Assembly (NCBI RefSeq): GCF_013385985.1
Contig: NZ_JACAOY010000004.1
Location: forward strand, 62,426 to 126,425
DNA from: Pseudomonas sp. B6002
GTDB taxonomy: Bacteria; Pseudomonadota; Gammaproteobacteria; Pseudomonadales; Pseudomonadaceae
Direction: 5' to 3'
Length of the DNA stretch: 64,000 nucleotides
The notes under the pieces were generated by a model. The model made no database searches. It was given only the letters and a program-made list of their open reading frames with translations, and was not told the origin of the DNA. Shown piece after piece: positions 1-64,000 of the stretch (its first letter is position 1; every line of letters begins with the position of its first letter). Made by a program: the position numbers and the translations under genes.

Positions 1-105
1 CTCTTTGTCGGCGCGCCACATTTCGCCGGACACCCCGCCGATCAGGGCCAGTGCGATCACCAGCCAGATCGGCATTTCCGCTAACGCTTGCTGCTCGTTT
101 GTCAT
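1..105 (-). CDS. Tailocin/prophage holin, N-terminal part (cut by window edge)
   Basis: The 35 residues visible begin MTNEQQALAEMPIWLV and run into a hydrophobic stretch (about residues 12-27, ending IGGVSG) followed by EMWRADKE. This matches what I remember of the holin encoded at the head of pyocin-like clusters in Pseudomonas; such holins open the inner membrane so that a lysozyme can lyse the cell. The ATG at 105-103 is preceded by a strong AGGAGG ribosome-binding site five bases upstream, which fixes the start. It is the first gene downstream of the repressor-controlled leftward promoter at 545-573, as expected for the first lysis gene of a tailocin. The rest lies outside the window, so the call rests on a short N-terminus and on context. 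Confidence 0.7.
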   Translation of the reverse strand, partial: MTNEQQALAEMPIWLVIALALIGGVSGEMWRADKE

Positions 106-540
106 GTCACGCCTCCTGGCTGAGCACTGCCGGCAACGTGCCGGTTTCCTTGGTAAATCCATACAGTGGTAGGCATTCCAAAAAGCCCGGTCGCCCGGGC
201 TTTTCAGTAATGATGTCCTCGGTCTTTCGGCGCTACTGGCGCGGTACGGACCTTTCCTCGATGTTTTTCCGACCACGATCCCTGTCTGCCGGATAACTGC
301 TTCTGGTGCTTTACGCTGCACACCCGGGCCAGTTGCCAACCCTCTGAACCGTTATGAGGCCGGTTCATCGCTGCCTGTTCTTGAAGCGGTGGTGAAACTA
401 AAGAGCGTCGGCATCCTTGCCGGTGTTGCCTGGCATCCCTGCCATCGCTTCGATGGCGTCCATGCCGGTGTTGCATGCCTTCCTTGTCTTCCTTGGCAGC
501 ATCCTTGCCGCCTCCACCAGGCCTTATTGGCTGGCTTGAG
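106..540. other. Long non-coding leader between tailocin promoter and holin
   Basis: About 435 bases separate the leftward promoter from the holin start. Open frames exist on both strands, but none has a convincing start or recognisable product, and their composition (runs of Gly/Arg/His or Ser/Pro) is that of out-of-frame reading. The stretch 410-530 contains imperfect repeats of CATCCNTGCCG-like words. A perfect hairpin at 181-204 sits just before the holin ribosome-binding site. It may be an untranslated leader, possibly with attenuation. Confidence 0.45.
181..204. terminator. Perfect hairpin, possible bidirectional terminator or attenuator
   Basis: A 10-bp perfect stem (AAAAGCCCGG and its complement) encloses the loop TCGC and has A/T tracts on both sides. 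In the leftward direction it lies between the promoter at 545-573 and the holin gene, so it could attenuate leftward transcription. Confidence 0.6.
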
Positions 541-544
541 ATGA

Positions 545-573
545 AGAATATGCATGTATGCATATACAGTCAA
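545..573 (-). promoter_or_regulatory. Leftward sigma-70 promoter of the tailocin/prophage
   Basis: Read on the minus strand, TTGACT (573-568) and TATTCT (550-545) are separated by exactly 17 bases. One repressor-type operator lies wholly inside the spacer (551-562) and a second abuts the -35 box (574-585), so a bound repressor would block RNA polymerase directly. Confidence 0.65.
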
Positions 574-616
574 TGCACAAATGCATTTATTTTTCCTGAT
601 GAAATGCACGAATGCA
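551..616. promoter_or_regulatory. Three repressor operators of form TGCA-N4-TGCA
   Basis: Three copies of TGCA-N4-TGCA lie at 551-562, 574-585 and 605-616 with spacers TGTA, CAAA and CGAA. A fourth with spacer AATT lies upstream of the repressor gene at 1477-1488. The clustering over the leftward promoter, and recurrence only at the repressor's own promoter region, argue that these are binding sites of the LexA-like repressor at 705-1439. Confidence 0.6.
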
Positions 617-662
617 TTTTCAGCCTTGTGGGCAGCGGGATTGGTGGTTTTTTGCAGACGAA

Positions 663-690
663 AAAAAGCCCGCTCGTGGGCGGGCTTTTT
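663..690. terminator. Terminator downstream of the repressor gene
   Basis: The stem AAAAAGCCCGC pairs with GCGGGCTTTTT across a six-base loop. It follows the repressor stop codon (707-705) on the minus strand and ends in a T run in that direction; its A/T symmetry would let it work on both strands. Confidence 0.8.
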
Positions 691-704
691 CTTACGGAGG
701 AAGG

Positions 705-1439
705 TTATCGGGCGTACATGCCCCACCAGAATACATGGCCGAGGATGCTGATCTGCTCATCCTGGATTTCCTGGAAGCTGTAGTCTTCGTCCGGGTGCTC
801 ATCGCGATTGAAACTGCGCAGGCGAATCCCGGAAGGCAGGCGGTAGAGCTGTTTCACGCGCAACTGGCCATTGTGATTGATGGCATACAAGTCGCCATCC
901 ACGATGTCGCCGATGCCGCTCTTGCCCGCGTTCACCCCGACCGTGGCGCCGTCACGCAGCACCGGCAACATGCTGTTGCCACGTACCGTTACGCACTTGG
1001 CCTGGTCGAACTGCACACCGTTGTGGCGAAGGCTGCGCTTGCCAAACCGCAGGCTGGCTTTCTCGCTTTCCTCGATGACGAATCTTCCTGATCCAGCAGC
1101 CAATTCAACCTCGCGCAAAAAGGGGATCGACACCTCGTCATCATTAACGGGCGTGTCGTCGTCCCACAGGCTTATGTCCTTGAGTTCGGAATGCATCGGG
1201 TCACGCCCCTCCTCCCGCGAAACGCCCACCGCCACGCGCCCGCGCAGTTGATCGGTGCTCACGCGAAAGTACTCGGCGATGCGGGAAATATGCTTGTCCG
1301 ACGGATCCACGATCTTGCCGCTGAGGATCCGTGACAGCGTGGATTGAGGCACGCCGGTACGCCGGTGAAGCTCCGTGGGGGAGATCCGGTCGCGGTCCAG
1401 CAGTTCTCTTAATACGGTTGAAACGTTGCGTTTTTGCAT
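705..1439 (-). CDS. LexA/CI-type self-cleaving transcriptional repressor (PrtR-like)
   Basis: The 244-residue protein starts [10 protein letters not shown]. Residues about 5-60 form a Cro/CI helix-turn-helix ([19 protein letters not shown]). Residues about 105-235 form a peptidase S24 domain with an Ala115-Gly116 cleavage site, catalytic Ser156 in GNSM, and Lys196 in RVKQL. Repressors of this kind cleave themselves when RecA is activated by DNA damage, which turns on tailocin or prophage genes. I chose the ATG at 1439-1437 over an upstream ATG at 1496 because the added residues have no domain sense and the upstream one overlaps candidate operators. It is divergent from mutS and faces the tailocin promoter region, the usual layout at the mutS-cinA locus of P. 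fluorescens. Confidence 0.9.
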
Positions 1440-1476
1440 AACGGGGATGATGACGGGGGATTTAGGGGTTGGCAAA

Positions 1477-1488
1477 TGCAAATTTGCA
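1477..1488. promoter_or_regulatory. Candidate repressor autoregulatory operator
   Basis: TGCAAATTTGCA is the centre of a perfect 14-bp palindrome and matches the TGCA-N4-TGCA pattern at 551-616. It lies 38-49 bases upstream of the repressor start codon, where it would allow autoregulation. A further TGCA half-site follows at 1496-1499. Confidence 0.55.
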
Positions 1489-1638
1489 TATTTCATGCAT
1501 TTACCTTGCCGGGATACCTATCCGTTTGCGAACTGCGTAGCCACGACCTCGCGTGTTAACCTTGCCGCCATCGCAAAATCGCAGGGCCGAATGCCCCACC
1601 TTTGCCCCACTCCTTTCAACGAATTTGCCTACGACCCA

Positions 1639-4230
1639 ATGAGTAAAGCCACTTCAGATCTGTCCTCCCACACCCCGATGATGCAGCAGTACTGGCGCCT
1701 CAAGAACCAGCACCCTGATCAGTTGATGTTCTATCGCATGGGCGACTTCTACGAGATCTTCTATGAAGACGCGAAGAAGGCCGCCAAGTTGCTGGACATC
1801 ACCCTCACCGCGCGCGGGCAGTCGGCGGGGCAGTCGATTCCGATGTGTGGCATTCCTTACCACTCGTTGGAAGGCTACCTGGTCAAGCTGGTGAAGCTGG
1901 GCGAGTCGGTGGTGATTTGTGAGCAGATCGGCGACCCGGCGACGAGCAAGGGGCCGGTGGAACGGCAGGTGGTGCGCATTATTACGCCGGGGACGGTGAG
2001 TGACGAGGCGCTGCTGGATGAGCGTCGCGACAACCTGATCGCCGCGGTGTTGGGCGATGAGCGTCTGTTCGGCCTATCGGTGCTGGATATCACCAGTGGC
2101 AACTTCAGCGTGCTGGAGATCAAGGGCTGGGAGAACCTGCTGGCGGAGCTGGAGCGCATCAATCCGGTGGAGCTGTTGATCCCGGATGATTGGCCAAAGG
2201 ACTTGCCGGCAGAAAAACGTCGTGGGACCAAGCGTCGCGCGCCGTGGGATTTCGAGCGTGATTCGGCGCTGAAAAGTCTCTGCCAGCAATTCTCTGTGCA
2301 GGACCTTAAAGGCTTCGGTTGTGAAACCCTGACCCTGGCCATCGGCGCTGCCGGTTGCCTGCTCAGCTATGCCAAGGAAACCCAGCGCACCGCCCTGCCG
2401 CACTTGCGCAGCCTGCGCCATGAGCGCCTCGACGACACCGTGGTGCTGGATGGTGCAAGCCGTCGCAACCTGGAGCTGGACACCAACCTGGCCGGCGGTC
2501 GCGATAACACCCTGCAATCGGTGGTCGACCGTTGCCAGACCGCCATGGGCAGCCGCTTGTTGACCCGTTGGCTGAACCGCCCACTGCGGGACTTGAGCGT
2601 GCTGCAAGCGCGCCAGTCGTCTATTACCTGCCTGCTGGACGGATACCGTTTTGAGAAGCTGCAGCCGCAGTTGAAGGAAATCGGCGACATCGAGCGCATC
2701 CTGGCGCGGATCGGCCTGCGTAACGCTCGCCCCCGCGACCTGGCACGCCTGCGCGATGCCCTCGGCGCCCTGCCGCAGTTGCAGGCCGCAATGACCGATC
2801 TGGACACGCCGCACCTGCAACAACTGGCCGTGATCGCCAGCACCTACCCGGAACTCGCGGCGCTGCTGGAAAAAGCCATCATCGACAACCCGCCGGCGAT
2901 CATTCGTGATGGCGGTGTACTCAAGACCGGTTACGACAGCGAGCTGGATGAGCTGCAGGCCCTCAGCGAAAACGCCGGGCAGTTCCTGATCGACCTGGAA
3001 GCCCGCGAAAAAGCCCGAACCGGCCTGGCCAACCTGAAAGTCGGCTACAACCGTGTGCACGGCTACTTCATCGAATTGCCGAGCAAGCAGGCTGAATCAG
3101 CACCGATCGACTATCAACGTCGCCAAACGCTTAAAGGTGCCGAACGCTTTATCACCCCTGAGCTGAAAGAGTTCGAAGACAAGGCACTGTCGGCCAAGAG
3201 TCGTGCCCTGGCTCGGGAAAAAATGCTGTATGAGAACCTGCTGGAAGACCTGATCGGCCAACTGGCACCGTTGCAAGACACCGCCGCTGCATTGGCCGAA
3301 TTGGATGTGCTGAGCAACCTGGCCGAACGTGCGCTGAACCTTGACCTGAACTGCCCGCGTTTTGTGAGCGAGCCGTGCATGCGCATCGTGCAAGGGCGTC
3401 ACCCGGTGGTGGAGCAGGTGTTGACCACGCCGTTCGTCGCCAACGACCTGTCGCTGGACGACGATACCCGCATGCTGGTGATCACCGGTCCGAACATGGG
3501 CGGTAAATCCACCTACATGCGCCAGACCGCGTTGATCGTGTTGCTGGCACATATCGGCAGCTTCGTGCCGGCGGCCAGTTGCGAATTGTCCCTGGTGGAC
3601 CGCATTTTCACGCGGATCGGCTCCAGCGATGACCTGGCCGGCGGCCGGTCGACCTTTATGGTGGAAATGAGCGAAACCGCCAATATCCTGCACAACGCCA
3701 CCGAGCGCAGCCTGGTGCTGATGGACGAAGTGGGACGCGGCACCAGCACCTTCGACGGCCTGTCCCTGGCGTGGGCGGCGGCGGAGCGATTGGCACACCT
3801 GCGTGCCTATACGTTGTTCGCCACCCACTACTTCGAGCTGACTGTACTGCCGGAAAGCGAACCACTGGTGGCCAACGTGCACCTGAACGCCACCGAGCAC
3901 AACGAACGCATCGTGTTCCTCCACCACGTACTGCCGGGGCCAGCCAGCCAGAGCTACGGCTTGGCCGTGGCGCAATTGGCCGGTGTGCCGAACGATGTGA
4001 TTCTGCGCGCCCGCGAGCACCTCAGCCGCCTGGAAACCACAGCCCTGCCCCATGAAACCGTGGTCGCAAGCCCTGCCAAGGCCTCCAGCAAACCTGCCGC
4101 TCCGCACCAGAGCGATATGTTCGCCGGCCTGCCCCACCCGGTGCTGGAAGAGTTGGCCAAGCTTGACCTGGATGACTTGACGCCGCGTAAAGCGCTCGAA
4201 ATGTTATATGCACTGAAGGTTCGGATATAA
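1639..4230 (+). CDS. mutS: DNA mismatch repair ATPase MutS
   Basis: This 863-residue protein recognises base mismatches and small loops and starts methyl-independent repair with MutL. The N-terminal mismatch-reading motif is present (GDFYEIF, Phe37 and Glu39 in this numbering). The connector, lever and clamp domains follow. The ATPase domain carries Walker [10 protein letters not shown] at about residues 617-625, then [12 protein letters not shown] and ATHYFEL, and a C-terminal dimerisation tail ends in [12 protein letters not shown]. The frame is open further upstream to 1375, but the ATG at 1639 gives a protein of normal pseudomonad length starting [19 protein letters not shown]. It lies next to a tailocin/prophage end, which in this group is commonly inserted between mutS and cinA-recA. 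Confidence 0.97.
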
Positions 4231-4372
4231 CGCTGGCGCTTGCAAGCTGGTAGACTCTCGCGCGGTTTGGGATGCTGCGGGCTATTAGCCTGGCCTGCAG
4301 ACTATCGCTCCCGAACCTCGCGAGCCCTGCCACAAAGGGTTTCGCTGCCGCCGCCTGAGGAGAGAATTAGAA

Positions 4373-4696
4373 ATGACCTTCGTCGTCACCGACAACTGCA
4401 TCAAGTGCAAGTACACCGACTGCGTGGAAGTATGTCCGGTGGACTGCTTCTACGAAGGCCCGAACTTCCTGGTTATCCACCCGGACGAGTGCATCGACTG
4501 CGCCCTGTGTGAGCCAGAATGCCCGGCCGTCGCTATTTTCTCCGAGGACGAAGTCCCGGCAGAGATGCAGGAATTTATTCAGTTGAACGTCGAGCTGGCG
4601 GAAATCTGGCCGAACATCACTGAACGCAAGGATCCAATGCCAGAGGCAGCGGAATGGGATGGCAAAAAAGGTAAGATTGCAGACCTCGAACGCTGA
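4373..4696 (+). CDS. fdxA: 7Fe ferredoxin FdxA
   Basis: A 107-residue ferredoxin of the Azotobacter type carrying one [3Fe-4S] and one [4Fe-4S] cluster. The cysteine patterns [17 protein letters not shown] and [12 protein letters not shown] are both visible, with the long C-terminal tail typical of this family. It is a small cytoplasmic electron carrier. GAGGAGAG ahead of the ATG is a good ribosome-binding site. It follows mutS by 142 bases and is followed at once by an intrinsic terminator. The convergent regulatory RNA gene rsmZ lies on the other strand, a neighbourhood shared with other pseudomonads. Confidence 0.95.
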
Positions 4697-4711
4697 TAGC
4701 GTCGTCGCCCC

Positions 4712-4734
4712 AAAAGGCCCCTTGCGGGCCTTTT
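4712..4734 (+). terminator. Rho-independent terminator of fdxA
   Basis: The stem AAAAGGCCC pairs with GGGCCTTTT across a CTTGC loop, followed by a T run, 15 bases after the fdxA stop. Confidence 0.9.
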
Positions 4735-4771
4735 TGCGTTTCTACAGGGCGGGTTTTACTTTTCTACAGGC

Positions 4772-4904
4772 AAAAAAAAGGGGCGGTATGACCCGCCCAC
4801 ATTTTTTCCCTAGTCCCTGTGTTCCTTTTCATCATCCTGATGAATCGCATCCTGCGACGTTCCTTGAACCATCGTTCCTTGATGGCTGTGTCAATCCGTG
4901 GACA
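4772..4904 (-). ncRNA. rsmZ: RsmZ, small RNA that sequesters RsmA/CsrA
   Basis: Read on the minus strand, the RNA starts TGTCCACGGATTGACACAGC and ends in a GGGCGG/CCGCCC hairpin plus eight T residues (terminator at 4798-4772). It contains eight GGA motifs, several displayed as AAGGAA or CAGGAT in small stem-loops, the hallmark of RNAs that titrate the translational repressor RsmA/RsmE. Its 5' end, length of about 133 nt, GGA count and convergent position beside fdxA agree with my memory of RsmZ from P. protegens and P. aeruginosa. Expression would be driven by the GacS/GacA system through the box at 5078-5095. The exact 5' end is inferred by similarity and promoter spacing. Confidence 0.92.
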
Positions 4905-4912
4905 CAGGGCTG

Positions 4913-4940
4913 ATCTTAAAGAGTTCCAATGTAAGTTCAA
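4913..4940 (-). promoter_or_regulatory. rsmZ core promoter
   Basis: On the minus strand, TTGAAC (4940-4935) and TAAGAT (4918-4913) are separated by 16 bases. The -10 box ends eight bases before the inferred RsmZ 5' end at 4904. Confidence 0.7.
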
Positions 4941-5077
4941 CGGGATCCAAGCACAGGGACCACCATTGATCTCGGTCAACTCGACAAAAATAACCCTTTA
5001 ATATCAATGAGATAAAAAAACACTCTCAACGATTCAAGACGGCCAAGGCGGGTAAAAAAACCAATCACTTACGAAAA

Positions 5078-5095
5078 AGTAAGCGAATGCTTACA
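5078..5095 (-). promoter_or_regulatory. GacA box (upstream activating sequence) of rsmZ
   Basis: The minus strand reads TGTAAG-CATTCG-CTTACT, one base from the known GacA box TGTAAG-N6-CTTACA. Its centre is about 182 bases upstream of the RsmZ start, which is where the box is found in related species. Confidence 0.85.
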
Positions 5096-5147
5096 CGAGC
5101 AATTGCGTAAAAGCGTAACTGCGACCTTTCTCCGGCCATCCAGATAA

Positions 5148-5176
5148 GAAAAAGCCCCGACACGTCGAGGCTCCTT
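5148..5176 (-). terminator. Terminator of apbC
   Basis: On the minus strand a GCC(T/C)CGAC hairpin with one mismatch closes over two bases and is followed by five T residues, shortly after the apbC stop. Confidence 0.7.
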
Positions 5177-5190
5177 TTCCCGCCAACGGC

Positions 5191-6285
5191 TCAGTCGTCG
5201 CTGACCGTAATGGTCGGCATGGCTGGCGCGGCGGCTTCCTGCAGGACGATTCGTGCGCCCACGTGGCGGGCCAATTCCTGGTAGATCATCGCGATCTGGC
5301 TGTCCGGCTCTGCAACTACCGTTGGCTTGCCGCCGTCGGCCTGCTCGCGGATCAACATCGACAACGGCAGCGAAGCCAACAGTTCCACACCGTACTGGGT
5401 GGCCAGCTTCTCGCCACCGCCTTCGCCGAACAGATGCTCGGCATGGCCGCAGTTGGAGCAGATATGCACCGCCATGTTTTCCACGACGCCCAGTACCGGG
5501 ATGTTGACCTTGCGGAACATCTCCACGCCTTTCTTCGCGTCCAGCAGCGCCAGGTCCTGGGGCGTGGTGACAATCACAGAACCGGCCACCGGGACTTTCT
5601 GCGCCAGGGTCAACTGGATATCACCGGTGCCTGGCGGCATGTCGATCACCAGGTAGTCCAGGTCGCCCCAGGCCGTCTGGGTCACCAACTGCAGCAGCGC
5701 ACCCGAGACCATCGGCCCGCGCCAGACCATCGGCGTGTTGTCATCGGTAAGGAAGGCCATGGACATGACCTCCACGCCCAGCGACTCGATCGGCACGAAC
5801 CACTTCTGGTCCTTGACCTTGGGCCGCGTGCCCTCGGCAATGCCGAACATCACGCCTTGGCTCGGACCGTAGATATCGGCGTCGAGAATCCCCACGCGCG
5901 CGCCTTCACGGGCCAGGGCCAGGGCCAGGTTGGCGGCGGTGGTGGATTTGCCCACGCCGCCTTTGCCGGACGCGACCGCAACCACGTTCTTGACGTTGGC
6001 CAGGCCTGGAATCTGCGCCTGGGCCTTATGCGGGGCAATCACGCATTGGATGTCGACCTTGGCGGTCGCTACGCCGTCGAGGCCTTCGATAGCCATTTGC
6101 AGCATCTGCGCCCAGCCGCTTTTGAACAAGCCGGCGGCATAGCCCAGTTCCAACAGGACCGAGACCTGGTCGCCCTGGACCTCGATGGCCCGTACACAAC
6201 CGGCACTGACCGGGTCCTGGTTCAAATAGGGGTCGGTGTACTGGCGAAGAACGGCTTCCACCGCTGCGCGATTGACGGCGCTCAT
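5191..6285 (-). CDS. apbC: Mrp/ApbC-type iron-sulfur cluster carrier ATPase
   Basis: A 364-residue P-loop protein of the Mrp/NBP35 family, which binds and transfers [4Fe-4S] clusters to apo-proteins in the cytoplasm. Residues 1-95 hold the MIP18-like domain. The deviant Walker A motif SGKGGVGKST is at about 106-115, DADIYGPSQG follows, and the cluster-binding CSNC pair is in the C-terminal third. The ATG at 6285 gives the normal length. It is divergent from metG, as in many gammaproteobacteria. The last residues (AMPTITVSDD) are a short acidic tail. Confidence 0.95.
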   Translation of the reverse strand: MSAVNRAAVEAVLRQYTDPYLNQDPVSAGCVRAIEVQGDQVSVLLELGYAAGLFKSGWAQMLQMAIEGLDGVATAKVDIQCVIAPHKAQAQIPGLANVKNVVAVASGKGGVGKSTTAANLALALAREGARVGILDADIYGPSQGVMFGIAEGTRPKVKDQKWFVPIESLGVEVMSMAFLTDDNTPMVWRGPMVSGALLQLVTQTAWGDLDYLVIDMPPGTGDIQLTLAQKVPVAGSVIVTTPQDLALLDAKKGVEMFRKVNIPVLGVVENMAVHICSNCGHAEHLFGEGGGEKLATQYGVELLASLPLSMLIREQADGGKPTVVAEPDSQIAMIYQELARHVGARIVLQEAAAPAMPTITVSDD

Positions 6286-6457
6286 GGGCTACTCCCGAAA
6301 AAAGACTGACTGAAACAGGCGGCTATCCTAACCGTTCCGACCGGTTAACGGCATGCTTTCGCAGCCAGGGAATGTTCTGAAACAGCGCCACGGGGTGAAA
6401 TATATTTCCCGGCGCTTTATAGTGGCCGACCTCCGTTTCATCAAGTAGCCGAGCCCC

Positions 6458-8509
6458 ATGTCCGAGCCACGCAAGATCCTCGTCACCAGCGCCCTGCCCT
6501 ATGCCAATGGTTCCATCCATCTTGGCCATATGCTTGAGTACATCCAGACCGATATGTGGGTGCGCTTCCAGAAGCATCGCGGCAATCAATGCATTTATGT
6601 CTGCGCGGACGACGCCCACGGTTCGGCCATCATGTTGCGCGCCGAAAAGGAAGGCATCACCCCGGAACAACTGATCGCCAACGTGCAGGCTGAACACAGC
6701 GCCGACTTTGCCGAGTTCCTGGTGGATTTCGACAACTTCCACTCGACCCACTCCGAAGAAAACCGCGAGCTGTCGAGCCAGATCTACCTGCGCCTGAAAG
6801 AAGCCGGGCATATCGACCAGCGTTCGGTGACCCAGTATTTCGACCCGGAAAAGAAAATGTTCCTGGCCGACCGCTTCATCAAGGGCACTTGCCCGAAATG
6901 CGGCACCGAAGACCAGTACGGCGACAACTGCGAAAAATGCGGTGCCACCTACGCGCCGACTGAGCTGAAGAACCCTAAGTCGGCGATTTCCGGCGCCACC
7001 CCGGTGCTCAAGGACTCCCAGCACTTCTTCTTCAAGCTCCCGGATTTCCAGGCCATGCTGCAAACCTGGACCCGCAGCGGCACGTTGCAGGACGCCGTGG
7101 CCAACAAACTCGCCGAATGGCTCGACACCGGCCTGCAGCAATGGGACATCTCCCGCGATGCGCCGTACTTCGGCTTCGAGATCCCGGGCGAGCCGGGCAA
7201 GTATTTCTACGTGTGGCTGGACGCGCCGATCGGTTACATGGCCAGCTTCAAGAACCTGTGCGACCGCACGCCGGAGCTGGACTTCGACGCGTTCTGGAAC
7301 AAGGATTCCACCGCCGAGCTGTACCACTTCATCGGCAAGGACATCGTCAACTTCCACGCCCTGTTCTGGCCGGCGATGCTCGAAGGTTCGGGCTACCGCA
7401 AGCCGACCGCCATTGCCGTGCACGGCTACCTGACGGTCAACGGCCAGAAGATGTCCAAGTCCCGTGGCACCTTTATCAAGGCGCGCACCTACCTGGATCA
7501 CCTGTCGCCGGAATACCTGCGCTACTACTACGCCTCCAAGCTGGGCCGTGGCGTGGATGACCTCGACCTGAACCTGGAAGACTTCGTACAGAAGGTCAAC
7601 TCGGACCTCGTGGGCAAAGTCGTCAACATCGCCAGCCGCTGCGCCGGGTTTATCCACAAGGGCAACGCTGGTGTGCTGGTGGCCGAAAACGCCGCACCCG
7701 AGCTGACCGACGCGTTCCTCGCCGCCGCGCCAAGCATCGCCGACGCCTATGAAGCACGCGACTTTGCCCGCGCCATGCGCGAGATCATGGGCCTGGCCGA
7801 CCGTGCCAACGCCTGGATCGCCGACAAAGCCCCGTGGTCGCTGAACAAGCAGGAAGGCAAGCAGGCGGAAGTCCAGGCGATCTGCGCCACGGGCGTCAAC
7901 CTGTTCCGCCAGTTGGTGATCTTCCTCAAGCCAGTGCTGCCGTTGCTGGCCGCCGATGCCGAGGCGTTCCTGAACGTCGCGCCGCTGACCTGGAACGACC
8001 ACGTCACATTGCTCAGCAATCATCAGTTGAATGAGTTCAAGCCGCTGATGACCCGTATCGACCCGGTGAAGGTGCAGGCCATGACCGACGCTTCGAAGGA
8101 AGACCTGGTTGCCAGCCAGACCGACACCGGTGAATCCGCGTCTGCAGGTAATGGCGAGTTGGCCAAGGACCCGATTTCCCCGGAAATCGAGTTCGACGCC
8201 TTTGCCGCCGTGGACCTGCGCGTGGCGCTGATCGTCAAGGCTGAAGCCGTGGAAGGTGCCGACAAGCTGCTGCGCCTGACGCTGGACCTGGGTGGCGAGC
8301 AACGCAACGTGTTCTCCGGGATCAAGAGTGCCTACCCGGACCCGTCCAAGCTCGACGGCCGCCTGACCATGATGATCGCCAACCTCAAGCCTCGGAAAAT
8401 GAAGTTCGGCCTCTCGGAAGGCATGGTGATGGCGGCCGGCCCTGGCGGCGAAGAAATCTACCTGCTGAGCCCTGACAGCGGCGCCAAGCCGGGCCAACGC
8501 ATCAAGTAA
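6458..8509 (+). CDS. metG: Methionyl-tRNA synthetase
   Basis: A 683-residue class I synthetase that charges tRNA-Met. The HIGH-type motif is HLGH at residues 21-24 and KMSKS is at 331-335. The zinc knuckle pairs CPKCG and CEKCG lie at about 145-165. The C-terminal 110 residues form the EMAP-II-like tRNA-binding domain ([15 protein letters not shown] to [10 protein letters not shown]), which makes the enzyme dimeric. The region between catalytic core and tRNA-binding domain includes a Ser/Ala-rich linker (about residues 548-570). It is divergent from apbC. Confidence 0.97.
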
Positions 8510-8543
8510 GCCCATGGGCCTACGATGAGCGAAACAGGTCTAC

Positions 8544-8611
8544 TGTAGGAGCCCGGCTTGCCGGCGATGGCGTTCTCAAGGACGCCATCGCAAGCAAGCC
8601 GGGCTCTTACA
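8544..8611. repeat. REP pair (REPIN) after metG
   Basis: Two inverted copies of the TGTAGGAGCCCGGCTTGC-type REP face each other and form a long hairpin. They lie between metG and the orphan rsxB-like gene. Confidence 0.85.
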
Positions 8612-8659
8612 CATCCACTACCCGCCCGTTCGCTTGACCGGCATGCCAATGATCACCCC

Positions 8660-9823
8660 ATGAACCTGATTCAACGTATCGACGCGCTGCTGCCACAGAC
8701 CCAATGCGGCAAGTGCGGGCACCCGGGCTGCAAGCCTTACGCCGAGGGCATTGCGCTTGGCGAGGCAATCAACAAGTGCCCGCCCGGTGGCCAGGAAACC
8801 ATCGCCGGCCTGGCGCAGTTGCTGCAGATGCCTGTGCTGGAACTGGACACCAGCCGTGGCGAGGCTCCCGCCCAGGTCGCCTATATCCGTGAAGCCGAGT
8901 GCATCGGCTGCACCAAATGCATCCAGGCTTGCCCCGTGGATGCGATTGTCGGTGCGGCCAAGCTGATGCATACCGTTATCGCCGATGAGTGCACCGGTTG
9001 CGACCTGTGCGTCACACCCTGCCCCGTCGATTGCATTGAGATGCGCCCTGCGACCAACGTATTGCCGATCGTGGGAGGCCAGGCAACCCACGCTCACGAG
9101 CTGCATGAGCGCAGCCTCAAGCGCGATCGCGCTAGACGGCGCTATGAACAACGCACTATACGGTTGCAGCGGGAAGAAGCGCATAGGCTCGCCGAACGCC
9201 TGGCTCGGGCCAAGCGCCCAGCAACGGCTGCCCCCGTGCAGACAGATACGACTCAGGCCGCTCAGGATGCAGCGATCAAGAAAGCCAAAATCTCGGTTGC
9301 AATGAGTCGCGCCCAGTTACACAAATCGCTGAAGGCATTTGGTCACCCACCTACATTTGAGCAGCAGTCGCAATTGATCGTGCTCCAACAGCAGTTTGAA
9401 GCGGCTGAACAGGCACTCGCGGCATTGGAGCTCAGCACTCCGACACCTTTGCCCATACAGAAGGACCCGGCGCTCAAACGCGCAAAAATCCAGCTGGCCA
9501 TGCGCCGGGCCGAACTGAAAAAAGCCCAGGACTTGAACGCTGACGAGCAACAGTTGGCAACCTTGAGTGCAGCCCTCTCCAGTGCGGAGCAGGCGCTGCA
9601 TGATGCCGAGGCGGAAAGCGACCAACCCAAGCCCGACTTGCAACGCGTGGAAAAACGCCCTATCGATGCCCAGCTGCGCCAGCTGAAAACGGCCCTGGCT
9701 TATGCACGGGCTGAAGTCAGCAAGCTGCAACGCCAACCCGGTGTCAGTGCACAGGAGCTGGACGTCGCGCAACAGAAGCTCGAGCAAGCGCAGCTTCGGG
9801 TAGATACCCACACCAGCCCTTGA
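8660..9823 (+). CDS. rsxB: Orphan RnfB/RsxB-like ferredoxin with C-terminal coiled-coil repeats
   Basis: The 387-residue product begins [20 protein letters not shown]. It has the RnfB cysteine cluster (CGKCGHPGC, then NKCPPGG) in the first 45 residues and two [4Fe-4S] ferredoxin motifs ([30 protein letters not shown]) at about 77-125. RnfB normally belongs to a membrane electron-transport complex, but no other rnf/rsx gene is next to it and the usual N-terminal membrane anchor is missing, so this protein looks soluble. After about residue 160 it is a long, charged, Ala/Gln-rich helix with three imperfect repeats ([37 protein letters not shown]). nth follows, as in the complete rnf-nth cluster of P. 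aeruginosa. I preferred the ATG at 8660 because everything upstream lies in the REP repeat. Confidence 0.85.
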
Positions 9824-9924
9824 CCCGCGACAGGCGCTGCAAGAGGTGCCAACGATGGTTTATCCTGCAAGCGCTGCCCCTATTCGAAGATCATGCTGAC
9901 CGCCTGCAAGGAACCGCCCGCCCG

Positions 9925-10563
9925 ATGAATGCCGCTAAACGCCTGGAAATATTCCGCAGGCTTCACGAAGACAATCCGGAACCCAAGACCGAACTGGCCT
10001 ACTCAACGCCGTTCGAGTTGCTGATTGCGGTGATCCTGTCGGCCCAATCCACGGACGTGGGCGTCAACAAGGCCACGGCCAAACTGTATCCGGTGGCCAA
10101 CACGCCAGAAGCGATCTATGCCTTGGGCGTGGAAGGGTTGTCGGAATACATCAAGACGATCGGACTGTACAACAGCAAAGCCAAGAATGTCATCGAGACC
10201 TGCCGTCTGCTGGTGGAACACCATGGCAGCGAAGTGCCACAAACTCGCGAAGCACTGGAAGCCTTGCCTGGGGTCGGCAGAAAAACGGCCAACGTTGTAC
10301 TGAACACTGCATTTCGGCAACTGGCCATGGCGGTGGACACCCATATATTTCGTGTCAGCAACCGCACCGGCATTGCCCGCGGCAAAAACGTGGTGGAAGT
10401 CGAAAAGCAGTTGATGAAGTGCGTGCCCAAGCCCTACCTGCTTGATTCCCACCACTGGCTGATCCTGCACGGTCGCTACGTTTGCCAGGCGCGCAAGCCG
10501 CGTTGTGGCAGCTGCCGCATAGAAGACCTGTGTGAATACAAGGAGAAAACGTCCGACGATTGA
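9925..10563 (+). CDS. nth: Endonuclease III (DNA glycosylase/AP lyase)
   Basis: A 212-residue base-excision repair enzyme that removes oxidised pyrimidines and cleaves the abasic site. The helix-hairpin-helix LPGVGRKTANVVL with its catalytic lysine, the catalytic aspartate in VDTHIFRVSNR, and the C-terminal [4Fe-4S] cysteines (CVPKP, then CQARKPRCGSCRIEDLC) are all visible. The frame is open to 9820, but the ATG at 9925 (MNAAKRLEIF) matches the usual 211-212 residue length. It lies 101 bases after the rsxB-like gene, probably co-transcribed. Confidence 0.96.
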   Translation: MNAAKRLEIFRRLHEDNPEPKTELAYSTPFELLIAVILSAQSTDVGVNKATAKLYPVANTPEAIYALGVEGLSEYIKTIGLYNSKAKNVIETCRLLVEHHGSEVPQTREALEALPGVGRKTANVVLNTAFRQLAMAVDTHIFRVSNRTGIARGKNVVEVEKQLMKCVPKPYLLDSHHWLILHGRYVCQARKPRCGSCRIEDLCEYKEKTSDD

Positions 10564-10670
10564 GTGATCATTGTTTTTTTCGATCAATCGATTGAAAAAA
10601 TCTTTTTTACCCGTTCATGGATTATCGTTATAAGGAGCGCCAACGGCAGTCTTAGCCTGGAGTTAACCTT

Positions 10671-10853
10671 ATGAGCACTGGCAAAGAACAACTCGATGTA
10701 GAAGACGACCTCGTTGCGGAGTCGGACGATGATGGGGAAGCACCTGTTGCAGAGGTGGCCAAGACCAATTTGAGCAAACGCCGCACCATCGACAATCTTC
10801 TGGAAGAGCGACGCTTGCAAAAACAACTGGCCGACTACGACTTCGACCTCTGA
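10671..10853 (+). CDS. Small acidic PA3496-like protein
   Basis: A 60-residue acidic protein (MSTGKEQLDVEDDLVAESDD) with a basic patch SKRR and an ending QLADYDFDL. I recognise it as the conserved small protein that follows nth in pseudomonads (PA3496 family); its function is not known to me. AAGGAG sits upstream and an intrinsic terminator follows directly, which supports a real gene despite its size. Confidence 0.8.
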   Translation: MSTGKEQLDVEDDLVAESDDDGEAPVAEVAKTNLSKRRTIDNLLEERRLQKQLADYDFDL

Positions 10854-10872
10854 TCAATCCGTTGACGACCGG

Positions 10873-10897
10873 AAGCCTCCCTGACGGAGGCTTTTTT
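10873..10897 (+). terminator. Terminator after the PA3496-like gene
   Basis: AAGCCTCC pairs with GGAGGCTT across a CTGAC loop, followed by a T run. Confidence 0.9.
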
Positions 10898-10940
10898 GTG
10901 CCGGTAATCCTTCCTAATGCCTGCGGCGTAACACGTTCGC

Positions 10941-11573
10941 CTATACCAGGCCATTGCGTTGGGCCAATTCGATCAAGTCGACAAGGGAGCGGGCGTTAAG
11001 CTTGAGCAGAAGGCGAGTCTTATAGGTACTGACGGTCTTGTTGCTAAGGAACATGCCATCGGCAATCTCCTTGTTGGTTTTGCCACGTGCCAGTTGCTGC
11101 AACACCATCATCTCCCGACCTGAAAGGCGCTCGACCATATCTGCTTCACTGGCGTTGCCAATGGTGGAGCGCACCGAGTTCAGTGCCTGGTTCGGAAAGT
11201 AGCTGTAGCCGGACAATACCGCCTTGATGGCGCTCAGCAGTTCGGCCAGGTCCTGTTGCTTGCACACATACCCTGCTGCGCCCGCCTGCATGCAGCGCAT
11301 GGAGAAATGGCCCGGAGCCTGGGACGTCAGCACCAGCACCTTGAAGGGCGCAGGTTGTTTGGCGGAAGACAGCCGGCAGATAACTTCCAGGCCGTCGAGC
11401 TTGGGAATACCGATATCCAGTATGACAATGTCCGGCGTGTATTCCTTGGCAAGTTGCAGCGCATCGACACCGTTATCAGTCTCGGCAACGACCTCATAAC
11501 CATGACGCTCCATTAGCATGCGCACAGCAAGTCGAATGACAGGATGATCATCCACGATCAGCACTTTATTCAT
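10941..11573 (-). CDS. BvgA/EvgA-type NarL-family response regulator
   Basis: A 210-residue two-domain regulator. The receiver domain (1-120) has the acidic pair D8-D9, phosphoacceptor D53 in VILDIGIPKLDG, and a conserved Lys in YVCKQQD. The C-terminal LuxR-type helix-turn-helix (about 145-205) contains LSGREMMVLQQLARGKTNKEIA. Along its whole length it is close to what I remember of Bordetella BvgA and of the RocA/EvgA regulators. I chose the ATG at 11573 (MNKVLIVDDHP) over one four codons upstream. No cognate kinase lies nearby, so it is an orphan regulator here. The upstream 0.6 kb is AT-rich and has no convincing gene. Confidence 0.9.
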   Translation of the reverse strand: MNKVLIVDDHPVIRLAVRMLMERHGYEVVAETDNGVDALQLAKEYTPDIVILDIGIPKLDGLEVICRLSSAKQPAPFKVLVLTSQAPGHFSMRCMQAGAAGYVCKQQDLAELLSAIKAVLSGYSYFPNQALNSVRSTIGNASEADMVERLSGREMMVLQQLARGKTNKEIADGMFLSNKTVSTYKTRLLLKLNARSLVDLIELAQRNGLV

Positions 11574-12147
11574 GAGAAAGTCCAATTTCGCTGTTCGAAT
11601 TATTTAGAGCAAGCACAATAGCCTAGTCGTTTCCTAGTTGGCATAGTGTTCCCCCCCAAGCAACAGCAAGCAGAGACCCAACCCACACAGATAAAGGAAT
11701 CGCCCTACAAAAAAACGCCAACTTGGAGGTATAGCGTTTTATGGAGCCTTTCAGATCTTTCCTTGGGCTTACATATTTTGAGTGAAATTTCCAAAGGGTA
11801 AGGGGCCTTGGGTAAACATTCTGCACAAGGCTTTCAGGAAATTCCCCTTGCTTGGCGTTTTCCACAGGGACGGCATGCGAAATAAATTCAACAATTTTAG
11901 TTCCATTTAACATATTTACTTTCACCCTAAAGTCCTACAGACCATTCAGCACATTGCTGCTTATCAGCACTTTCATGAGTGAATTTTCTGTAAGACCAGT
12001 TCCTACGCAGGTGTAAATATTCATGCCAACCTACATAACGCTAGTGACCTGCCAATAACCGCTGTCGAAGTTTCCTGACAAAAAAACATCAACATTTGTT
12101 AAACAAGATTAAACATTACAAAGCTGAGCAAATAGACAGGCAAAAAA
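11574..12147. other. AT-rich intergenic region with no supported gene
   Basis: This 570-base stretch between the response regulator and argG is clearly richer in A/T than its surroundings. It holds one 100-codon open frame on the minus strand (11925-11623), but that frame lacks a good ribosome-binding site, has an unusual residue mix and resembles nothing I know. It probably carries the regulator's promoter. I could not identify an RNA gene in it. Confidence 0.4.
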
Positions 12148-12173
12148 AATGGCCCCTTGAACAAGGGGCCATT
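12148..12173 (-). terminator. Terminator of argG
   Basis: AATGGCCCCTT pairs perfectly with AAGGGGCCATT across four bases and, on the minus strand, runs into eight T residues. Confidence 0.9.
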
Positions 12174-12192
12174 TCTATAACGCGTGAAACAC

Positions 12193-13410
12193 TCAGAACA
12201 ACGAGCGACCTTTGTTGGCCGCAATGCGCATGCGCAGAGCATTCAACTTGATAAAGCCAGCTGCGTCCGCCTGGTTGTAGGCGCCGCCATCTTCTTCGAA
12301 GGTGGCAATGTTGGCGTCGAACAGCGACTCATCGGACTTACGGCCGGTGACGATCACATTGCCCTTGTACAGCTTCAGGCGCACAACACCGTTCACGTGA
12401 ACCTGGGACGCGTCGATCATCTGTTGCAGCATCAGACGCTCAGGGCTCCACCAGTAGCCGGTGTAGATCAGGCTGGCGTACTTGGGCATCAGCTCGTCTT
12501 TGAGGTGAGCCACTTCGCGGTCCAGGGTGATCGACTCGATGGCGCGGTGGGCGCGCAGCATGATGGTGCCGCCCGGGGTTTCGTAGCAGCCACGGGACTT
12601 CATGCCCACGTAACGGTTCTCGACGATGTCGAGACGGCCGATACCGTGTTCGCCGCCGATACGGTTCAAGGTCGCCAGCACGGTGGCCGGGGTCATTTCG
12701 ACGCCGTCCAGTGCAACGATGTCGCCGTTACGGTAGGTCAGTTCCAGGTACTGTGGCTTGTCTGGAGCGTTCTCCGGGGAGACGGTCCATTTCCACATGT
12801 CTTCTTCGTGCTCGGTCCAGGTGTCTTCCAGCACGCCGCCTTCATAGGAGATGTGCAGCAGGTTGGCGTCCATCGAGTACGGGGACTTCTTCTTGCCGTG
12901 GCGTTCGATCGGGATGGCGTGCTTTTCAGCGTAATCCATCAGCTTTTCACGGGACAGCAGGTCCCACTCACGCCAAGGGGCAATCACTTTTACGCCTGGC
13001 TTGAGCGCGTAGGCACCCAGCTCGAAACGCACCTGGTCGTTGCCCTTGCCGGTAGCGCCATGGGAAATGGCGTCGGCACCGGTTTCGTTGGCGATTTCGA
13101 TCAGGCGTTTGGCGATCAGCGGACGTGCGATGGAAGTACCCAGCAGGTACTCGCCTTCGTAGACGGTGTTGGCGCGAAACATCGGGAAAACGAAATCGCG
13201 GACGAACTCTTCGCGCAGGTCGTCAATGTAGATCTCTTTCACGCCCATGGCTTGCGCCTTGGCACGTGCAGGTTCGACCTCTTCGCCCTGACCCAGGTCA
13301 GCGGTGAAGGTCACCACTTCACAGTTATAAGTATCCTGCAGCCACTTGAGGATCACCGAAGTGTCCAGGCCGCCGGAATACGCGAGAACGACCTTGTTTA
13401 CGTCGGCCAT
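12193..13410 (-). CDS. argG: Argininosuccinate synthase
   Basis: A 405-residue enzyme that condenses citrulline with aspartate using ATP, the penultimate step of arginine synthesis. The PP-loop AYSGGLDTS is at residues 9-17. Further conserved blocks are [25 protein letters not shown] and SIDLDREV-like [15 protein letters not shown]. It starts [11 protein letters not shown]. It is a single gene with its own terminator. argF lies 8 kb to the right, so the arginine genes are dispersed as usual in Pseudomonas. Confidence 0.97.
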
Positions 13411-13539
13411 GCCATCACTCCACGGGGTTGTACGGAAAGGCGTCGATTCTACCGACCAAAACCGTGGATTTACAGAGGCGCGACAGCAAATGAAGATAAA
13501 GCGACAGATTATGTCGAGCGGGCGACCGATGGTCGCACC

Positions 13540-14448
13540 TTACGACGTGTGCGCGGGGTTGCTCGGGCCGGTGGCCGTGGGCGCCGGTTTCTCGGGGGCT
13601 GCCACACGCTCAAGCTGAATGTTGACGCGGCGATTGCGGGCCCGGTTTGCCGCGTTGGTATTGGGCGCCAATGGGTAGCTTTCGCCATGAAAGCGCAAGG
13701 TGATCTGCGATTCCTGGATACCGTTGGCCTTCAGGTAATCCATTACTGCCAGGCCGCGACGGCGCGAGACATCCCGGTTGGTCAAACGGTTGCCGCTGTT
13801 GTCCGAATGGCCATTCAATTCGATATGGTTGACCGTGGGGTCGGCCTTCATGAACGCGAGTATCACATCCAGCTTCTTCTTGGCGGCCGCGTCCAGTTCG
13901 ATGCCACCCCCGGGGAATCCGACTTCGGTCTGCTTGACCTGGTCGTAATTCATCGGCAACAGCTTGGTGGTGCACAACTGGTAGTCGTTGTAGGCCTTGC
14001 TGAATTTCACCGGCAACAGGCGAATTTCCGAGTACCCCCCTTCGCGCCCGTAATGTCGGACCGTCGGGCTGCGCCCTTCAAGCAAACCGGTGAACAGTCG
14101 CCCGGCCTGGGCCTGGGAGCTGTTGAACAGCACATCGCCACTACCTGCACGTACGGCGCCAAGGTTGATATCACCGCGCCCCGGCTGCCAGGGCGCCGCA
14201 GCGGCCAAGAGTGTCGCGGAACCTGCGCCCAGCGAGCCGTTATAGGCTTTCAGGCGGAACGTCGCCTGCTCACCGGCCCGGCGCACGAACTCACCCGAAC
14301 CGAAATCCGTGATCGGCTGGGTCAGGCGGCACTCGAACTGGTCGCCTTCCACCTTCCACTCAATATTCTCCAGACGTGTCTGGAACGTGAGGGCCATCGC
14401 AGGCAGGCTGGCGAACACACTGAGCAGGGCTAGATAATGCTGGCGCAC
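13540..14448 (-). CDS. motY: Flagellar stator-associated protein MotY (OmpA-like)
   Basis: About 302 residues with a Sec signal peptide (RQHYLALLSVFASLPAMA), an N-terminal MotY domain, and a C-terminal OmpA-like peptidoglycan-binding domain at about 170-285 (IELNGHSDNSGNRLTNRDVS, RARNRRVNIQLE). MotY anchors the MotAB/MotCD stators in the flagellar T-ring of Pseudomonas and Vibrio. The place between argG and pyrC matches motY (PA3526) in P. aeruginosa as I recall it. The start is probably GTG at 14448, spaced six bases after GGAG; another GTG four codons upstream would lack such a site. The C-terminus is a Pro/Ala/Thr-rich tail. Confidence 0.9.
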   Translation of the reverse strand: MRQHYLALLSVFASLPAMALTFQTRLENIEWKVEGDQFECRLTQPITDFGSGEFVRRAGEQATFRLKAYNGSLGAGSATLLAAAAPWQPGRGDINLGAVRAGSGDVLFNSSQAQAGRLFTGLLEGRSPTVRHYGREGGYSEIRLLPVKFSKAYNDYQLCTTKLLPMNYDQVKQTEVGFPGGGIELDAAAKKKLDVILAFMKADPTVNHIELNGHSDNSGNRLTNRDVSRRRGLAVMDYLKANGIQESQITLRFHGESYPLAPNTNAANRARNRRVNIQLERVAAPEKPAPTATGPSNPAHTS

Positions 14449-14604
14449 GGGAGGCTCCACTGGTTTCTACAACACTTCAAAGCGTCATACATCGATAAGG
14501 CATACAAAAGGCTATCGGATGCATCCCGCAAAACTTGATAGCGAGTGCCTGACAGAGTCTTTTCCGGTAGCATTCCCACCAGATTGACCCGCCTGGAATC
14601 CCCA

Positions 14605-15651
14605 ATGTCCGACCGCCTGACCCTGCTGCGTCCCGACGACTGGCATATTCATCTTCGCGATGGTGCTGCGTTACCCCACACCGTGGCCGATGTAGCGCGC
14701 ACGTTTGGCCGCGCCATCATCATGCCTAACCTGGTACCTCCGGTGCGTAACGCCGAGCAAGCCGATGCCTATCGCCAGCGAATCCTTGCTGCACGACCGG
14801 CCGGCAGCCGCTTCGAACCGTTGATGGTGCTCTACCTCACCGACCGCACCCAGCCCGAAGAGATTCGTGAAGCCAAGGCCAGCGGTTTCGTGCACGCCGC
14901 CAAGCTGTATCCGGCAGGCGCGACCACCAACTCCGACTCCGGCGTGACCAGTATCGACAAGATCCTGCCGGCGATCGAAGCCATGGCCGAAGTTGGCATG
15001 CCGCTGTTGATCCACGGTGAAGTCACCCGTGGCGACGTCGACGTGTTCGATCGTGAAAAAATCTTCATCGATGAGCACATGCGTCGTGTGGTCGAGCTGT
15101 TTCCGACCCTGAAGGTGGTGTTCGAGCACATCACCACCGCCGATGCCGTGCAGTTTGTCACCGAGGCCTCGGCCAACGTTGGCGCAACCATCACCGCGCA
15201 CCACTTGCTGTACAACCGCAACCACATGCTGGTGGGCGGGATTCGGCCGCACTTCTATTGCCTGCCGATCCTCAAGCGCAACACCCATCAGGTGGCGTTG
15301 CTGGACGCCGCGACCAGCGGTAATCCGAAGTTCTTCCTCGGCACCGACTCCGCGCCTCATGCCCAGCATGCCAAAGAAGCCGCGTGCGGTTGTGCCGGTT
15401 GCTACACGGCATTTGCTGCCATCGAGCTGTACGCCGAAGCGTTCGAACAACGTAATGCGCTGGACAAGCTCGAAGCATTCGCCAGCCTCAACGGCCCGCG
15501 TTTCTACGGCTTGCCGGCGAACACCGACCGCATCACCCTGGTTCGTGAAGACTGGACCGCCCCTGCCAGCCTGCCGTTTGGCGAGCTGACTGTCATCCCG
15601 CTGCGCGCCGGTGAAACACTGCGCTGGCGCCTGCTGGAGGAAAGCAAGTGA
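14605..15651 (+). CDS. pyrC: Dihydroorotase (type I, homodimeric)
   Basis: A 348-residue zinc amidohydrolase that closes carbamoyl-aspartate to dihydroorotate in pyrimidine synthesis. The metal-binding WHIHLRD near the N-terminus, the lysine that becomes carboxylated ([14 protein letters not shown]), LLIHGEV, EHITT, and the aspartate in GTDSAPH are visible. The ATG at 14605 ([14 protein letters not shown]) is chosen; an upstream frame extension to 14545 is not conserved in kind. Its stop overlaps the GTG start of rnt by four bases, so the two are translationally coupled. Confidence 0.96.
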
Positions 15652-16319
15652 GTGAAGACCATTACGACGACGAACACGAGCACAGTGGTGGCGGTTCCCG
15701 TCACCCGATGGCCGAGCGGTTTCGCGGCTATCTGCCGGTTGTCATCGACGTAGAAACCGGTGGCTTCAACAGTGCCACCGACGCCCTGCTGGAAATCGCT
15801 GCGACCACCATCGGCATGGATGAACAGGGCTTTGTGTTCCCGGAACACACCCACTTCTTCCGCGTCGAGCCGTTTGAAGGCGCGAACATCGAAGCGGCCG
15901 CTTTGGAATTCACCGGGATCAAGCTCGATCACCCGCTGCGCATGGCCGTGAGCGAAGAAGCGGCGCTGACCGACATCTTCCGTGGCGTGCGCAAGGCGTT
16001 GAAGGCCAATGGCTGCAAACGTGCGATCCTGGTGGGTCACAACAGCAGCTTCGATCTGGGCTTCCTGAACGCCGCCGTGGCGCGGCTGGACATGAAACGC
16101 AATCCGTTCCACCCTTTCTCCAGCTTTGACACGGCCACCCTCGCCGGCCTGGCGTATGGCCAGACCGTGCTGGCAAAAGCCTGCCAGGCAGCCGGTATCG
16201 ACTTTGACGGTCGCGAGGCCCACTCGGCTCGCTACGACACCGAGAAGACGGCCGAGCTGTTCTGCGGCATCGTCAACCGCTGGAAAGACATGGGCGGCTG
16301 GGAAGACTTCAACGATTGA
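15648..16319 (+). CDS. rnt: Ribonuclease T
   Basis: A 223-residue DEDD-family 3' exoribonuclease that trims tRNA and other stable RNA ends. Exo I DVETGGFN, Exo [13 protein letters not shown] and Exo [17 protein letters not shown] are present. The start is a GTG (GTGA overlap with the pyrC stop), giving [12 protein letters not shown], an acidic/His-rich N-terminus typical of the Pseudomonas enzyme. A strong bidirectional terminator follows. Confidence 0.96.
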
Positions 16320-16336
16320 GATCGTTTCCCGCGCAT

Positions 16337-16368
16337 AAAAAAACCGGCCTTCTCAGGCCGGTTTTTTT
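16337..16368. terminator. Bidirectional terminator between rnt and peroxiredoxin
   Basis: A perfect 14-bp stem (seven A/T pairs plus CCGGCCT) closes over TCTC, with A and T tracts that suit both converging genes. Confidence 0.95.
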
Positions 16369-16384
16369 GTACCGCTAACGTGGC

Positions 16385-16987
16385 TTACAGCTTGCCAGCG
16401 TTCTCGGTCAGGTAAGCCGCAACGCCTTCTGGCGAAGCGTTCATGCCTTTGTCGCCTTTTTTCCAGTTGGCTGGGCAAACTTCGCCGTGCTCTTCGTGGA
16501 ATTGCAGGGCGTCAACCAGACGGATCAGCTCTTCCATGTTACGGCCCAGTGGCAGGTCGTTGATGATCTGGGAGCGAACCACGCCTTTGTCGTCGATCAG
16601 GAATGCGCCACGGAAAGCCACGCCGCCTTCGGATTCAACGTCGTAGGCCTTGGCGATGTCGTGCTTCATGTCGGCAGCCATGGTGTATTTGACTTTGCCG
16701 ATGCCGCCATCGTTGATGGCGGTGTTGCGCCATGCGTTGTGGGTGAAATGGGAGTCGATGGAAACGGCGACCACTTCAACGTTGCGCGCCTTGAAATCGT
16801 CCATGCGGTGGTCCAGAGCGATCAGCTCCGAAGGGCAGACGAAAGTGAAGTCCAGCGGGTAGAAGAACACCAGGCCGTATTTGCCTTTGATGGCTTCAGA
16901 CAGTTTGAAGCTGTCTACGATTTCGCCATTGCCGAGAACGGCGGGTACGTCGAAATCCGGGGCTTGTTTGCCGACGAGTACGCTCAT
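16385..16987 (-). CDS. 2-Cys peroxiredoxin (AhpC/TSA family)
   Basis: A 200-residue thiol peroxidase. The peroxidatic cysteine is C51 in FTFVCPSE and the resolving cysteine is C171 in EVCPANW, so it is a typical 2-Cys enzyme that reduces peroxides in the cytoplasm as a decamer or dimer. The C-terminal YLTEN-type region is present. In P. aeruginosa the gene at this position (PA3529) is a probable peroxidase, and the surrounding genes bfd, bfr and grxD suggest a redox/iron neighbourhood. It is transcribed alone, convergent with rnt and divergent from bfd. Confidence 0.95.
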   Translation of the reverse strand: MSVLVGKQAPDFDVPAVLGNGEIVDSFKLSEAIKGKYGLVFFYPLDFTFVCPSELIALDHRMDDFKARNVEVVAVSIDSHFTHNAWRNTAINDGGIGKVKYTMAADMKHDIAKAYDVESEGGVAFRGAFLIDDKGVVRSQIINDLPLGRNMEELIRLVDALQFHEEHGEVCPANWKKGDKGMNASPEGVAAYLTENAGKL

Positions 16988-17162
16988 TGGGTATCTCCTG
17001 ATGTGAGGGTGACGATTGAAGTAAAAGGACCGCCTCCAAGTCTGCCGTGTGTAAGCGACAGCCCTGTGACGCAGTCACGCTTCGTGAAGACCGACCATCA
17101 TACACTGAAAAAACCGTTCGTCAGCGCACGGGCAACGTCGGTGAATACCCTACGATTCTACT

Positions 17163-17191
17163 TTGACAATCATTCTCGTTAACATTAAGAT
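17163..17191 (+). promoter_or_regulatory. bfd promoter overlapped by a Fur box
   Basis: TTGACA (17163-17168) and TAAGAT (17186-17191) are spaced by 17 bases. The sequence GACAATCATTCTCGTT inside it resembles the Fur box half-sites (GATAATCATT), so iron-loaded Fur would repress bfd. This fits the role of Bfd in releasing iron when iron is scarce. Confidence 0.7.
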
Positions 17192-17231
17192 CCATCGCAC
17201 TTAAGCCTTAAACCCGCGACGGTTCTCCCTT

Positions 17232-17450
17232 ATGTATGTGTGCCTGTGTACTGGCGTCACCGACGGACAAATCCGCGAAGCAATCTATGAAGGTTGCTGC
17301 AGCTACAAGGAAGTGCGTGAAACCACCGGCGTTGCCAGCCAGTGCGGCAAATGTGCTTGCCTTGCCAAGCAAGTGGTACGGGAAACCCTGACGCAGCTGC
17401 AAACAGCCCAGGCCGCGATTCCCTTTTCAGCAGAATTTACACATGCTTAA
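17232..17450 (+). CDS. bfd: Bacterioferritin-associated ferredoxin
   Basis: A 72-residue [2Fe-2S] protein with the cysteine pattern MYVCLCTGVTD and SQCGKCACL. It passes electrons to the haem of bacterioferritin and mobilises stored iron. A strong promoter with an overlapping Fur-like site lies upstream and its own terminator follows. Its partner bfr is 200 bases downstream with a separate leader, so the two may be regulated in opposite directions, as in P. aeruginosa. Confidence 0.95.
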   Translation: MYVCLCTGVTDGQIREAIYEGCCSYKEVRETTGVASQCGKCACLAKQVVRETLTQLQTAQAAIPFSAEFTHA

Positions 17451-17467
17451 TTGAGCGTGTTTTAAAG

Positions 17468-17493
17468 AACCGGACTTAGTGTCCGGTTTTTTT
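17468..17493 (+). terminator. Terminator of bfd
   Basis: AACCGGAC pairs with GTCCGGTT across TTAGT, then a T run. Confidence 0.9.
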
Positions 17494-17651
17494 ATGCCCG
17501 TAATTCAATTAGTTAGCGTCAAGACGCGGAACACAAACATTCGTATTCCGATTAATTTTCATTTATTATTCAATAACTTAGGTTTGACACTCAGGATTTC
17601 GCCGCTCAAACTCCGCCTTATACACAGCTATTACAGGGCAGGACCCCAGTC

Positions 17652-18122
17652 ATGAAAGGCGACATCTCAGTCATCCAGCAACTCAACAAAATCCTTGCCA
17701 ATGAACTGGTCGCGATCAATCAGTACTTTCTGCATGCGCGCATGTATGACGATTGGGGCCTGGAAAAGCTGGGCAAGCGTGAATACAAAGAATCCATCAA
17801 GGCCATGAAGGACGCCGACGCGCTGATCAAGCGCATCCTGTTCCTCGAAGGCCTGCCGAACGTGCAGGACCTGGGCAAGCTGAACATCGGCGAGCACACC
17901 CAGGAAATGATCAGCAGCGACTTGAAGTTCGAGCACAAGAGCCACAGCGACCTGAAAGCCGCTATTGCTCATTGCGAAACCAAGGGTGATTTCGGCAGCC
18001 GCGAACTGCTGGAAGATATCCTGGAAGACCAGGAAGAACACATCGACTGGTTGGAAACCCAACTGGGCCTGATCGACAAGGTCAGCCTGGAAAACTACCT
18101 GCAATCGCAGATGGGCGAATAA
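17652..18122 (+). CDS. bfr: Bacterioferritin subunit with haem ligand but altered ferroxidase site
   Basis: A 156-residue bacterioferritin, the shell protein for iron storage. The haem ligand Met52 is present (IKAMKDAD). Of the six usual di-iron ligands, E18, E94 and H130 are kept, but E51 is Ala, H54 is Asp and E127 is Gln. The subunit should therefore bind haem yet lack normal ferroxidase activity. P. putida is known to have two Bfr types, one with the haem ligand and one with the ferroxidase site; this looks like the haem-type subunit and would need a catalytic partner encoded elsewhere. bfd lies just upstream. Confidence 0.93.
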
Positions 18123-18142
18123 GCCCAAACGCGCAGGTATAA

Positions 18143-18179
18143 AAAAGCCCCGCTCTCTTATGAGAAGCGGGGCTTTTTA
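18143..18179. terminator. Terminator of bfr
   Basis: AAAAAGCCCCGCT pairs with AGCGGGGCTTTTT across an 11-base loop directly after bfr. Confidence 0.9.
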
Positions 18180-18193
18180 TTGACCACGGATTA

Positions 18194-18277
18194 TGTAGGA
18201 GCCCGGCTTGCCGGCGATGGCGGTTTCAGAGTCACCGCTTGGCTCAAGGCCCTATCGCCGGCAAGCCGGCTCCTACA
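18194..18277. repeat. REP pair (REPIN) between bfr and grxD
   Basis: Inverted TGTAGGAGCC(C)GGCTTGCCGGCGATG elements flank a 25-base core. The right arm ends two bases before the grxD stop codon. Confidence 0.85.
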
Positions 18278-18279
18278 GA

Positions 18280-18618
18280 TTACGCGTCGGTCTTGGCGGC
18301 GGCGTTGGCCGCGGCTTCTTTGATCAGCGCTTGCAGCGAGCCATCGGCCGCCATCTCAACGATGATATCGCTACCGCCGACCAGCTCACCGGCGACCCAC
18401 AGTTGTGGGAACGTTGGCCAGTTGGCGTATTTCGGCAGGTTGGCGCGAATTTCAGGGTTTTGCAGGATATCCACGTAAGCGAATTTCTCGCCACACGCCA
18501 TGATGGCCTGGGAAGCCTTCGCGGAGAAACCGCACTGAGGAGCGTTTGGCGCGCCCTTCATGTAAAGCAGAATGGTGTTGTTGGCAATCTGCTCTTTGAT
18601 CGTTTCGATGATATCCAT
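18280..18618 (-). CDS. grxD: Monothiol glutaredoxin, CGFS type
   Basis: A 112-residue Grx4-type protein with the CGFS active site at residues 29-32 and the glutathione-binding WPTFPQLWV and GGSDI motifs. Such proteins dimerise around a glutathione-bound [2Fe-2S] cluster and deliver it to other proteins. The C-terminus is a short Ala-rich extension. Its place beside bfd/bfr follows the P. aeruginosa order. Confidence 0.96.
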   Translation of the reverse strand: MDIIETIKEQIANNTILLYMKGAPNAPQCGFSAKASQAIMACGEKFAYVDILQNPEIRANLPKYANWPTFPQLWVAGELVGGSDIIVEMAADGSLQALIKEAAANAAAKTDA

Positions 18619-18704
18619 GGAACACCTCGGCTGGAACTTTGCGACTCACAGGTCGGCACGGTGGCGCATTGTAACGCAAAATCCCAGCGTGGTGCTCAGG
18701 CTCC

Positions 18705-20813
18705 TTATGCGGCCGCCACCTGCACGGGAACCCCGTTCAGCGCGGCATTTCCGGACAATTCGTCCAGTTGCCGCTCGTCGGTCAAGTCATTCGCGCTCGC
18801 CCCGGGCTGCCCGCTGGCAATCGTCATCTGCACCCCTGGCCGGCCGTGGCCCCACCCATGGGGCAGGCTGACCACGCCGGGCATCATGTCCTGACTGGCC
18901 ACCACTTCCACCTCGATCATGCCGATACGCGAACTCACGCGCACACGCTGCCCATCAACCAGTTGCCGACTCGACAGGTCATCGGGGTGCATCAGCAATT
19001 GATGGCGCGGCTTGCCCTTCACCAGTCGGTGATAGTTATGCATCCACGAGTTATTGCTGCGCACGTGCCGGCGGCCGATCAGCAGCAGTTCGCCCGCCTG
19101 AGGCATGGGCTGCGCCGCAAAGCGCGCGAGATCCGCAAGGATCACCGCCGGTGCGGCCTGGACGTGGCCATCAGCGGTCTTCAGCCGCTCAGCGAGGTTG
19201 GCCCGAAGCGGCCCCAAGTCCACACCATGGGGATGATCCGTCAACATCGCCACCGACAGCTTGTGCTCGGAGGCATCGCCATAAACCCCGGCACGCAGGC
19301 CGAAGTCGATCATCTGGGCCGGCGCCATGGTCGGCTTGAGCGTGGCGCCGATGCGCGCCGCGAACGCCTGGGCCAGGCCGACAAAGATTTCCCAGTCATG
19401 CAGCGCGCCTACGGGCTTGGGCAGGATCGCCCGATTGAAACGGGTGACATTACGCACCGCGAACATATTGAAGGTGGTGTCGTAGTGATCATTTTCCAAC
19501 GCTGACGTAGACGGCAGGATCAGGTCGGCATATCGCGTGGTTTCGTTGATATACAGGTCGACGCTGACCATAAACTCCAAGCTTTCCAGGGCTTGTTCCA
19601 ACTGGCGGCCATTGGGCGTCGACAACACCGGATTACCGGCGACCGTCACCAATGCGCGGATTTGTCCTTCGCCTTCAGTAAGCATTTCCTCGGCCAAGGC
19701 CGACACGGGCAATTCACCGCCGTACTCAGGGCGCCCGGAAACCCGGCTCTGCCAACGATTGAAATGCCCACCACCGGTAGACGCCACCAAGTCCACCGCT
19801 GGCGTAGTACACAAGGCGCCGCCCACCCGATCCAGGTTTCCGGTCACCAGGTTGATCAACTGCACCAGCCAGTGACACAACGTGCCGAACGCCTGGGTCG
19901 ACACACCCATGCGCCCGTAACACACGGCCTTATCCGCACCTGCAAAGTCGCGCGCCAACTGGCGGATCTGCTCGGCCGGCACCGCGCACTGGCCGCTCAT
20001 GGCCTCAGCAGTAAACCCGGCGATCGCCTGGCGCACCTCATCCAGCCCCGTAACCGGCAAATGCGTGGCACGGGTCAGGTTTTCGGCAAACAGCGTATTG
20101 AGCACCCCGAACAACAGCGCTGCATCACCACCCGGGCGAACGAACAGATGCTGATCAGCCATCGCCGCCGTTTCGCTGCGCCGCGGGTCGACCACCACCA
20201 CTTTGCCGCCTCTGGCCTGGATCGCCTTAAGGCGCTTCTCCACGTCGGGCACGGTCATGATGCTGCCGTTGGAGGCCAATGGGTTGCCGCCCAGGATCAG
20301 CATGAAGTCGGTGTGATCGATGTCCGGGATCGGTAGCAGCAAACCGTGCCCATACATGAGGTAGCTGGTGAGGTGGTGGGGCAGCTGATCCACCGACGTC
20401 GCGGAAAAGCGGTTGCGCGTCTTGAGCTGGCCCAGGAAATAGTTGCTGTGGGTCATCAGCCCGTAGTTATGCACGCTGGGATTGCCCTGGTACACCGCCA
20501 CGGCGTTTTGCCCGTGCTGCGCCTGGATGCCCGCCAGCCGTTCGGCGACCAGTGCGAAGGCTTCGTCCCACGGGATCGGCCGCCATTCGCTGCCTTCACG
20601 CAGCATGGGCTGGTGCAAGCGGTCCGGGTCGTTCTGAATATCCTGCAGCGCTACAGCCTTGGGGCAGATGTGACCACGGCTGAAAGTGTCCAGCGCGTCG
20701 CCCTTGATCGAGGTGATCGCCAGGCTGCCGTCGTCGGCCTCGGTGGTTTCCAGGGTCAGGCCGCAAATGGCTTCGCACAGATGGCAGGCACGGTGGTGGA
20801 GAGTCTTGGTCAT
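18705..20813 (-). CDS. Molybdopterin-dependent oxidoreductase, formate dehydrogenase-like
   Basis: A 702-residue protein of the DMSO-reductase superfamily. The N-terminal [4Fe-4S] motif is CHLCEAICGL followed later by HICPKA, then the molybdopterin domains (LGGNPLASNGSIMTV, VVVDPRRSETA, VCYGRMGVSTQ) and a C-terminal dinucleotide-binding domain (HPDDLSSRQLVDGQRVRVSS). Neither a Cys nor a selenocysteine ligand of classical formate dehydrogenase is clear to me, so the substrate is unknown. There is no twin-arginine signal, so it should be cytoplasmic. The ATG at 20813 (MTKTLHHRACHLC) is chosen because the 36 upstream codons are not in keeping with the family. No accessory subunit is nearby. Confidence 0.85.
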   Translation of the reverse strand: MTKTLHHRACHLCEAICGLTLETTEADDGSLAITSIKGDALDTFSRGHICPKAVALQDIQNDPDRLHQPMLREGSEWRPIPWDEAFALVAERLAGIQAQHGQNAVAVYQGNPSVHNYGLMTHSNYFLGQLKTRNRFSATSVDQLPHHLTSYLMYGHGLLLPIPDIDHTDFMLILGGNPLASNGSIMTVPDVEKRLKAIQARGGKVVVVDPRRSETAAMADQHLFVRPGGDAALLFGVLNTLFAENLTRATHLPVTGLDEVRQAIAGFTAEAMSGQCAVPAEQIRQLARDFAGADKAVCYGRMGVSTQAFGTLCHWLVQLINLVTGNLDRVGGALCTTPAVDLVASTGGGHFNRWQSRVSGRPEYGGELPVSALAEEMLTEGEGQIRALVTVAGNPVLSTPNGRQLEQALESLEFMVSVDLYINETTRYADLILPSTSALENDHYDTTFNMFAVRNVTRFNRAILPKPVGALHDWEIFVGLAQAFAARIGATLKPTMAPAQMIDFGLRAGVYGDASEHKLSVAMLTDHPHGVDLGPLRANLAERLKTADGHVQAAPAVILADLARFAAQPMPQAGELLLIGRRHVRSNNSWMHNYHRLVKGKPRHQLLMHPDDLSSRQLVDGQRVRVSSRIGMIEVEVVASQDMMPGVVSLPHGWGHGRPGVQMTIASGQPGASANDLTDERQLDELSGNAALNGVPVQVAAA

Positions 20814-21100
20814 GGCCAGTCTCTTTATCAGGGCTTTGATTGCACTATGGGCCGCGACCGGAGCATGCACCAGCATCGTTCGCCCCGTGAATCCAAGCCC
20901 ATCAGGCCAGACCATGGGCAAGCGTGAGCAAATGTTTCAGAACCCGGCGCACAGCCCCTGAAACCGACACAGCCTGGTCTGGGCCCGCCCCCACACATTG
21001 CAAAAGGTCTCGGCGCCAGTGTACAAATGGCCCGCTGCTGTCTGGAAATCGTCTTCAAAAGCGCTCTGGCGCCCTTCTTGAACACCCTTAAAAACCGTAG
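20814..21100. other. Intergenic region upstream of the oxidoreductase and argF
   Basis: The 434 bases between the divergent genes hold the argF promoter region at 21101-21135. I saw no further gene, repeat or RNA in 20814-21100; an extended frame of the oxidoreductase covers part of it but is not convincing. Confidence 0.5.
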
Positions 21101-21135
21101 CCCTATTGGTAAGACGCGACATTTAATTATAAGAT
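21101..21135 (+). promoter_or_regulatory. argF promoter with an ArgR half-site
   Basis: TTGGTA (21106-21111) and TATAAG (21128-21133) are spaced 16 bases. The minus strand reads TGTCGC-GTCTTACC-AA (21121-21106), an exact match to the P. aeruginosa ArgR half-site TGTCGC-N8-AA. It overlaps the -35 box, so arginine-loaded ArgR could repress argF. Confidence 0.55.
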
Positions 21136-21247
21136 CGCGCCTTCCCCTATTTCGTCGCCCCGTGCGGCTTTCGCCGCAGGTCTCGCCCGTTGTCACAATA
21201 AACAAGGCTTTGAGTATCTGCGGTCTGTTGCAAAAAGGTAGTTAATG

Positions 21248-22168
21248 ATGAGCGCAAGGCACTTTCTCTCCCTGATGGATTGCACGCCCGAAGAGCTGGT
21301 CAGCGTGATCCGTCGAGGCATTGAGCTTAAAGACCTGCGTAACCGCGGCGTACTGTTCGAGCCTTTGAAAAACCGTGTGCTCGGGATGATTTTCGAGAAG
21401 TCCTCGACCCGCACCCGCGTGTCGTTCGAAGCCGGCATGATCCAGCTGGGTGGCCAAGCCATCTTCCTGTCCTCGCGCGATACCCAACTGGGCCGTGGCG
21501 AACCGGTGGCCGACAGCGCCATCGTGCTGTCGAGCATGCTCGATGCGGTGATGATCCGTACTTTTGCCCACAGCACCGTCACCGAATTTGCCGCCCACTC
21601 CCGCGTACCGGTGATCAACGGCCTGTCCGATGACCTGCACCCGTGCCAGTTGCTGGCCGACATGCAAACCTTCCTTGAACACCGCGGCTCGATCCAGGGC
21701 AAGACCGTGGCCTGGATCGGCGACGGCAACAACATGTGCAACAGCTATATAGAGGCGGCGATCCAGTTCGACTTCAAACTGCGCGTCGCCTGCCCGGAAG
21801 GCTACGAGCCCGACGCACGTTTCCTGGCACAGGCCGGTGAGCGCATCACCCTCGTGCGCGACCCACGTGACGCCGTGACCGGCGCTCATCTGGTAAGCAC
21901 CGACGTCTGGACCTCCATGGGCCAGGAAGACGAAACCGCCAAGCGCCTGGCGCTGTTCGCCCCGTATCAGGTGACCCGCGCCCTGCTCGACCTCGCCGCG
22001 CCGGACGTACTGTTCATGCATTGCCTGCCCGCGCACCGGGGCGAAGAAATCAGCCTCGACCTGCTGGACGACCCACGCTCGGTCGCCTGGGACCAGGCCG
22101 AAAACCGCCTGCATGCACAGAAGGCCTTGCTGGAGTTCCTCGTGCCGCCGTCGTACCACCACGCATGA
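21248..22168 (+). CDS. argF: Ornithine carbamoyltransferase, anabolic
   Basis: A 306-residue enzyme that makes citrulline from ornithine and carbamoyl phosphate. The carbamoyl-phosphate loop SSTRT is at about 52-56, HPCQLLAD follows, and the ornithine loop HCLPAHRG is near the C-terminus. Two ATG codons are in tandem (21245 and 21248); I use the second, which gives [11 protein letters not shown] as in P. aeruginosa. The stop overlaps the ATG of the ABC ATPase gene by four bases, so an uptake ATPase is coupled to arginine synthesis, an arrangement shared with P. aeruginosa. Confidence 0.96.
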
Positions 22169-23274
22169 GCCAGCCTTTACTGCTGAACCTGCGCAATCTG
22201 GCATGCGGCTATCAAGATCAACGGGTGGTGCAGAACCTCAACCTGCACCTCAATGCCGGCGACATCGGTTGCCTGCTGGGCTCTTCGGGCTGTGGCAAGA
22301 CCACCACCCTGCGCGCAATTGCCGGGTTTGAACCGGTGCACGAAGGCGAAATCAGCCTGACAGGCGAAGTGATCTCCAGCGCCGGGTTCACCCTGGCTCC
22401 AGAGAAACGTCGTATCGGCATGGTGTTCCAGGACTACGCGCTGTTTCCCCACTTAAGCGTGGCGGACAACATCGCCTTTGGCATTCGCAAGCACCCGCAA
22501 AAAGAGCGCGTGGTGGCCGAGTTGCTGGAACTGGTGAACCTGAAGAACCTGGGCAAGCGTTTCCCCCATGAGCTTTCCGGTGGCCAGCAACAGCGTGTCG
22601 CCCTCGCCCGTGCACTGGCGCCGGAACCGGCACTGTTGCTGCTGGACGAACCGTTCTCCAACCTTGATGGCGAACTGCGCCGCAAGCTCAGCCACGAGGT
22701 GCGCGACATCCTCAAGGCCCGGGGCACCAGTGCGATCCTGGTGACCCATGACCAAGAAGAAGCGTTTGCCGTGAGCGATAAAGTGGGCGTGTTCAAAGAG
22801 GGCCGCCTGGAGCAGTGGGACACGCCCTACAACCTCTATCACGAACCGCAGACGCCTTACGTCGCCAGCTTTATCGGCCAGGGTTACTTCATCCGTGGCC
22901 AATTGAGTTCGCCGGAGTCTGTGATTACCGAATTGGGTGACCTGCGCGGTAATCGTGCCTACACCTGGCCTACCGGTGGCGCGGTGGATGTGCTGCTACG
23001 CCCGGATGACATCGTCTACGCGCCGGACAGTGCGTTGAAAGCACGGATCGTCGGCAAGACGTTCCTCGGTGCGTCGACCCTGTATCGCTTGCAATTGCCG
23101 ACGGGCGCGCAATTGGAATCGATCTTCCCGAGCCATGCCGACCATCAGGTTGGGGCGGATGTAGGGATTCGTGTTGCCGCCGAACACCTGGTGTTGTTCC
23201 AGGCTTCGGGCAGCACGGCGGCGCAGATTCCGCAGTCCGAATCAGGCGTACGGCGTTACAGCCCGGCCCACTGA
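22165..23274 (+). CDS. ABC transporter ATPase, ferric/spermidine-type (FbpC/PotA-like), orphan
   Basis: A 369-residue ATP-binding subunit with Walker [11 protein letters not shown]-loop [10 protein letters not shown], signature [15 protein letters not shown], Walker [13 protein letters not shown], and H-loop [11 protein letters not shown]-terminal TOBE-type domain (about 250-350, [14 protein letters not shown]) is typical of the iron(III), sulfate and polyamine groups. No permease or binding protein is next to it, so its partner subunits must be elsewhere. It overlaps argF by four bases (ATGA), which sets the start. Confidence 0.9.
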
Positions 23275-23292
23275 CCGCACCGGATCACAAAA

Positions 23293-23379
23293 TGTAGGCG
23301 CTGGCTTGCCAGCGATGCAGGCACTTCGGTCCTCCAGTGACACCGAGGGGATGCTATCGCCGGCAAGCCGGCTCCTACA
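23293..23379. repeat. REP pair (REPIN) after the ABC ATPase gene
   Basis: The left arm is TGTAGGCGCTGGCTTGCCAGCGATG and the right arm CATC-type GCCGGCAAGCCGGCTCCTACA; the arms belong to slightly different REP variants. Confidence 0.8.
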
Positions 23380-23402
23380 GTTAGATTCCAGTCAAAATTG
23401 GT

Positions 23403-23873
23403 TCAGGGCCGGCCAATCGGGGCGAACTTGGCCTGGGTGTGCTCGGCCAGCACCGCCGCTGGCAATTCAACTTCCAACCCCCTTCTCCCCGCGCTCACAA
23501 AAATCGTCGCAAACGGTTGCGCCGTCTCATCGATAAAAGTACGCAAGCGCTTCTTCTGCCCCAACGGGCTGATACCGCCCAGCAAATAACCCGTAGAACG
23601 CTGCGCTGCTGCCGGGTCGGCCATCTCGACTTTTTTCACACCCGCCGCATGGGCCAACGCTTTCAAGTCCAGGCTTCCGACGACCGGCACCACGGCAACC
23701 AACAATTCACCTTTTTCACTGCTGGCCAGCAGGGTCTTGAACACCTGCGCCGGGTCCAACCCCAATTTTTCCGCGGCCTCCAGGCCATATGACGCAGCTT
23801 TGGGATCGTGCTCGTAACTGTGGATACGATGTTCGGCGCGAACTTTTTTCAACAGGTCCAATGCGGGGGTCAT
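23403..23873 (-). CDS. ybaK: Cys-tRNA(Pro)/Cys-tRNA(Cys) deacylase YbaK
   Basis: A 156-residue editing-domain protein that hydrolyses Cys-tRNA(Pro) mischarged by prolyl-tRNA synthetase. It has the YbaK features: an N-terminal [16 protein letters not shown], the catalytic lysine in VFKTLL, and the [16 protein letters not shown] loop. The ATG at 23873 ([11 protein letters not shown]) gives the normal length. Confidence 0.95.
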
Positions 23874-24000
23874 GACGTCTCCGGGCGTGGCAAACAGATG
23901 GCCAATTCTAGGCCAAGCCCACCTAAAAGGCTCTAGTCCGCCCACTCTTAAGGTGCACGCGTAATGTGACAAGCGTGATCATTCACCAGACCAATAGTTT

Positions 24001-24070
24001 GAAAGTGACTGACAGTTCACTTTCGACCTTTGACAGCCGTCATTCTTGTCTATATTTTTTCGTTTCCGAA
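24001..24070 (+). promoter_or_regulatory. glpF promoter region with operator-like inverted repeats
   Basis: An 8-bp inverted repeat, GAAAGTGA and TCACTTTC (24001-24008, 24017-24024), precedes a promoter TTGACA (24030-24035)-N17-TATTTT (24053-24058). The symmetric TTCG-TTTC-CGAA at 24059-24070 follows at the start site. GlpR, encoded downstream, is the natural candidate to bind one of these; the assignment is by position and symmetry only. Confidence 0.45.
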
Positions 24071-24200
24071 TACTGTAGGAATAGATCTACAGCACTCGAG
24101 CAGCAAGCCGCGACCGGGATGGGGATCCTTGCCACGGTGAAAATCGCGCAACAACCCGTTGAGGTTGTGCGCCAGACAAGAACAACAACTGAGGTTTTCC

Positions 24201-25058
24201 ATGACGACTGCTCTTCAACAGCCTTCACTTTCGAGCCAATGCATGGCCGAGTTCCTGGGGACTGCGCTTCTGATCTTCTTCGGTACAGGATGTGTCGCTG
24301 CGCTCAAGGTTGCGGGTGCCAGCTTCGGGTTGTGGGAAATCAGCATCATCTGGGGGGTGGGCGTCAGCATGGCGATCTACCTGAGCGCCGGTATTTCCGG
24401 GGCGCACCTCAACCCTGCCGTCAGTATTGCCCTGTGTATTTTCGCCGACTTCGAAAAGCGCAAACTGCCCTTTTATATCCTTGCCCAAGTCGCCGGCGCC
24501 TTCTGCTCCGCCGCGTTGGTCTACACCCTCTACAGCAATCTCTTTTTCGATTACGAACAAACCCACCATATGGTTCGTGGCACACAAGCGAGCCTGGAAC
24601 TGGCCTCGGTCTTCTCCACCTACCCTCACCCACTGCTGAGTACCGCCCAGGCCTTCCTGGTGGAAGTGGTGATTACCGCGATCCTGATGGGTGTGATCAT
24701 GGCCCTGACCGACGACAACAACGGCCTGCCGCGTGGCCCAATGGCGCCCCTGCTGATTGGCTTGCTGATCGCCGTGATTGGCAGTGCCATGGGCCCGCTG
24801 ACCGGCTTCGCGATGAACCCTGCACGGGATTTCGGGCCGAAGCTGATGACCTTTTTCGCAGGCTGGGGTGAAATGGCTTTCACTGGCGGCCGAGATATTC
24901 CTTACTTCCTGGTTCCGATTTTCGCGCCAATTGTTGGCGCATGCCTCGGTGCTGTGGCCTATCGCGGGCTGATCGCCCGCCATCTGCCGAGCGCCGCACC
25001 TGCTATAGCTGAAGAAACACCTGACACGGCTGTCAACGGCAAGACCCGTATTTCCTGA
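24201..25058 (+). CDS. glpF: Glycerol uptake facilitator (aquaglyceroporin)
   Basis: A 285-residue inner-membrane channel with six membrane segments and two pore half-helices carrying the NPA boxes (HLNPAVS and MNPARDFGP). It lets glycerol diffuse into the cell, where GlpK traps it as glycerol-3-phosphate. The ATG at 24201 (MTTALQQPSLSSQC) follows GAGGTTTTCC; the frame remains open upstream but without a better start. glpK follows after 78 bases. Confidence 0.96.
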   Translation: MTTALQQPSLSSQCMAEFLGTALLIFFGTGCVAALKVAGASFGLWEISIIWGVGVSMAIYLSAGISGAHLNPAVSIALCIFADFEKRKLPFYILAQVAGAFCSAALVYTLYSNLFFDYEQTHHMVRGTQASLELASVFSTYPHPLLSTAQAFLVEVVITAILMGVIMALTDDNNGLPRGPMAPLLIGLLIAVIGSAMGPLTGFAMNPARDFGPKLMTFFAGWGEMAFTGGRDIPYFLVPIFAPIVGACLGAVAYRGLIARHLPSAAPAIAEETPDTAVNGKTRIS

Positions 25059-25103
25059 TAGCGCCAGCCTGGACGCACCTGCCCTTTTTGTGGCCCAGGC
25101 TGA

Positions 25104-26642
<1,539 letters not shown>

Positions 26643-26737
26643 GCCAAGCGCCGGCCCCATGTAGGGTTGTAACTGGCAGGGAGCGGATTCCTGCGTCATC
26701 ATGGGCCACTTTTGTATGGCAGCCCAAAGGACGCCCC

Positions 26738-27493
26738 ATGAATCTGCCTCCCCGCCAACAACAAATCCTCGAGCTGGTCCGCGAGCGCGGCTACGTCAGC
26801 ATCGAGGAAATGGCGCAGCTGTTCGTTGTCACCCCGCAAACCATCCGCCGCGATATCAACCAGTTGGCGGACGCCAATCTGCTGCGCCGCTACCACGGCG
26901 GCGCGGCTTATGACTCCAGCGTCGAGAACACCGCGTACGCCATGCGTGCCGACCAGATGCGCGACGAGAAACAACGCATCGGCGAAGCCATCGCCGCCCA
27001 GATCCCTGATCACGCCTCGCTGTTCATCAATATCGGCACCACCACCGAATCCATCGCCCGTGCGCTGCTCAACCACAGCCACCTGAAAATCATCACCAAC
27101 AACCTCAACGTCGCCACCATGCTCAGTGCCAAGGACGACTTCGACGTGCTGCTGACCGGCGGTAACGTGCGCCGTGACGGTGGCGTGGTGGGCCAGGCCA
27201 GTGTGGATTTCATCAACCAGTTCAAGGTCGACTTTGCGCTGGTGGGCATCAGCGGCATCGATGAGGACGGCAGCCTGCTGGACTTCGATTATCAGGAAGT
27301 GCGCGTCTCCCAAGCGATCATCGCCAATGCGCGCCAGGTGATCCTGGCGGCGGACTCCAGCAAGTTCGGGCGCAATGCCATGATTCGCCTGGGGCCGATC
27401 AGTCTGGTGGATTGCCTCGTGACCGATCAGCAGCCGGTGCCGGCGTTGGTGCAGCTTTTGAACCAGCATAAGGTTCGTCTGGAAGTCGTGTAG
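26738..27493 (+). CDS. glpR: Glycerol-3-phosphate regulon repressor, DeoR family
   Basis: A 251-residue repressor. The N-terminal DeoR helix-turn-helix ([20 protein letters not shown], then [13 protein letters not shown]) covers residues 5-60. The C-terminal sugar-phosphate-sensing domain contains [23 protein letters not shown], and the conserved ADSSKFGR near the end. It represses glpF, glpK and glpD until glycerol-3-phosphate accumulates. Its place between glpK and glpD is the usual one in Pseudomonas. Confidence 0.95.
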
Positions 27494-27509
27494 CGCCTGT
27501 TCTGCCGCC

Positions 27510-27578
27510 TTCGCGGGCAAGCCCGCTCCCACATTGGAATGCGATCACCTGTGGGAGCCGGGCTTGCCCGCGATGGCG
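27510..27578. repeat. REP pair in reversed (tail-to-tail) arrangement after glpR
   Basis: The order is reversed compared with the other loci: TCGCGGGCAAGCCCGCTCCCACA comes first (27510-27532) and TGTGGGAGCCGGGCTTGCCCGCGATGG second (27550-27578), with 17 bases between. Confidence 0.8.
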
Positions 27579-27703
27579 ATCTGCCTGTCCCCCATTGCCC
27601 TGACCTTTTGTTCACAAATTTTCCTTTCTCGGTCTTTCGATGAGTTTTTTCAATCGAAGGCAGGTGGCTGCGCGCGCGTTTATCAGCTACCATTTTCGCA
27701 AAT

Positions 27704-27717
27704 GAACATTAATGTTC
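27704..27717. promoter_or_regulatory. Palindromic operator candidate upstream of glpD
   Basis: GAACATTAATGTTC is a perfect 14-bp palindrome 35-48 bases before the glpD start, flanked by TTCG words on both sides. It is a candidate GlpR site by position; the known consensus could not be compared here. Confidence 0.45.
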
Positions 27718-27751
27718 GAATTCCAAGACGAAAAGATCGCGAGGCCAGCCG

Positions 27752-29290
27752 ATGAACCCTTCCACCTTGCCTGCTCCACCGCTTGCCGAAGTCTATGACG
27801 TTGCCGTTATCGGTGGCGGGATCAATGGCGTCGGCATTGCAGCAGACGCAGCCGGTCGCGGGTTGTCGGTATTCCTTTGTGAAAAGGACGACTTGGCCAG
27901 CCACACCTCTTCGGCCAGCAGCAAGCTGATCCACGGCGGCCTGCGCTACCTCGAACATTACGAATTCCGCCTGGTGCGCGAAGCCCTGGCCGAACGTGAA
28001 GTGCTGCTGGCCAAGGCGCCGCACATCGTCAAGCAGATGCGTTTCGTGTTGCCACACCGCCCGCACCTGCGCCCGGCGTGGATGATCCGCGCCGGTCTGT
28101 TCCTGTACGACCACCTCGGCAAGCGCGAAAAACTCGCCGGTTCCAAAAGCCTCAAGTTTGGCGCAGACAGCCCGCTCAAAAGCGAAATCACCAAAGGCTT
28201 CGAATACTCCGATTGCTGGGTCGATGACGCGCGCCTCGTCGTGTTGAACGCTATGGCCGCCCGCGAAAAAGGTGCACACATCCACACCCAGACCCGCTGC
28301 GTGAGCGCTCACCGCAGCAAAGGCCTGTGGGAAATGAACATGGAACGCGCCGATGGCAGCCTGTTCTCGATCCGCGCCCGTGCGCTGGTGAACGCTGCCG
28401 GCCCGTGGGTCGCCAAGTTCATCAAGGATGACTTGAAGCTGGATTCGCCTTACGGCATCCGCCTGATCCAGGGCAGCCACTTGATCGTGCCTAAGCTGTA
28501 CGAAGGCGCCCACGCGCACATTCTGCAGAACGAAGACCAGCGCATCGTCTTCACCATTCCGTACCTCAACCACCTGACCATCATCGGCACCACCGACCGC
28601 GAATACACCGGCGACCCTGCAAAAGTCGCGATTACCGAAGGCGAAACCGACTACATGCTCAAGGTGGTCAACGCGCACTTCAAGAAACAGCTGAGCCGTG
28701 AAGACATCGTGCACACCTACTCCGGCGTGCGCCCGCTGTGCAATGACGAATCGGACAACCCATCGGCCATCACCCGCGATTACACGCTTGCGCTGTCTGG
28801 CGGTACGGGTGAAGCACCGATCCTGTCGGTGTTCGGTGGCAAGCTGACCACCTACCGCAAACTCGCCGAATCGGCGATGGCGCAACTGGCCCCGTACTTC
28901 ACGCAGATGCGTCCGAGCTGGACCGCCAACGCCAGCCTGCCCGGCGGCGAAAACATGAGCACACCAGAGGCATTGGCCGACGCCATTCGCAACAAGTTCG
29001 ACTGGGTGCCGAGCGAGATCGCACGCCGCTGGTCCACCACCTACGGCAGCCGTACCTGGCGCTTGCTGGAAGGTGTGCAATCGCTGGCGGACATGGGCGA
29101 CCACCTGGGTGGAGGCCTGTACACCCGCGAAGTCGACTACCTGTGCGCCGAAGAATGGGCCACCCAGGCGCACGATGTGCTGTGGCGCCGCACCAAGCTC
29201 GGTCTGTTCACCACGCCGGACGAGCAAGAAAACGTGCAGCGTTATCTGTCCCAGGTTGAGCAGAATCGCGGCAAGATCCAGGCAGCCTGA
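27752..29290 (+). CDS. glpD: Aerobic glycerol-3-phosphate dehydrogenase
   Basis: A 512-residue FAD enzyme of the inner membrane that oxidises glycerol-3-phosphate to dihydroxyacetone phosphate and feeds electrons to ubiquinone. The FAD-binding motif is AVIGGGINGVGIAADAAGRGLS near residue 17. SSASSKLIHGGLRYLEHYEFRLVREAL and the C-terminal helical domain are typical. It has its own upstream region with a palindrome and ends at a strong terminator shared with the converging SEL1 gene. Confidence 0.97.
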   Translation: MNPSTLPAPPLAEVYDVAVIGGGINGVGIAADAAGRGLSVFLCEKDDLASHTSSASSKLIHGGLRYLEHYEFRLVREALAEREVLLAKAPHIVKQMRFVLPHRPHLRPAWMIRAGLFLYDHLGKREKLAGSKSLKFGADSPLKSEITKGFEYSDCWVDDARLVVLNAMAAREKGAHIHTQTRCVSAHRSKGLWEMNMERADGSLFSIRARALVNAAGPWVAKFIKDDLKLDSPYGIRLIQGSHLIVPKLYEGAHAHILQNEDQRIVFTIPYLNHLTIIGTTDREYTGDPAKVAITEGETDYMLKVVNAHFKKQLSREDIVHTYSGVRPLCNDESDNPSAITRDYTLALSGGTGEAPILSVFGGKLTTYRKLAESAMAQLAPYFTQMRPSWTANASLPGGENMSTPEALADAIRNKFDWVPSEIARRWSTTYGSRTWRLLEGVQSLADMGDHLGGGLYTREVDYLCAEEWATQAHDVLWRRTKLGLFTTPDEQENVQRYLSQVEQNRGKIQAA

Positions 29291-29305
29291 TCACCGCTGC
29301 CAAAC

Positions 29306-29337
29306 AAAGCCCCCGTGCCGAAAGGTCCGGGGGCTTT
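29306..29337. terminator. Terminator between glpD and the SEL1 gene
   Basis: AAAGCCCCCG pairs with CGGGGGCTTT across 12 bases, then T residues. The stop codon of the converging SEL1 gene (29340-29338) starts immediately at its right edge. Confidence 0.9.
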
Positions 29338-30048
29338 TTATTGGGGATCTGATTGCTGCTGGTAGCGCAGCCCCATCTCACGGATGGCGCTAGAGGCCGA
29401 CGCGAGCAAAACAGGGTAGGCCGCTTCCAGAAATCCCGGCGTCGCTGTCTTCAAGGCGCGCTCGAGCCACATGCACGCCTGCTGTTCATCGCCCGCCTGG
29501 GCCAGTTCCGCAGCATGGTTGTATTGGCCGCGAAAATCCCCGGCCTCGGCGGCGCGCAAATACCACTGCCGCGCCAGTGGAACGTCCTGGGGCACCACGA
29601 CACCTTCATGGTGGAAACGCCCCAGCAGATTCATCGACTTGGCGTGCCCCTTGGCGGCGGCCAGACGGAACTGTTCGTACGCGGCCACCAGATCTTGCCC
29701 CACGCCACGACCACGGCTCAGCAATTGGCCGTAGTTGTAGAGCCCCCAATCCAGCCCCAAGTCGGCAGCCTGCCTGTAATGCTGCGCCGCATCAGCCAGG
29801 TCGATCGCGCAACCCCAACCGTTCTCCAGGCAACGGCCGACCATATTGATCGCCATCGGGTGACGCTGGCGGGCCGCGATTCGAAACCAGCTCAGTGCCA
29901 ATGTCGCGTCTTTCTGCACGCCACGGCCATCGAGCAACAACTGAGCCAGGGTCGCCTGTGCATCCACATCCCCCAGCTGCGCGGCATGCATGACCCAGCG
30001 CACATACGCACGCGGGTTGTCCGCAATTTCTGGCTGCCCACTCTGCAT
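29338..30048 (-). CDS. SEL1/TPR-repeat protein
   Basis: A 236-residue protein with about four or five SEL1-type repeats (AQATLAQLLLDGRGVQKDATLALSWFR is one pattern; also LLSRGRGVGQDLVAAYEQFRLAA and FHHEGVVVPQDVPLARQWYLRAA). No signal peptide is obvious. SEL1 repeats are protein-protein adaptors. In P. aeruginosa a SEL1 gene (PA4516) stands near piuA and piuC; here it is divergent from the piuA-like receptor and piuC is absent from the window. Its exact role is unknown. Confidence 0.85.
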   Translation of the reverse strand: MQSGQPEIADNPRAYVRWVMHAAQLGDVDAQATLAQLLLDGRGVQKDATLALSWFRIAARQRHPMAINMVGRCLENGWGCAIDLADAAQHYRQAADLGLDWGLYNYGQLLSRGRGVGQDLVAAYEQFRLAAAKGHAKSMNLLGRFHHEGVVVPQDVPLARQWYLRAAEAGDFRGQYNHAAELAQAGDEQQACMWLERALKTATPGFLEAAYPVLLASASSAIREMGLRYQQQSDPQ

Positions 30049-30173
30049 TGGCGCTTCTCATCGGCTGATAAAACTGACTGAAATTTCATGAATCATTTCG
30101 TTACAAAGTATTACATTTGAGATCCGTTATCAATTACGATCGCATCTCACTTCTACCAACAAGAGACTATTCA

Positions 30174-32498
30174 ATGGCTACCGGGATCAGTTCTGCCCCC
30201 CTCTCATCGCGGCATTTGCTCGCGTCGGCTGTGGGTTTGGCAGTGGCTGCGCAAGGAGGATTCAGTTACGCGGCGGAGACCGCAACGGATGACAACACAG
30301 GCGTGATTCAACTGGGTGCAACCAGCATCGAGGGCCAAGCCCCGAGCCAGAGCACCTACAACCCTGTGGCTCCTTCGTCCCCCAAATACACCGAGGCGCT
30401 GCGCGATACGCCGCAGACCATCACGGTCGTCCCCAAGGAAGTCATTCATGACCAGAACCTGCTGACCCTGCGCGATGTGCTCAGCACCGTGCCTGGCATC
30501 ACCTTCGGCGCCGGCGAAGGCGGTAGCGGCTACGGCGACAGCATTAACCTGCGCGGTTTTTCCGCCAGCGGTGATATCTACGTGGACGGCGTGCGCGACA
30601 GTGCGCAATACAGCCGCACCGACCCGTTCAATCTGGAACAGGTAGAGGTGGTCAGCGGCGCAAGCTCGGTGTATTCGGGCTCGGGCGCGGTCGGCGGCAC
30701 CATCAACCTGGTGAGCAAGACCCCGGAGTTGCGTGACAAAACCACCATCAGTGCCGGCATCGGCACCGACAACTACAAGCGCACCACGCTTGATACCAAC
30801 CAGATGCTCAACGACACCACCGCGTTCCGGCTCAACCTCATGGCCCATGGTAACGACGTGCCGGGGCGCGATTATGAAGATTACGAACGCTGGGGCATTG
30901 CGCCTTCCATTGCGTTCGGCCTGGGCACACCGACGCGCGTCACCGTCAGTTACGAACACCAGAAAGACGACAACACCCCGCAATACGGCATCCCCATCTA
31001 CAACGGCAAACCCATGCCGGGCGTGGGTTGGAGCGACTTCTACGGCTACCACAACATCAATGACCAACAGATCACCTCGGACGCGTTCAGCCTGAAGCTC
31101 GAACACGACTTCAACGACGCCGTGTCCGTGCGCAACTTCACCCGCGTCGAGCGCGTGCGCCAAGACTTGCGCGCTTCTGGCCCCGAAGGCGCGCAAGCCG
31201 GCTGCCTGGCCAGCGGCACCCAGATCACCGGCGCCCCATGCGCAGCCGGTCTGAACCCGGGCTTCTTCCAGCCAAGCGGCGGTTCGCTGGGTAACGAGCG
31301 CAACACCCAGAACAAGATGTTCACCAACCAGACCGACGTGACCAGCCGCTTCAGCACCGGCTTCATCGACCACACGCTGGTGACCGGCATCGCCATCAGC
31401 CGTGAGGAATACGAGGCGGATACCGGAAAATGGCTGACCAACAGCAACGGCACCGCAATCGTGCCGCCACCGGTCAGCTTCAGCGACCCGAACTCCTACT
31501 GGGCTGGACCGGTCAACTTCACCCGCGCGGCGCACGTCGACGGTGCGCTGAACAACCGTGCGGCCTACGCCTTCGACACGCTCAAGCTGAACCCGCAGTG
31601 GGAAATCAACGGCGGCCTGCGTTACGAGCACAACGCCGGCAGTTCGGTGACCAACGCCTACTCCACCAGCGGCGTGGAAACCCCGGGCCAGCGCTACGGC
31701 CAAGCCGACGACCTGACCTCCTACCGCCTGGCACTGGTCTACAAGCCGGTGGAAAACGGCAGCTTCTATGTCGCCTACGGCAACAGCAAGACGCCGTCCC
31801 AGGCCAGCGTGAACGGTGGCTGCTTCACCCCGGCCAAAAGCTCCAGCATCGCCACCAACAACTGCAACGTCGCCCCGGAAACCGCCGTCAGCTATGAGAT
31901 CGGCACCAAGTGGGACTTCCTCGACAATGCCCTGTCGGTCACCGGCGCGATCTTCCGCAACGACCGCACCAACTACAAAGTCGCCGACCCCGACCCCACC
32001 AACCTGAGCGGTACGCAGTCCCTCGACGGCAAGGCACGGGCGGACGGCGTGGCACTGGGCCTGAGTGGCGCTATCACCGATCGCTGGAAAGTCTTCGCCA
32101 ACTACACCTACCTCGATACCCGCGTCCTGCGCAGCGCCAGCGACTTTACCCTGGCCAACACCGGCTTCGACGCGCAGAAAGGCGAGCCCCTGCCGTTCAC
32201 GCCCAAACACGCAGCCAGCCTGTGGACGGTGTACGACCTGCCCTACGACTTCCAAGTGGGCTACGGCATCACCGCGCAATCCAAGCAATACCTGGTCAGC
32301 GCTGCCGGGGCACCGACGGCGCCCGGCTATGCGGTGCAGCGCGCGATGCTCGGCTACAAGGTCAACAAACAGCTGAACCTGCAGTTGAACGTCAACAACC
32401 TGTTCGACAAGGACTACCTGACCCGCATCCGTAACAACGGCTGGGCTGTGCCAGGCGATGGCCGCGCAGCCGTCGTTTCCGCCGACTACACGTTCTAA
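30174..32498 (+). CDS. TonB-dependent catecholate siderophore receptor (PiuA/Fiu type)
   Basis: A 774-residue outer-membrane receptor. A signal peptide (about 1-33, ending FSYAAE) is followed by a plug domain (DTPQTITVVPKEVI, INLRGFSASGDIYVDGVRDS, GAVGGTINLVSK) and a 22-strand barrel ending in the terminal phenylalanine of VSADYTF. The receptor imports iron-catecholate complexes with TonB energy. The sequence style, including the GCLASG/CAAGLNPG cysteine loop, fits the Fiu/PiuA group. The ATG at 30174 (MATGISSAPLSSRH) is chosen over an upstream frame extension. The 125-base divergent region has AT-rich, GATNAT-like words that could be a Fur site, but I could not settle one. Confidence 0.9.
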   Translation: MATGISSAPLSSRHLLASAVGLAVAAQGGFSYAAETATDDNTGVIQLGATSIEGQAPSQSTYNPVAPSSPKYTEALRDTPQTITVVPKEVIHDQNLLTLRDVLSTVPGITFGAGEGGSGYGDSINLRGFSASGDIYVDGVRDSAQYSRTDPFNLEQVEVVSGASSVYSGSGAVGGTINLVSKTPELRDKTTISAGIGTDNYKRTTLDTNQMLNDTTAFRLNLMAHGNDVPGRDYEDYERWGIAPSIAFGLGTPTRVTVSYEHQKDDNTPQYGIPIYNGKPMPGVGWSDFYGYHNINDQQITSDAFSLKLEHDFNDAVSVRNFTRVERVRQDLRASGPEGAQAGCLASGTQITGAPCAAGLNPGFFQPSGGSLGNERNTQNKMFTNQTDVTSRFSTGFIDHTLVTGIAISREEYEADTGKWLTNSNGTAIVPPPVSFSDPNSYWAGPVNFTRAAHVDGALNNRAAYAFDTLKLNPQWEINGGLRYEHNAGSSVTNAYSTSGVETPGQRYGQADDLTSYRLALVYKPVENGSFYVAYGNSKTPSQASVNGGCFTPAKSSSIATNNCNVAPETAVSYEIGTKWDFLDNALSVTGAIFRNDRTNYKVADPDPTNLSGTQSLDGKARADGVALGLSGAITDRWKVFANYTYLDTRVLRSASDFTLANTGFDAQKGEPLPFTPKHAASLWTVYDLPYDFQVGYGITAQSKQYLVSAAGAPTAPGYAVQRAMLGYKVNKQLNLQLNVNNLFDKDYLTRIRNNGWAVPGDGRAAVVSADYTF

Positions 32499-32506
32499 CC
32501 CGCCCC

Positions 32507-32593
32507 TGTAGGAGCTGGCTTGCCAGCGATCACATCACCTCGGTCACTCTGACAAACCGAGGTGCCTGAATCGCAGGCAAGCCAGCTCCTACA
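32507..32593. repeat. REP pair (REPIN) after the siderophore receptor
   Basis: TGTAGGAGCTGGCTTGCCAGCGAT faces its inverted copy across about 40 bases that include a CCTCGGT/ACCGAGG inner stem. Confidence 0.85.
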
Positions 32594-32625
32594 TAAAAGC
32601 GTCGCCTAAAACACCTTCAGCGCCA

Positions 32626-32670
32626 TTCGGTTTTCCGAACGCCGCCCTCCCCCCGATTCGGTTTGCCGGA
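32626..32670 (+). promoter_or_regulatory. Two AauR enhancer sites
   Basis: TTCGGTTTTCCGAA at 32626-32639 matches the known P. putida AauR site TTCGG-N4-CCGAA exactly. A second copy, TTCGGTTTGCCGGA, at 32657-32670 differs at one base. They are 31 bases apart, about three helical turns, and lie roughly 80-120 bases upstream of the sigma-54 promoter. Confidence 0.85.
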
Positions 32671-32746
32671 TCCCTCGCTTAAAAATCCCCCGTCACACAA
32701 AGTTAATCTATATATAAATCAGATAGTTAACGGTTTGTTTCGGGTA

Positions 32747-32762
32747 TGGCACGACTCATGCT
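32747..32762 (+). promoter_or_regulatory. Sigma-54 promoter of the acidic amino-acid uptake operon
   Basis: TGGCAC-GACTC-ATGCT has the invariant GG-N10-GC of -24/-12 promoters. It lies 113 bases before gltI and downstream of the AauR sites. Confidence 0.85.
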
Positions 32763-32874
32763 CTACACTCCCTGACGATTGCCTGAGACGCCTCAGGAGC
32801 CGTCATGGGCATTCGCTGTACAAGAGAGCCGTTTAGCCGGCTTCATAAAAAAAACAAATGTCGAGGAAGTATTG

Positions 32875-33801
32875 ATGCGCATCGTTCCCCATATCCTGGG
32901 CGCAGCTATCGCTGCTGCTCTGATCAGCACTCCAGTTTTCGCCGCCGAACTCACCGGCACACTGAAGAAAATCAACGACTCCGGCACCATCACCCTCGCG
33001 CACCGCGACAGCTCCATTCCGTTTTCCTACATCGCGGACGGTTCGGGCAAACCCGTGGGCTACTCCCACGACATTCAGTTGGCCATCGTTGAACAACTGA
33101 AAAAAGACCTGAACAAGCCCGACCTCAAGGTCAAGTACAACCTGGTGACCTCGCAAACCCGTATCCCGTTGATCCAGAACGGCACTGCGGACGTTGAGTG
33201 CGGTTCCACCACCAACAACGCCGAACGCGCCCAGCAAGTTGATTTCACCGTCAACATCTTCGAAATCGGCACCCGTCTGCTGGTCAAGAAAGACAAGGAT
33301 GGCAAACCGTCCTACGCTGACTTTGCCGACCTCAAAGGCAAGAACGTCGTGACCACCGCGGGCACCACGTCCGAGCGCATCATCAAAGCGATGAACGCCG
33401 ACAAGCAAATGGGCATGAACGTCATCTCCGCCAAAGACCACGGCGAATCCTTCCAGATGCTGGAAAGCGGCCGCGCCGTTGCCTTCATGATGGACGACGC
33501 CCTGCTGGCCGGTGAAGAAGCCAAGGCCAAGAAGCCGGACGACTGGGTCATCACCGGTACTCCACAGTCCTTCGAAGCCTACGCGTGCATGGTGCGTAAA
33601 GACGACCCAGCCTTCAAAAAGGCTGTCGATGACGCCATCGTCGCCCTGTACAAGTCCGGCGAGATCAACAAGATCTACAGCAAGTGGTTCGAGAGCCCGA
33701 TCCCACCAAAAGGCCTGAACCTGAACTTCCCGATGAGCGACAAGGTGAAGGAGCTGATCGCCAACCCAAGCGACAAACCAGCGCCTGACGTAAAAATCTG
33801 A
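32875..33801 (+). CDS. gltI: Glutamate/aspartate-binding periplasmic protein of an ABC transporter
   Basis: A 308-residue solute-binding protein (AatJ in P. putida naming). A signal peptide (MRIVPHILGAAIAAALISTPVFAA) is followed by a family 3 binding domain (GKPVGYSHDIQLAIVEQLKK, ECGSTTNNAERAQQVDFT, AFMMDDALLAGE). It captures acidic amino acids and possibly their amides. GAGGAAG precedes the ATG at 32875. It is the first gene of the operon under the AauR/sigma-54 control region. A gap of nearly 200 bases separates it from gltJ, where partial transcript processing often occurs; I did not find a clear terminator there. Confidence 0.95.
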   Translation: MRIVPHILGAAIAAALISTPVFAAELTGTLKKINDSGTITLAHRDSSIPFSYIADGSGKPVGYSHDIQLAIVEQLKKDLNKPDLKVKYNLVTSQTRIPLIQNGTADVECGSTTNNAERAQQVDFTVNIFEIGTRLLVKKDKDGKPSYADFADLKGKNVVTTAGTTSERIIKAMNADKQMGMNVISAKDHGESFQMLESGRAVAFMMDDALLAGEEAKAKKPDDWVITGTPQSFEAYACMVRKDDPAFKKAVDDAIVALYKSGEINKIYSKWFESPIPPKGLNLNFPMSDKVKELIANPSDKPAPDVKI

Positions 33802-33995
33802 TACCTGACTAAGCTTATCTCCTGAGGGAGCCAACCCTCCCTCAGGCGTCTGTTACTACCTGCTGGCTTTAATGTGGAACACTCGACCTGGCGGTTTTCG
33901 AGCCGATCGCGTGTGCCTGGCGTTCACCGTCAGGCGGGAAAGGATCTTCCCCAAGCGGGTGCTTGTACATCGATCGATCTCGAGGGGAGACCCTA

Positions 33996-34742
33996 ATGAA
34001 TTACAACTGGGACTGGGGCGTGTTCTTCAAGTCCACCGGCGTTGGCAGCGAGACTTATCTCGACTGGTACATCGCTGGCCTGGGCTGGACCATCGCCATC
34101 GCTGTCGTGGCATGGATTATCGCCTTGCTGCTGGGGTCCATTCTGGGCGTCATGCGCACCGTGCCAAACCGCATCGTATCGGGCATCGCGACCTGCTACG
34201 TGGAACTGTTTCGTAACGTGCCGCTGCTGGTTCAGCTGTTTATCTGGTACTTCCTGGTACCGGACATGCTGCCGCAGAACCTGCAGGACTGGTACAAACA
34301 AGACCTGAACCCGACCACCTCGGCCTACCTGAGCGTTGTCGTGTGCCTGGGCCTGTTCACCGCCGCTCGCGTCTGTGAGCAAGTGCGCACCGGTATCCAG
34401 GCGCTGCCACGGGGCCAGGAATCCGCCGCACGGGCCATGGGCTTCAAGCTGCCGCAGATCTACTGGAACGTGCTGCTGCCCCAGGCCTACCGGATCATCA
34501 TTCCGCCGCTCACCTCGGAATTCCTCAACGTCTTCAAGAACTCCTCCGTGGCGTCCTTGATCGGCCTGATGGAATTGCTGGCGCAGACCAAGCAGACCGC
34601 CGAGTTCTCGGCCAACCTGTTTGAAGCCTTCACCCTGGCCACGCTGATCTACTTCACCCTGAACATGAGCCTGATGCTGCTCATGCGCCTGGTCGAGAAG
34701 AAAGTCGCCGTGCCCGGCCTGATCTCCGTGGGGGGTAAATAA
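33996..34742 (+). CDS. gltJ: Glutamate/aspartate ABC transporter permease GltJ
   Basis: A 248-residue inner-membrane permease (AatQ) of the His/Glu/Gln family with about five membrane segments and the EAA loop (ESAARAMGFKLPQIYWNVLLPQAYR) that contacts the ATPase. The ATG at 33996 follows GAGGGGAG. Its stop TAA shares one base with the ATG of gltK. Confidence 0.95.
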   Translation: MNYNWDWGVFFKSTGVGSETYLDWYIAGLGWTIAIAVVAWIIALLLGSILGVMRTVPNRIVSGIATCYVELFRNVPLLVQLFIWYFLVPDMLPQNLQDWYKQDLNPTTSAYLSVVVCLGLFTAARVCEQVRTGIQALPRGQESAARAMGFKLPQIYWNVLLPQAYRIIIPPLTSEFLNVFKNSSVASLIGLMELLAQTKQTAEFSANLFEAFTLATLIYFTLNMSLMLLMRLVEKKVAVPGLISVGGK

Positions 34743-35413
34743 TGGACTTCGATTTCAGCGGCATCATCCCCGCCATCCCGGGCCTGTGGAACGGCATGGT
34801 CATGACCTTGCAGTTGATGGTCATGGGCGTGGTCGGCGGTATTGCCCTTGGTACGGTCCTGGCGCTGATGCGCCTGTCGTCCAGCAAACTGCTGTCCCGC
34901 GTGGCCGGCGCCTACGTGAACTACTTCCGCTCGATCCCGCTGCTGCTGGTGATCACCTGGTTCTACCTGGCGGTGCCGTTCGTGCTGCGCTGGATCACTG
35001 GCGAAGACACCCCGATCGGCGCGTTCACCTCCTGCGTCGTGGCCTTCATGATGTTCGAAGCCGCGTATTTCTGTGAAATCGTGCGGGCCGGCGTGCAGTC
35101 GATCCCTAAAGGCCAGATGGCGGCGGCACAGGCCATGGGCATGACCTATGGCCAGACCATGCGCCTGATCATCCTGCCCCAGGCGTTCCGCAAGATGACC
35201 CCGTTGCTGCTGCAACAGTCGATCATCCTGTTCCAGGACACCTCGCTGGTCTACACCGTGGGCCTGGTGGACTTCCTCAACTCCGCCCGCTCCAACGGCG
35301 ACATCATCGGCCGCTCCAACGAGTTCCTGATCTTCGCCGGTGTCGTCTACTTCATCATCAGCTTTTCCGCCTCGCTGCTGGTCAAGCGTCTGCAAAAAAG
35401 GTTTGCCGTATGA
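34742..35413 (+). CDS. gltK: Glutamate/aspartate ABC transporter permease GltK
   Basis: A 223-residue second permease (AatM). It has the membrane segments and the EAA loop ([27 protein letters not shown]). It overlaps gltJ by one base and gltL by four, so the genes are translated as a unit. Confidence 0.95.
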
Positions 35414-36144
35414 TCTCTATCAAGAACATCAACAAGTGGTATGGCGACTTCCAGGTGCTGACCGATTGCAGCACCGAGGTTAAAAAAGGCGAAGTGATCG
35501 TGGTGTGCGGGCCGTCGGGCTCGGGTAAATCCACCCTGATCAAGTGCGTCAACGCGCTGGAACCCTTCCAGAAGGGCGACATCGTGGTCGACGGCACCTC
35601 CATCGCCGACCCGAAGACAGACTTGCCGAAGCTGCGCTCGCGCGTGGGCATGGTGTTCCAGCACTTCGAGCTGTTCCCGCACCTGACCATCACCGAAAAC
35701 CTGACCATCGCGCAGATCAAGGTGCTGGGCCGCAGCAAGGAAGAGGCCACCAAGAAAGGCCTGCAACTGCTCGAGCGCGTCGGCCTGTCGGCCCATGCCC
35801 ACAAGCACCCGGGCCAGCTGTCCGGCGGCCAGCAACAACGTGTGGCGATCGCCCGCGCCCTGGCCATGGACCCGATCGTCATGCTGTTCGACGAACCGAC
35901 CTCGGCGCTGGACCCGGAGATGGTCAACGAAGTGCTCGACGTGATGGTGCAGCTGGCCCACGAAGGCATGACCATGATGTGCGTAACCCACGAAATGGGC
36001 TTCGCCCGTAAAGTGGCCGACCGTGTGATCTTCATGGACGCCGGCAAGATCATCGAGGATTGCCCGAAGGAAGAGTTCTTCGGCGACATCAGCGCCCGCT
36101 CCGAACGCGCGCAGCACTTCCTCGAGAAAATCCTGCAGCACTAA
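35410..36144 (+). CDS. gltL: Glutamate/aspartate ABC transporter ATPase GltL
   Basis: A 244-residue ATPase (AatP) with Walker [11 protein letters not shown]-loop [11 protein letters not shown], signature [15 protein letters not shown], Walker [15 protein letters not shown], and H-loop VTHEMGFA. It drives the transporter formed with GltI, GltJ and GltK. The start overlaps the gltK stop (ATGA). A REP pair and then the kinase gene aauS follow. Confidence 0.95.
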
Positions 36145-36178
36145 AACAGCGATGATCTCCGTGTGAGAAACGGGCTCG

Positions 36179-36265
36179 TGTAGGAGCTGGCTTGCCAGCG
36201 ATAGGATCGCCTCGATGTCACTGACACACCGAGGTGCCTGCATCGCTGGCAAGCCAGCTCCTACA
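36179..36265. repeat. REP pair (REPIN) between gltL and aauS
   Basis: TGTAGGAGCTGGCTTGCCAGCGAT faces its inverted copy. The inner part with CCTCGGTG-like arms resembles the locus at 32507-32593. Confidence 0.85.
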
Positions 36266-36318
36266 GGAACCTTGTTCGTCACGGGGCCAGCAGCGCTGGT
36301 TGACCCAAGGCATCTGTG

Positions 36319-38220
36319 ATGAAATGCGACCCCAACCCCTATCGCGCCGCGCCGCCATCACTTGCCGTGAAGCCTCGTCTGATTCGCCAACTGTTCCTGC
36401 CGCCGTTGATCATCGCCCTGATGATCGGCTTGGGTTATATCGGCTTCTGGGTCAGTGAGTACTATGGCATCCGCACCCTCAGCGACAACGGCGAACGCCA
36501 GTTGGAGCTGCACGCTCGTACCGTCGAAAGCGAACTGAGCAAATACACCTACCTGCCCAGCCTGCTGGAACTGGAGTCCAGCGTGTCGACGCTGCTGGCC
36601 GACCCGAACCAGGAAACCCGCAAGACCGTCAACGATTACCTCGAAGGCCTGAACCGACGCAGTCGCAGCCGGGCCATCTACGTGATGGACACCACCGGCC
36701 GTGTGCTGGCCACCAGTAACTGGCGCGACGCCGACAGTTACCAGGGTGAAGACCTGTCCTTTCGTGCCTATTTCCAGAACGCCGTGCGCGGCCAGCCCGG
36801 CCGTTTCTACGGCATCGGCAGCACCAACGGCGAACCCGGCTACTACCTCGCCCATGGCCTGGAAGAGCACGGCAAGATCATCGGCGTCGCCGTGGTCAAG
36901 GTGCGCCTCGAAGCCCTTGAAGAACGCTGGCAGCGCGCGCGCCTCGAAGCCTTCGTGAGCGACGAGAACGGCATCATCATTCTGTCCAGCGACCCGGCCC
37001 GTCGCCTCAAGGCCGTGCGCCCGCTGAGCGATGACACCAAGGAACGCCTGGCCCACAGCCTGCAATATTACTGGGCGACGCTGAACGAGCTTGAACCCCT
37101 GGCCCGCGAGCGCCTGAACGAAGGCACCGAAAAACTGACCTTCCCGGCCAATAGCGAAGTGGTCAACGACGAGCACGAAGTCAGCTACCTGGCACAAACC
37201 CGCCCGCTCAATGACACGCCATGGAATTTCACCCTGCTCACCCCGCTCAACGACCTGCGCCGGGCGGCCATCAACCAGGGCATCCTGGTGGCCGTGGCCT
37301 TTGGCCTGGTCGCGTTCCTGCTGATCGCCTGGAACGAGCGGCGCAAGGTCATCGCCACCCGCCTCGCCGCGCGGGAAGCCTTGCAGGAAGCCAACAGCCA
37401 GCTCGAACGGCGGATTGCCGAACGCACCGCCGACCTGCGTGCCAGCAACGAACGGCTCAAGGGCCAGATCCGCGAACGGCGCCAGGCCGAAGAAACCCTG
37501 CGCCGCGCCCAGGATGAACTGGTACAGGCCGGCAAACTGGCTGCTATCGGCCAGATGTCCACCAGCATCGCCCATGAACTGAACCAGCCACTGGCCGCGC
37601 TGCGCACTTTGTCCGGCAACACAGTGCGCTTCCTCGAACGTGGGGCTCTGGACACCGCCAGCGCCAACCTCAAGACCATCAACGAACTGATCGACCGCAT
37701 GGGGCGCATCACCGCCAGCCTGCGCTCCTTTGCCCGGCGCGGTGACGACCAGGGTGAAGCCAGCCTCGCCAAGGCCGTGGATGCAGCCTTCCAGGTGCTC
37801 GGTGCACGCCTGGACAGCTTGCCGCTGACCCTGCACCGCGACTTTGCCAACGCCCAACTTCAAATCGACCAGACACGCCTGGAGCAGATCCTGGTCAATC
37901 TGATCGGCAACGCCCTCGACGCCATGCAGGCGCAACCGGCGCCCCAGCTGTGGCTCGAAGGCAGCAGCAGCGACGGCAAATACCGCCTGCAGGTACGCGA
38001 CAACGGCCACGGCATCGACCCCGAGGCGCGCAAGCATTTGTTCGAACCGTTCTTCACCACCAAGCCCGGCGAACAAGGCCTGGGACTGGGTCTGACCCTT
38101 TCCGCCAGCCTCGCGGCGGCCACCGGCGGCAACCTCGCCGTCGAGCACCCGGCCAGTGGTGGTACTGCCTTTGTCTTGTGCCTGCCGTTGGTGGGCGCTC
38201 AAAAAGCTGAGTCGACATGA
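36319..38220 (+). CDS. aauS: Acidic amino-acid sensor histidine kinase AauS
   Basis: A 633-residue DctB-type kinase. A first membrane segment at about 20-45 and a second near 322-340 bracket a periplasmic double-Cache sensor. A coiled coil (about 345-395) leads to the HisKA domain with the phosphorylated His419 in IAHELNQPL, and the ATPase domain has N, G1 (DNGHGID) and G2 (GLGLGLTLS) boxes. In P. putida AauS senses glutamate/aspartate and phosphorylates AauR. The ATG at 36319 is used; a GTG lies one codon upstream. It overlaps aauR by four bases. Confidence 0.93.
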   Translation: MKCDPNPYRAAPPSLAVKPRLIRQLFLPPLIIALMIGLGYIGFWVSEYYGIRTLSDNGERQLELHARTVESELSKYTYLPSLLELESSVSTLLADPNQETRKTVNDYLEGLNRRSRSRAIYVMDTTGRVLATSNWRDADSYQGEDLSFRAYFQNAVRGQPGRFYGIGSTNGEPGYYLAHGLEEHGKIIGVAVVKVRLEALEERWQRARLEAFVSDENGIIILSSDPARRLKAVRPLSDDTKERLAHSLQYYWATLNELEPLARERLNEGTEKLTFPANSEVVNDEHEVSYLAQTRPLNDTPWNFTLLTPLNDLRRAAINQGILVAVAFGLVAFLLIAWNERRKVIATRLAAREALQEANSQLERRIAERTADLRASNERLKGQIRERRQAEETLRRAQDELVQAGKLAAIGQMSTSIAHELNQPLAALRTLSGNTVRFLERGALDTASANLKTINELIDRMGRITASLRSFARRGDDQGEASLAKAVDAAFQVLGARLDSLPLTLHRDFANAQLQIDQTRLEQILVNLIGNALDAMQAQPAPQLWLEGSSSDGKYRLQVRDNGHGIDPEARKHLFEPFFTTKPGEQGLGLGLTLSASLAAATGGNLAVEHPASGGTAFVLCLPLVGAQKAEST

Positions 38221-39554
38221 ATATAGATCCCAAAGACCTTACCGTCCTGATCGTCGAAGACGACCCCCATGTGCTGCTCGGCTGCCAGCAAGCCCTGGCG
38301 CTGGAAGACATTCCCAGCGTGGGCGTGGGCAGCGCCGAAGAGGCGCTCAAGCGCATCGGCGAAAACTTTGCCGGCATCGTCATCAGCGATATCCGCCTGC
38401 CGGGCATCGATGGCCTGGAGTTGCTGACGCGCCTTAAGGCTTTGGATAAAAGCCTGCCAGTGGTGTTGATCACCGGGCACGGCGACATTTCCATGGCCGT
38501 CGGCGCCATGCGCAACGGCGCCTACGATTTCATGGAAAAACCCTTTTCTCCCGAGCGTCTGGTGGACGTGGTTCGCCGCGCCCTGGAGCAGCGTGGGCTG
38601 GCTCGGGAAGTCTGGTCGCTGCGCCGCCAGTTGGCCGAACGCGACTCCCTGGAAGGTCGCATCATCGGCCGCTCGCCGGCCATGCAGAACCTGCGCGAAC
38701 TGATCGCCAACGTCGCCGACACCTCGGCCAACGTGCTGATCGAAGGTGAGACCGGCACCGGCAAGGAGCTGGTCGCACGCTGCCTGCATGATTTCAGTCG
38801 GCGTCACACCCACCAGTTCGTCGCCCTGAACTGCGGTGGCTTGCCGGAGAACCTGTTCGAAAGCGAGATCTTCGGCCACGAGGCCAACGCCTTCACCGGT
38901 GCCGGCAAGCGTCGTATCGGCAAGATCGAGCACGCCCATGAGGGCACACTGTTCCTCGATGAAGTGGAAAGCATGCCGATCAACCTGCAGATCAAACTGC
39001 TGCGGGTGCTGCAGGAACGCACCCTCGAACGCCTGGGTTCGAACCAGAGCGTTGCGGTGGATTGCCGGGTGATCGCCGCCACCAAGTCCGACCTCGACGA
39101 ACTGAGCCGCGCCAGCCAATTCCGCAGCGACCTGTACTACCGCCTCAACGTGGTCACCCTGGAACTGCCGCCCCTGCGCGAGCGCCGCGAAGACATCCTG
39201 CAACTGTTCGAGCACTTTCTGCAGCAGTCGTCCCTGCGCTTCGACCGCACCGCGCCGGAGCTGGACAACCAGACCCTGTCGAGCCTGATGAGCCACGACT
39301 GGCCTGGCAACGTGCGTGAACTGCGTAACGTCGCCGAACGCTTCGCCCTGGGCCTGCCCGCCTTCAAGAAAAGCGGTACCGGCAGCGGCAACCATGGCCT
39401 GGCGTTCACCGAAGCGGTGGAGGCGTTCGAACGCAACCTGCTCAACGATGCACTGCAACGCAGCGGCGGCAACCTGACCCAGGCCAGCCTGGAACTGGGC
39501 ATGGCCAAGACCACGCTGTTCGACAAGGTCAAGAAATACGGGTTGAGCCACTGA
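38217..39554 (+). CDS. aauR: Sigma-54-dependent response regulator AauR
   Basis: A 445-residue DctD/NtrC-type activator: receiver domain (phosphoacceptor Asp in VISDIRLPGIDG), AAA+ domain (GETGTGKE, GTLFLDEVE, FRSDLYYRLNV), and a C-terminal Fis-type helix-turn-helix (ASLELGMAKTTLFDKVKKYG). It should bind the sites at 32626-32670 and open the sigma-54 promoter at 32747. The motif that contacts sigma-54 reads NAFTGA here instead of GAFTGA. The stop shares one base with the start of glpM. Confidence 0.93.
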   Translation: MNIDPKDLTVLIVEDDPHVLLGCQQALALEDIPSVGVGSAEEALKRIGENFAGIVISDIRLPGIDGLELLTRLKALDKSLPVVLITGHGDISMAVGAMRNGAYDFMEKPFSPERLVDVVRRALEQRGLAREVWSLRRQLAERDSLEGRIIGRSPAMQNLRELIANVADTSANVLIEGETGTGKELVARCLHDFSRRHTHQFVALNCGGLPENLFESEIFGHEANAFTGAGKRRIGKIEHAHEGTLFLDEVESMPINLQIKLLRVLQERTLERLGSNQSVAVDCRVIAATKSDLDELSRASQFRSDLYYRLNVVTLELPPLRERREDILQLFEHFLQQSSLRFDRTAPELDNQTLSSLMSHDWPGNVRELRNVAERFALGLPAFKKSGTGSGNHGLAFTEAVEAFERNLLNDALQRSGGNLTQASLELGMAKTTLFDKVKKYGLSH

Positions 39555-39892
39555 TGGATCTGTTACTGAAGGCTGCCCTGGGCGCAGCGGTCGTGTTGAT
39601 CCTGGCCGCGCTGGCCAAGACCAAGAACTACTACATCGCAGGCCTGGTGCCGCTGTTCCCGACCTTCGCGCTGATCGCTCATTACATCGTCGGCAAGGGC
39701 CGTTCGGTGGACGATTTGAAGACCACGATCCTGTTCGGGATGTGGTCGATCATTCCGTACTTTGTGTATTTGGCGACGCTGTATGTGATGGTCGACCGGA
39801 TGCGGCTGGAGGCGTCCTTGGCCGTCGCAGCAGTAGCCTGGCTGATGGCCGCGACCGTGCTGGTCAGCATCTGGGTCCGCGTCCATTCCTGA
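39554..39892 (+). CDS. glpM: GlpM-family small membrane protein
   Basis: A 112-residue protein with four hydrophobic segments and the conserved stretch YYIAGLVPLFPTFALIAHYI followed by FGMWSIIPYF. It matches my memory of P. aeruginosa GlpM (PA3585), reported to affect alginate production. In that species it follows glpD; here it follows aauR with a one-base overlap and is 10 kb from glpD. The molecular function is unknown. Confidence 0.85.
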   Translation: MDLLLKAALGAAVVLILAALAKTKNYYIAGLVPLFPTFALIAHYIVGKGRSVDDLKTTILFGMWSIIPYFVYLATLYVMVDRMRLEASLAVAAVAWLMAATVLVSIWVRVHS

Positions 39893-39909
39893 CCCAATGT
39901 GATCAAGAC

Positions 39910-39998
39910 TGTGGGAGCTGGCTTGCCTGCGATGGCGGTGTGTCTGTACCCAATGCGCTGCCTGATACACCGCTATCGCAGGCAAGCCAGCTCCCACA
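39910..39998. repeat. REP pair (REPIN) after glpM
   Basis: TGTGGGAGCTGGCTTGCCTGCGATGGCGGTGTG-type left arm and its inverted partner ending GCCAGCTCCCACA. It separates glpM from the converging six-gene operon. Confidence 0.85.
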
Positions 39999-40022
39999 TT
40001 CGGATCGGTGGCGGATAGAAAA

Positions 40023-41420
40023 TCAGCGGACGATCTTGTCGACCTGGATGCCCAGCTTCTTCAGGCGATACCAGAAGCTGCGCTCCGATATCCCGATCTT
40101 CGCCGCTGCCGCCGCCTGCACCCCATTGCTCTCTTGCAGGGCCGCCAGGATGTAAGCCTTTTCCACCTCGGCCAGCGCCGCGTCCAGGTCCTGGGGAATC
40201 CCCGGGCCGTCACTGAGGATCGTCGCCACCCCGCCTTCGCTCGGCTTGGAAGCGAACAGATAACCCGGCAAGTCGATGTCCTCGATCACCGGCGATGCCG
40301 CCACAATGGTCGCGCGTTCTACACAGTTCTGCAGCTCACGGATATTGCCCGGCCAGCTGTAGGCCGCCATCGCCTGCAACGCCTCGGCACTGAAGCCGGT
40401 GATACGCTTACCGGCCGTGGCGCTCAGGGTCTGGGCGAAGTGCCGGGCCAGGGGCGCGATGTCTTCCACGCGCTCGCGCAGGGCCGGCAGCGGGATCGGG
40501 AACACGTTGAGGCGGTAATACAGGTCTTCGCGAAATTCCTTATTGGCGACCGCGTCCAGCAGGTTCTTGTTGGTGGCAGCAATCACCCGCACATCGACCT
40601 TGCGTTCACGCGGGTCGCCCACCGGTTCGATCACCCGCTCTTGCAGCGCACGCAGGATCTTGGCCTGCAACGCCAGGGGCATGTCGCCCACCTCGTCGAG
40701 AAACAGCGTGCCCTTGTCAGCCTGCATGAAGCGCCCTACCCGGTCCGCCACGGCGCCGGTGAACGCGCCTTTGCGGTGGCCGAACATTTCGCTTTCCAGC
40801 AGGCCTTCCGGGATCGCGGCGCAGTTGACCGCCACAAAGGGTTTGTCGGCGCGGCTGCCGTGCTTGTGGATGGCACGGGCGACCATTTCCTTGCCGGTGC
40901 CGCTTTCGCCGGTCAGCAGGATAGTCGCGGTGCTGTCGCGTACCGAATCCACCGCCTGCAGCACTTTGCGAAACGCCGGGCTGTCGCCCACCAGACTGTC
41001 GAACTGGGCATGTTCATCCAACTCGGCGCGCAGGCGGGCGTTGTCGCGCATGATGTCGCGAAACTGCAGGGCCTTGGCCACGGTGATGTCCAGCTCATCG
41101 ATGTCGAACGGCTTGGCGATGTAGTCATACGCGCCGTTGCGCATCGATTGCACGGCGTTTTTCACCGTGCTGTAGGCGGTCATCACAATCACCGGCAAGT
41201 GCGGGTAGCGCACTTTGATCTCGGCCAGCAGCGCCGGCCCGTCCATGCCCGGCATGCGCCAGTCACTGATCACCAGGTCGATGTCTTCCTGTTCCAGCAC
41301 CTTGAGCGCATGCAGGCCGTTGCCTGCGGTGAACACCTGGATGCCGCTCTGGCTCAGGGCCGACGACAACAAGTCACACAGCTTGGGTTCGTCGTCGACC
41401 ACCAATACGTTATGCGTCAT
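40023..41420 (-). CDS. Sigma-54-dependent response regulator (NtrC family)
   Basis: A 465-residue activator: receiver with D9-D10 and phosphoacceptor D53 in VISDWRMPGMDG; AAA+ domain with GESGTGKE, an intact GAFTGA motif (RKGAFTGAVADRVG), GTLFLDEVG and FREDLYYRLNVFP; and a C-terminal Fis-type helix-turn-helix (AAAKIGISERSFWYRLKKLGI). The ATG at 41420 (MTHNVLVVDDEPK) overlaps the kinase gene by 11 bases. It is the last gene of an operon whose first gene (47291) has a sigma-54 promoter, so it probably activates its own operon through the palindrome at 47420-47448. Confidence 0.93.
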   Translation of the reverse strand: MTHNVLVVDDEPKLCDLLSSALSQSGIQVFTAGNGLHALKVLEQEDIDLVISDWRMPGMDGPALLAEIKVRYPHLPVIVMTAYSTVKNAVQSMRNGAYDYIAKPFDIDELDITVAKALQFRDIMRDNARLRAELDEHAQFDSLVGDSPAFRKVLQAVDSVRDSTATILLTGESGTGKEMVARAIHKHGSRADKPFVAVNCAAIPEGLLESEMFGHRKGAFTGAVADRVGRFMQADKGTLFLDEVGDMPLALQAKILRALQERVIEPVGDPRERKVDVRVIAATNKNLLDAVANKEFREDLYYRLNVFPIPLPALRERVEDIAPLARHFAQTLSATAGKRITGFSAEALQAMAAYSWPGNIRELQNCVERATIVAASPVIEDIDLPGYLFASKPSEGGVATILSDGPGIPQDLDAALAEVEKAYILAALQESNGVQAAAAAKIGISERSFWYRLKKLGIQVDKIVR

Positions 41421-43188
41421 GACCTTCCTCATCATCCCCGTCGTCTTCGCCGTTAGCCGGAATGTACAGGCTGAACGTGGCGCCGGCATCTTTCTCACTG
41501 GCACATTCGATGCTGCCGTCGTGACTTTCCATGATCGAATAGACTTTGGCCAGGCCCAGGCCAGTGCCCGAGGCCTTGGTGGTGACAAACGGTGTGAAGA
41601 TGCGCTCGATCATGTCCGCCGGGATACCTTGGCCGGTGTCGGCAATGCTGATGATCGTGTTGTCGTCCTCGCTGCGGATGCCCAGGGTCAGGCGACCGCC
41701 TTCAGGCATGGCGTCGATGGCATTGAGGATCAGGTTGAGGCAGGCCTGCTTGAGCTGCTTGGCGTCGGCGTAGATCGTCGCGCCGGGCGCCTGGTCATCG
41801 ATCTGTGCATCGATGTTATGGGTAGACAGCTCCGGGCCGCAGAAGCCGAGGATCTCTTCCACCACCGGGCGCGCCGCCTGCAGCGTGCGCAACGGTGGGT
41901 TGGGCTTGGCGAAATCGAGGAACTCGGTGATCAGGTCGTTGATGCGGCTGACTTCGCTGATCACGTATTCCAGATGGCGCTTGTCGGTTTCCGCCAGGTC
42001 GGCACGCCGGTGCAGCAGTTGCGTGGCGGTCTTGATGATGCCCAGCGGGTTGCGGATCTCATGGGCCAGGCCCATGGCGACCTCGCCCAAGGCGTGCAGG
42101 CGGTCACGTCGGCGCAGCTGGGCTTCCAGGTGATGCAACTCGCCCAGACGCTCGGTCATGTGATTGAACGTGCTGCTCAACTGCGCCAGCTCATCGCCGC
42201 CGCTCACCAGTACGCGGTGCTCATAGTTGCCCGAGATCACCGCATTCACGCCCTGGGACAAATCCCGCAAAGGCTTGGTCAGGCGCCGCGATACCAGCAC
42301 CCCCGCCGCCAGGGACAGCGCCGAGCTAAGCAGGAAGATCAATACGAACAAGTTGCTCTGGTTCACCAGCCCCACCAGGCTGGTATGGCGCAGCAAACCA
42401 CTGAAAATCACGCCTTGCAGTTCGCCGGTATCGTTGAAGATCGGCCAGTACAACCCACTGTACTTGCTGGTGAATTGCTCGCTGGGCTGCTTGGTGCTGC
42501 GCAACGCCGCTTCAACACCCTTGGGGATGCGCGAGGGGTGATCTTCGAAGCGCTGGGTTGAGAAAATCTCGGAAAACCCCGTGGGGTTGGCCAGGTAGAG
42601 ACGCAGGTCCAGGGAGTGCACATCGGCCACGCTGGTGAGGAAACTGCTGTCCAGGTAAGTGGCGACCAGCAGCAGGTAATCCTCTCCATCGCGATTGGTC
42701 TCGAAGGTCGAGACCACCAACCCCGTACTGACGCCGGCCACTTGCACCGTCTGCAACACCGCGTTGCTGGTCAGGTTAATCTGCTTGACGATGTCATCGG
42801 CGGCGGTGCTGAACACCACCTTATGGTCGCTGACGCGAATCAGCGCCACCACATCGATGTCCGTGGCATCGGCAATGTCGGCGGTGAGCCGATCATGCCG
42901 GGCAGCCTGTTTGGACGAGGGCGGGCTGGTGTAGCGCAGGAACAGCTTGGCCATGCGCGCGTTGTCATGAAGGATGTCGCCGATCTCGTCCTTGACGATC
43001 TTGGTCGACTCTTGCAGCCAGATCCGCACGTTGCTGTCGAAAATCTGCGACAACGTGGTAGCGGCCAGCTCGGCCGCGATCATGGTGGGAATAACGCTGA
43101 CCAGCCAGAACGCCAGCACCAGCTTGCGCTGGACGCTCCAGCGCGAGATGGCAAAGGGGCGAGCTTTCTGGCGGGTCTTGGTGATCAT
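41410..43188 (-). CDS. NtrB-type sensor histidine kinase with periplasmic domain and HAMP
   Basis: A 592-residue membrane kinase. A first membrane segment lies at about 18-40, then a roughly 250-residue periplasmic sensor (VVALIRVSDHKVVFSTAADD, ANPTGFSEIFSTQRF). A second membrane segment follows (NLFVLIFLLSSALSLAAGVL), then HAMP, a HisKA domain with GLAHEIRNPLG, and the ATPase domain (NLILNAIDAM, DTGQGI, GTGLGLAKV). The ligand is unknown. The C-terminus is acidic. Its ATG shares a base with the stop of the acyltransferase gene, and its end overlaps the regulator gene, so all are one transcript. Confidence 0.93.
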   Translation of the reverse strand: MITKTRQKARPFAISRWSVQRKLVLAFWLVSVIPTMIAAELAATTLSQIFDSNVRIWLQESTKIVKDEIGDILHDNARMAKLFLRYTSPPSSKQAARHDRLTADIADATDIDVVALIRVSDHKVVFSTAADDIVKQINLTSNAVLQTVQVAGVSTGLVVSTFETNRDGEDYLLLVATYLDSSFLTSVADVHSLDLRLYLANPTGFSEIFSTQRFEDHPSRIPKGVEAALRSTKQPSEQFTSKYSGLYWPIFNDTGELQGVIFSGLLRHTSLVGLVNQSNLFVLIFLLSSALSLAAGVLVSRRLTKPLRDLSQGVNAVISGNYEHRVLVSGGDELAQLSSTFNHMTERLGELHHLEAQLRRRDRLHALGEVAMGLAHEIRNPLGIIKTATQLLHRRADLAETDKRHLEYVISEVSRINDLITEFLDFAKPNPPLRTLQAARPVVEEILGFCGPELSTHNIDAQIDDQAPGATIYADAKQLKQACLNLILNAIDAMPEGGRLTLGIRSEDDNTIISIADTGQGIPADMIERIFTPFVTTKASGTGLGLAKVYSIMESHDGSIECASEKDAGATFSLYIPANGEDDGDDEEGHDA

Positions 43189-44312
43189 CAGGTTTCGCTT
43201 ATCGCAGCAGCCATGGCAGGGTCGGAACGATCCGGTCGGAAAAACATTTTCACTACTTTGAGCAGCCCATTGACCAACCGATTGCGGTGGCGGAAGAACA
43301 TGCTGTTGCCCTGGAACTCGCACCCCAGGCGCAGCTTACTGGCATAGCCCGCCTGCCCGCACTCGTACAACGCGATATTGTTCTGGATACAGTAGTCGAC
43401 GTTGGTCAGCCAGCTGCGGAAGTACAGGTTGTACTCACGGGTGAACTCCACGTCGTGCCCGAAGAACTTGTCGATCAAACGGTGCTCATCCACCAGCACC
43501 AGGTTGAACGCCACCAGGCTGTCATCCACCCAGTAAAGTACACAGACCGCGCGCTCATCAAGGCGTTCGAGCACGCCGGTGAAGTAGCCGGCGGGCAAGC
43601 GTTCGAACTGCAAATCGGAGCGCGTCAGGGTGGCTTCGTAGAGGCGCATGATCTCGGGCAACACGTCGTCGATGTTACGCCGCCATTCCACACGCGGGCC
43701 CGGCGCACGCAGCTTGCGGCGCAGGTCCTTGCGGGTGGATTTGCCCAGCGACCCCAGGTAGGCGTCCACCGACCCGTAGGGCAGAGGCAACAGCCCGGTG
43801 GGCAGGCTCGGCATGCTTTGAAAGCCTGCGGCGCGGCAGCTGTCTGCCCAGTCCGGGTCTTTGGTCGGTGCATCCTTGACCGCCACCAGGCCGATGCCGA
43901 ACTCGTCGGCATCCTGGCGCGCAGCCTGCAGCAAATGCTTAAGCAGCAATGGGCGGCGTTCGCTCGGGACATGGCTGGCCACCCCCGCGTCGCAACGCTC
44001 GGCCACCGGCGAACCGATGGCGTACAAACCCAACTGCAAAACACCCGGCCACAGTCGCTCCAGGCGCTCGGTCAAGCGCTTGCCGGCACCCGACACCGTG
44101 GTGTCGAGTCGATAATGAGTGATGAAGGCGGCGGCGACAGCCACCAGCACTCCATCGTCGTAAACAGCCAGGTAACGCCACTGAAAATCATCGATCGCGG
44201 CGTTTTCCACGGCCACGTAATAGTCCCAGTCCTCCAGGGCACCGGGAAAACAGTCATTCCAGGCACTGCGCTGGATAGCCCGGATGGTCGGGAAGGCTTG
44301 GGCGGTAATCAC
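43188..44312 (-). CDS. GNAT/FemAB-like (BioF2-type) acyltransferase
   Basis: A 374-residue protein I assign to the GNAT/BioF2-like fold by its second half: LGKSTRKDLRRKLR, YEATLTRSDLQFERLP, VAFNLVLVDEHRLIDKFFGHD, and the C-terminal CGQAGYASKLRLGCEFQ. Enzymes of this type move acyl or aminoacyl groups onto amines of small molecules or envelope polymers. The substrate is not known. It ends with a basic, partly hydrophobic stretch that could touch the membrane. It is the fourth gene of the sigma-54 operon and follows the hydrolase by 15 bases. Confidence 0.75.
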   Translation of the reverse strand: MITAQAFPTIRAIQRSAWNDCFPGALEDWDYYVAVENAAIDDFQWRYLAVYDDGVLVAVAAAFITHYRLDTTVSGAGKRLTERLERLWPGVLQLGLYAIGSPVAERCDAGVASHVPSERRPLLLKHLLQAARQDADEFGIGLVAVKDAPTKDPDWADSCRAAGFQSMPSLPTGLLPLPYGSVDAYLGSLGKSTRKDLRRKLRAPGPRVEWRRNIDDVLPEIMRLYEATLTRSDLQFERLPAGYFTGVLERLDERAVCVLYWVDDSLVAFNLVLVDEHRLIDKFFGHDVEFTREYNLYFRSWLTNVDYCIQNNIALYECGQAGYASKLRLGCEFQGNSMFFRHRNRLVNGLLKVVKMFFRPDRSDPAMAAAISET

Positions 44313-44327
44313 GTCTGTTCCTTAGGC

Positions 44328-45194
44328 TTACGCCCGCTGTCGATAATCTTCGGGCGCCTCGATGGCATGGGTGTGCTGCTCGACGAACTCGGCACTCAAC
44401 TCGATCACACGGCGGTATTGCAGGTCGACGGTGATCATGTGGTAGCAGTTGTCCAGCAGGATCTTGGTCACGGGGCCGCCGAGGTGGCGTTCCACGTAAT
44501 CGGCGTTCCAGCGGCTGGTGATGTCATCTTCGATGGAGTGCAACACCAGGGCCGGTACCTTGACCTCGGGCATGCGCTTCTTGACCACGGCGTTCATCCG
44601 GTGCAACTCGCGCACCGTGATGCCTTCCATGGTCAACAAGCCCGCCTCGCTGCTGTGCCCTTCCTTCATCTGTCGTTCGACGATCGCCCGCAGGCGCTCG
44701 TTCTTGATGCCATACGGCGGCTTCTCTTCGAAGCGGCAGATGTGCACGCCGAACGGGATCTTCATCAGCAATGGCGTCAGGAACGCCAGCTTGTGAATGC
44801 TCCAGCCGTCGTACTTCAAGGTGGTGGAATACATCAGCAACCCGGCAACCTGCCCGGGGTGCTCGGCGGCCACATACATCGACATCACCGCACCCATGGA
44901 CAAGCCACCGACGAACACCTGCTCGTGGCGCTGCTTGACCTGTGCGAAGGTCTTGCGCACACCTTCGTACCAGTCCAGCCAGCCGGTGGCCTGCAGGTCG
45001 CTGTTGCCCCCGCAATGCCCGGCCAGCGTCGGCACGTACACCGTGCAATTACCCGCCTTGGCCAGGCCCTTGGCGACCTGGCGCAATTCCGTCGGGGTGC
45101 CGGTCAGGCCGTGGATCAACAGGATCCCGACCGGACCTTCACCGAGAACGAAGCCGGCATCACCTTCACCGAGGTCGATCTCGAGGCTGTTCAC
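44328..45194 (-). CDS. Alpha/beta hydrolase (carboxylesterase/monoacylglycerol-lipase-like)
   Basis: A 288-residue serine hydrolase with the oxyanion motif ILLIHGLTGTP, the nucleophile elbow GGLSMG, a catalytic Asp in LHSIEDDI, and a catalytic His in DNCYHMITVD. It resembles Est30-type carboxylesterases and S33 peptidase-like enzymes. The start is GTG, overlapping the aminotransferase stop by four bases (GTGA). Within the operon it may cleave an ester or amide intermediate, or release the product. Confidence 0.88.
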   Translation of the reverse strand: MNSLEIDLGEGDAGFVLGEGPVGILLIHGLTGTPTELRQVAKGLAKAGNCTVYVPTLAGHCGGNSDLQATGWLDWYEGVRKTFAQVKQRHEQVFVGGLSMGAVMSMYVAAEHPGQVAGLLMYSTTLKYDGWSIHKLAFLTPLLMKIPFGVHICRFEEKPPYGIKNERLRAIVERQMKEGHSSEAGLLTMEGITVRELHRMNAVVKKRMPEVKVPALVLHSIEDDITSRWNADYVERHLGGPVTKILLDNCYHMITVDLQYRRVIELSAEFVEQHTHAIEAPEDYRQRA

Positions 45195-46585
45195 CGTTTG
45201 GTTGCCCGTACCAGCAGTTGCTCCAGGAGTTTCAGGCCCAGGTCGATTTCCGGGTAGCTGATTTCCAGGGACGGTGCCAGGGTGATCACGTTTTTGTAGT
45301 AACCGCCGACGTCGAGGATCAGGCCGAGTTTCTGGCCATCAACCACCATGTCGCCCTTCATGCCTTCTTCGACCATGTAGTCCAGGGTCGCCTTGTCTGG
45401 CGTGAAGCCGTCGGGGCCGCAGATTTCGCAGCGCAGGGCCAGGCCCAGGCCGTCGACGTCGCCGATGATCGGGAAACGTTTCTGCAGGTCTTGCAGGCCT
45501 TCCAGGAAGTATTTGCCCTTGGCCATGACCATCGCGCCGTAGTCGACTTCGTTGGTCATCTTGAACATTTCCAGGCCTACCGCCGTCCCCAGTGGGTTGG
45601 AGGCGAAGGTGGAGTGGGTGGAACCTGGCGGGAAGATCTTCGGGTTGATCAGCTCTTCACGGGCCCAGATACCGCCCAGTGGGTTCAGGCCGTTGGTCAG
45701 TGCTTTACCGAAGACGATCACGTCCGGTTGTACGTCGAAGTGTTCGATCGACCACAGTTTGCCGGTACGGTAGAAGCCCATCTGGATTTCGTCGGACACC
45801 ATCAGGATGCCGTGCTGATCCAGCACTTGCTTGAGTTCGCGGTAAAAGTTCATCGGCGGGATCACGTAGCCGCCGGTGCCCTGGATCGGCTCGACGTAGA
45901 ACGCTGCGTATTCGCTGGAACCGACTTTCGGGTCCCACACACCGTTGTATTCCGTCTCGAACAGACGGGCGAATTGCTGCACGCAGTGGCTGCCGTACTC
46001 TTCCTTGGTCATGCCTTTAGGGCCGCGGAAGTGGTACGGGAACGGGATGAACTGCGCACGCTCGCCGAAGTGGCCGTAGCGACGACGGTAGCGGTAGCTG
46101 GAGGTGATCGACGACGCGCCGAGGGTACGGCCGTGGTAGCCGCCTTCGAAGGCGAACATCAGGCTCTTGCCGTTGGTGGCGTTACGCACGACCTTCAGGG
46201 AGTCTTCGATGGACTGCGAACCGCCGACGTTGAAGTGCACGCGACCGTCGAGGCCGAACTTCTTCTTGGCGTCGACTGCGATCATTTCCGACAGCTCGAT
46301 CTTGCCTTTGTGCAGGTACTGGCTGGCGATTTGCGGCAGGGTGTCGATCTGCTGTTTCAGCGCGTTGTTCAGGCGTGGGTTGGCGTAGCCGAAGTTAACG
46401 GCCGAGTACCACATTTGCAGATCGAGGTACGCCTGGTCTTCGGTGTCCCACACGTAGGAGCCTTCGCAACGGCTGAAAATACGCGGTGGCTCGATATAGT
46501 GAACGGTGTCGCCGTACGAGCAATATTTAGCTTCTTTATCCAGAAGAATCTGGTCTTCGGCGGTAGCGATACGGATATCAGACAT
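45191..46585 (-). CDS. Class III (PLP-dependent) aminotransferase
   Basis: A 464-residue fold-type I aminotransferase. EGGYHGRTLGASSIT, the cofactor aspartate context MVSDEIQMGF (in the place of the usual DEVQTGF), and the PLP lysine in VFGKALTNGLNPLGG are visible. It resembles the omega-amino acid and ornithine aminotransferase group, but the exact substrate cannot be read from the sequence. The ATG at 46585 overlaps the phosphatase gene by eight bases. Its pairing with a HAD phosphatase suggests that a phosphorylated amino compound is handled. Confidence 0.9.
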   Translation of the reverse strand: MSDIRIATAEDQILLDKEAKYCSYGDTVHYIEPPRIFSRCEGSYVWDTEDQAYLDLQMWYSAVNFGYANPRLNNALKQQIDTLPQIASQYLHKGKIELSEMIAVDAKKKFGLDGRVHFNVGGSQSIEDSLKVVRNATNGKSLMFAFEGGYHGRTLGASSITSSYRYRRRYGHFGERAQFIPFPYHFRGPKGMTKEEYGSHCVQQFARLFETEYNGVWDPKVGSSEYAAFYVEPIQGTGGYVIPPMNFYRELKQVLDQHGILMVSDEIQMGFYRTGKLWSIEHFDVQPDVIVFGKALTNGLNPLGGIWAREELINPKIFPPGSTHSTFASNPLGTAVGLEMFKMTNEVDYGAMVMAKGKYFLEGLQDLQKRFPIIGDVDGLGLALRCEICGPDGFTPDKATLDYMVEEGMKGDMVVDGQKLGLILDVGGYYKNVITLAPSLEISYPEIDLGLKLLEQLLVRATKR

Positions 46586-47291
46586 GGTGGAAGAGTTCCT
46601 GATTTTCAACAGAGAGGTCAGTAGCAGTGAAGGTGGTGGCGTTGGCGGCGATGCCCAGAGGCAACTTGGCCAGCAGCGCGGGCACTTCGGCAAAGGTGTC
46701 GAAGCGCGCGTAAGGGATGTTGTGGGTCTCGCAGTAGTCAGCCAGGCTGCCTTTGGCGAAGACGAAATCGGCGGTGGAGGCCACGCACATGTCGGACTTG
46801 CCGTCGCCGATCACCAGCACGCGCTTGTTGCGCGGGGTGGATTTGCACTTGCAGTTGCCGGACGCGGCACGGCAGGCATCGCTGGAGTACGGGAAGTCGA
46901 TGCGCCAGCTGTTCTGGTCGACCTGACGCAAGCGATTGGCGAGGATCGGCAGCAAGGTCACGTAGTTGCGCGACAGGATGCGTGCGATGCCTTGTTCGAT
47001 GCCGTCGCTGACCACTTCGATGGTCGCGCCCAGGCCCATGACGTGGTCGACGAAGTCCGGGAAGTCCGGGTCGATCTCGACGCTGTCGAAGTACGCCAGC
47101 AGTTCGGCAGGTGTGGCCTTGATCAGCGCCAGTTGACGGCTCAGGCATTCGCGGGAACCGATATGCCCATCCAGCCATTCCTGTTCGATGGTTTCCCATT
47201 CGGGGCCGGCGAAGCGTTGGAGGACGTTGTCGATGACATCGGTGGGGGTAATGGTCCCGTCGAAGTCACACACGATATGCCAGTGGATCAT
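46578..47291 (-). CDS. HAD-IB phosphatase, MtnX/SerB-like
   Basis: A 237-residue HAD hydrolase. The nucleophile motif CDFDGTIT has D9 and D11, motif II is in VVSDGIE, motif III a following lysine/arginine, and motif IV VIGDGKSDMCVA. An unusual CKCKS with nearby Cys (SDACRAASGNCKCKS) sits in the cap or insert, as in MtnX-type phosphatases. It is the first gene of the operon; its ATG at 47291 has AAGGT nine bases upstream and a sigma-54 promoter 53 bases upstream. The substrate is unknown; a role in methionine salvage is unlikely because no other mtn gene is here. Confidence 0.88.
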   Translation of the reverse strand: MIHWHIVCDFDGTITPTDVIDNVLQRFAGPEWETIEQEWLDGHIGSRECLSRQLALIKATPAELLAYFDSVEIDPDFPDFVDHVMGLGATIEVVSDGIEQGIARILSRNYVTLLPILANRLRQVDQNSWRIDFPYSSDACRAASGNCKCKSTPRNKRVLVIGDGKSDMCVASTADFVFAKGSLADYCETHNIPYARFDTFAEVPALLAKLPLGIAANATTFTATDLSVENQELFHHV

Positions 47292-47343
47292 CTGCGTTTA
47301 CCTTGAAGGTGGAGCGCGCTGCATGCGCTTGCCCAACCGGTAG

Positions 47344-47359
47344 AGCAGGGAGCGTGCCA
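47344..47359 (-). promoter_or_regulatory. Sigma-54 promoter of the phosphatase-aminotransferase operon
   Basis: The minus strand reads TGGCAC-GCTCC-CTGCT, which matches TGGCAC-N5-TTGCW with one mismatch and has the invariant GG-N10-GC. The start site would be near 47333, about 40 bases before the phosphatase gene. Confidence 0.8.
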
Positions 47360-47419
47360 ACTGGCCGAAAGCCAGCGGGGCTGGGGGTTTGCCGTGTCAC
47401 GGTGGTGATATGTGTCGCC

Positions 47420-47448
47420 CAAGCTACAATTTTTGTAGCTTGCTACAA
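47420..47448. promoter_or_regulatory. Triple half-site palindrome, probable enhancer for the sigma-54 operon
   Basis: Three alternating half-sites GCTACAA (47423), TTGTAGC (47433) and GCTACAA (47442) are spaced by three and two bases. The first two form a perfect inverted repeat with 10-bp arms around TTT. The centre is about 100 bases upstream of the inferred sigma-54 start, the usual place for an NtrC-type activator. It also lies 74 bases before the divergent MipA-like gene, so it may control both. Confidence 0.65.
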
Positions 47449-47521
47449 ACAAGATGAGTGCTTGCGCCAGGGATGCCCTTCGCGCGTTCATGCGCACGTA
47501 ATCAATCAAGGAACCGTGACC

Positions 47522-48292
47522 ATGTTCAGGATCACATGTGCTGCATTCGCCGGTTTGCTTGGCTTGTGGGGCTTTTCAAACGCCGCCCAGGCTGAGGGCA
47601 TTACCGGTGAAGTGGGCGCAGGCGTCAGCTATCAGCCCCGCGAACCCACAGGCAGCCGCTATCAGATCACCCCTATTCCCTACTTCGATCTGGACTGGGG
47701 CAATGTCAGCCTCGGGACCGACGATGGCTTGACCTGGAGCGCCCTGAATACCAACGGGTTCAGCGCCGGGCCTTACGTCAATTACATTTCGGGCCGCACG
47801 GCCAACGGTGCGCTCGCCGGCCTGCGGGATGTCTCGAGCATGGCCGAGGTGGGCGGGTTCGTGCAGTACGCGCCGGCCGAGTTCTGGCGGGTCTACGCCC
47901 AGCTGGGCCGGGCCGTGGGCGGTGGCCACGACCAGGGCGGCGTGCTCGGCAAGGTTGGTGGCGAGCTGGGTTACCCGCTGGGCGGCGGGATCATTGGCAG
48001 CAGCGGCCTGATGGCGCATTTCGCCGACGACCGCCAGACCAACACGTTTTTCGGCGTGGATGACAACGAAGCCGCGGCCTCGGGCTTCAAGCCCTACAAC
48101 GCCAGCGGCGGCTTCCAGAACCTGACGTTTACCCAGAGCTTCGAGTTCCCCCTGGCGGCGAAGTGGTCGCTGCTGACCAGCGCCAGCTGGGTACACCTGG
48201 TGGGCTCGGCGGCAGACAGCAGCATCGTGCGCCAGACCGGCGAAGTGAATCAGGGCCAAGTGCAGACCGCCATCAGCTACAAATTCGACTGA
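47522..48292 (+). CDS. MipA/OmpV-family outer-membrane protein
   Basis: A 256-residue beta-barrel protein with a signal peptide (MFRITCAAFAGLLGLWGFSNAAQA) and the MipA/OmpV style: ITGEVGAGVSYQPREP, YFDLDWGNVSLGTDDGL, and a C-terminal ISYKFD ending typical of outer-membrane insertion. The family includes scaffolds for murein synthesis and porin-like proteins; the exact job is unknown. The ATG at 47522 follows AAGGAACCG. It is divergent from the sigma-54 operon and shares the palindromic control region. Confidence 0.85.
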   Translation: MFRITCAAFAGLLGLWGFSNAAQAEGITGEVGAGVSYQPREPTGSRYQITPIPYFDLDWGNVSLGTDDGLTWSALNTNGFSAGPYVNYISGRTANGALAGLRDVSSMAEVGGFVQYAPAEFWRVYAQLGRAVGGGHDQGGVLGKVGGELGYPLGGGIIGSSGLMAHFADDRQTNTFFGVDDNEAAASGFKPYNASGGFQNLTFTQSFEFPLAAKWSLLTSASWVHLVGSAADSSIVRQTGEVNQGQVQTAISYKFD

Positions 48293-48298
48293 TCCCCC

Positions 48299-48364
48299 TG
48301 TAGGAGCCGGCTTGCCGGCGATGAGGCCCTTAAAAACGCCATCGCCGGCAAGCCGGCTCCTACA
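48299..48364. repeat. REP pair (REPIN) between the MipA-like gene and the desaturase gene
   Basis: TGTAGGAGCCGGCTTGCCGGCGATG and its exact inverse bracket only about 16 bases; the arms pair over 20 bases or more. Confidence 0.9.
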
Positions 48365-48443
48365 GTTGGGTTTCGTGAGTGCCGACGAAGTTGGTCTAAG
48401 CCTTGCAGTAACGCCCTGGAATCCACTGTTCAGGACGTTCTTC

Positions 48444-49316
48444 ATGGCTCGCCCCGCTTACCGCCTGTTGCACCATTCGCTGTGGGACCTGGTCCCTATC
48501 GCCATGGGCCTGGCGCATTTCGCTTTTGTCATCTGGCTGGTTGCCGCGTTTCATAGCTTGAGCTGGTGGGCCTTGGTGCCCTTGGCGCTGGTATACGCGG
48601 TTAGCCTGTCGTGGAGCATCAACAGCATCTCCCACAACCAGATCCACAACGCCTACTTCACCCATCGCGCCATGAACCGTGCGTTCGACCTGCTGCTGTC
48701 CGTGACCATCGGGTTTTCCCAGACGCTCTACCGCGATATCCACAACCGCCACCACCGTGGCAACGCCGACCTGCCGGGCCCGGACGGGCAAACCATCGAC
48801 CCGCTGTCGATCTACCAACGCGGCAAAGACGGCCAGCCGGAAAACCCGTGGGCCTACACGTTCCTCAGTTTTTTCCGCGACGATCCCAAGCCGTTCTACG
48901 ACGAAATGAAGCGCAAGCGCCCGGCTGACGCTCGTTGGGTCAAGGTGGAGATCTGCGTGACGGTGGCGTTCTACATCGCCCTGGCGTTCTACAACTGGCA
49001 GGCGGTGCTGTGGCTATTGCCGTTCTGGTACCTGGGCCAATGCCTGTCATCGCTCAATGGCTACTACGAGCACTTCGGTGGCAACCCGGACCTGCCGATT
49101 GCCTGGGGCGTGAGTTCCTACAGCGTGTTGTACAACCTGATCTGGATGAATAACGGCTACCACGCCGAGCACCACTACCGGCCGAAGATGCACTGGACCA
49201 AGGTGAAGGCGTTTCATCGGGAGATTGCCGAGCAGCAGCGTGAGGCGGGGGTCAAGGCGCTTCCGGTGTCCCATGGCTTAGGCTTCCTGGTGGCACACCG
49301 CAAATCCCAGGGCTGA
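48444..49316 (+). CDS. Membrane fatty-acid desaturase/hydroxylase-family protein
   Basis: A 290-residue integral membrane protein with three histidine boxes (SHNQIHN, HNRHHRGN and HAEHHYR) that bind a di-iron centre, and four or more membrane segments. Such enzymes desaturate or hydroxylate acyl chains, terpenes or alkanes. The substrate is not evident. The ATG at 48444 (MARPAYRLLHHS) is chosen as the first start downstream of the REP pair. It is a single gene between two REP loci. Confidence 0.85.
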   Translation: MARPAYRLLHHSLWDLVPIAMGLAHFAFVIWLVAAFHSLSWWALVPLALVYAVSLSWSINSISHNQIHNAYFTHRAMNRAFDLLLSVTIGFSQTLYRDIHNRHHRGNADLPGPDGQTIDPLSIYQRGKDGQPENPWAYTFLSFFRDDPKPFYDEMKRKRPADARWVKVEICVTVAFYIALAFYNWQAVLWLLPFWYLGQCLSSLNGYYEHFGGNPDLPIAWGVSSYSVLYNLIWMNNGYHAEHHYRPKMHWTKVKAFHREIAEQQREAGVKALPVSHGLGFLVAHRKSQG

Positions 49317-49324
49317 CCCTAATT

Positions 49325-49430
49325 TGTAGGAGCCCGGCTTGCCGGCGATGGCGTCCTCAAGGGCCCCATCGCTGGCAAGCCAGCTCCTACAAGGGGTGGT
49401 CGTAGGTGCCGGCTTGCCGGCGATGAGGCC
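49325..49430. repeat. REP pair plus a solitary REP after the desaturase gene
   Basis: An inverted pair lies at 49325-49391. A third, single element (GTAGGTGCCGGCTTGCCGGCGATGAGG) lies at 49402-49430 in the same orientation as the left arm. Confidence 0.85.
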
Positions 49431-49455
49431 CGCACGGACGCCATAGCCAGGGATC

Positions 49456-49872
49456 TCAGTTCTCTTCGCCTTCAGCCAGCAAGGCAATCCCGCCGATAAT
49501 CACCGCAACCCCCACCCAGTGCAGCAGGCTGATGTGTTCCCCCAGCCCCAGCCACGACCCTAGCAGCACCACCACAAACACCAGCGAACTCAGCGGAAAC
49601 GCCAGGGACAGGCTGCTGCGCCGCAGGATCAGCATCCACACGAAGAAGGCGCCGATGTAACTGCCGATCGCCGCCAGGATTCCCGGGTTGCGCGCCACGT
49701 CAGCCAGCCACTGCCAGTTGAAATCCATCTGCCCCAGTTGGTCACCGGCCACCTTGGTAAACAGCTGCCCGGCGCTTTCAAAACCGATCAGCAACGCCCA
49801 CAGCACCACGGTACCCAGGCGCCCGTGCAGCCAGCCGCTGGGCCGCTCTGCCGCTACATTCTGCGAACTCAT
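49456..49872 (-). CDS. Half-size EamA/SMR-like membrane transporter subunit
   Basis: A 138-residue protein with four hydrophobic helices after a short basic N-terminus (WALLIGFESAGQLFTKVAGDQ, then FVVVLLGSWLGLGE). It resembles a single EamA repeat, as in ArnE/ArnF or SMR exporters, which work as pairs. Its start overlaps the stop of the next gene upstream by four bases. Together with that gene it probably makes a heterodimeric transporter. Confidence 0.78.
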   Translation of the reverse strand: MSSQNVAAERPSGWLHGRLGTVVLWALLIGFESAGQLFTKVAGDQLGQMDFNWQWLADVARNPGILAAIGSYIGAFFVWMLILRRSSLSLAFPLSSLVFVVVLLGSWLGLGEHISLLHWVGVAVIIGGIALLAEGEEN

Positions 49873-50249
49873 GCCTGACTCCCCGCAATGGCCACCAACA
49901 TCACACCAAAAGTAATCACCAGCGTGCCCAGCCAGCGACGCCGGCTGACGGTTTCCTTGAGCACCAGCTTGCCCGCCAGCACCACACCGCAGTAGGCCAG
50001 CGCTGCCGCCGGGAACAACAGGCTCAACGGCGCGCGCGACAAGGCTTCAAGCCACACGAAAAACTCGATGGCATAGGCGCCGATCCCGGCCCACAGCAAC
50101 GGCGCATTGAACACTTGGCCCCAGAACGCATTCAGGCGAAAACCGCCTTCCAGTTCCGGCAGGCGGTCCAGGCCGATCTTGAAACACAGCTGGCCGATCA
50201 CATCGAGCACGATGGAAAACGCCACCAGCATGACTACGAGCAAGGTCAC
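49869..50249 (-). CDS. Half-size EamA/SMR-like membrane transporter subunit (partner)
   Basis: A 126-residue protein with four hydrophobic helices (MLVAFSIVLDVIGQLCFKIG, and AYAIEFFVWLEALSRAPLSL), the same fold as the neighbouring subunit. Both keep the Q-L-F/C-K pattern in the first helix. It overlaps the UPF0489 gene and the second transporter gene by four bases each, so the three genes form one operon. Confidence 0.78.
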   Translation of the reverse strand: MTLLVVMLVAFSIVLDVIGQLCFKIGLDRLPELEGGFRLNAFWGQVFNAPLLWAGIGAYAIEFFVWLEALSRAPLSLLFPAAALAYCGVVLAGKLVLKETVSRRRWLGTLVITFGVMLVAIAGSQA

Positions 50250-51166
50250 GGGAACAACTCCTCAAACAGGTCAATCAGGGCTTCATTGGTCGCGGCATTG
50301 CGCTGAATATCCTCCGGGCTCCAGCGCTCGGGCGGCGGCTGGTCGGACTTGGCTTCCCAGCGCTTGAACGCGTTGCTGAACGCCGGCGTGGCGAACTCGC
50401 CGCACACGTCGATGCCGATGATGCGCTTGCGCGCCGCCAAGGCCCGCAGGGCCTCCAGCAAATGGGTCAGGCGCATGCCGCCCTGGTCCCAGTTGGTGGC
50501 GGCGTCTTCGCTGGCCAGCACGTCTTTGTCGATGGTGATCCAGATCGCTTCGGTGGGCAGGCTGCTGATCATCTGCTCCAGAAACGCGGTCCAATCCAAC
50601 TCGGCCAGGTTGCGCCAGTGCAGGTGGTTTTCCTGCTGTTGATGGCCGGCGCCATCGCCTACCCGGCCCCAGACTTTCGACGGCGGATGCTGCCACGGAA
50701 ACAGCTGCAACTGCCCGCGCTTGAGCGCGCCGAGGTTGCCGCCACGCAGTTGCGGGTTATGCAGGTCGTCGCTGCAGGGGCCGAGGGTGACGATGCGTTT
50801 GACGGCCGGCATTTTCAACGCACGGTTGACCCAGGAACCACAGTGGCGCTTGGGCGCAAAGCGCACCCAGTCAGGGTGGTTGTCGAAATGGATCAGGCTG
50901 ATGGGTTCCTTGAGGTCTGCCAGGAACGCCGGCGTGAGGTGGTGGTAATCGCCGGAGCCGACAAACAGGATTTCCGGGCGTGCATCCACCGGCCGTGGCC
51001 GTTTGGCCAGGCGCTCGGCGAAGGACTTCCAGGTTTTTTCGGTGGACCACAGGCGCAGTTTCGGGCCCAGGTCCAGCAAGTCGAGGCGCGTGGCCTGGCC
51101 GCTGGCCAAACGCCGGGCAATCGGTGCCTGGCCGGTAAGGCTGTGGTCGAGGTCAAGAATATTCAA
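50246..51166 (-). CDS. UPF0489/arginase-fold protein
   Basis: A 306-residue protein with ureohydrolase-like metal motifs: HFDNHPDWV in the middle and TIDKDVLASEDA later, plus GDYHHLTPAFL and IGIDVCGEFA. These fit the arginase/agmatinase-like UPF0489 family, whose substrate is not known to me. The probable start is TTG at 51166 (giving NILDLDHSLTGQ) with a G-rich site upstream; no ATG fits, and further upstream the frame enters a REP pair. It leads an operon with two half-size transporters, which hints that its substrate or product is moved across the membrane. Confidence 0.75.
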   Translation of the reverse strand: MNILDLDHSLTGQAPIARRLASGQATRLDLLDLGPKLRLWSTEKTWKSFAERLAKRPRPVDARPEILFVGSGDYHHLTPAFLADLKEPISLIHFDNHPDWVRFAPKRHCGSWVNRALKMPAVKRIVTLGPCSDDLHNPQLRGGNLGALKRGQLQLFPWQHPPSKVWGRVGDGAGHQQQENHLHWRNLAELDWTAFLEQMISSLPTEAIWITIDKDVLASEDAATNWDQGGMRLTHLLEALRALAARKRIIGIDVCGEFATPAFSNAFKRWEAKSDQPPPERWSPEDIQRNAATNEALIDLFEELFP

Positions 51167-51273
51167 GGCAGTGTTGCCCCCTAATAACAGCGCCCATCCG
51201 GCTGCCGGATGGGCTTTGAGGGGGTAATGCAAGGGACGGGCCAGCACCTGTTTTGAAAACAACGCGCAACAAT

Positions 51274-51362
51274 TGTAGGAGCCGGCTTGCCGGCGATGGC
51301 GGTGGGTCTGTGCCAAATGAGCCGACTGATACACCGCTATCGCAGGCAAGCCAGCTCCCACA
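51274..51362. repeat. REP pair (REPIN) between the UPF0489 and frnE-like genes
   Basis: The left arm is of the GCCGGCTTGCCGGCGATGG class and the right arm ends CGCAGGCAAGCCAGCTCCCACA, so the two halves are from different REP variants. Confidence 0.85.
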
Positions 51363-51381
51363 TTTTGAACAGTGACCGGCC

Positions 51382-52035
51382 TTAGGCTTTGGCTTCGTTG
51401 ATGATCTGGCGGATGGCGCCAACAAACGCCTCGGCCGGCTGGCCACCGCTGACGGCGTATTGGTCGTTGAACACGATGGTCGGCACCGAGCTCACGCCAC
51501 GGGAAATCCACAGCTGTTCCTGCTCACGCACCTCGGCGGCGTATTCATCGCTGGCGAGAATCTCGGCGGCGCGCTTGAGGTCCAGGCCGACGCTTTCGGC
51601 AATGATCGCCAGTGTGGCGTGGTCGGACGGGTCCTGGCCATCACTGAAGTACGCCTTGAACAGCGCTTCCTTGAGGTTGTACTGCAAACCTTCAAGCCCA
51701 GCCCAATGCAGCAGGCGGTGGGCGTCGAAGGTGTTGTAGATGCGGCTCTGGCCATCGGTGCGAAAGGCAAAACCCAACGCGGCGCCCATGTCGCGGATGC
51801 GCTCGCGGTTGGCCTGGGACTGCTCGGCCGTAGAGCCGTATTTCTCGGTGATGTGTTCGACGATGTTCTGCCCCTCGGCAGGCATGTTCGGGTTCAGCTC
51901 GAACGGCTGGAAATGGATCTCGGCCTGCACTTCGGCGCCCAGTTGGTCCAGGGCCTCGGTCAGGCCGCGCAGGCCGATGATGCACCAGGGGCAGGACACG
52001 TCGCTGACGAAATCGATTTTCAGGGGAGTACTCAT
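51382..52035 (-). CDS. DsbA-family oxidoreductase, FrnE-like
   Basis: A 217-residue thioredoxin-fold protein with a CPWC motif at residues 15-18 ([10 protein letters not shown]) and a helical insert. It ends with the cis-Pro loop [13 protein letters not shown]. There is no signal peptide, so it should be cytoplasmic, like FrnE of Deinococcus and polyketide clusters. It probably catalyses thiol-disulfide exchange or isomerisation of a small molecule. The ATG at 52035 gives [12 protein letters not shown]. Confidence 0.92.
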
Positions 52036-52090
52036 GGTAGGCAACCTCGCTGGCATTCACGCGCCGGAAACCTCGCACGATACACCAATG

Positions 52091-53110
52091 TCACAGCACC
52101 TTCGAAGGCTCACCCAGGTCAATCTGCGCCCAGTGCGCGGCATCTTCACGGTGGGCTTTGAGATACGGCAGCACCGCCGTCAGCAGCGGGGCCTTGAACG
52201 CCTCCTGGAAACGGTGGGCCATGCCCGGGATCAATTTCAATTGGCTGCCCTGGATATGCGCGGCCAGGTGCACGCCGTGCATCACCGGCAACAACGGGTC
52301 GGCGGTGCCGTGTACCACCAGCGTTGGCACCCGCAATTGGTTGAGCAGCGGCACACGGCTGGGCTCGGCAAGGATGGCCATGATCTGGCGTTTCACACCG
52401 TCGGGGTTGAAGGCGCGGTCATAGGACAGCGCCGCCTGGTGCAGCAACGCCTGGCGATCGTCTTTCACATACGGGCTGCCGAGGGCGGCCAACAGGTCGG
52501 CCTGTTGCTCCAGCGCCACTTCGCGATTGGGCGCACTGCGCCGCGACAGCAACTGCACCAGCGCCGCGTTCGGGGCGGGCAGGCCTTCGGCGCCGGAACT
52601 GGTCATGACCAGCGTCAGGCTTTCCACCCGCTGCGGTGCCATGGCCGCCAGGTGCTGGGCGATCATGCCGCCCATGCTCGCGCCCAGCACGTGGAATTGC
52701 TGGACCCGCAATGCGTCCATCAAGCCCAGGGCGTCGTCGGCCATGTCGGTCAGCGTGTAGGGCGCCGCCACCGGCAGGCCGAGCTTGTAGCGCAGCACTT
52801 CAAAGGTGAGGTTGGCGCTGGCCGGCGCCTGGCGCCAGGTGGACAGGCCGACATCGCGGTTGTCGTAGCGGATCACCCGGAAACCTTGCTGGCACAGGGC
52901 GACCACCACCTCATCCGGCCAATGGATCAACTGCCCGCCCAAGCCCATCACCAGCAGCAACGCAGGATCGGACGCACGACCGATACTCTGGTAGGCGATG
53001 CTCACCTTTTCCAGGTCGACCGTTTGGGTCGGGACATTGACGTCACATCGAGAAGCCGCAAAGGACGGCAGGCCGAACAAAAGAGCGGCCAGTAAGAACA
53101 ACACGCGCAT
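52091..53110 (-). CDS. Exported alpha/beta hydrolase
   Basis: A 339-residue protein with an N-terminal signal peptide ([20 protein letters not shown]), then a hydrolase fold: [27 protein letters not shown], nucleophile elbow LGASMGGM, acid in HGTADPLLP, and catalytic His in [10 protein letters not shown]. It should act in the periplasm on an unknown ester or lactone. It is divergent from metR, and a MetR-type box lies 44 bases before its start, which suggests MetR control. Confidence 0.87.
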
Positions 53111-53153
53111 GAAAAACACCGAAACGCAGAACCCCAGTAGAGCGCGAGTCTGA

Positions 53154-53166
53154 TGAAGTTTGTTCA
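53154..53166. promoter_or_regulatory. MetR-type box between the hydrolase gene and metR
   Basis: TGAAGTTTGTTCA is an exact match to the MetR site TGAA-N5-TTCA. It stands in the 186-base divergent region, 44 bases before the hydrolase start and 131 before metR. Confidence 0.65.
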
Positions 53167-53296
53167 AGCGCGCTGCCACACTTCCGTGACAGTTTGATGA
53201 AGAGTGCCGAGTGGTCACCTTTTGTCGACAGGCGCGCCAACATGAGACAAACTCACGCCATTCTTATTCTTTACAAATTGTATTCATGGAGAGCCC

Positions 53297-54214
53297 GTGC
53301 TCGAGATCCGTCACCTCAAGACCCTGCACGCCCTGCGCGAGGCCGACAGCCTGGTGGAAGCCGCCGAGCGTTTGCACCTGACGCAGTCGGCGCTGTCCCA
53401 CCAGTTCAAAGAGCTGGAAGAGCGCTTGGGCATGCCGTTGTTCGTGCGCAAGACCAAGCCGCTGCGTTTCACCAGCGCCGGTTTGCGCCTGCTGCAATTG
53501 GCCGACGCTACCCTGCCCCTGCTGCGCGGCGCCGAGCGGGATATCGCGCGATTGGCCGGCGGCACTGCCGGGCGCTTACACATGGCCATCGAGTGCCACA
53601 GTTGCTTCCAGTGGCTGATGCCAACCATCGACCAGTTCCGCGACGCCTGGCCGGAAGTCGAGCTGGACCTGGCCTCGGGCTTCGCCTTCGCGCCGCTGCC
53701 GGCCCTGGCCCGGGGCGACCTGGACCTGGTGGTGACCTCCGACCCGCTGGAGCTGCCGGGCATCACCTACGTGCCGTTGTTCACCTACGAAGCCATGCTG
53801 GCGGTGGCCAACCAGCACCCACTGGCGCACAAGGCGTACATCGTGCCGGATGACCTGTTGACCGAAACCCTGATCACCTACCCGGTGGAGCGCGACCGCC
53901 TGGACATCTTCACGCGCTTCCTCGAACCCGCCGATGTGGAACCTGCCCAGGTGCGTACGTCGGAGCTGTCGGTGATGATGATGCAACTGGTGGCCAGCGG
54001 CCGTGGGGTGTGTGGCATGCCCCATTGGGCGCTGCACGAATACAGCTCGCGTGGCTACGTGAAGGCCAAGCGCCTGGGCGAGAAAGGGTTGTTTGCGACG
54101 TTGTATGCGGCGATCCGTGCCGACATGCTGGATGCGCCCTACATGCGCGACTTCCTGCTGACGGCCAAGGACACGTCGTTTTCAACGTTGGATGGGGTTA
54201 GCGCCGTACGCTAA
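53297..54214 (+). CDS. metR: LysR-family regulator MetR
   Basis: A 305-residue LysR-type regulator. The N-terminal helix-turn-helix (residues 1-60, [24 protein letters not shown]) is very close to MetR, which activates homocysteine methylation genes (metE, metF) with homocysteine as co-activator. The effector domain holds [11 protein letters not shown] and the later [10 protein letters not shown]. The start is GTG at 53297, five bases after GGAG. metE is not in the window. A MetR-type box lies in the shared upstream region. Confidence 0.92.
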
Positions 54215-54247
54215 AACCTGCGCAACCTCACAGACGATGAGATCAAA

Positions 54248-54318
54248 TGTGGGAGCTGGCTTGCCTGCGATAGCGGTGCATCAGACAGACCGCTATCGCA
54301 GGCAAGCCAGCTCCCACA
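54248..54318. repeat. REP pair (REPIN) after metR
   Basis: TGTGGGAGCTGGCTTGCCTGCGATAGCGGT faces its exact inverse across about 10 bases; the hairpin is close to perfect. Confidence 0.9.
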
Positions 54319-54325
54319 GGGGAAA

Positions 54326-54832
54326 TCACTGGCCTTTCAATTCGCGCCACAGGTGGATCTTGTCGAAGTAGTCCACCCCCACCCGCACCGCCAGCGGCTC
54401 CAGGCCGTACTGGATGAATCCGCAACGCTGGTACAGCGCAAAGGCGGCGTCGTTGCCGGCGGTGACGGTCAGTTGGATCAGCTTGAGGCGCGGGTGACGG
54501 CGTGCCTCATCGAGTGCCGCCTCCACCAACTGGCGACCCAGTCCTTTGCGTTGATGGGCCTCGGTCACGTACATGCCGAACAGCGTCACCTTGTGCCGCG
54601 CTTTTTCCCGGGGCTCGAAGGCCAGGCCGACAATGCCCGCCAGTTCATCGCCTTCAAACGCGCCGAGCAAACAGTCCAGTGGGCTGCTCACGCGCTTTTC
54701 CCACCAGCTCAACGGCATCGCCGCACGCTCGGCCACGCTGGAGGTGAAGGCCTGGGGGTAGGCGCCATACGCTTCAAGCATCAAAGCCCGATAGGCCTCG
54801 GCGTCGCCCGCCCCCAGGGTGCGAATGATCAT
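54326..54832 (-). CDS. GNAT-family N-acetyltransferase
   Basis: A 168-residue acetyl-CoA-dependent transferase. The CoA-binding motif A reads MYVTEAHQRKGLGRQLVEAAL, followed by LTVTAGNDAAFALYQRCGF, the usual motif B. It resembles RimI/YobR-like enzymes, with substrate unknown. Its start overlaps the Nudix gene stop by four bases, so the two are co-translated. Confidence 0.92.
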   Translation of the reverse strand: MIIRTLGAGDAEAYRALMLEAYGAYPQAFTSSVAERAAMPLSWWEKRVSSPLDCLLGAFEGDELAGIVGLAFEPREKARHKVTLFGMYVTEAHQRKGLGRQLVEAALDEARRHPRLKLIQLTVTAGNDAAFALYQRCGFIQYGLEPLAVRVGVDYFDKIHLWRELKGQ

Positions 54833-55236
54833 GCGGGCAGCGAGGCGCGGTAGAACGGCAGGATCAAGTCACGCGTCAACGGCGCCAACGCCAGGCCGCC
54901 GTCACCGGCCGGGTCGATCCAGCGCACTTCTTCGATTTCTGCAGCGGGGGTTACCGGTACGTCGATCCGTACCTGGAACAATTGCGCGTGTACGGTGAAG
55001 CCGGGTTCGTTGGCGGCCGGGGCCGAGAAGTGGCCGAGGTAGAGCGCATCTTCAGGATTGATCCGCAGGTTCAGCTCTTCGTGCAGCTCACGGGCCAGCG
55101 CTTCGGCGGGTTGCTCGCCCGCATCGATCTTGCCGCCCGGCTGCATGAAGGCCTGGGTGCCGCGCTTGCGCACCAGCAGGGTCTGGCCGTCACTGCCGAT
55201 CAGAAGGGCGGCGGCGATGCGGATGGTAGAAGTCAT
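54829..55236 (-). CDS. Nudix hydrolase
   Basis: A 135-residue nucleotide pyrophosphohydrolase. The Nudix box is GKIDAGEQPAEALARELHEE followed by LNL, with Asn in place of the final Gly. Such enzymes cleave nucleoside-diphosphate linkages in damaged nucleotides or cofactors; the substrate cannot be told. The ATG at 55236 has AAGGTAACC upstream. It forms a two-gene operon with the GNAT gene. Confidence 0.92.
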   Translation of the reverse strand: MTSTIRIAAALLIGSDGQTLLVRKRGTQAFMQPGGKIDAGEQPAEALARELHEELNLRINPEDALYLGHFSAPAANEPGFTVHAQLFQVRIDVPVTPAAEIEEVRWIDPAGDGGLALAPLTRDLILPFYRASLPA

Positions 55237-55300
55237 GAAAAGGTTACCTTGAACACAAAGGCGCAAGGATCACATGACCTACAGCCGCACCGCAATCCAA

Positions 55301-55389
55301 TGTGGGAGCTGGCTTGCCTGCGATGGGGGAGTATCAGTAAACAGTTTTTTAACTGACACACCGCCATCGCAGGCAAGCCAGCTCCCACA
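55301..55389. repeat. REP pair (REPIN) upstream of the Nudix gene
   Basis: TGTGGGAGCTGGCTTGCCTGCGATGG and its inverse (ending GGCAAGCCAGCTCCCACA) flank 37 bases including a T run. It lies between the Nudix gene and the end of the HD-GYP-like gene. Confidence 0.85.
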
Positions 55390-55403
55390 GTTTTAGAGTG
55401 TGT

Positions 55404-56744
55404 TCAGCCTGTGGTTACGGCGGTGTCCTTGATGAACACGCTGTAGCGCGCACCTTCCATGGTTTCGAAGGCGATCAGCTTGTCCACCAGGGGCAGGTTC
55501 AAGACTTTGCCGGCATTGAGCAGCAACATGCCGTTATCGGCGTTGAGATTGCGCGCCAATATCATGCCCTCCTCCAGCTCACGGGTGCCCAGCACCTTGA
55601 CGTTGGGGTCGCCCAGGGTCACGTCATTGAGGTAGGTGGCGCACACCCGCACAAAGTCCTCGACCATCAGCGGGTCATACAGCCGCCCGGCGTATTTGCG
55701 GATGTACAGCAGCGCTTCGTCGCTGTTCATCTGCCGTTCCAGAATCAGGCCTTTTTGCAGTTCGATAAAATCCACCGCCAGTTTCAACAGGCGCGAACCG
55801 GCCGGAATCGCCTCGCCCTTGAGGTGGTCAGGAAAGCCCGAGCCGTCCCAGCGCTCCTGGTGATGACGGATCAGGCGTGCAGCGTCTTTCATCGGTTCCA
55901 GGGTCATCAGCAGCGACTCGCTCTGGGCGGCATAGGCGCGATAACGCTCACGGTCGCTGCTGTGCAGCAGGTCCGAGGGCGAGGCCATCATGCTGTCGCT
56001 CCAGCTCAACTTGCCGATGTTGTAGAGCGCGGCCGCCATGGTCAGGTCGCGGTTGCTGGCCTCGTCCACGCCGTGGGCCACGCACCAGGTGCGCACCAGT
56101 TCGATGATCTGGCGATTGGTCTGCTTGGCGCGGGGCAGGCGCAGGTTGGCCAGCAGCGAGAACACTTCGGTGCCGGTGGCGTAGCTGTGCTTGAGCTCTT
56201 CGTAAGCCAGGTCGAGCATGTCGGCGGTCTGTTGCAGCTCGCTGGTGCGCGACGCCACGCGCTTTTCCAAGGTTGCATTGAGCTGCTTGAGTGCCTCGTT
56301 CTGTTGAAGGATCAGTTGCTCCAGGCGAAGGCGTTCACGCTCCGAATGCTGGTGGGCCAGGGATTGGCGCAGGGCCAGCAGCAGTTCTTCGTCCTTCCAG
56401 GGCTTGCTGAGGTAGCGGTAGATCTCACCTTCGTTGATGGCTTTGACGATCAGGGTCAGGTCGGTTTCGCCGGTGAGCAGGATGCGCACGGTGTGGGGGT
56501 AGTGCTGGTGGATATGCGCCAGCAATGTGGCGCCGTCCATATCCGGCAAGCGCGCGGCGCTCATCACCAGGTCGACGGGTTGGCAGGCGAGAATGGCCAG
56601 GGCATCGGCAGCGCAGGTGGCGCTGTGAAGGTCGAAGGGTTCCAACCGCAGCAGGTGCGTGAGGCTGTGCAGCACATCGGGATGGGCGTCGATCAACAGC
56701 ACGGCGGCGCGGTCGGCATCGCTGAAGGTTACGGACTCTCCCAT
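55404..56744 (-). CDS. Degenerate receiver / HD-GYP-like protein
   Basis: A 446-residue protein: receiver-like domain (15-130), coiled coil (about 135-185), and HD-GYP-like domain (190-390) with a C-terminal extension. In the receiver the phosphoacceptor Asp is replaced by Ala63 (VMSAARLPDMDG) and the acidic pair is changed (LLIDAHPD). In the HD-GYP domain the HD dyad reads YN (AALYNIGKL, 241-242), one metal His becomes Gln (RHHQERWDG) and GYP is GFP. It is therefore unlikely to be phosphorylated or to hydrolyse cyclic-di-GMP, and may serve as a sensor or adaptor. It is a single gene. Confidence 0.85.
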   Translation of the reverse strand: MGESVTFSDADRAAVLLIDAHPDVLHSLTHLLRLEPFDLHSATCAADALAILACQPVDLVMSAARLPDMDGATLLAHIHQHYPHTVRILLTGETDLTLIVKAINEGEIYRYLSKPWKDEELLLALRQSLAHQHSERERLRLEQLILQQNEALKQLNATLEKRVASRTSELQQTADMLDLAYEELKHSYATGTEVFSLLANLRLPRAKQTNRQIIELVRTWCVAHGVDEASNRDLTMAAALYNIGKLSWSDSMMASPSDLLHSSDRERYRAYAAQSESLLMTLEPMKDAARLIRHHQERWDGSGFPDHLKGEAIPAGSRLLKLAVDFIELQKGLILERQMNSDEALLYIRKYAGRLYDPLMVEDFVRVCATYLNDVTLGDPNVKVLGTRELEEGMILARNLNADNGMLLLNAGKVLNLPLVDKLIAFETMEGARYSVFIKDTAVTTG

Positions 56745-56860
56745 GGAACACCTCGGATCGTCGATGTGCGCTCCTTACGGTCGGGACCTGCCTCCTTGGC
56801 GTTTACTGAGTAGTTTAGTCGGTTTCTGGTAAAGTGATGGCCTTACGATATCAGCGCATA

Positions 56861-56889
56861 AAAAAAGCCGCTCCAGAAACCGGAGCGGC
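56861..56889 (-). terminator. Terminator of rpmE2
   Basis: On the minus strand GCCGCTCC pairs with GGAGCGGC across seven bases and is followed by seven T residues. Confidence 0.85.
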
Positions 56890-56912
56890 CTTCGAGGTGA
56901 AACGGGGTGCCT

Positions 56913-57185
56913 TCACGCGTCGGCTTTTTTCGGGCTTGAACCGAACGAAGCAAAACGCTTGTTGAACCCGGCAATCCGGCCTTCGGCCTGGGTCTTGCGC
57001 TGTTGGCCGGTGTAGATCGGGTGCGAGGCGCTGGACACGTCCAGCGGGATGTACGGGTAAGTGTTGCCGTCGCTGTGCGTGTGGGTGCGGTCACTGTCGG
57101 CGGTAGAACCGATCAGGAAAAACACGTCGGCGGCGGTGTCGTGGAACAGCACGGTGCGGTAGTCAGGATGGATACCAGCTTTCAT
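56913..57185 (-). CDS. ykgM: Ribosomal protein L31, type B (zinc-independent)
   Basis: A 90-residue L31 paralogue ([16 protein letters not shown]) without the CxxC zinc pairs of the ordinary form. Under zinc starvation it replaces the zinc-binding L31 and so frees zinc. The C-terminal [23 protein letters not shown] is conserved. The ATG at 57185 gives the normal length. The region upstream carries a Zur-type box (57218-57232), as expected for a zinc-repressed gene. It is also called rpmE2. Confidence 0.94.
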
Positions 57186-57202
57186 AAGGCCTCCGGGGCG
57201 TC

Positions 57203-57247
57203 TGGGTGCAAAATATGTGTTACACAGTAACATAAATCATGCACCCA
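57203..57247. promoter_or_regulatory. Zur box inside a 45-base palindrome upstream of the L31 type B gene
   Basis: The core TGTTAC-ACA-GTAACA (57218-57232) fits the gammaproteobacterial Zur box GTTATA-N-TATAAC. TGGGTGCA (57203-57210) and TGCACCCA (57240-57247) flank it symmetrically, both centred on 57225. Confidence 0.8.
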
Positions 57248-57285
57248 AACGAGAACCGATTGCAATAAGAATAGACCCGGCGCTT

Positions 57286-58611
57286 CTATGCCGCTTCCTG
57301 GAAGTCCATCTCCGGTGGCTGTGTCGAGAAACCGCGGGTCAGGAAACCCAGGTAAACCAGGCCAATTGCCAACCACACCAGGCCCAGGTAAATCGCCAAA
57401 TGATCCAGGCTGACCATCAGCCACACATCCGCAAGCAGACCAATCGCCGGGAACACCAGGAACAGGATCAGCTCACGCACGCCGCGCTGTTTCGCGCCGA
57501 TCCAGTAGTGAAAGATCACCGAGAGGTTCACCAGGCTGAACGCCAGGAACGCACCGAAGTTGATGAACGAGGTGGAGGTAGTCACGTCCAGCTTCAGCGC
57601 CAGCAATGCCACCACTGCACACAACAGGATGCTGTTGACCGGCGTACCGAAGCGCGCATGCAAGGTGCCGAAGAACGACTTGGGCAACACGCCGTCACGC
57701 CCCATGGCAAACAACAGCCGCGAACCGCTGGCCTGGGCCGATAGCCCCGAGGCGAATTGGCCGACGATCAGGCCAATCAAGAAGATCGACACAAACAGGT
57801 CGCCGCCGATATTGCGCGCGATTTCGTACGCCGCCGAATCCACATCGGCAAATTCAAACGATGGATGGGCCACCTGCACGAAATACGACACGCCGACAAA
57901 AATCAGCCCGCCAATCAAGGTAATCAGCATGATCGCCCGTGGAATGGTGCGGCGCGGGTCGCGGGTTTCTTCGGTGAGGGTGCTGACCGCGTCAAAGCCC
58001 AGGAACGAATAGCAGGCGATGGCCGCACCGCTCATGATCAAGGGCATTTGCATCTGGCCGTTGAAGAACGGGGCGATGGTCCAGAGTGGCTTGCTCGCAT
58101 CACCACCGATGTAGTGGATGCACAGCGCGACGAACGCGATCAACACCAGGAACTGCACGAGCATCAGCAGCGCGTTGATGCCGTTGGCCAGTTTCAGGCC
58201 GATGATATTGATCACGGTGGTGATGCCGATGAAGGCCAGTACCCACACCCACTGCGGCACGGCCGGGAACGCCGAATGCAGGTATGCCGCGCCGATCAGC
58301 CAGATGGCCATGGGCAGGAACAGGTAGTCGAGCAACACCGCCCAGCCGGCAATAAAGCCCAGCTTGGGGCTGATGGCCTTGCGCACGTAGCTGTAGGCGG
58401 AACCGGCCACCGGAAAGGCCGAGGCCATGCGCCCGTAACTCATGGCGGTGAAGAACATCGCCACCAGGGCGGCCAGGTAAGCGGCGGGGACCATGCCCGC
58501 CGTGGATTGCGCCAGGATACCGAACGTACCGAGCACAATGATCGGCGTCATATAGGCGATGCCAAACAGCACCACCGACCCTAACGACAGGGTGCGTTGC
58601 AAACGAGCCAT
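57286..58611 (-). CDS. APC-family permease, putrescine importer-like (PuuP)
   Basis: A 441-residue transporter with about 12 membrane segments. The motif GSAYSYVRKAISPKLGFIAGW and CYSFLGFDAVSTLTEETRDP are typical of the PuuP/YeeF-like amino-acid/polyamine group. It is probably an importer of putrescine or a related amine, though amino acids cannot be excluded. The ATG at 58611 (MARLQRTLSLGS) is chosen. A nitrilase-family gene lies upstream in the same direction, with a REP pair in between, so co-transcription is uncertain. Confidence 0.85.
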   Translation of the reverse strand: MARLQRTLSLGSVVLFGIAYMTPIIVLGTFGILAQSTAGMVPAAYLAALVAMFFTAMSYGRMASAFPVAGSAYSYVRKAISPKLGFIAGWAVLLDYLFLPMAIWLIGAAYLHSAFPAVPQWVWVLAFIGITTVINIIGLKLANGINALLMLVQFLVLIAFVALCIHYIGGDASKPLWTIAPFFNGQMQMPLIMSGAAIACYSFLGFDAVSTLTEETRDPRRTIPRAIMLITLIGGLIFVGVSYFVQVAHPSFEFADVDSAAYEIARNIGGDLFVSIFLIGLIVGQFASGLSAQASGSRLLFAMGRDGVLPKSFFGTLHARFGTPVNSILLCAVVALLALKLDVTTSTSFINFGAFLAFSLVNLSVIFHYWIGAKQRGVRELILFLVFPAIGLLADVWLMVSLDHLAIYLGLVWLAIGLVYLGFLTRGFSTQPPEMDFQEAA

Positions 58612-58698
58612 GAGCGATTCTCCGCGCAATTATTAGATTTATGGCAGAACTGAAGTCGGTGAAGCGAGTGCATTAATTCTTATGGGTGCAGCGCCCCC

Positions 58699-58781
58699 TG
58701 TAGGAGCCCGGCTTGCCGGCGATGGCGGTCTTAATGCCGCCATCGCCGCGGTGCGACGACTCGACAAGCCGGGCTCCTACA
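58699..58781. repeat. REP pair (REPIN) between the permease and the amidase
   Basis: TGTAGGAGCCCGGCTTGCCGGCGATGGCGG faces GACAAGCCGGGCTCCTACA; the right arm has a 10-base insertion-like change (GCGGTGCGACGACTCGAC). Confidence 0.8.
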
Positions 58782-58792
58782 GGAGGGTGGTG

Positions 58793-59614
58793 TCAGGCTT
58801 TGGGGATCAACAGTTCGCGCGTCCCGTCGCTGCGCTCGATCACCTCGCCCGGCAATTTCAAGCGCTGGTCGTCCAGGTAGCGGTAGTCCTTGCGCGCCGC
58901 TGCCAGTTGGTCGAGGTCCAGCTCGACGGTGAATTGCCCTTCTTCACGTCCGGCTTCAAACAGCAAGGTGCCGAACGGGTCCACCAGCGCACTGCCGCCG
59001 GCGAACACCAATTCGCCATCGCCGTCTTCCACACGGTTGACCATCAGCGCAAACGCCTGGTTTTCCTGGGCGCGGGCCATGATCGCGGTGCGGTGGGTGG
59101 GGCCGTACGGGTCCATGTTGCCGTTGGTGACCAGTAGCAATTGAGCACCCAACTGCCCCAATGCGCGGGCGGATTCGGGAAATTCGATGTCGTAGCAGAT
59201 CAACAGGCCGACGCGTACGCCCTTCCACAGGCAGGTGGCATAGCGATCACCAGGGCTGACCACGCCGCGCTCCAAAGGCCACAGATGGGTCTTGCGATAA
59301 CGCAAGGCGATGCCTTCGGGGGTGATCAGCAGGGTGGTGTTATAGAACTGGCCGCCGTCGTTCTCGATCATGCCGATCACCACGGCAACATCGCGCGCAC
59401 CGGCAGCCTGGATAATGGCTTGCACGGTGGGGCCGTCCAGCGGCTCGGCAACAGCGGCGACGGTTTCAGCCGAGGGGAAGCCCGTCAGGTGGGTTTCCGG
59501 GAAGACGATCAGTTGGGTATCGTCGGCGCAGGCTGCAATTGCCGCCAAGGCGCGCTCAAGGTTGTAAGCTGTATCGTTATCACGACCTGCCAACTGGGCA
59601 AATTCGACCTTCAT
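58793..59614 (-). CDS. Carbon-nitrogen hydrolase (nitrilase superfamily amidase)
   Basis: A 273-residue enzyme with the Glu-Lys-Cys triad: E40 in VFPETH, K108 in YRKTHLWP and C140 in LICYDIEFPE. It should hydrolyse an amide or carbamoyl-type bond. It is similar in length and style to N-carbamoylputrescine and aliphatic amidases. Its place near the putrescine-type permease suggests amine or amide breakdown, but no polyamine genes are present to prove it. It is divergent from the LuxR regulator. Confidence 0.88.
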   Translation of the reverse strand: MKVEFAQLAGRDNDTAYNLERALAAIAACADDTQLIVFPETHLTGFPSAETVAAVAEPLDGPTVQAIIQAAGARDVAVVIGMIENDGGQFYNTTLLITPEGIALRYRKTHLWPLERGVVSPGDRYATCLWKGVRVGLLICYDIEFPESARALGQLGAQLLLVTNGNMDPYGPTHRTAIMARAQENQAFALMVNRVEDGDGELVFAGGSALVDPFGTLLFEAGREEGQFTVELDLDQLAAARKDYRYLDDQRLKLPGEVIERSDGTRELLIPKA

Positions 59615-59707
59615 GGGTATTCCTTGTTCTTTATCTGTGCCGCAGTATGCGCAGCGATAACCGGCCAGGGAATTACGCGGCGGGGGTAACCCGATAGGGG
59701 TAGATCA

Positions 59708-60472
59708 ATGACCATGTCGCTGGAAGACATCGCCTGGCACCGTTCGGTGGGGCAAATGATAGACGCCCTGGACCAGGCCAATTTCTGGACCCAGCTGGTG
59801 CGCTTGCTCGACCAGTATGTGCCGTCCGACAGCTGGGTGGCCCTGCTGTTCAGCAGCGAACACCGGCCGCTGGTGTTCGCCGAATGCCCGGGCGCGGACG
59901 GCACGCCCGACCATCTGTTCCAGGATTACCTCAACGGGCTGTACCTGCTCGATCCCTTCTACATCGCCAGCCGCGAGCACGCCCATACCGGCCTGTTGCG
60001 CCTGGCCGAGGTGGCGCCGGAGCACTTCGAACTCACCGAGTATTACCAGCGCTACTTCCGCCTGAACGTGGTGGCCGACGAAATCCAGTTCAATTGCCAC
60101 CTGCCGGATGGGCGTACCTTGTGCCTGTCCCTGGGTTCGAAGCAGCGTTTTGACCCGGCACAGATTGCCCTGCTGTCGTTGATCCAGCCCTGGGTACTGA
60201 GCCTGCTGCGCCAGCGCCTGCCCTATGAACTCAACCAGGTCAGCGCGCCACAACCGCCCGTACAGAACGATGAATGGGGCGCGCAACTGACGGCACGCGA
60301 GCTGGATGTCGGCCGTTTGATGCTCAGCGGTTGCTCCAGCAAGGAAATCGCTCGTAAGCTGGAAATCTCTGTTGAAACCGTGAAAGTCCATAAGAAACAC
60401 ATGTATAGCAAGCTGGGGATCAAATCCCAGTCTGAGCTGTTCTCGATCTTCCTTCAGGCGCAAAACGCCTGA
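59708..60472 (+). CDS. LuxR-family transcriptional regulator
   Basis: A 254-residue regulator. The C-terminal helix-turn-helix (LTARELDVGRLMLSGCSSKEIARKLEISVETVKVH) is clear, and the N-terminal 170 residues are an unrecognised, possibly ligand-binding domain (WVALLFSSEHRPLVFAECPG, LDPFYIAS). No luxI-type gene is nearby. It stands divergent from the amidase gene, so it probably controls that gene or the permease. The ATG at 59708 follows AGGGGTAGATCA. Confidence 0.9.
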   Translation: MTMSLEDIAWHRSVGQMIDALDQANFWTQLVRLLDQYVPSDSWVALLFSSEHRPLVFAECPGADGTPDHLFQDYLNGLYLLDPFYIASREHAHTGLLRLAEVAPEHFELTEYYQRYFRLNVVADEIQFNCHLPDGRTLCLSLGSKQRFDPAQIALLSLIQPWVLSLLRQRLPYELNQVSAPQPPVQNDEWGAQLTARELDVGRLMLSGCSSKEIARKLEISVETVKVHKKHMYSKLGIKSQSELFSIFLQAQNA

Positions 60473-60482
60473 TTGAGCCCCG

Positions 60483-60549
60483 CGTAGGAGCCGGCTTGCC
60501 GGCGATGGCGATCTTAAAGGCGCCATTGCGAGCGAGCCGGGCGCCTACA
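60483..60549. repeat. REP pair (REPIN) after the LuxR gene
   Basis: GTAGGAGCCGGCTTGCCGGCGATGGCG faces CGAGCGAGCCGGGCGCCTAC; the right arm is diverged. It ends just ahead of the glutamate-synthase-like gene. Confidence 0.75.
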
Positions 60550-60580
60550 GGCCCTGATGAGTGAACCCAAGGAAAACCGT

Positions 60581-62200
60581 ATGAGCCTGTCCTTTTTGAG
60601 CCGTTACGCCTTCTTTGCCGTGTGCGTCATTTTCACCCTCGCCAGCCTCCCCTTTATCCAGCATGAATGGCTGTGGCCCATCACCGTGGTCACCGGCATC
60701 CTCAGCCTGATCGGTATCTTCGACCTGCTGCAAAGCCCCCACGCGGTGCGCCGCAACTACCCGATCCTGGGCAATATCCGTTACCTGGTGGAGGCCATCC
60801 GCCCGGAAATCCGCCAGTACCTGCTCGAATCCGACAGCGACGCCCTGCCCTTCTCCCGGGCCCAGCGTTCGCTGGTGTATTCACGCGCCAAGAATGAAAG
60901 CGCCGACAAACCCTTCGGCACCCTGATCGACGTGTACCAGTCAGGCTTCGAATTCATCGGCCATTCCATGCGCCCTGCGCCGTTGAGCGACCCCAGCGCC
61001 TTTCGCGTGATGGTCGGCGGCCCGCAGTGCAAGCAGCCTTACTCGGCGTCGGTGTTCAACATCTCGGCGATGAGCTTCGGCTCGCTGAGCGCCAACGCGA
61101 TTCGCGCATTGAACCAGGGCGCCAAGCTGGGCAACTTCGCCCATGACACCGGCGAAGGCAGCATCAGCCCCTACCACCGCGAAAACGGCGGCGACCTGAC
61201 CTGGGAGCTGGGCAGCGGCTACTTCGGCTGCCGCACCAGCGATGGCCGTTTCGACCCGGAGCGCTTCGCCGTGCAGGCCCAAGACCCGCAGGTGCGCATG
61301 ATCGAAATCAAGATGAGCCAGGGCGCCAAACCCGGCCATGGCGGCATCCTGCCCAAACACAAGGTCACCAAGGAAATCGCCGAGACACGCGGCATCCTGA
61401 TGGGCGAAGACTGCATCTCGCCATCGCGCCACAGCGCGTTTTCCACGCCGATTGAAATGATGCATTTCATCGCCCAGCTGCGCGAACTGTCCGGTGGCAA
61501 ACCGGTTGGCTTCAAATTCTGCCTGGGCCACCCGTGGGAATTCATGGGCATCGCCAAGGCCATGCTCGAGACCGGCATCCTTCCGGACTTCATCGTGGTC
61601 GACGGCAAGGAAGGCGGCACCGGCGCCGCGCCGGTGGAGTTCACCGACCACATCGGTGTACCGCTGCGTGAAGGCCTGCTGTTCGTGCACAACACCCTGG
61701 TGGGCCTGAACCTGCGCGACAAGATCAAGCTCGGCGCCAGCGGCAAGATCGTCAGCGCGTTCGACATCGCCAGCGTCCTGGCCATCGGCGCCGACTGGGC
61801 CAACTCGGCACGCGGCTTCATGTTTGCCATTGGCTGCATCCAGTCCCAGTCGTGCCACACCAACAAATGCCCGACCGGCGTCGCCACCCAGGACCCGCTG
61901 CGCCAACGCGCACTGGTGGTGCCCGACAAGGCCCAGCGCGTGTTCAACTTCCACCGCAGCACGCTCAAGGCGCTGGCGGAGATGCTCGCCGCTGCCGGTC
62001 TTGATCACCCTTCGCAACTGTCGGCCAAGCACCTGGTGCGACGCATGTCGGCGACCGAGATCAAGTTGTTCTCGCAGTTGCATGTGTTCCTCAAGCCCGG
62101 TGAACTGCTCACGGGCGAAGTGAACGGTGAGTTCTATTCGCGCATGTGGCAGATGGCGCGGGCGGACAGTTTTGAGCCCAATGACATTGCTGCCGCGTAA
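60581..62200 (+). CDS. Membrane-anchored FMN-binding glutamate synthase-like protein
   Basis: A 539-residue protein with two N-terminal membrane segments (FLSRYAFFAVCVIFTLASLP, EWLWPITVVTGILSLIGIF) and then a single FMN-binding domain like domain 2 of glutamate synthase (FNISAMSFGSLSANAIRALNQ, KMSQGAKPGHGGILPKHKV, DFIVVDGKEGGTGAAP). It ends with the iron-sulfur cysteine pattern CIQSQSCHTNKCPTG. No glutaminase domain or small subunit is nearby, so the electron donor and substrate are open. The ATG at 60581 is chosen because AAGGAAAA precedes it; an ATG at 60557 lies next to the REP pair. Confidence 0.9.
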   Translation: MSLSFLSRYAFFAVCVIFTLASLPFIQHEWLWPITVVTGILSLIGIFDLLQSPHAVRRNYPILGNIRYLVEAIRPEIRQYLLESDSDALPFSRAQRSLVYSRAKNESADKPFGTLIDVYQSGFEFIGHSMRPAPLSDPSAFRVMVGGPQCKQPYSASVFNISAMSFGSLSANAIRALNQGAKLGNFAHDTGEGSISPYHRENGGDLTWELGSGYFGCRTSDGRFDPERFAVQAQDPQVRMIEIKMSQGAKPGHGGILPKHKVTKEIAETRGILMGEDCISPSRHSAFSTPIEMMHFIAQLRELSGGKPVGFKFCLGHPWEFMGIAKAMLETGILPDFIVVDGKEGGTGAAPVEFTDHIGVPLREGLLFVHNTLVGLNLRDKIKLGASGKIVSAFDIASVLAIGADWANSARGFMFAIGCIQSQSCHTNKCPTGVATQDPLRQRALVVPDKAQRVFNFHRSTLKALAEMLAAAGLDHPSQLSAKHLVRRMSATEIKLFSQLHVFLKPGELLTGEVNGEFYSRMWQMARADSFEPNDIAAA

Positions 62201-62264
62201 GCATCACGCCTCACACACCGCTGAACCGGACCACCGACGGCATCGTTGAAACAAGGAGATTCAC

Positions 62265-62561
62265 ATGCCGTTACTGGACTTCGTCGCCATTGCAGAGCAA
62301 TTGCCTGACAGCTGGAAATCCACGCGCCTGGGCCAGGTTGGCCCGGCGTGCATCAAGGTGTTGCGCATGGATGAGCAGGCGTACGACGAAGAGACCCATG
62401 ACTACAACGAGGGGCTGTTAGTGGTCAGTGGGTGTTTGCGCTTGAGCATCGGCGACACAGAAATCCGAGTAGAGGCTGGCCAAATGTACCTCGTGCAAGC
62501 CGGTACGGCCCATGGCGTACTCAGCGGCAGTCATGGCACTTTGGTGATCATCGATGTCTAG
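62265..62561 (+). CDS. Small cupin-domain protein
   Basis: A 98-residue single cupin barrel: KVLRMDEQAYDEETHDYNEGLLVVSGCLRLSIGDTE in two cupin motif blocks with H45-type His and E49, and QAGTAHGV in the second motif. Its usual metal ligands are partly kept. It follows the glutamate-synthase-like gene by 64 bases with AAGGAG before the ATG, so it may be co-transcribed. The function is unknown. Confidence 0.87.
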   Translation: MPLLDFVAIAEQLPDSWKSTRLGQVGPACIKVLRMDEQAYDEETHDYNEGLLVVSGCLRLSIGDTEIRVEAGQMYLVQAGTAHGVLSGSHGTLVIIDV

Positions 62562-62693
62562 AGACATTCAGTAATACCCAGCCTTTGCAATTGCTTACAA
62601 ATACCGCCAACCTGCGCCCGCCCGACGTGCGGCGTACGACAACACGCGCATTCGCCTGTCTTTATTAAACCTTTTGTTCAAGAGCCCGCTGCC

Positions 62694-63860
62694 ATGCTGA
62701 ACGGACGCGACCCGCGCATCGATTTTTTTCGGGGCCTGGCGTTGATCTTCATTTTCTGGGATCACGTCCCCCACAACCCCCTCGGCCAGATCACCCTGCG
62801 AAACTTTGGTTTCAGCGATGCGGCGGAGGTGTTCGTGTTCCTCGCCGGTTACGCCGCCGTCCTGGCTTACGGCAAGATTCTGCAACGTGATGGCTATTGG
62901 ATTGCCTCGCTGAAAATCCTGCGCCGCACCTGGGTGCTGTACGTGGTGCATATCTTCCTGTTGGCAATGCTGATGGGCATTGTGTTCTTCGCCAACAGCC
63001 ACGTGGAAACCCGCGACCTCGTCGAAGAGATGGGCCTGACGCATTTCGTCACCCACCCACAGCAAGCGCTGACCGACGAATTGCTGTTGCGCTTCAAACC
63101 CAACCTGATGGACCCGCTGCCGCTGTACATCGTGCTGCTCGCTGGCTTGCCGCTGGTACTGCCGCTGATGATGCGCAAGACCGGGCTGGTGGTGGCCCTC
63201 TCTGCCACCATGTATTTTCTCGCGCCGTGGATGGGCTGGAACCTGCGGGCAATTGCCGACGGCGTGTGGTACTTCAACCCGGTGACCTGGCAATTCCTGT
63301 TTGTGCTGGGAGGCGCTGCTGCGCTGTACAGCGGGCGTGAACGCCCTGTCGAAACACGGCCTCTGCGTCACCAGCCGCTGTTTGTCGCAGCGGCGATTTA
63401 CGCCGTGATGGCCGGCGTGCTGACCCTGTCGTGGCGCTGGCCTGAGATCCACGATGCGCTGATGCCCTCGGTGATCAGCGACCTGATCTACCCCATCAGC
63501 AAGACCGACTTGTCCCCCTTGCGCCTGCTGCACTTCCTCGCACTCGCCTACGTCACCGCCAAGCTGTTACCGGGCCGAGGCTGGACCGAAAACGCGTTGG
63601 CGCAACACGTTTGCCGTATGGGCCGTTATTCGTTGGAAGTGTTTTGCCTGGGCGTCGTGCTCGCGCCGCTGGCCGATATGGTCAACGCCCTGGCCGGGGA
63701 TGCCGTGGCGATGCAACTGCTGACGGCCATGATCGGCGCCGCCTTGATGGTGATGCTTGCGCTGTGGCTGGAGTTCAACAAGCGCCTGGACCAGTCGCTC
63801 AAGTCGAGCGCAGGAGGAAGGCCCGCTGTGCGCAGCGAGCCTTCCCGCGTATCAGGCTGA
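62694..63860 (+). CDS. OpgC-domain membrane acyltransferase-like protein
   Basis: A 388-residue protein with about ten membrane segments. The N-terminal RDPRIDFFRGLALIFIFWDH is the start typical of OpgC and acyltransferase-3-like proteins; FLAGYAAVLAYGKI and MGRYSLEVFCLGV follow. OpgC puts succinyl groups on periplasmic glucans in enteric bacteria; no opgG/opgH genes are here, so the substrate is open. The last nine bases overlap the converging permease gene. Confidence 0.85.
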   Translation: MLNGRDPRIDFFRGLALIFIFWDHVPHNPLGQITLRNFGFSDAAEVFVFLAGYAAVLAYGKILQRDGYWIASLKILRRTWVLYVVHIFLLAMLMGIVFFANSHVETRDLVEEMGLTHFVTHPQQALTDELLLRFKPNLMDPLPLYIVLLAGLPLVLPLMMRKTGLVVALSATMYFLAPWMGWNLRAIADGVWYFNPVTWQFLFVLGGAAALYSGRERPVETRPLRHQPLFVAAAIYAVMAGVLTLSWRWPEIHDALMPSVISDLIYPISKTDLSPLRLLHFLALAYVTAKLLPGRGWTENALAQHVCRMGRYSLEVFCLGVVLAPLADMVNALAGDAVAMQLLTAMIGAALMVMLALWLEFNKRLDQSLKSSAGGRPAVRSEPSRVSG

Positions 63861-64000
63861 ACGCACCTGTGCCGAGGTCGCGCCGTTCGGCTGCAGCTTG
63901 AACACGTAGAACAACACGGTCAGCAACACCAGGAACGCCGGACCCACATACAGCGCCACACGGGTGTCCGGGAAGTACGCCATCAGGCCGACGACCAGCA
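63852..64000 (-). CDS. Amino-acid permease, C-terminal end (cut by window edge)
   Basis: The visible 48 residues read LVVGLMAYFPDTRVALYVGP and then LLTVLFYVFKLQP before the stop, which fits the last membrane helix and tail of APC-type amino-acid permeases (AroP/CycA/AnsP group). Only the 3' end is in the window. It overlaps the stop of the OpgC-like gene by nine bases on the other strand. Confidence 0.65.
   Translation of the reverse strand, partial: LVVGLMAYFPDTRVALYVGPAFLVLLTVLFYVFKLQPNGATSAQVRSA

Follow-up and report, generated by a model that had tools for sequence, protein, structure and literature searches.

A conserved modular gene cluster in Pseudomonas and other soil and plant bacteria, with a possible role in making an amine-bearing envelope lipid

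Introduction

Several described systems resemble parts of the gene cluster analyzed here. For regulation, the closest are AtoSC and ZraSR, in which a sensor kinase and a response regulator of the same domain layout work with a palindromic upstream site and a σ54 promoter. For transport, ArnE and ArnF of the Arn pathway are likewise two small paralogous EamA proteins that are encoded together, and EamA proteins often export small molecules. Among the enzymes, class III transaminases use the Arg of an IR.xPP motif to bind the substrate carboxylate, while ureohydrolases bind guanidinium through a Glu located three residues after the Asp of a DV or DI in the C-terminal region. Finally, amino acids are transferred from aminoacyl-tRNA by FemA and FemX, by MprF and the other aminoacyl-phosphatidylglycerol synthases, and by Sba18 and Sbb17, which are peptide synthases with structures complexed with streptothrisamine.

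We analyzed a window of 64,000 nucleotides from Pseudomonas sp. B6002 (contig NZ_JACAOY010000004.1, positions 62,426 to 126,425). From the letters alone, an original prediction had proposed an operon of six overlapping genes in which four enzymes of a small-molecule or envelope-modifying route are joined to a dedicated sensor and σ54 activator.

Results

An open reading frame check of the window placed six reading frames on the minus strand between 40023 and 47291, and the genes, coordinates, and overlaps that had been predicted were all borne out. The phosphatase and PLP enzyme genes overlap by 8 bases, the PLP enzyme and hydrolase by 4, the transferase and kinase by 1, and the kinase and regulator by 11; 15 bases separate the hydrolase from the transferase. 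The starts used for the PLP enzyme, kinase, and regulator are internal to longer mechanical reading frames. The operon and its upstream sites are as follows.

40023..41420, minus strand: σ54-dependent NtrC-type response regulator (Response_reg PF00072, Sigma54_activat PF00158, HTH_8 PF02954)
41410..43188, minus strand: membrane sensor histidine kinase, HAMP-HisKA-HATPase (PF00672, PF00512, PF02518)
43188..44312, minus strand: FemABX-like tandem-GNAT transferase (Acetyltransf_6 PF13480 and FemAB_like PF04339, both above cut-off)
44328..45194, minus strand: monoacylglycerol-lipase/Est30-like alpha/beta hydrolase, core gene 3 (Pfam Hydrolase_4 PF12146)
45191..46585, minus strand: class III PLP enzyme of a distinct Arg-less subfamily, core gene 2 (Pfam Aminotran_3 PF00202)
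46578..47291, minus strand: MtnX-like HAD-IB phosphatase, core gene 1 (Pfam HAD PF12710; TIGR01489)
47344..47359, minus strand: σ54 promoter for the six genes, TGGCACGCTCCCTGCT
47423..47447, unstranded: probable activator site, the palindrome GCTACA-N5-TGTAGC (47423-47439) plus a third half-site

The six genes are real, but as a set they are incomplete. The cluster runs on beyond the phosphatase gene, where the following recurring members also belong to it; the six genes make up about half of a larger cluster common to many soil and plant bacteria.

47522..48292, plus strand: MipA/OmpV-family outer-membrane protein, divergent (PF06629)
48444..49316, plus strand: fatty-acid desaturase, start inferred (PF00487)
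49456..49872, minus strand: EamA half-transporter 1, ArnE/F-like (Pfam EamA 27.7 against a cut-off of 28.2, just below)
49869..50249, minus strand: EamA half-transporter 2, ArnE/F-like (Pfam EamA 24.1 against 28.2; best NCBIfam match ArnF)
50246..51166, minus strand: arginase-fold (ureohydrolase) protein, TTG start inferred

Two lines of evidence place the grouping beyond chance. First, among 58 Pseudomonas loci longer than 19 kb that were retrieved via the PLP enzyme, the phosphatase, hydrolase, kinase, and regulator accompany that enzyme in 57 and the transferase does so in 44. Second, the operon is closely preceded by a conserved σ54 promoter and palindrome whose starts are 80 bases apart. 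Among 71 loci holding the regulator, 69 have a promoter that departs from the consensus of these loci by at most one base, 66 have the palindrome with no more than one mismatch, and 65 have both upstream. The palindrome has a single exact copy in the 6.68-Mb genome, with two further copies at one mismatch. The regulator has receiver, σ54-activator, and Fis domains, and the operon has a -24/-12 promoter plus an upstream palindrome, all features of the NtrC-type class. The sensor and σ54 activator are thus tied to the operon through this conserved promoter and palindrome, and the idea of a single unit with its own dedicated regulators holds up. Unlike AtoSC and ZraSR, the pair falls below the equivalog cut-offs (AtoC, 485.9 versus 714; AtoS, 226 versus 646; ZraR, 402.5 versus 760; ZraS, 192.9 versus 479) and has a single exact target site genome-wide. 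The N-terminal sensor part of the kinase matched no Pfam family at its cut-off. The original prediction had also asked whether such a pair might be conserved with a different set of genes; on one plasmid, from Bosea, a relative of the pair sits next to MipA without the cluster enzymes.

Within the 58 loci, the phosphatase and hydrolase were each found in all 58, the EamA pair in 48, the arginase-fold gene in 37, and the desaturase in 11. The arginase-fold gene occurred only with both the transferase and the EamA pair (37/37), and the desaturase only with all three (11/11), while the transferase lacked a nearby arginase-fold gene in seven loci. Across 299 Pseudomonas genomes, the PLP enzyme (83), transferase (68), and arginase-fold protein (54) are nested, with one exception that traces to an assembly gap. 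A second type of transferase, sought in all 299 genomes, was present in 12, each time with the core and with an adjacent arginase-fold gene; none of the 12 has the first arginase type, and the search for the second type of arginase covered 16 genomes. Of 32 loci from outside Pseudomonas, 23 have both the transferase and the arginase-fold gene, one truncated contig has the latter alone, and eight have neither. Related genomes are not independent, and the Fisher significance of gene co-occurrence is therefore overstated. The enzymes are not mostly unlinked in other strains, which was the outcome that would have counted against the operon. Comparison of these distributions shows that the cluster genes form one system, in which the transferase and arginase-fold genes behave as a coupled pair dependent on the core.

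Among the matches listed, none of the cluster enzymes reached a curated equivalog name. The phosphatase exceeds the cut-off of the MtnX-like subfamily TIGR01489 (83.3 versus 81.55) and retains the HAD motifs DFDGT, SDG, GxCKC, and GDGxSD in 24 of 24 aligned rows. Its assignment as MtnX was rejected at the equivalog cut-offs (111 versus 292 and 93.8 versus 303.2 bits). The PLP enzyme, which is 72 to 76% identical to the Xanthomonas and rhizobial copies, scores 201 to 221 bits against class III transaminases and amino-acid racemases such as 7vno and 9wqz. It shares their PLP Asp, Lys, and phosphate-binding Thr, which are kept in 112 of 112 rows (108 distinct). However, the Arg of the IR.xPP motif, present in 7vno, 9wqz, and 9wrf, is Thr in every one of those rows, making the motif IT, and the QGEGG Glu of 7vno and 2eo5 is also Thr throughout (QGTGG in 110, QATGG in 2). 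No equivalog cut-off was reached by the PLP enzyme among the NCBIfam matches listed. The protein is of the class III family, but its description as a transaminase is not secure; with the Arg for the carboxylate lost, the amine-forming step may not be transamination. The hydrolase matches a monoacylglycerol lipase profile (E = 3.4e-45), with a Ser nucleophile in 23 of 27 rows and Cys in the other four, all rhizobial.

The transferase had been described as a FemAB/BioF2-type acyltransferase. This needs amending in that the best fold matches of its AF2 model (pLDDT, 89.1) are FemA, FemX, and Sba18/Sbb17, which are aminoacyl-tRNA dependent. It has the tandem GNAT fold of the FemX type, as modeled, and the FemAB_like domain, both features of the FemABX class. 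Sequence identity to these proteins is 9 to 19%, and the Foldseek TM-scores are moderate (0.56 to 0.61 by query length). Fold likeness alone does not establish tRNA dependence; CoA-using folds (tandem GNATs and N-myristoyltransferases) score just 4 to 5 Z below the leaders. With regard to ornithine-lipid synthesis (OlsBA), which uses the OlsB and OlsA acyltransferases, a general NCBIfam scan gave the transferase no family match at an E value of 0.001.

The arginase-fold protein retains the ureohydrolase fold and the binuclear metal ligands (GDxHH, DxHxD, DxD). Where agmatinase and formimidoylglutamase have Glu after DVV/EIV, all 24 rows have Gly, followed one position later by an acidic residue (Glu in 17, Asp in 7). 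Alignment matches the Gly to the corresponding Glu in formimidoylglutamase 3m1r, but in agmatinase 4dz4 it is the acidic residue one position later that lines up with the Glu; 4rhm, which is named an arginase, also has Gly at the guanidinium-Glu position. Guanidine hydrolysis by the protein is therefore uncertain.

The two EamA proteins are 37% identical to each other. As ArnE/ArnF they were rejected at the NCBIfam equivalog cut-offs (EamA2, 54.5 versus 99 and 37.4 versus 92; EamA1, 36.4 versus 92 and 36.4 versus 99), their scores being no more than 55% of those cut-offs, and none of the annotated plasmid loci is an arn operon. MipA is divergent from the phosphatase gene in 57 of the 58 Pseudomonas loci. 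DevA- and/or DevC-like genes, reminiscent of the DevBCA-TolC heterocyst glycolipid exporter, adjoin the cluster in four lineages, namely Xanthomonas (L017), Nevskia (L088), Agrobacterium (L109), and another Pseudomonadales family (L118), although they fall below the DevA and DevC cut-offs and DevA scores little above LolD. None occurred among the Pfam matches of the scanned window genes. MipA, the DevABC-like genes, and the efflux neighbors are linked to the cluster by position only. Among accessory acyl enzymes, a desaturase occurs here and in rhizobia (48 to 54% identity to those within operons L018 and L019), cyclopropane synthase in rhizobia and Nevskia, and ketoacyl synthase with acyl carrier protein (KAS/ACP) in Xanthomonas, Oleiagrimonas, and others.

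Discussion

The architecture and regulation of the cluster are well supported, while its chemistry is what we infer. The best explanation, to which we assign a probability of roughly 45%, is that the cluster represents the form taken in one lineage by a conserved modular system for the synthesis, decoration, and export of an amine-bearing envelope lipid. In such a system, the phosphatase, PLP enzyme, and lipase-like hydrolase would yield an amine or amino-alcohol bearing acyl chains, which the desaturase, cyclopropane synthase, or KAS/ACP would provide or modify. The FemX-like enzyme could then add an amino acid from aminoacyl-tRNA as an optional decoration, and the arginase-fold enzyme might trim it, the conversion of arginine to ornithine being the simplest version. 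The ArnE/F-like pair would flip the product, which MipA or a DevABC/TolC-type exporter may carry to the outer membrane. We favor a lipid because these acyl enzymes recur along with the lipase-like hydrolase and the ArnE/F-like pair, and because DevA- and/or DevC-like ABC genes adjoin the cluster; the aminoacylation step is suggested by the aminoacyl-tRNA-dependent folds that lead for the transferase. The envelope-type pathway of the original prediction gains support to this extent.

A more specific version is tentative. It would make the product an undescribed class of envelope lipid, with a lipid amine formed by the Arg-less PLP enzyme and MtnX-like phosphatase, aminoacylated from tRNA by a soluble FemX-type enzyme, trimmed by an arginase-fold enzyme whose pocket motif is unusual, and flipped outward by the ArnE/F-like pair. 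The system would amount to a modular equivalent of MprF that has spread between alpha- and gammaproteobacteria partly on plasmids and is under lineage-specific two-component switches. It differs from MprF in that the FemX-like enzyme lacks a membrane domain and in having a separate core, a separate EamA pair, and an arginase-fold partner.

Alternatively, the product could be a soluble exported small molecule, such as a signal, a siderophore-like compound, or an antibiotic. In that case, an amino acid would be coupled to an amine by the FemX-like enzyme, much as in pathways of the streptothricin type. Among the matches listed, Sba18/Sbb17 gave the lowest rmsd for the transferase (3.0 to 3.2 over 272 to 274 residues), and the distribution of the cluster is patchy and partly plasmid borne. 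Against the lipid reading, the EamA pair could export a soluble molecule, in keeping with the frequent role of that family. Yet the recurrence of acyl-lipid partners, the near-constant outer-membrane protein MipA, and the DevA/DevC-like genes argue otherwise, and we regard this alternative as doubtful.

It is unlikely that the cluster instead directs an Arn- or EptA-like amine modification of lipid A or another surface glycan in response to cationic peptides, with the FemX-like and arginase-fold proteins as options. Besides the ArnE/F-like pair, such a role would fit the two types of two-component system that adjoin the cluster, as it would several neighbors elsewhere: one Agrobacterium copy has a phosphoethanolamine-lipid A transferase and a diacylglycerol kinase nearby, two others have MacAB and RND pumps in their vicinity, and a DegT aminotransferase occurs in 12 of the 32 non-Pseudomonas loci. 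However, apart from EptA in one, the annotated plasmid loci list no lipid A or undecaprenyl-phosphate sugar transferase in a gene table that is incomplete, and neither a lipase-like hydrolase nor KAS/ACP is known to be used in the Arn or Ept routes. A degradation or salvage route is also unlikely. In it, the phosphatase, a PLP lyase, the lipase-like hydrolase, and an arginase-fold amidohydrolase would break down an amine or phospholipid that is imported or comes from a host and that the kinase senses. Three enzymes are hydrolases by family, the missing carboxylate Arg would fit a PLP lyase, and the kinase and regulator score best, below cut-off, against AtoSC of catabolism. However, the FemABX-type transferase, desaturase, and KAS/ACP belong to anabolic families, and an unsystematic look at the annotated plasmid loci noticed no shared uptake system.

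As the original prediction had supposed, no name or description of the cluster was found in the part of the full-text literature that is under open licence. If the envelope-lipid reading is true, an unrecognized surface-lipid pathway is common to many bacteria associated with plants and soil (rhizobia, Agrobacterium plasmids, and some Bartonella among them); more speculatively, it might determine how well they tolerate peptides from hosts or competitors. With a single regulatory site and a compact operon, the cluster is directly amenable to genetic and lipid analysis. The PLP enzyme occurs in 24 of 398 genomes sampled across the phylum, and Agrobacterium plasmids carry seven cluster genes as one block.

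Gene content of the operon and its divergent side

Six open reading frames lie on the minus strand where the original prediction had placed them. Neighbouring frames overlap by 8, 4, 1, and 11 bases, and one pair is separated by 15 bases. In Pfam, they match a HAD phosphatase, a class III PLP enzyme, an alpha/beta hydrolase, a GNAT/FemAB-like protein, a HAMP sensor kinase, and a σ54 response regulator. We refer to the first three as the core and to the fourth, a FemX-like tandem-GNAT transferase, as the GNAT. The proposal that these six genes form one set was confirmed, but it was incomplete, with partners also encoded on the divergent side. These include the outer-membrane protein MipA, a pair of ArnE/F-like half-transporters (the EamA pair), and a ureohydrolase-fold protein (the arginase-fold gene).

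Features of the cluster in the window
40023-41420, minus strand: σ54 NtrC-type response regulator
41410-43188, minus strand: sensor kinase
43188-44312, minus strand: GNAT
44328-45194, minus strand: hydrolase
45191-46585, minus strand: PLP enzyme
46578-47291, minus strand: HAD phosphatase
47522-48292, divergent side: MipA
48444-49316, divergent side: desaturase, predicted start
49456-50249, divergent side: EamA pair
50246-51166, divergent side: arginase-fold gene, putative TTG start at 51166
about 39910-40010, 48300-48365, 49326-49450, and 51280-51370, intergenic: REP-like inverted repeats

The REP-like inverted repeats are of the GTAGGAGCCGGCTTGCCGGCGAT type, and one of the four gaps of the cluster that contain them separates MipA from the desaturase.

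None of the NCBIfam matches listed for the six proteins reached an equivalog cut-off; the HAD protein reached the level of the MtnX-like subfamily. We rejected MtnX of methionine salvage and AtoSC of acetoacetate catabolism as identities, since the matches fell below these cut-offs. Anti-phage defence was also rejected: PADLOC matched none of the five enzymes submitted to it, nor the kinase or desaturase. The regulator hit three RtcR-type AAA models and a further, weak one.

Co-occurrence across loci and genomes

P values for these associations are inflated by sampling and kinship, and our argument therefore rests on the pattern of co-occurrence. Genome contigs were scanned using the PLP enzyme as query. 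The 80 best loci from a longer, capped list, a set weighted towards Pseudomonas, were read with 10-kb flanks, a span that misses more distant genes. Counts for Pseudomonas come from the 58 of 67 loci that exceed 19 kb. In these 58, the HAD and hydrolase genes were each present in all, the kinase and regulator in 57 each, and a divergent MipA in 57. The remaining partners were less constant, with the EamA pair at 48 loci, the GNAT at 44, the arginase-fold gene at 37, and the desaturase at 11. Specifically, the arginase-fold gene occurred only together with the GNAT and EamA (37/37), and the desaturase only where the GNAT, EamA, and the arginase-fold gene were all present (11/11). Seven loci carried a GNAT without a nearby arginase-fold gene (three with EamA, four with the GNAT alone), eight had EamA only, and six had none of the three; these loci count against the reading proposed below. 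In P. libanensis, one genome holds two loci (L033 and L040), one of them fuller; L033 is the second, a truncated HAD-PLP-hydrolase copy without MipA or regulator.

Outside Pseudomonas, we compared 32 loci: 28 that carry the PLP enzyme and span 12 kb or more, together with L016-L019, added by hand. The GNAT was found at 23 of them. The arginase-fold gene was found at the same 23 and also, without the GNAT, at L129, where the contig terminates inside the cluster. Neither gene was present at the other eight loci, which likewise counts against the proposed reading.

A similar dependence emerged from 299 genomes of the window's genus. With unequal thresholds (1e-150 for the PLP enzyme, 1e-100 for the GNAT, 1e-50 for the arginase-fold protein), the three were detected in 83, 68, and 54 genomes, nested save in one genome. 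G375, which has the GNAT and arginase-fold genes and no PLP enzyme, was dismissed as a true exception: its assembly has a gap, and the hydrolase and HAD genes lie at two contig ends. A hidden paralogue explains 2 of the 16 GNAT-less genomes; at E 1e-10, the other 14 gave no match. When all 299 genomes were searched for a second GNAT type, 12 proved to have it. All 12 carry the core, and in all 12 an arginase-fold gene adjoins this GNAT, with the first arginase type in none; a DegT gene lies within the stretch read in 10. This replacement in trans, in which a second GNAT type brings its own arginase-fold gene, outweighs adjacency as evidence of one pathway.

Eight genomes of the genus carry a third GNAT type (142-184 bits). 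It is additional in seven (G153, G190, G205, G216, G225, G284, and G310); the eighth, G150, matches more weakly, at 142 bits, and has no PLP enzyme that passes the threshold applied. The PLP gene of G283 may be broken or misassembled, because it reads as two overlapping pieces.

Promoter, palindrome, and regulator

The σ54 promoter TGGCACGCTCCCTGCT occupies 47359-47344 and is separated from the HAD start codon by 52 bases. Eighty bases further upstream, start to start, is the palindrome GCTACA-N5-TGTAGC, with a third half-site alongside. We surveyed 101 loci, leaving out duplicate or short ones (L001, L002, L101-L104, L111, and L112), with patterns derived from these same loci. Promoter and palindrome, each with at most one mismatch, were both found at 65 of 71 loci with the regulator versus 4 of 30 without it, and at least two of these four exceptions (L035 and L043) are short Pseudomonas contigs whose sequence stops before the regulator is reached. 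With one mononucleotide shuffle per region, the promoter was recovered at 4/101 loci and the palindrome at 0/101. An activator confined to one face of the DNA is expected to show spacing steps of about one helical turn. The 69 promoter-palindrome distances fell at 79-82 bases (46 loci), 69-70 (19), and 91-92 (2), with two outside these clusters at 111 and 136 bases.

Across the 6.68-Mb genome, the palindrome has one exact site, with two one-mismatch sites elsewhere; the control pattern, read backwards, gave 60 matches per strand. A large regulon for the regulator is thus unsupported. The kinase and regulator had been proposed as a dedicated pair, and the promoter and palindrome shared by regulator loci agree with that view. 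Because the conserved sites track the regulator and the palindrome has a single exact copy, the pair is a dedicated switch, probably with a single target.

Next to the palindrome, on its MipA side, is another conserved block (about 47442-47466; GCAAGCACTNATNTTNTTTGTAG when read in the direction of the operon). It hardly varies among 18 aligned Pseudomonas loci, and we recognised no σ54-type motif in it.

Clusters in other lineages

Across the phylum, the PLP enzyme was found in 24 of 398 genomes and 12 of 212 genera. The alignment of this enzyme holds 112 rows, or 108 distinct sequences; the tree was built from 41 of 42 rows, with L016 left out. Bartonella is nested inside a gammaproteobacterial group, and the tree therefore suggests that its copy was acquired by horizontal transfer. 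This gammaproteobacterial-type copy, accompanied by DegT, is present at L091 and L096-L098, including B. choladocola.

A search of plasmid records, in a collection whose gene table is incomplete, revealed the same genes in a fuller order elsewhere. Two Agrobacterium plasmids carry a seven-gene block of HAD, PLP enzyme, arginase-family protein, EamA, hydrolase, GNAT, and EamA. On these plasmids (L109 and L110), the block belongs to an island that also encodes an ABC exporter, MacAB, an RND pump, and additional response regulators. On two Rhizobium plasmids and a third Agrobacterium plasmid, the cluster is joined by a fatty-acid desaturase and a cyclopropane synthase, and the Xanthomonas version has an extra ketoacyl synthase (KAS), an acyl carrier protein (ACP), and a DegT aminotransferase. 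In rhizobial copies, the position of the σ54 pair is taken by an OmpR-type pair. At four rhizobial loci (L018, L019, L094, and L100), the hydrolase carries Cys where the nucleophile Ser is expected (GICVGG/GICIGG); a desaturase is present in all four clusters and a cyclopropane synthase in three.

The σ54 pair is present at the Aureimonas locus (L016), which holds no close PLP enzyme, only a class III neighbour of 23% identity. On a Bosea plasmid (L020, 7822-11101), a relative of the pair adjoins MipA with the enzymes absent. Both the Aureimonas and the Bosea locus count against the proposed reading. Because of the Bosea arrangement, MipA may be an older target of this regulator.

Proposed function

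The comparisons of sequence establish the membership of the cluster, the order of dependence among its genes, and its regulatory sites. The original prediction recognised no named pathway for the set, and we likewise found neither such a name nor a paper on this gene set in the portion of the open-licence literature available to us. The folds of the parts are already known; their combination and the altered active site of the PLP enzyme match no named pathway found in that portion. As background, the conserved Arg of class III PLP enzymes binds the substrate carboxylate, and the conserved Glu of arginases binds guanidinium. In the arginase-fold protein, the residue aligned with this Glu is Gly in 24 of 24 rows, and a Glu (17 rows) or Asp (7 rows) that may take its role follows one position later. 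We rated cationic or aminoacyl envelope-lipid systems as the nearest kind.

An envelope-lipid pathway is the most economical reading of the cluster, set against three rivals: that its product is soluble, that it is a salvage route, or that it modifies lipid A. For the envelope-lipid pathway, we infer every chemical step. The core would produce a lipid amine, and its acyl partner is a desaturase, a cyclopropane synthase, or KAS/ACP, depending on the lineage. In the cytoplasm, an amino acid would then be added and trimmed by the FemX-like and arginase-fold proteins, which form a coupled unit, after which the EamA pair would flip the product. Finally, MipA or a DevABC/TolC-like exporter would carry it to the outer membrane. 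DevBCA is the exporter of heterocyst glycolipids. Genes of a DevABC/TolC-like exporter adjoin the cluster in four lineages.
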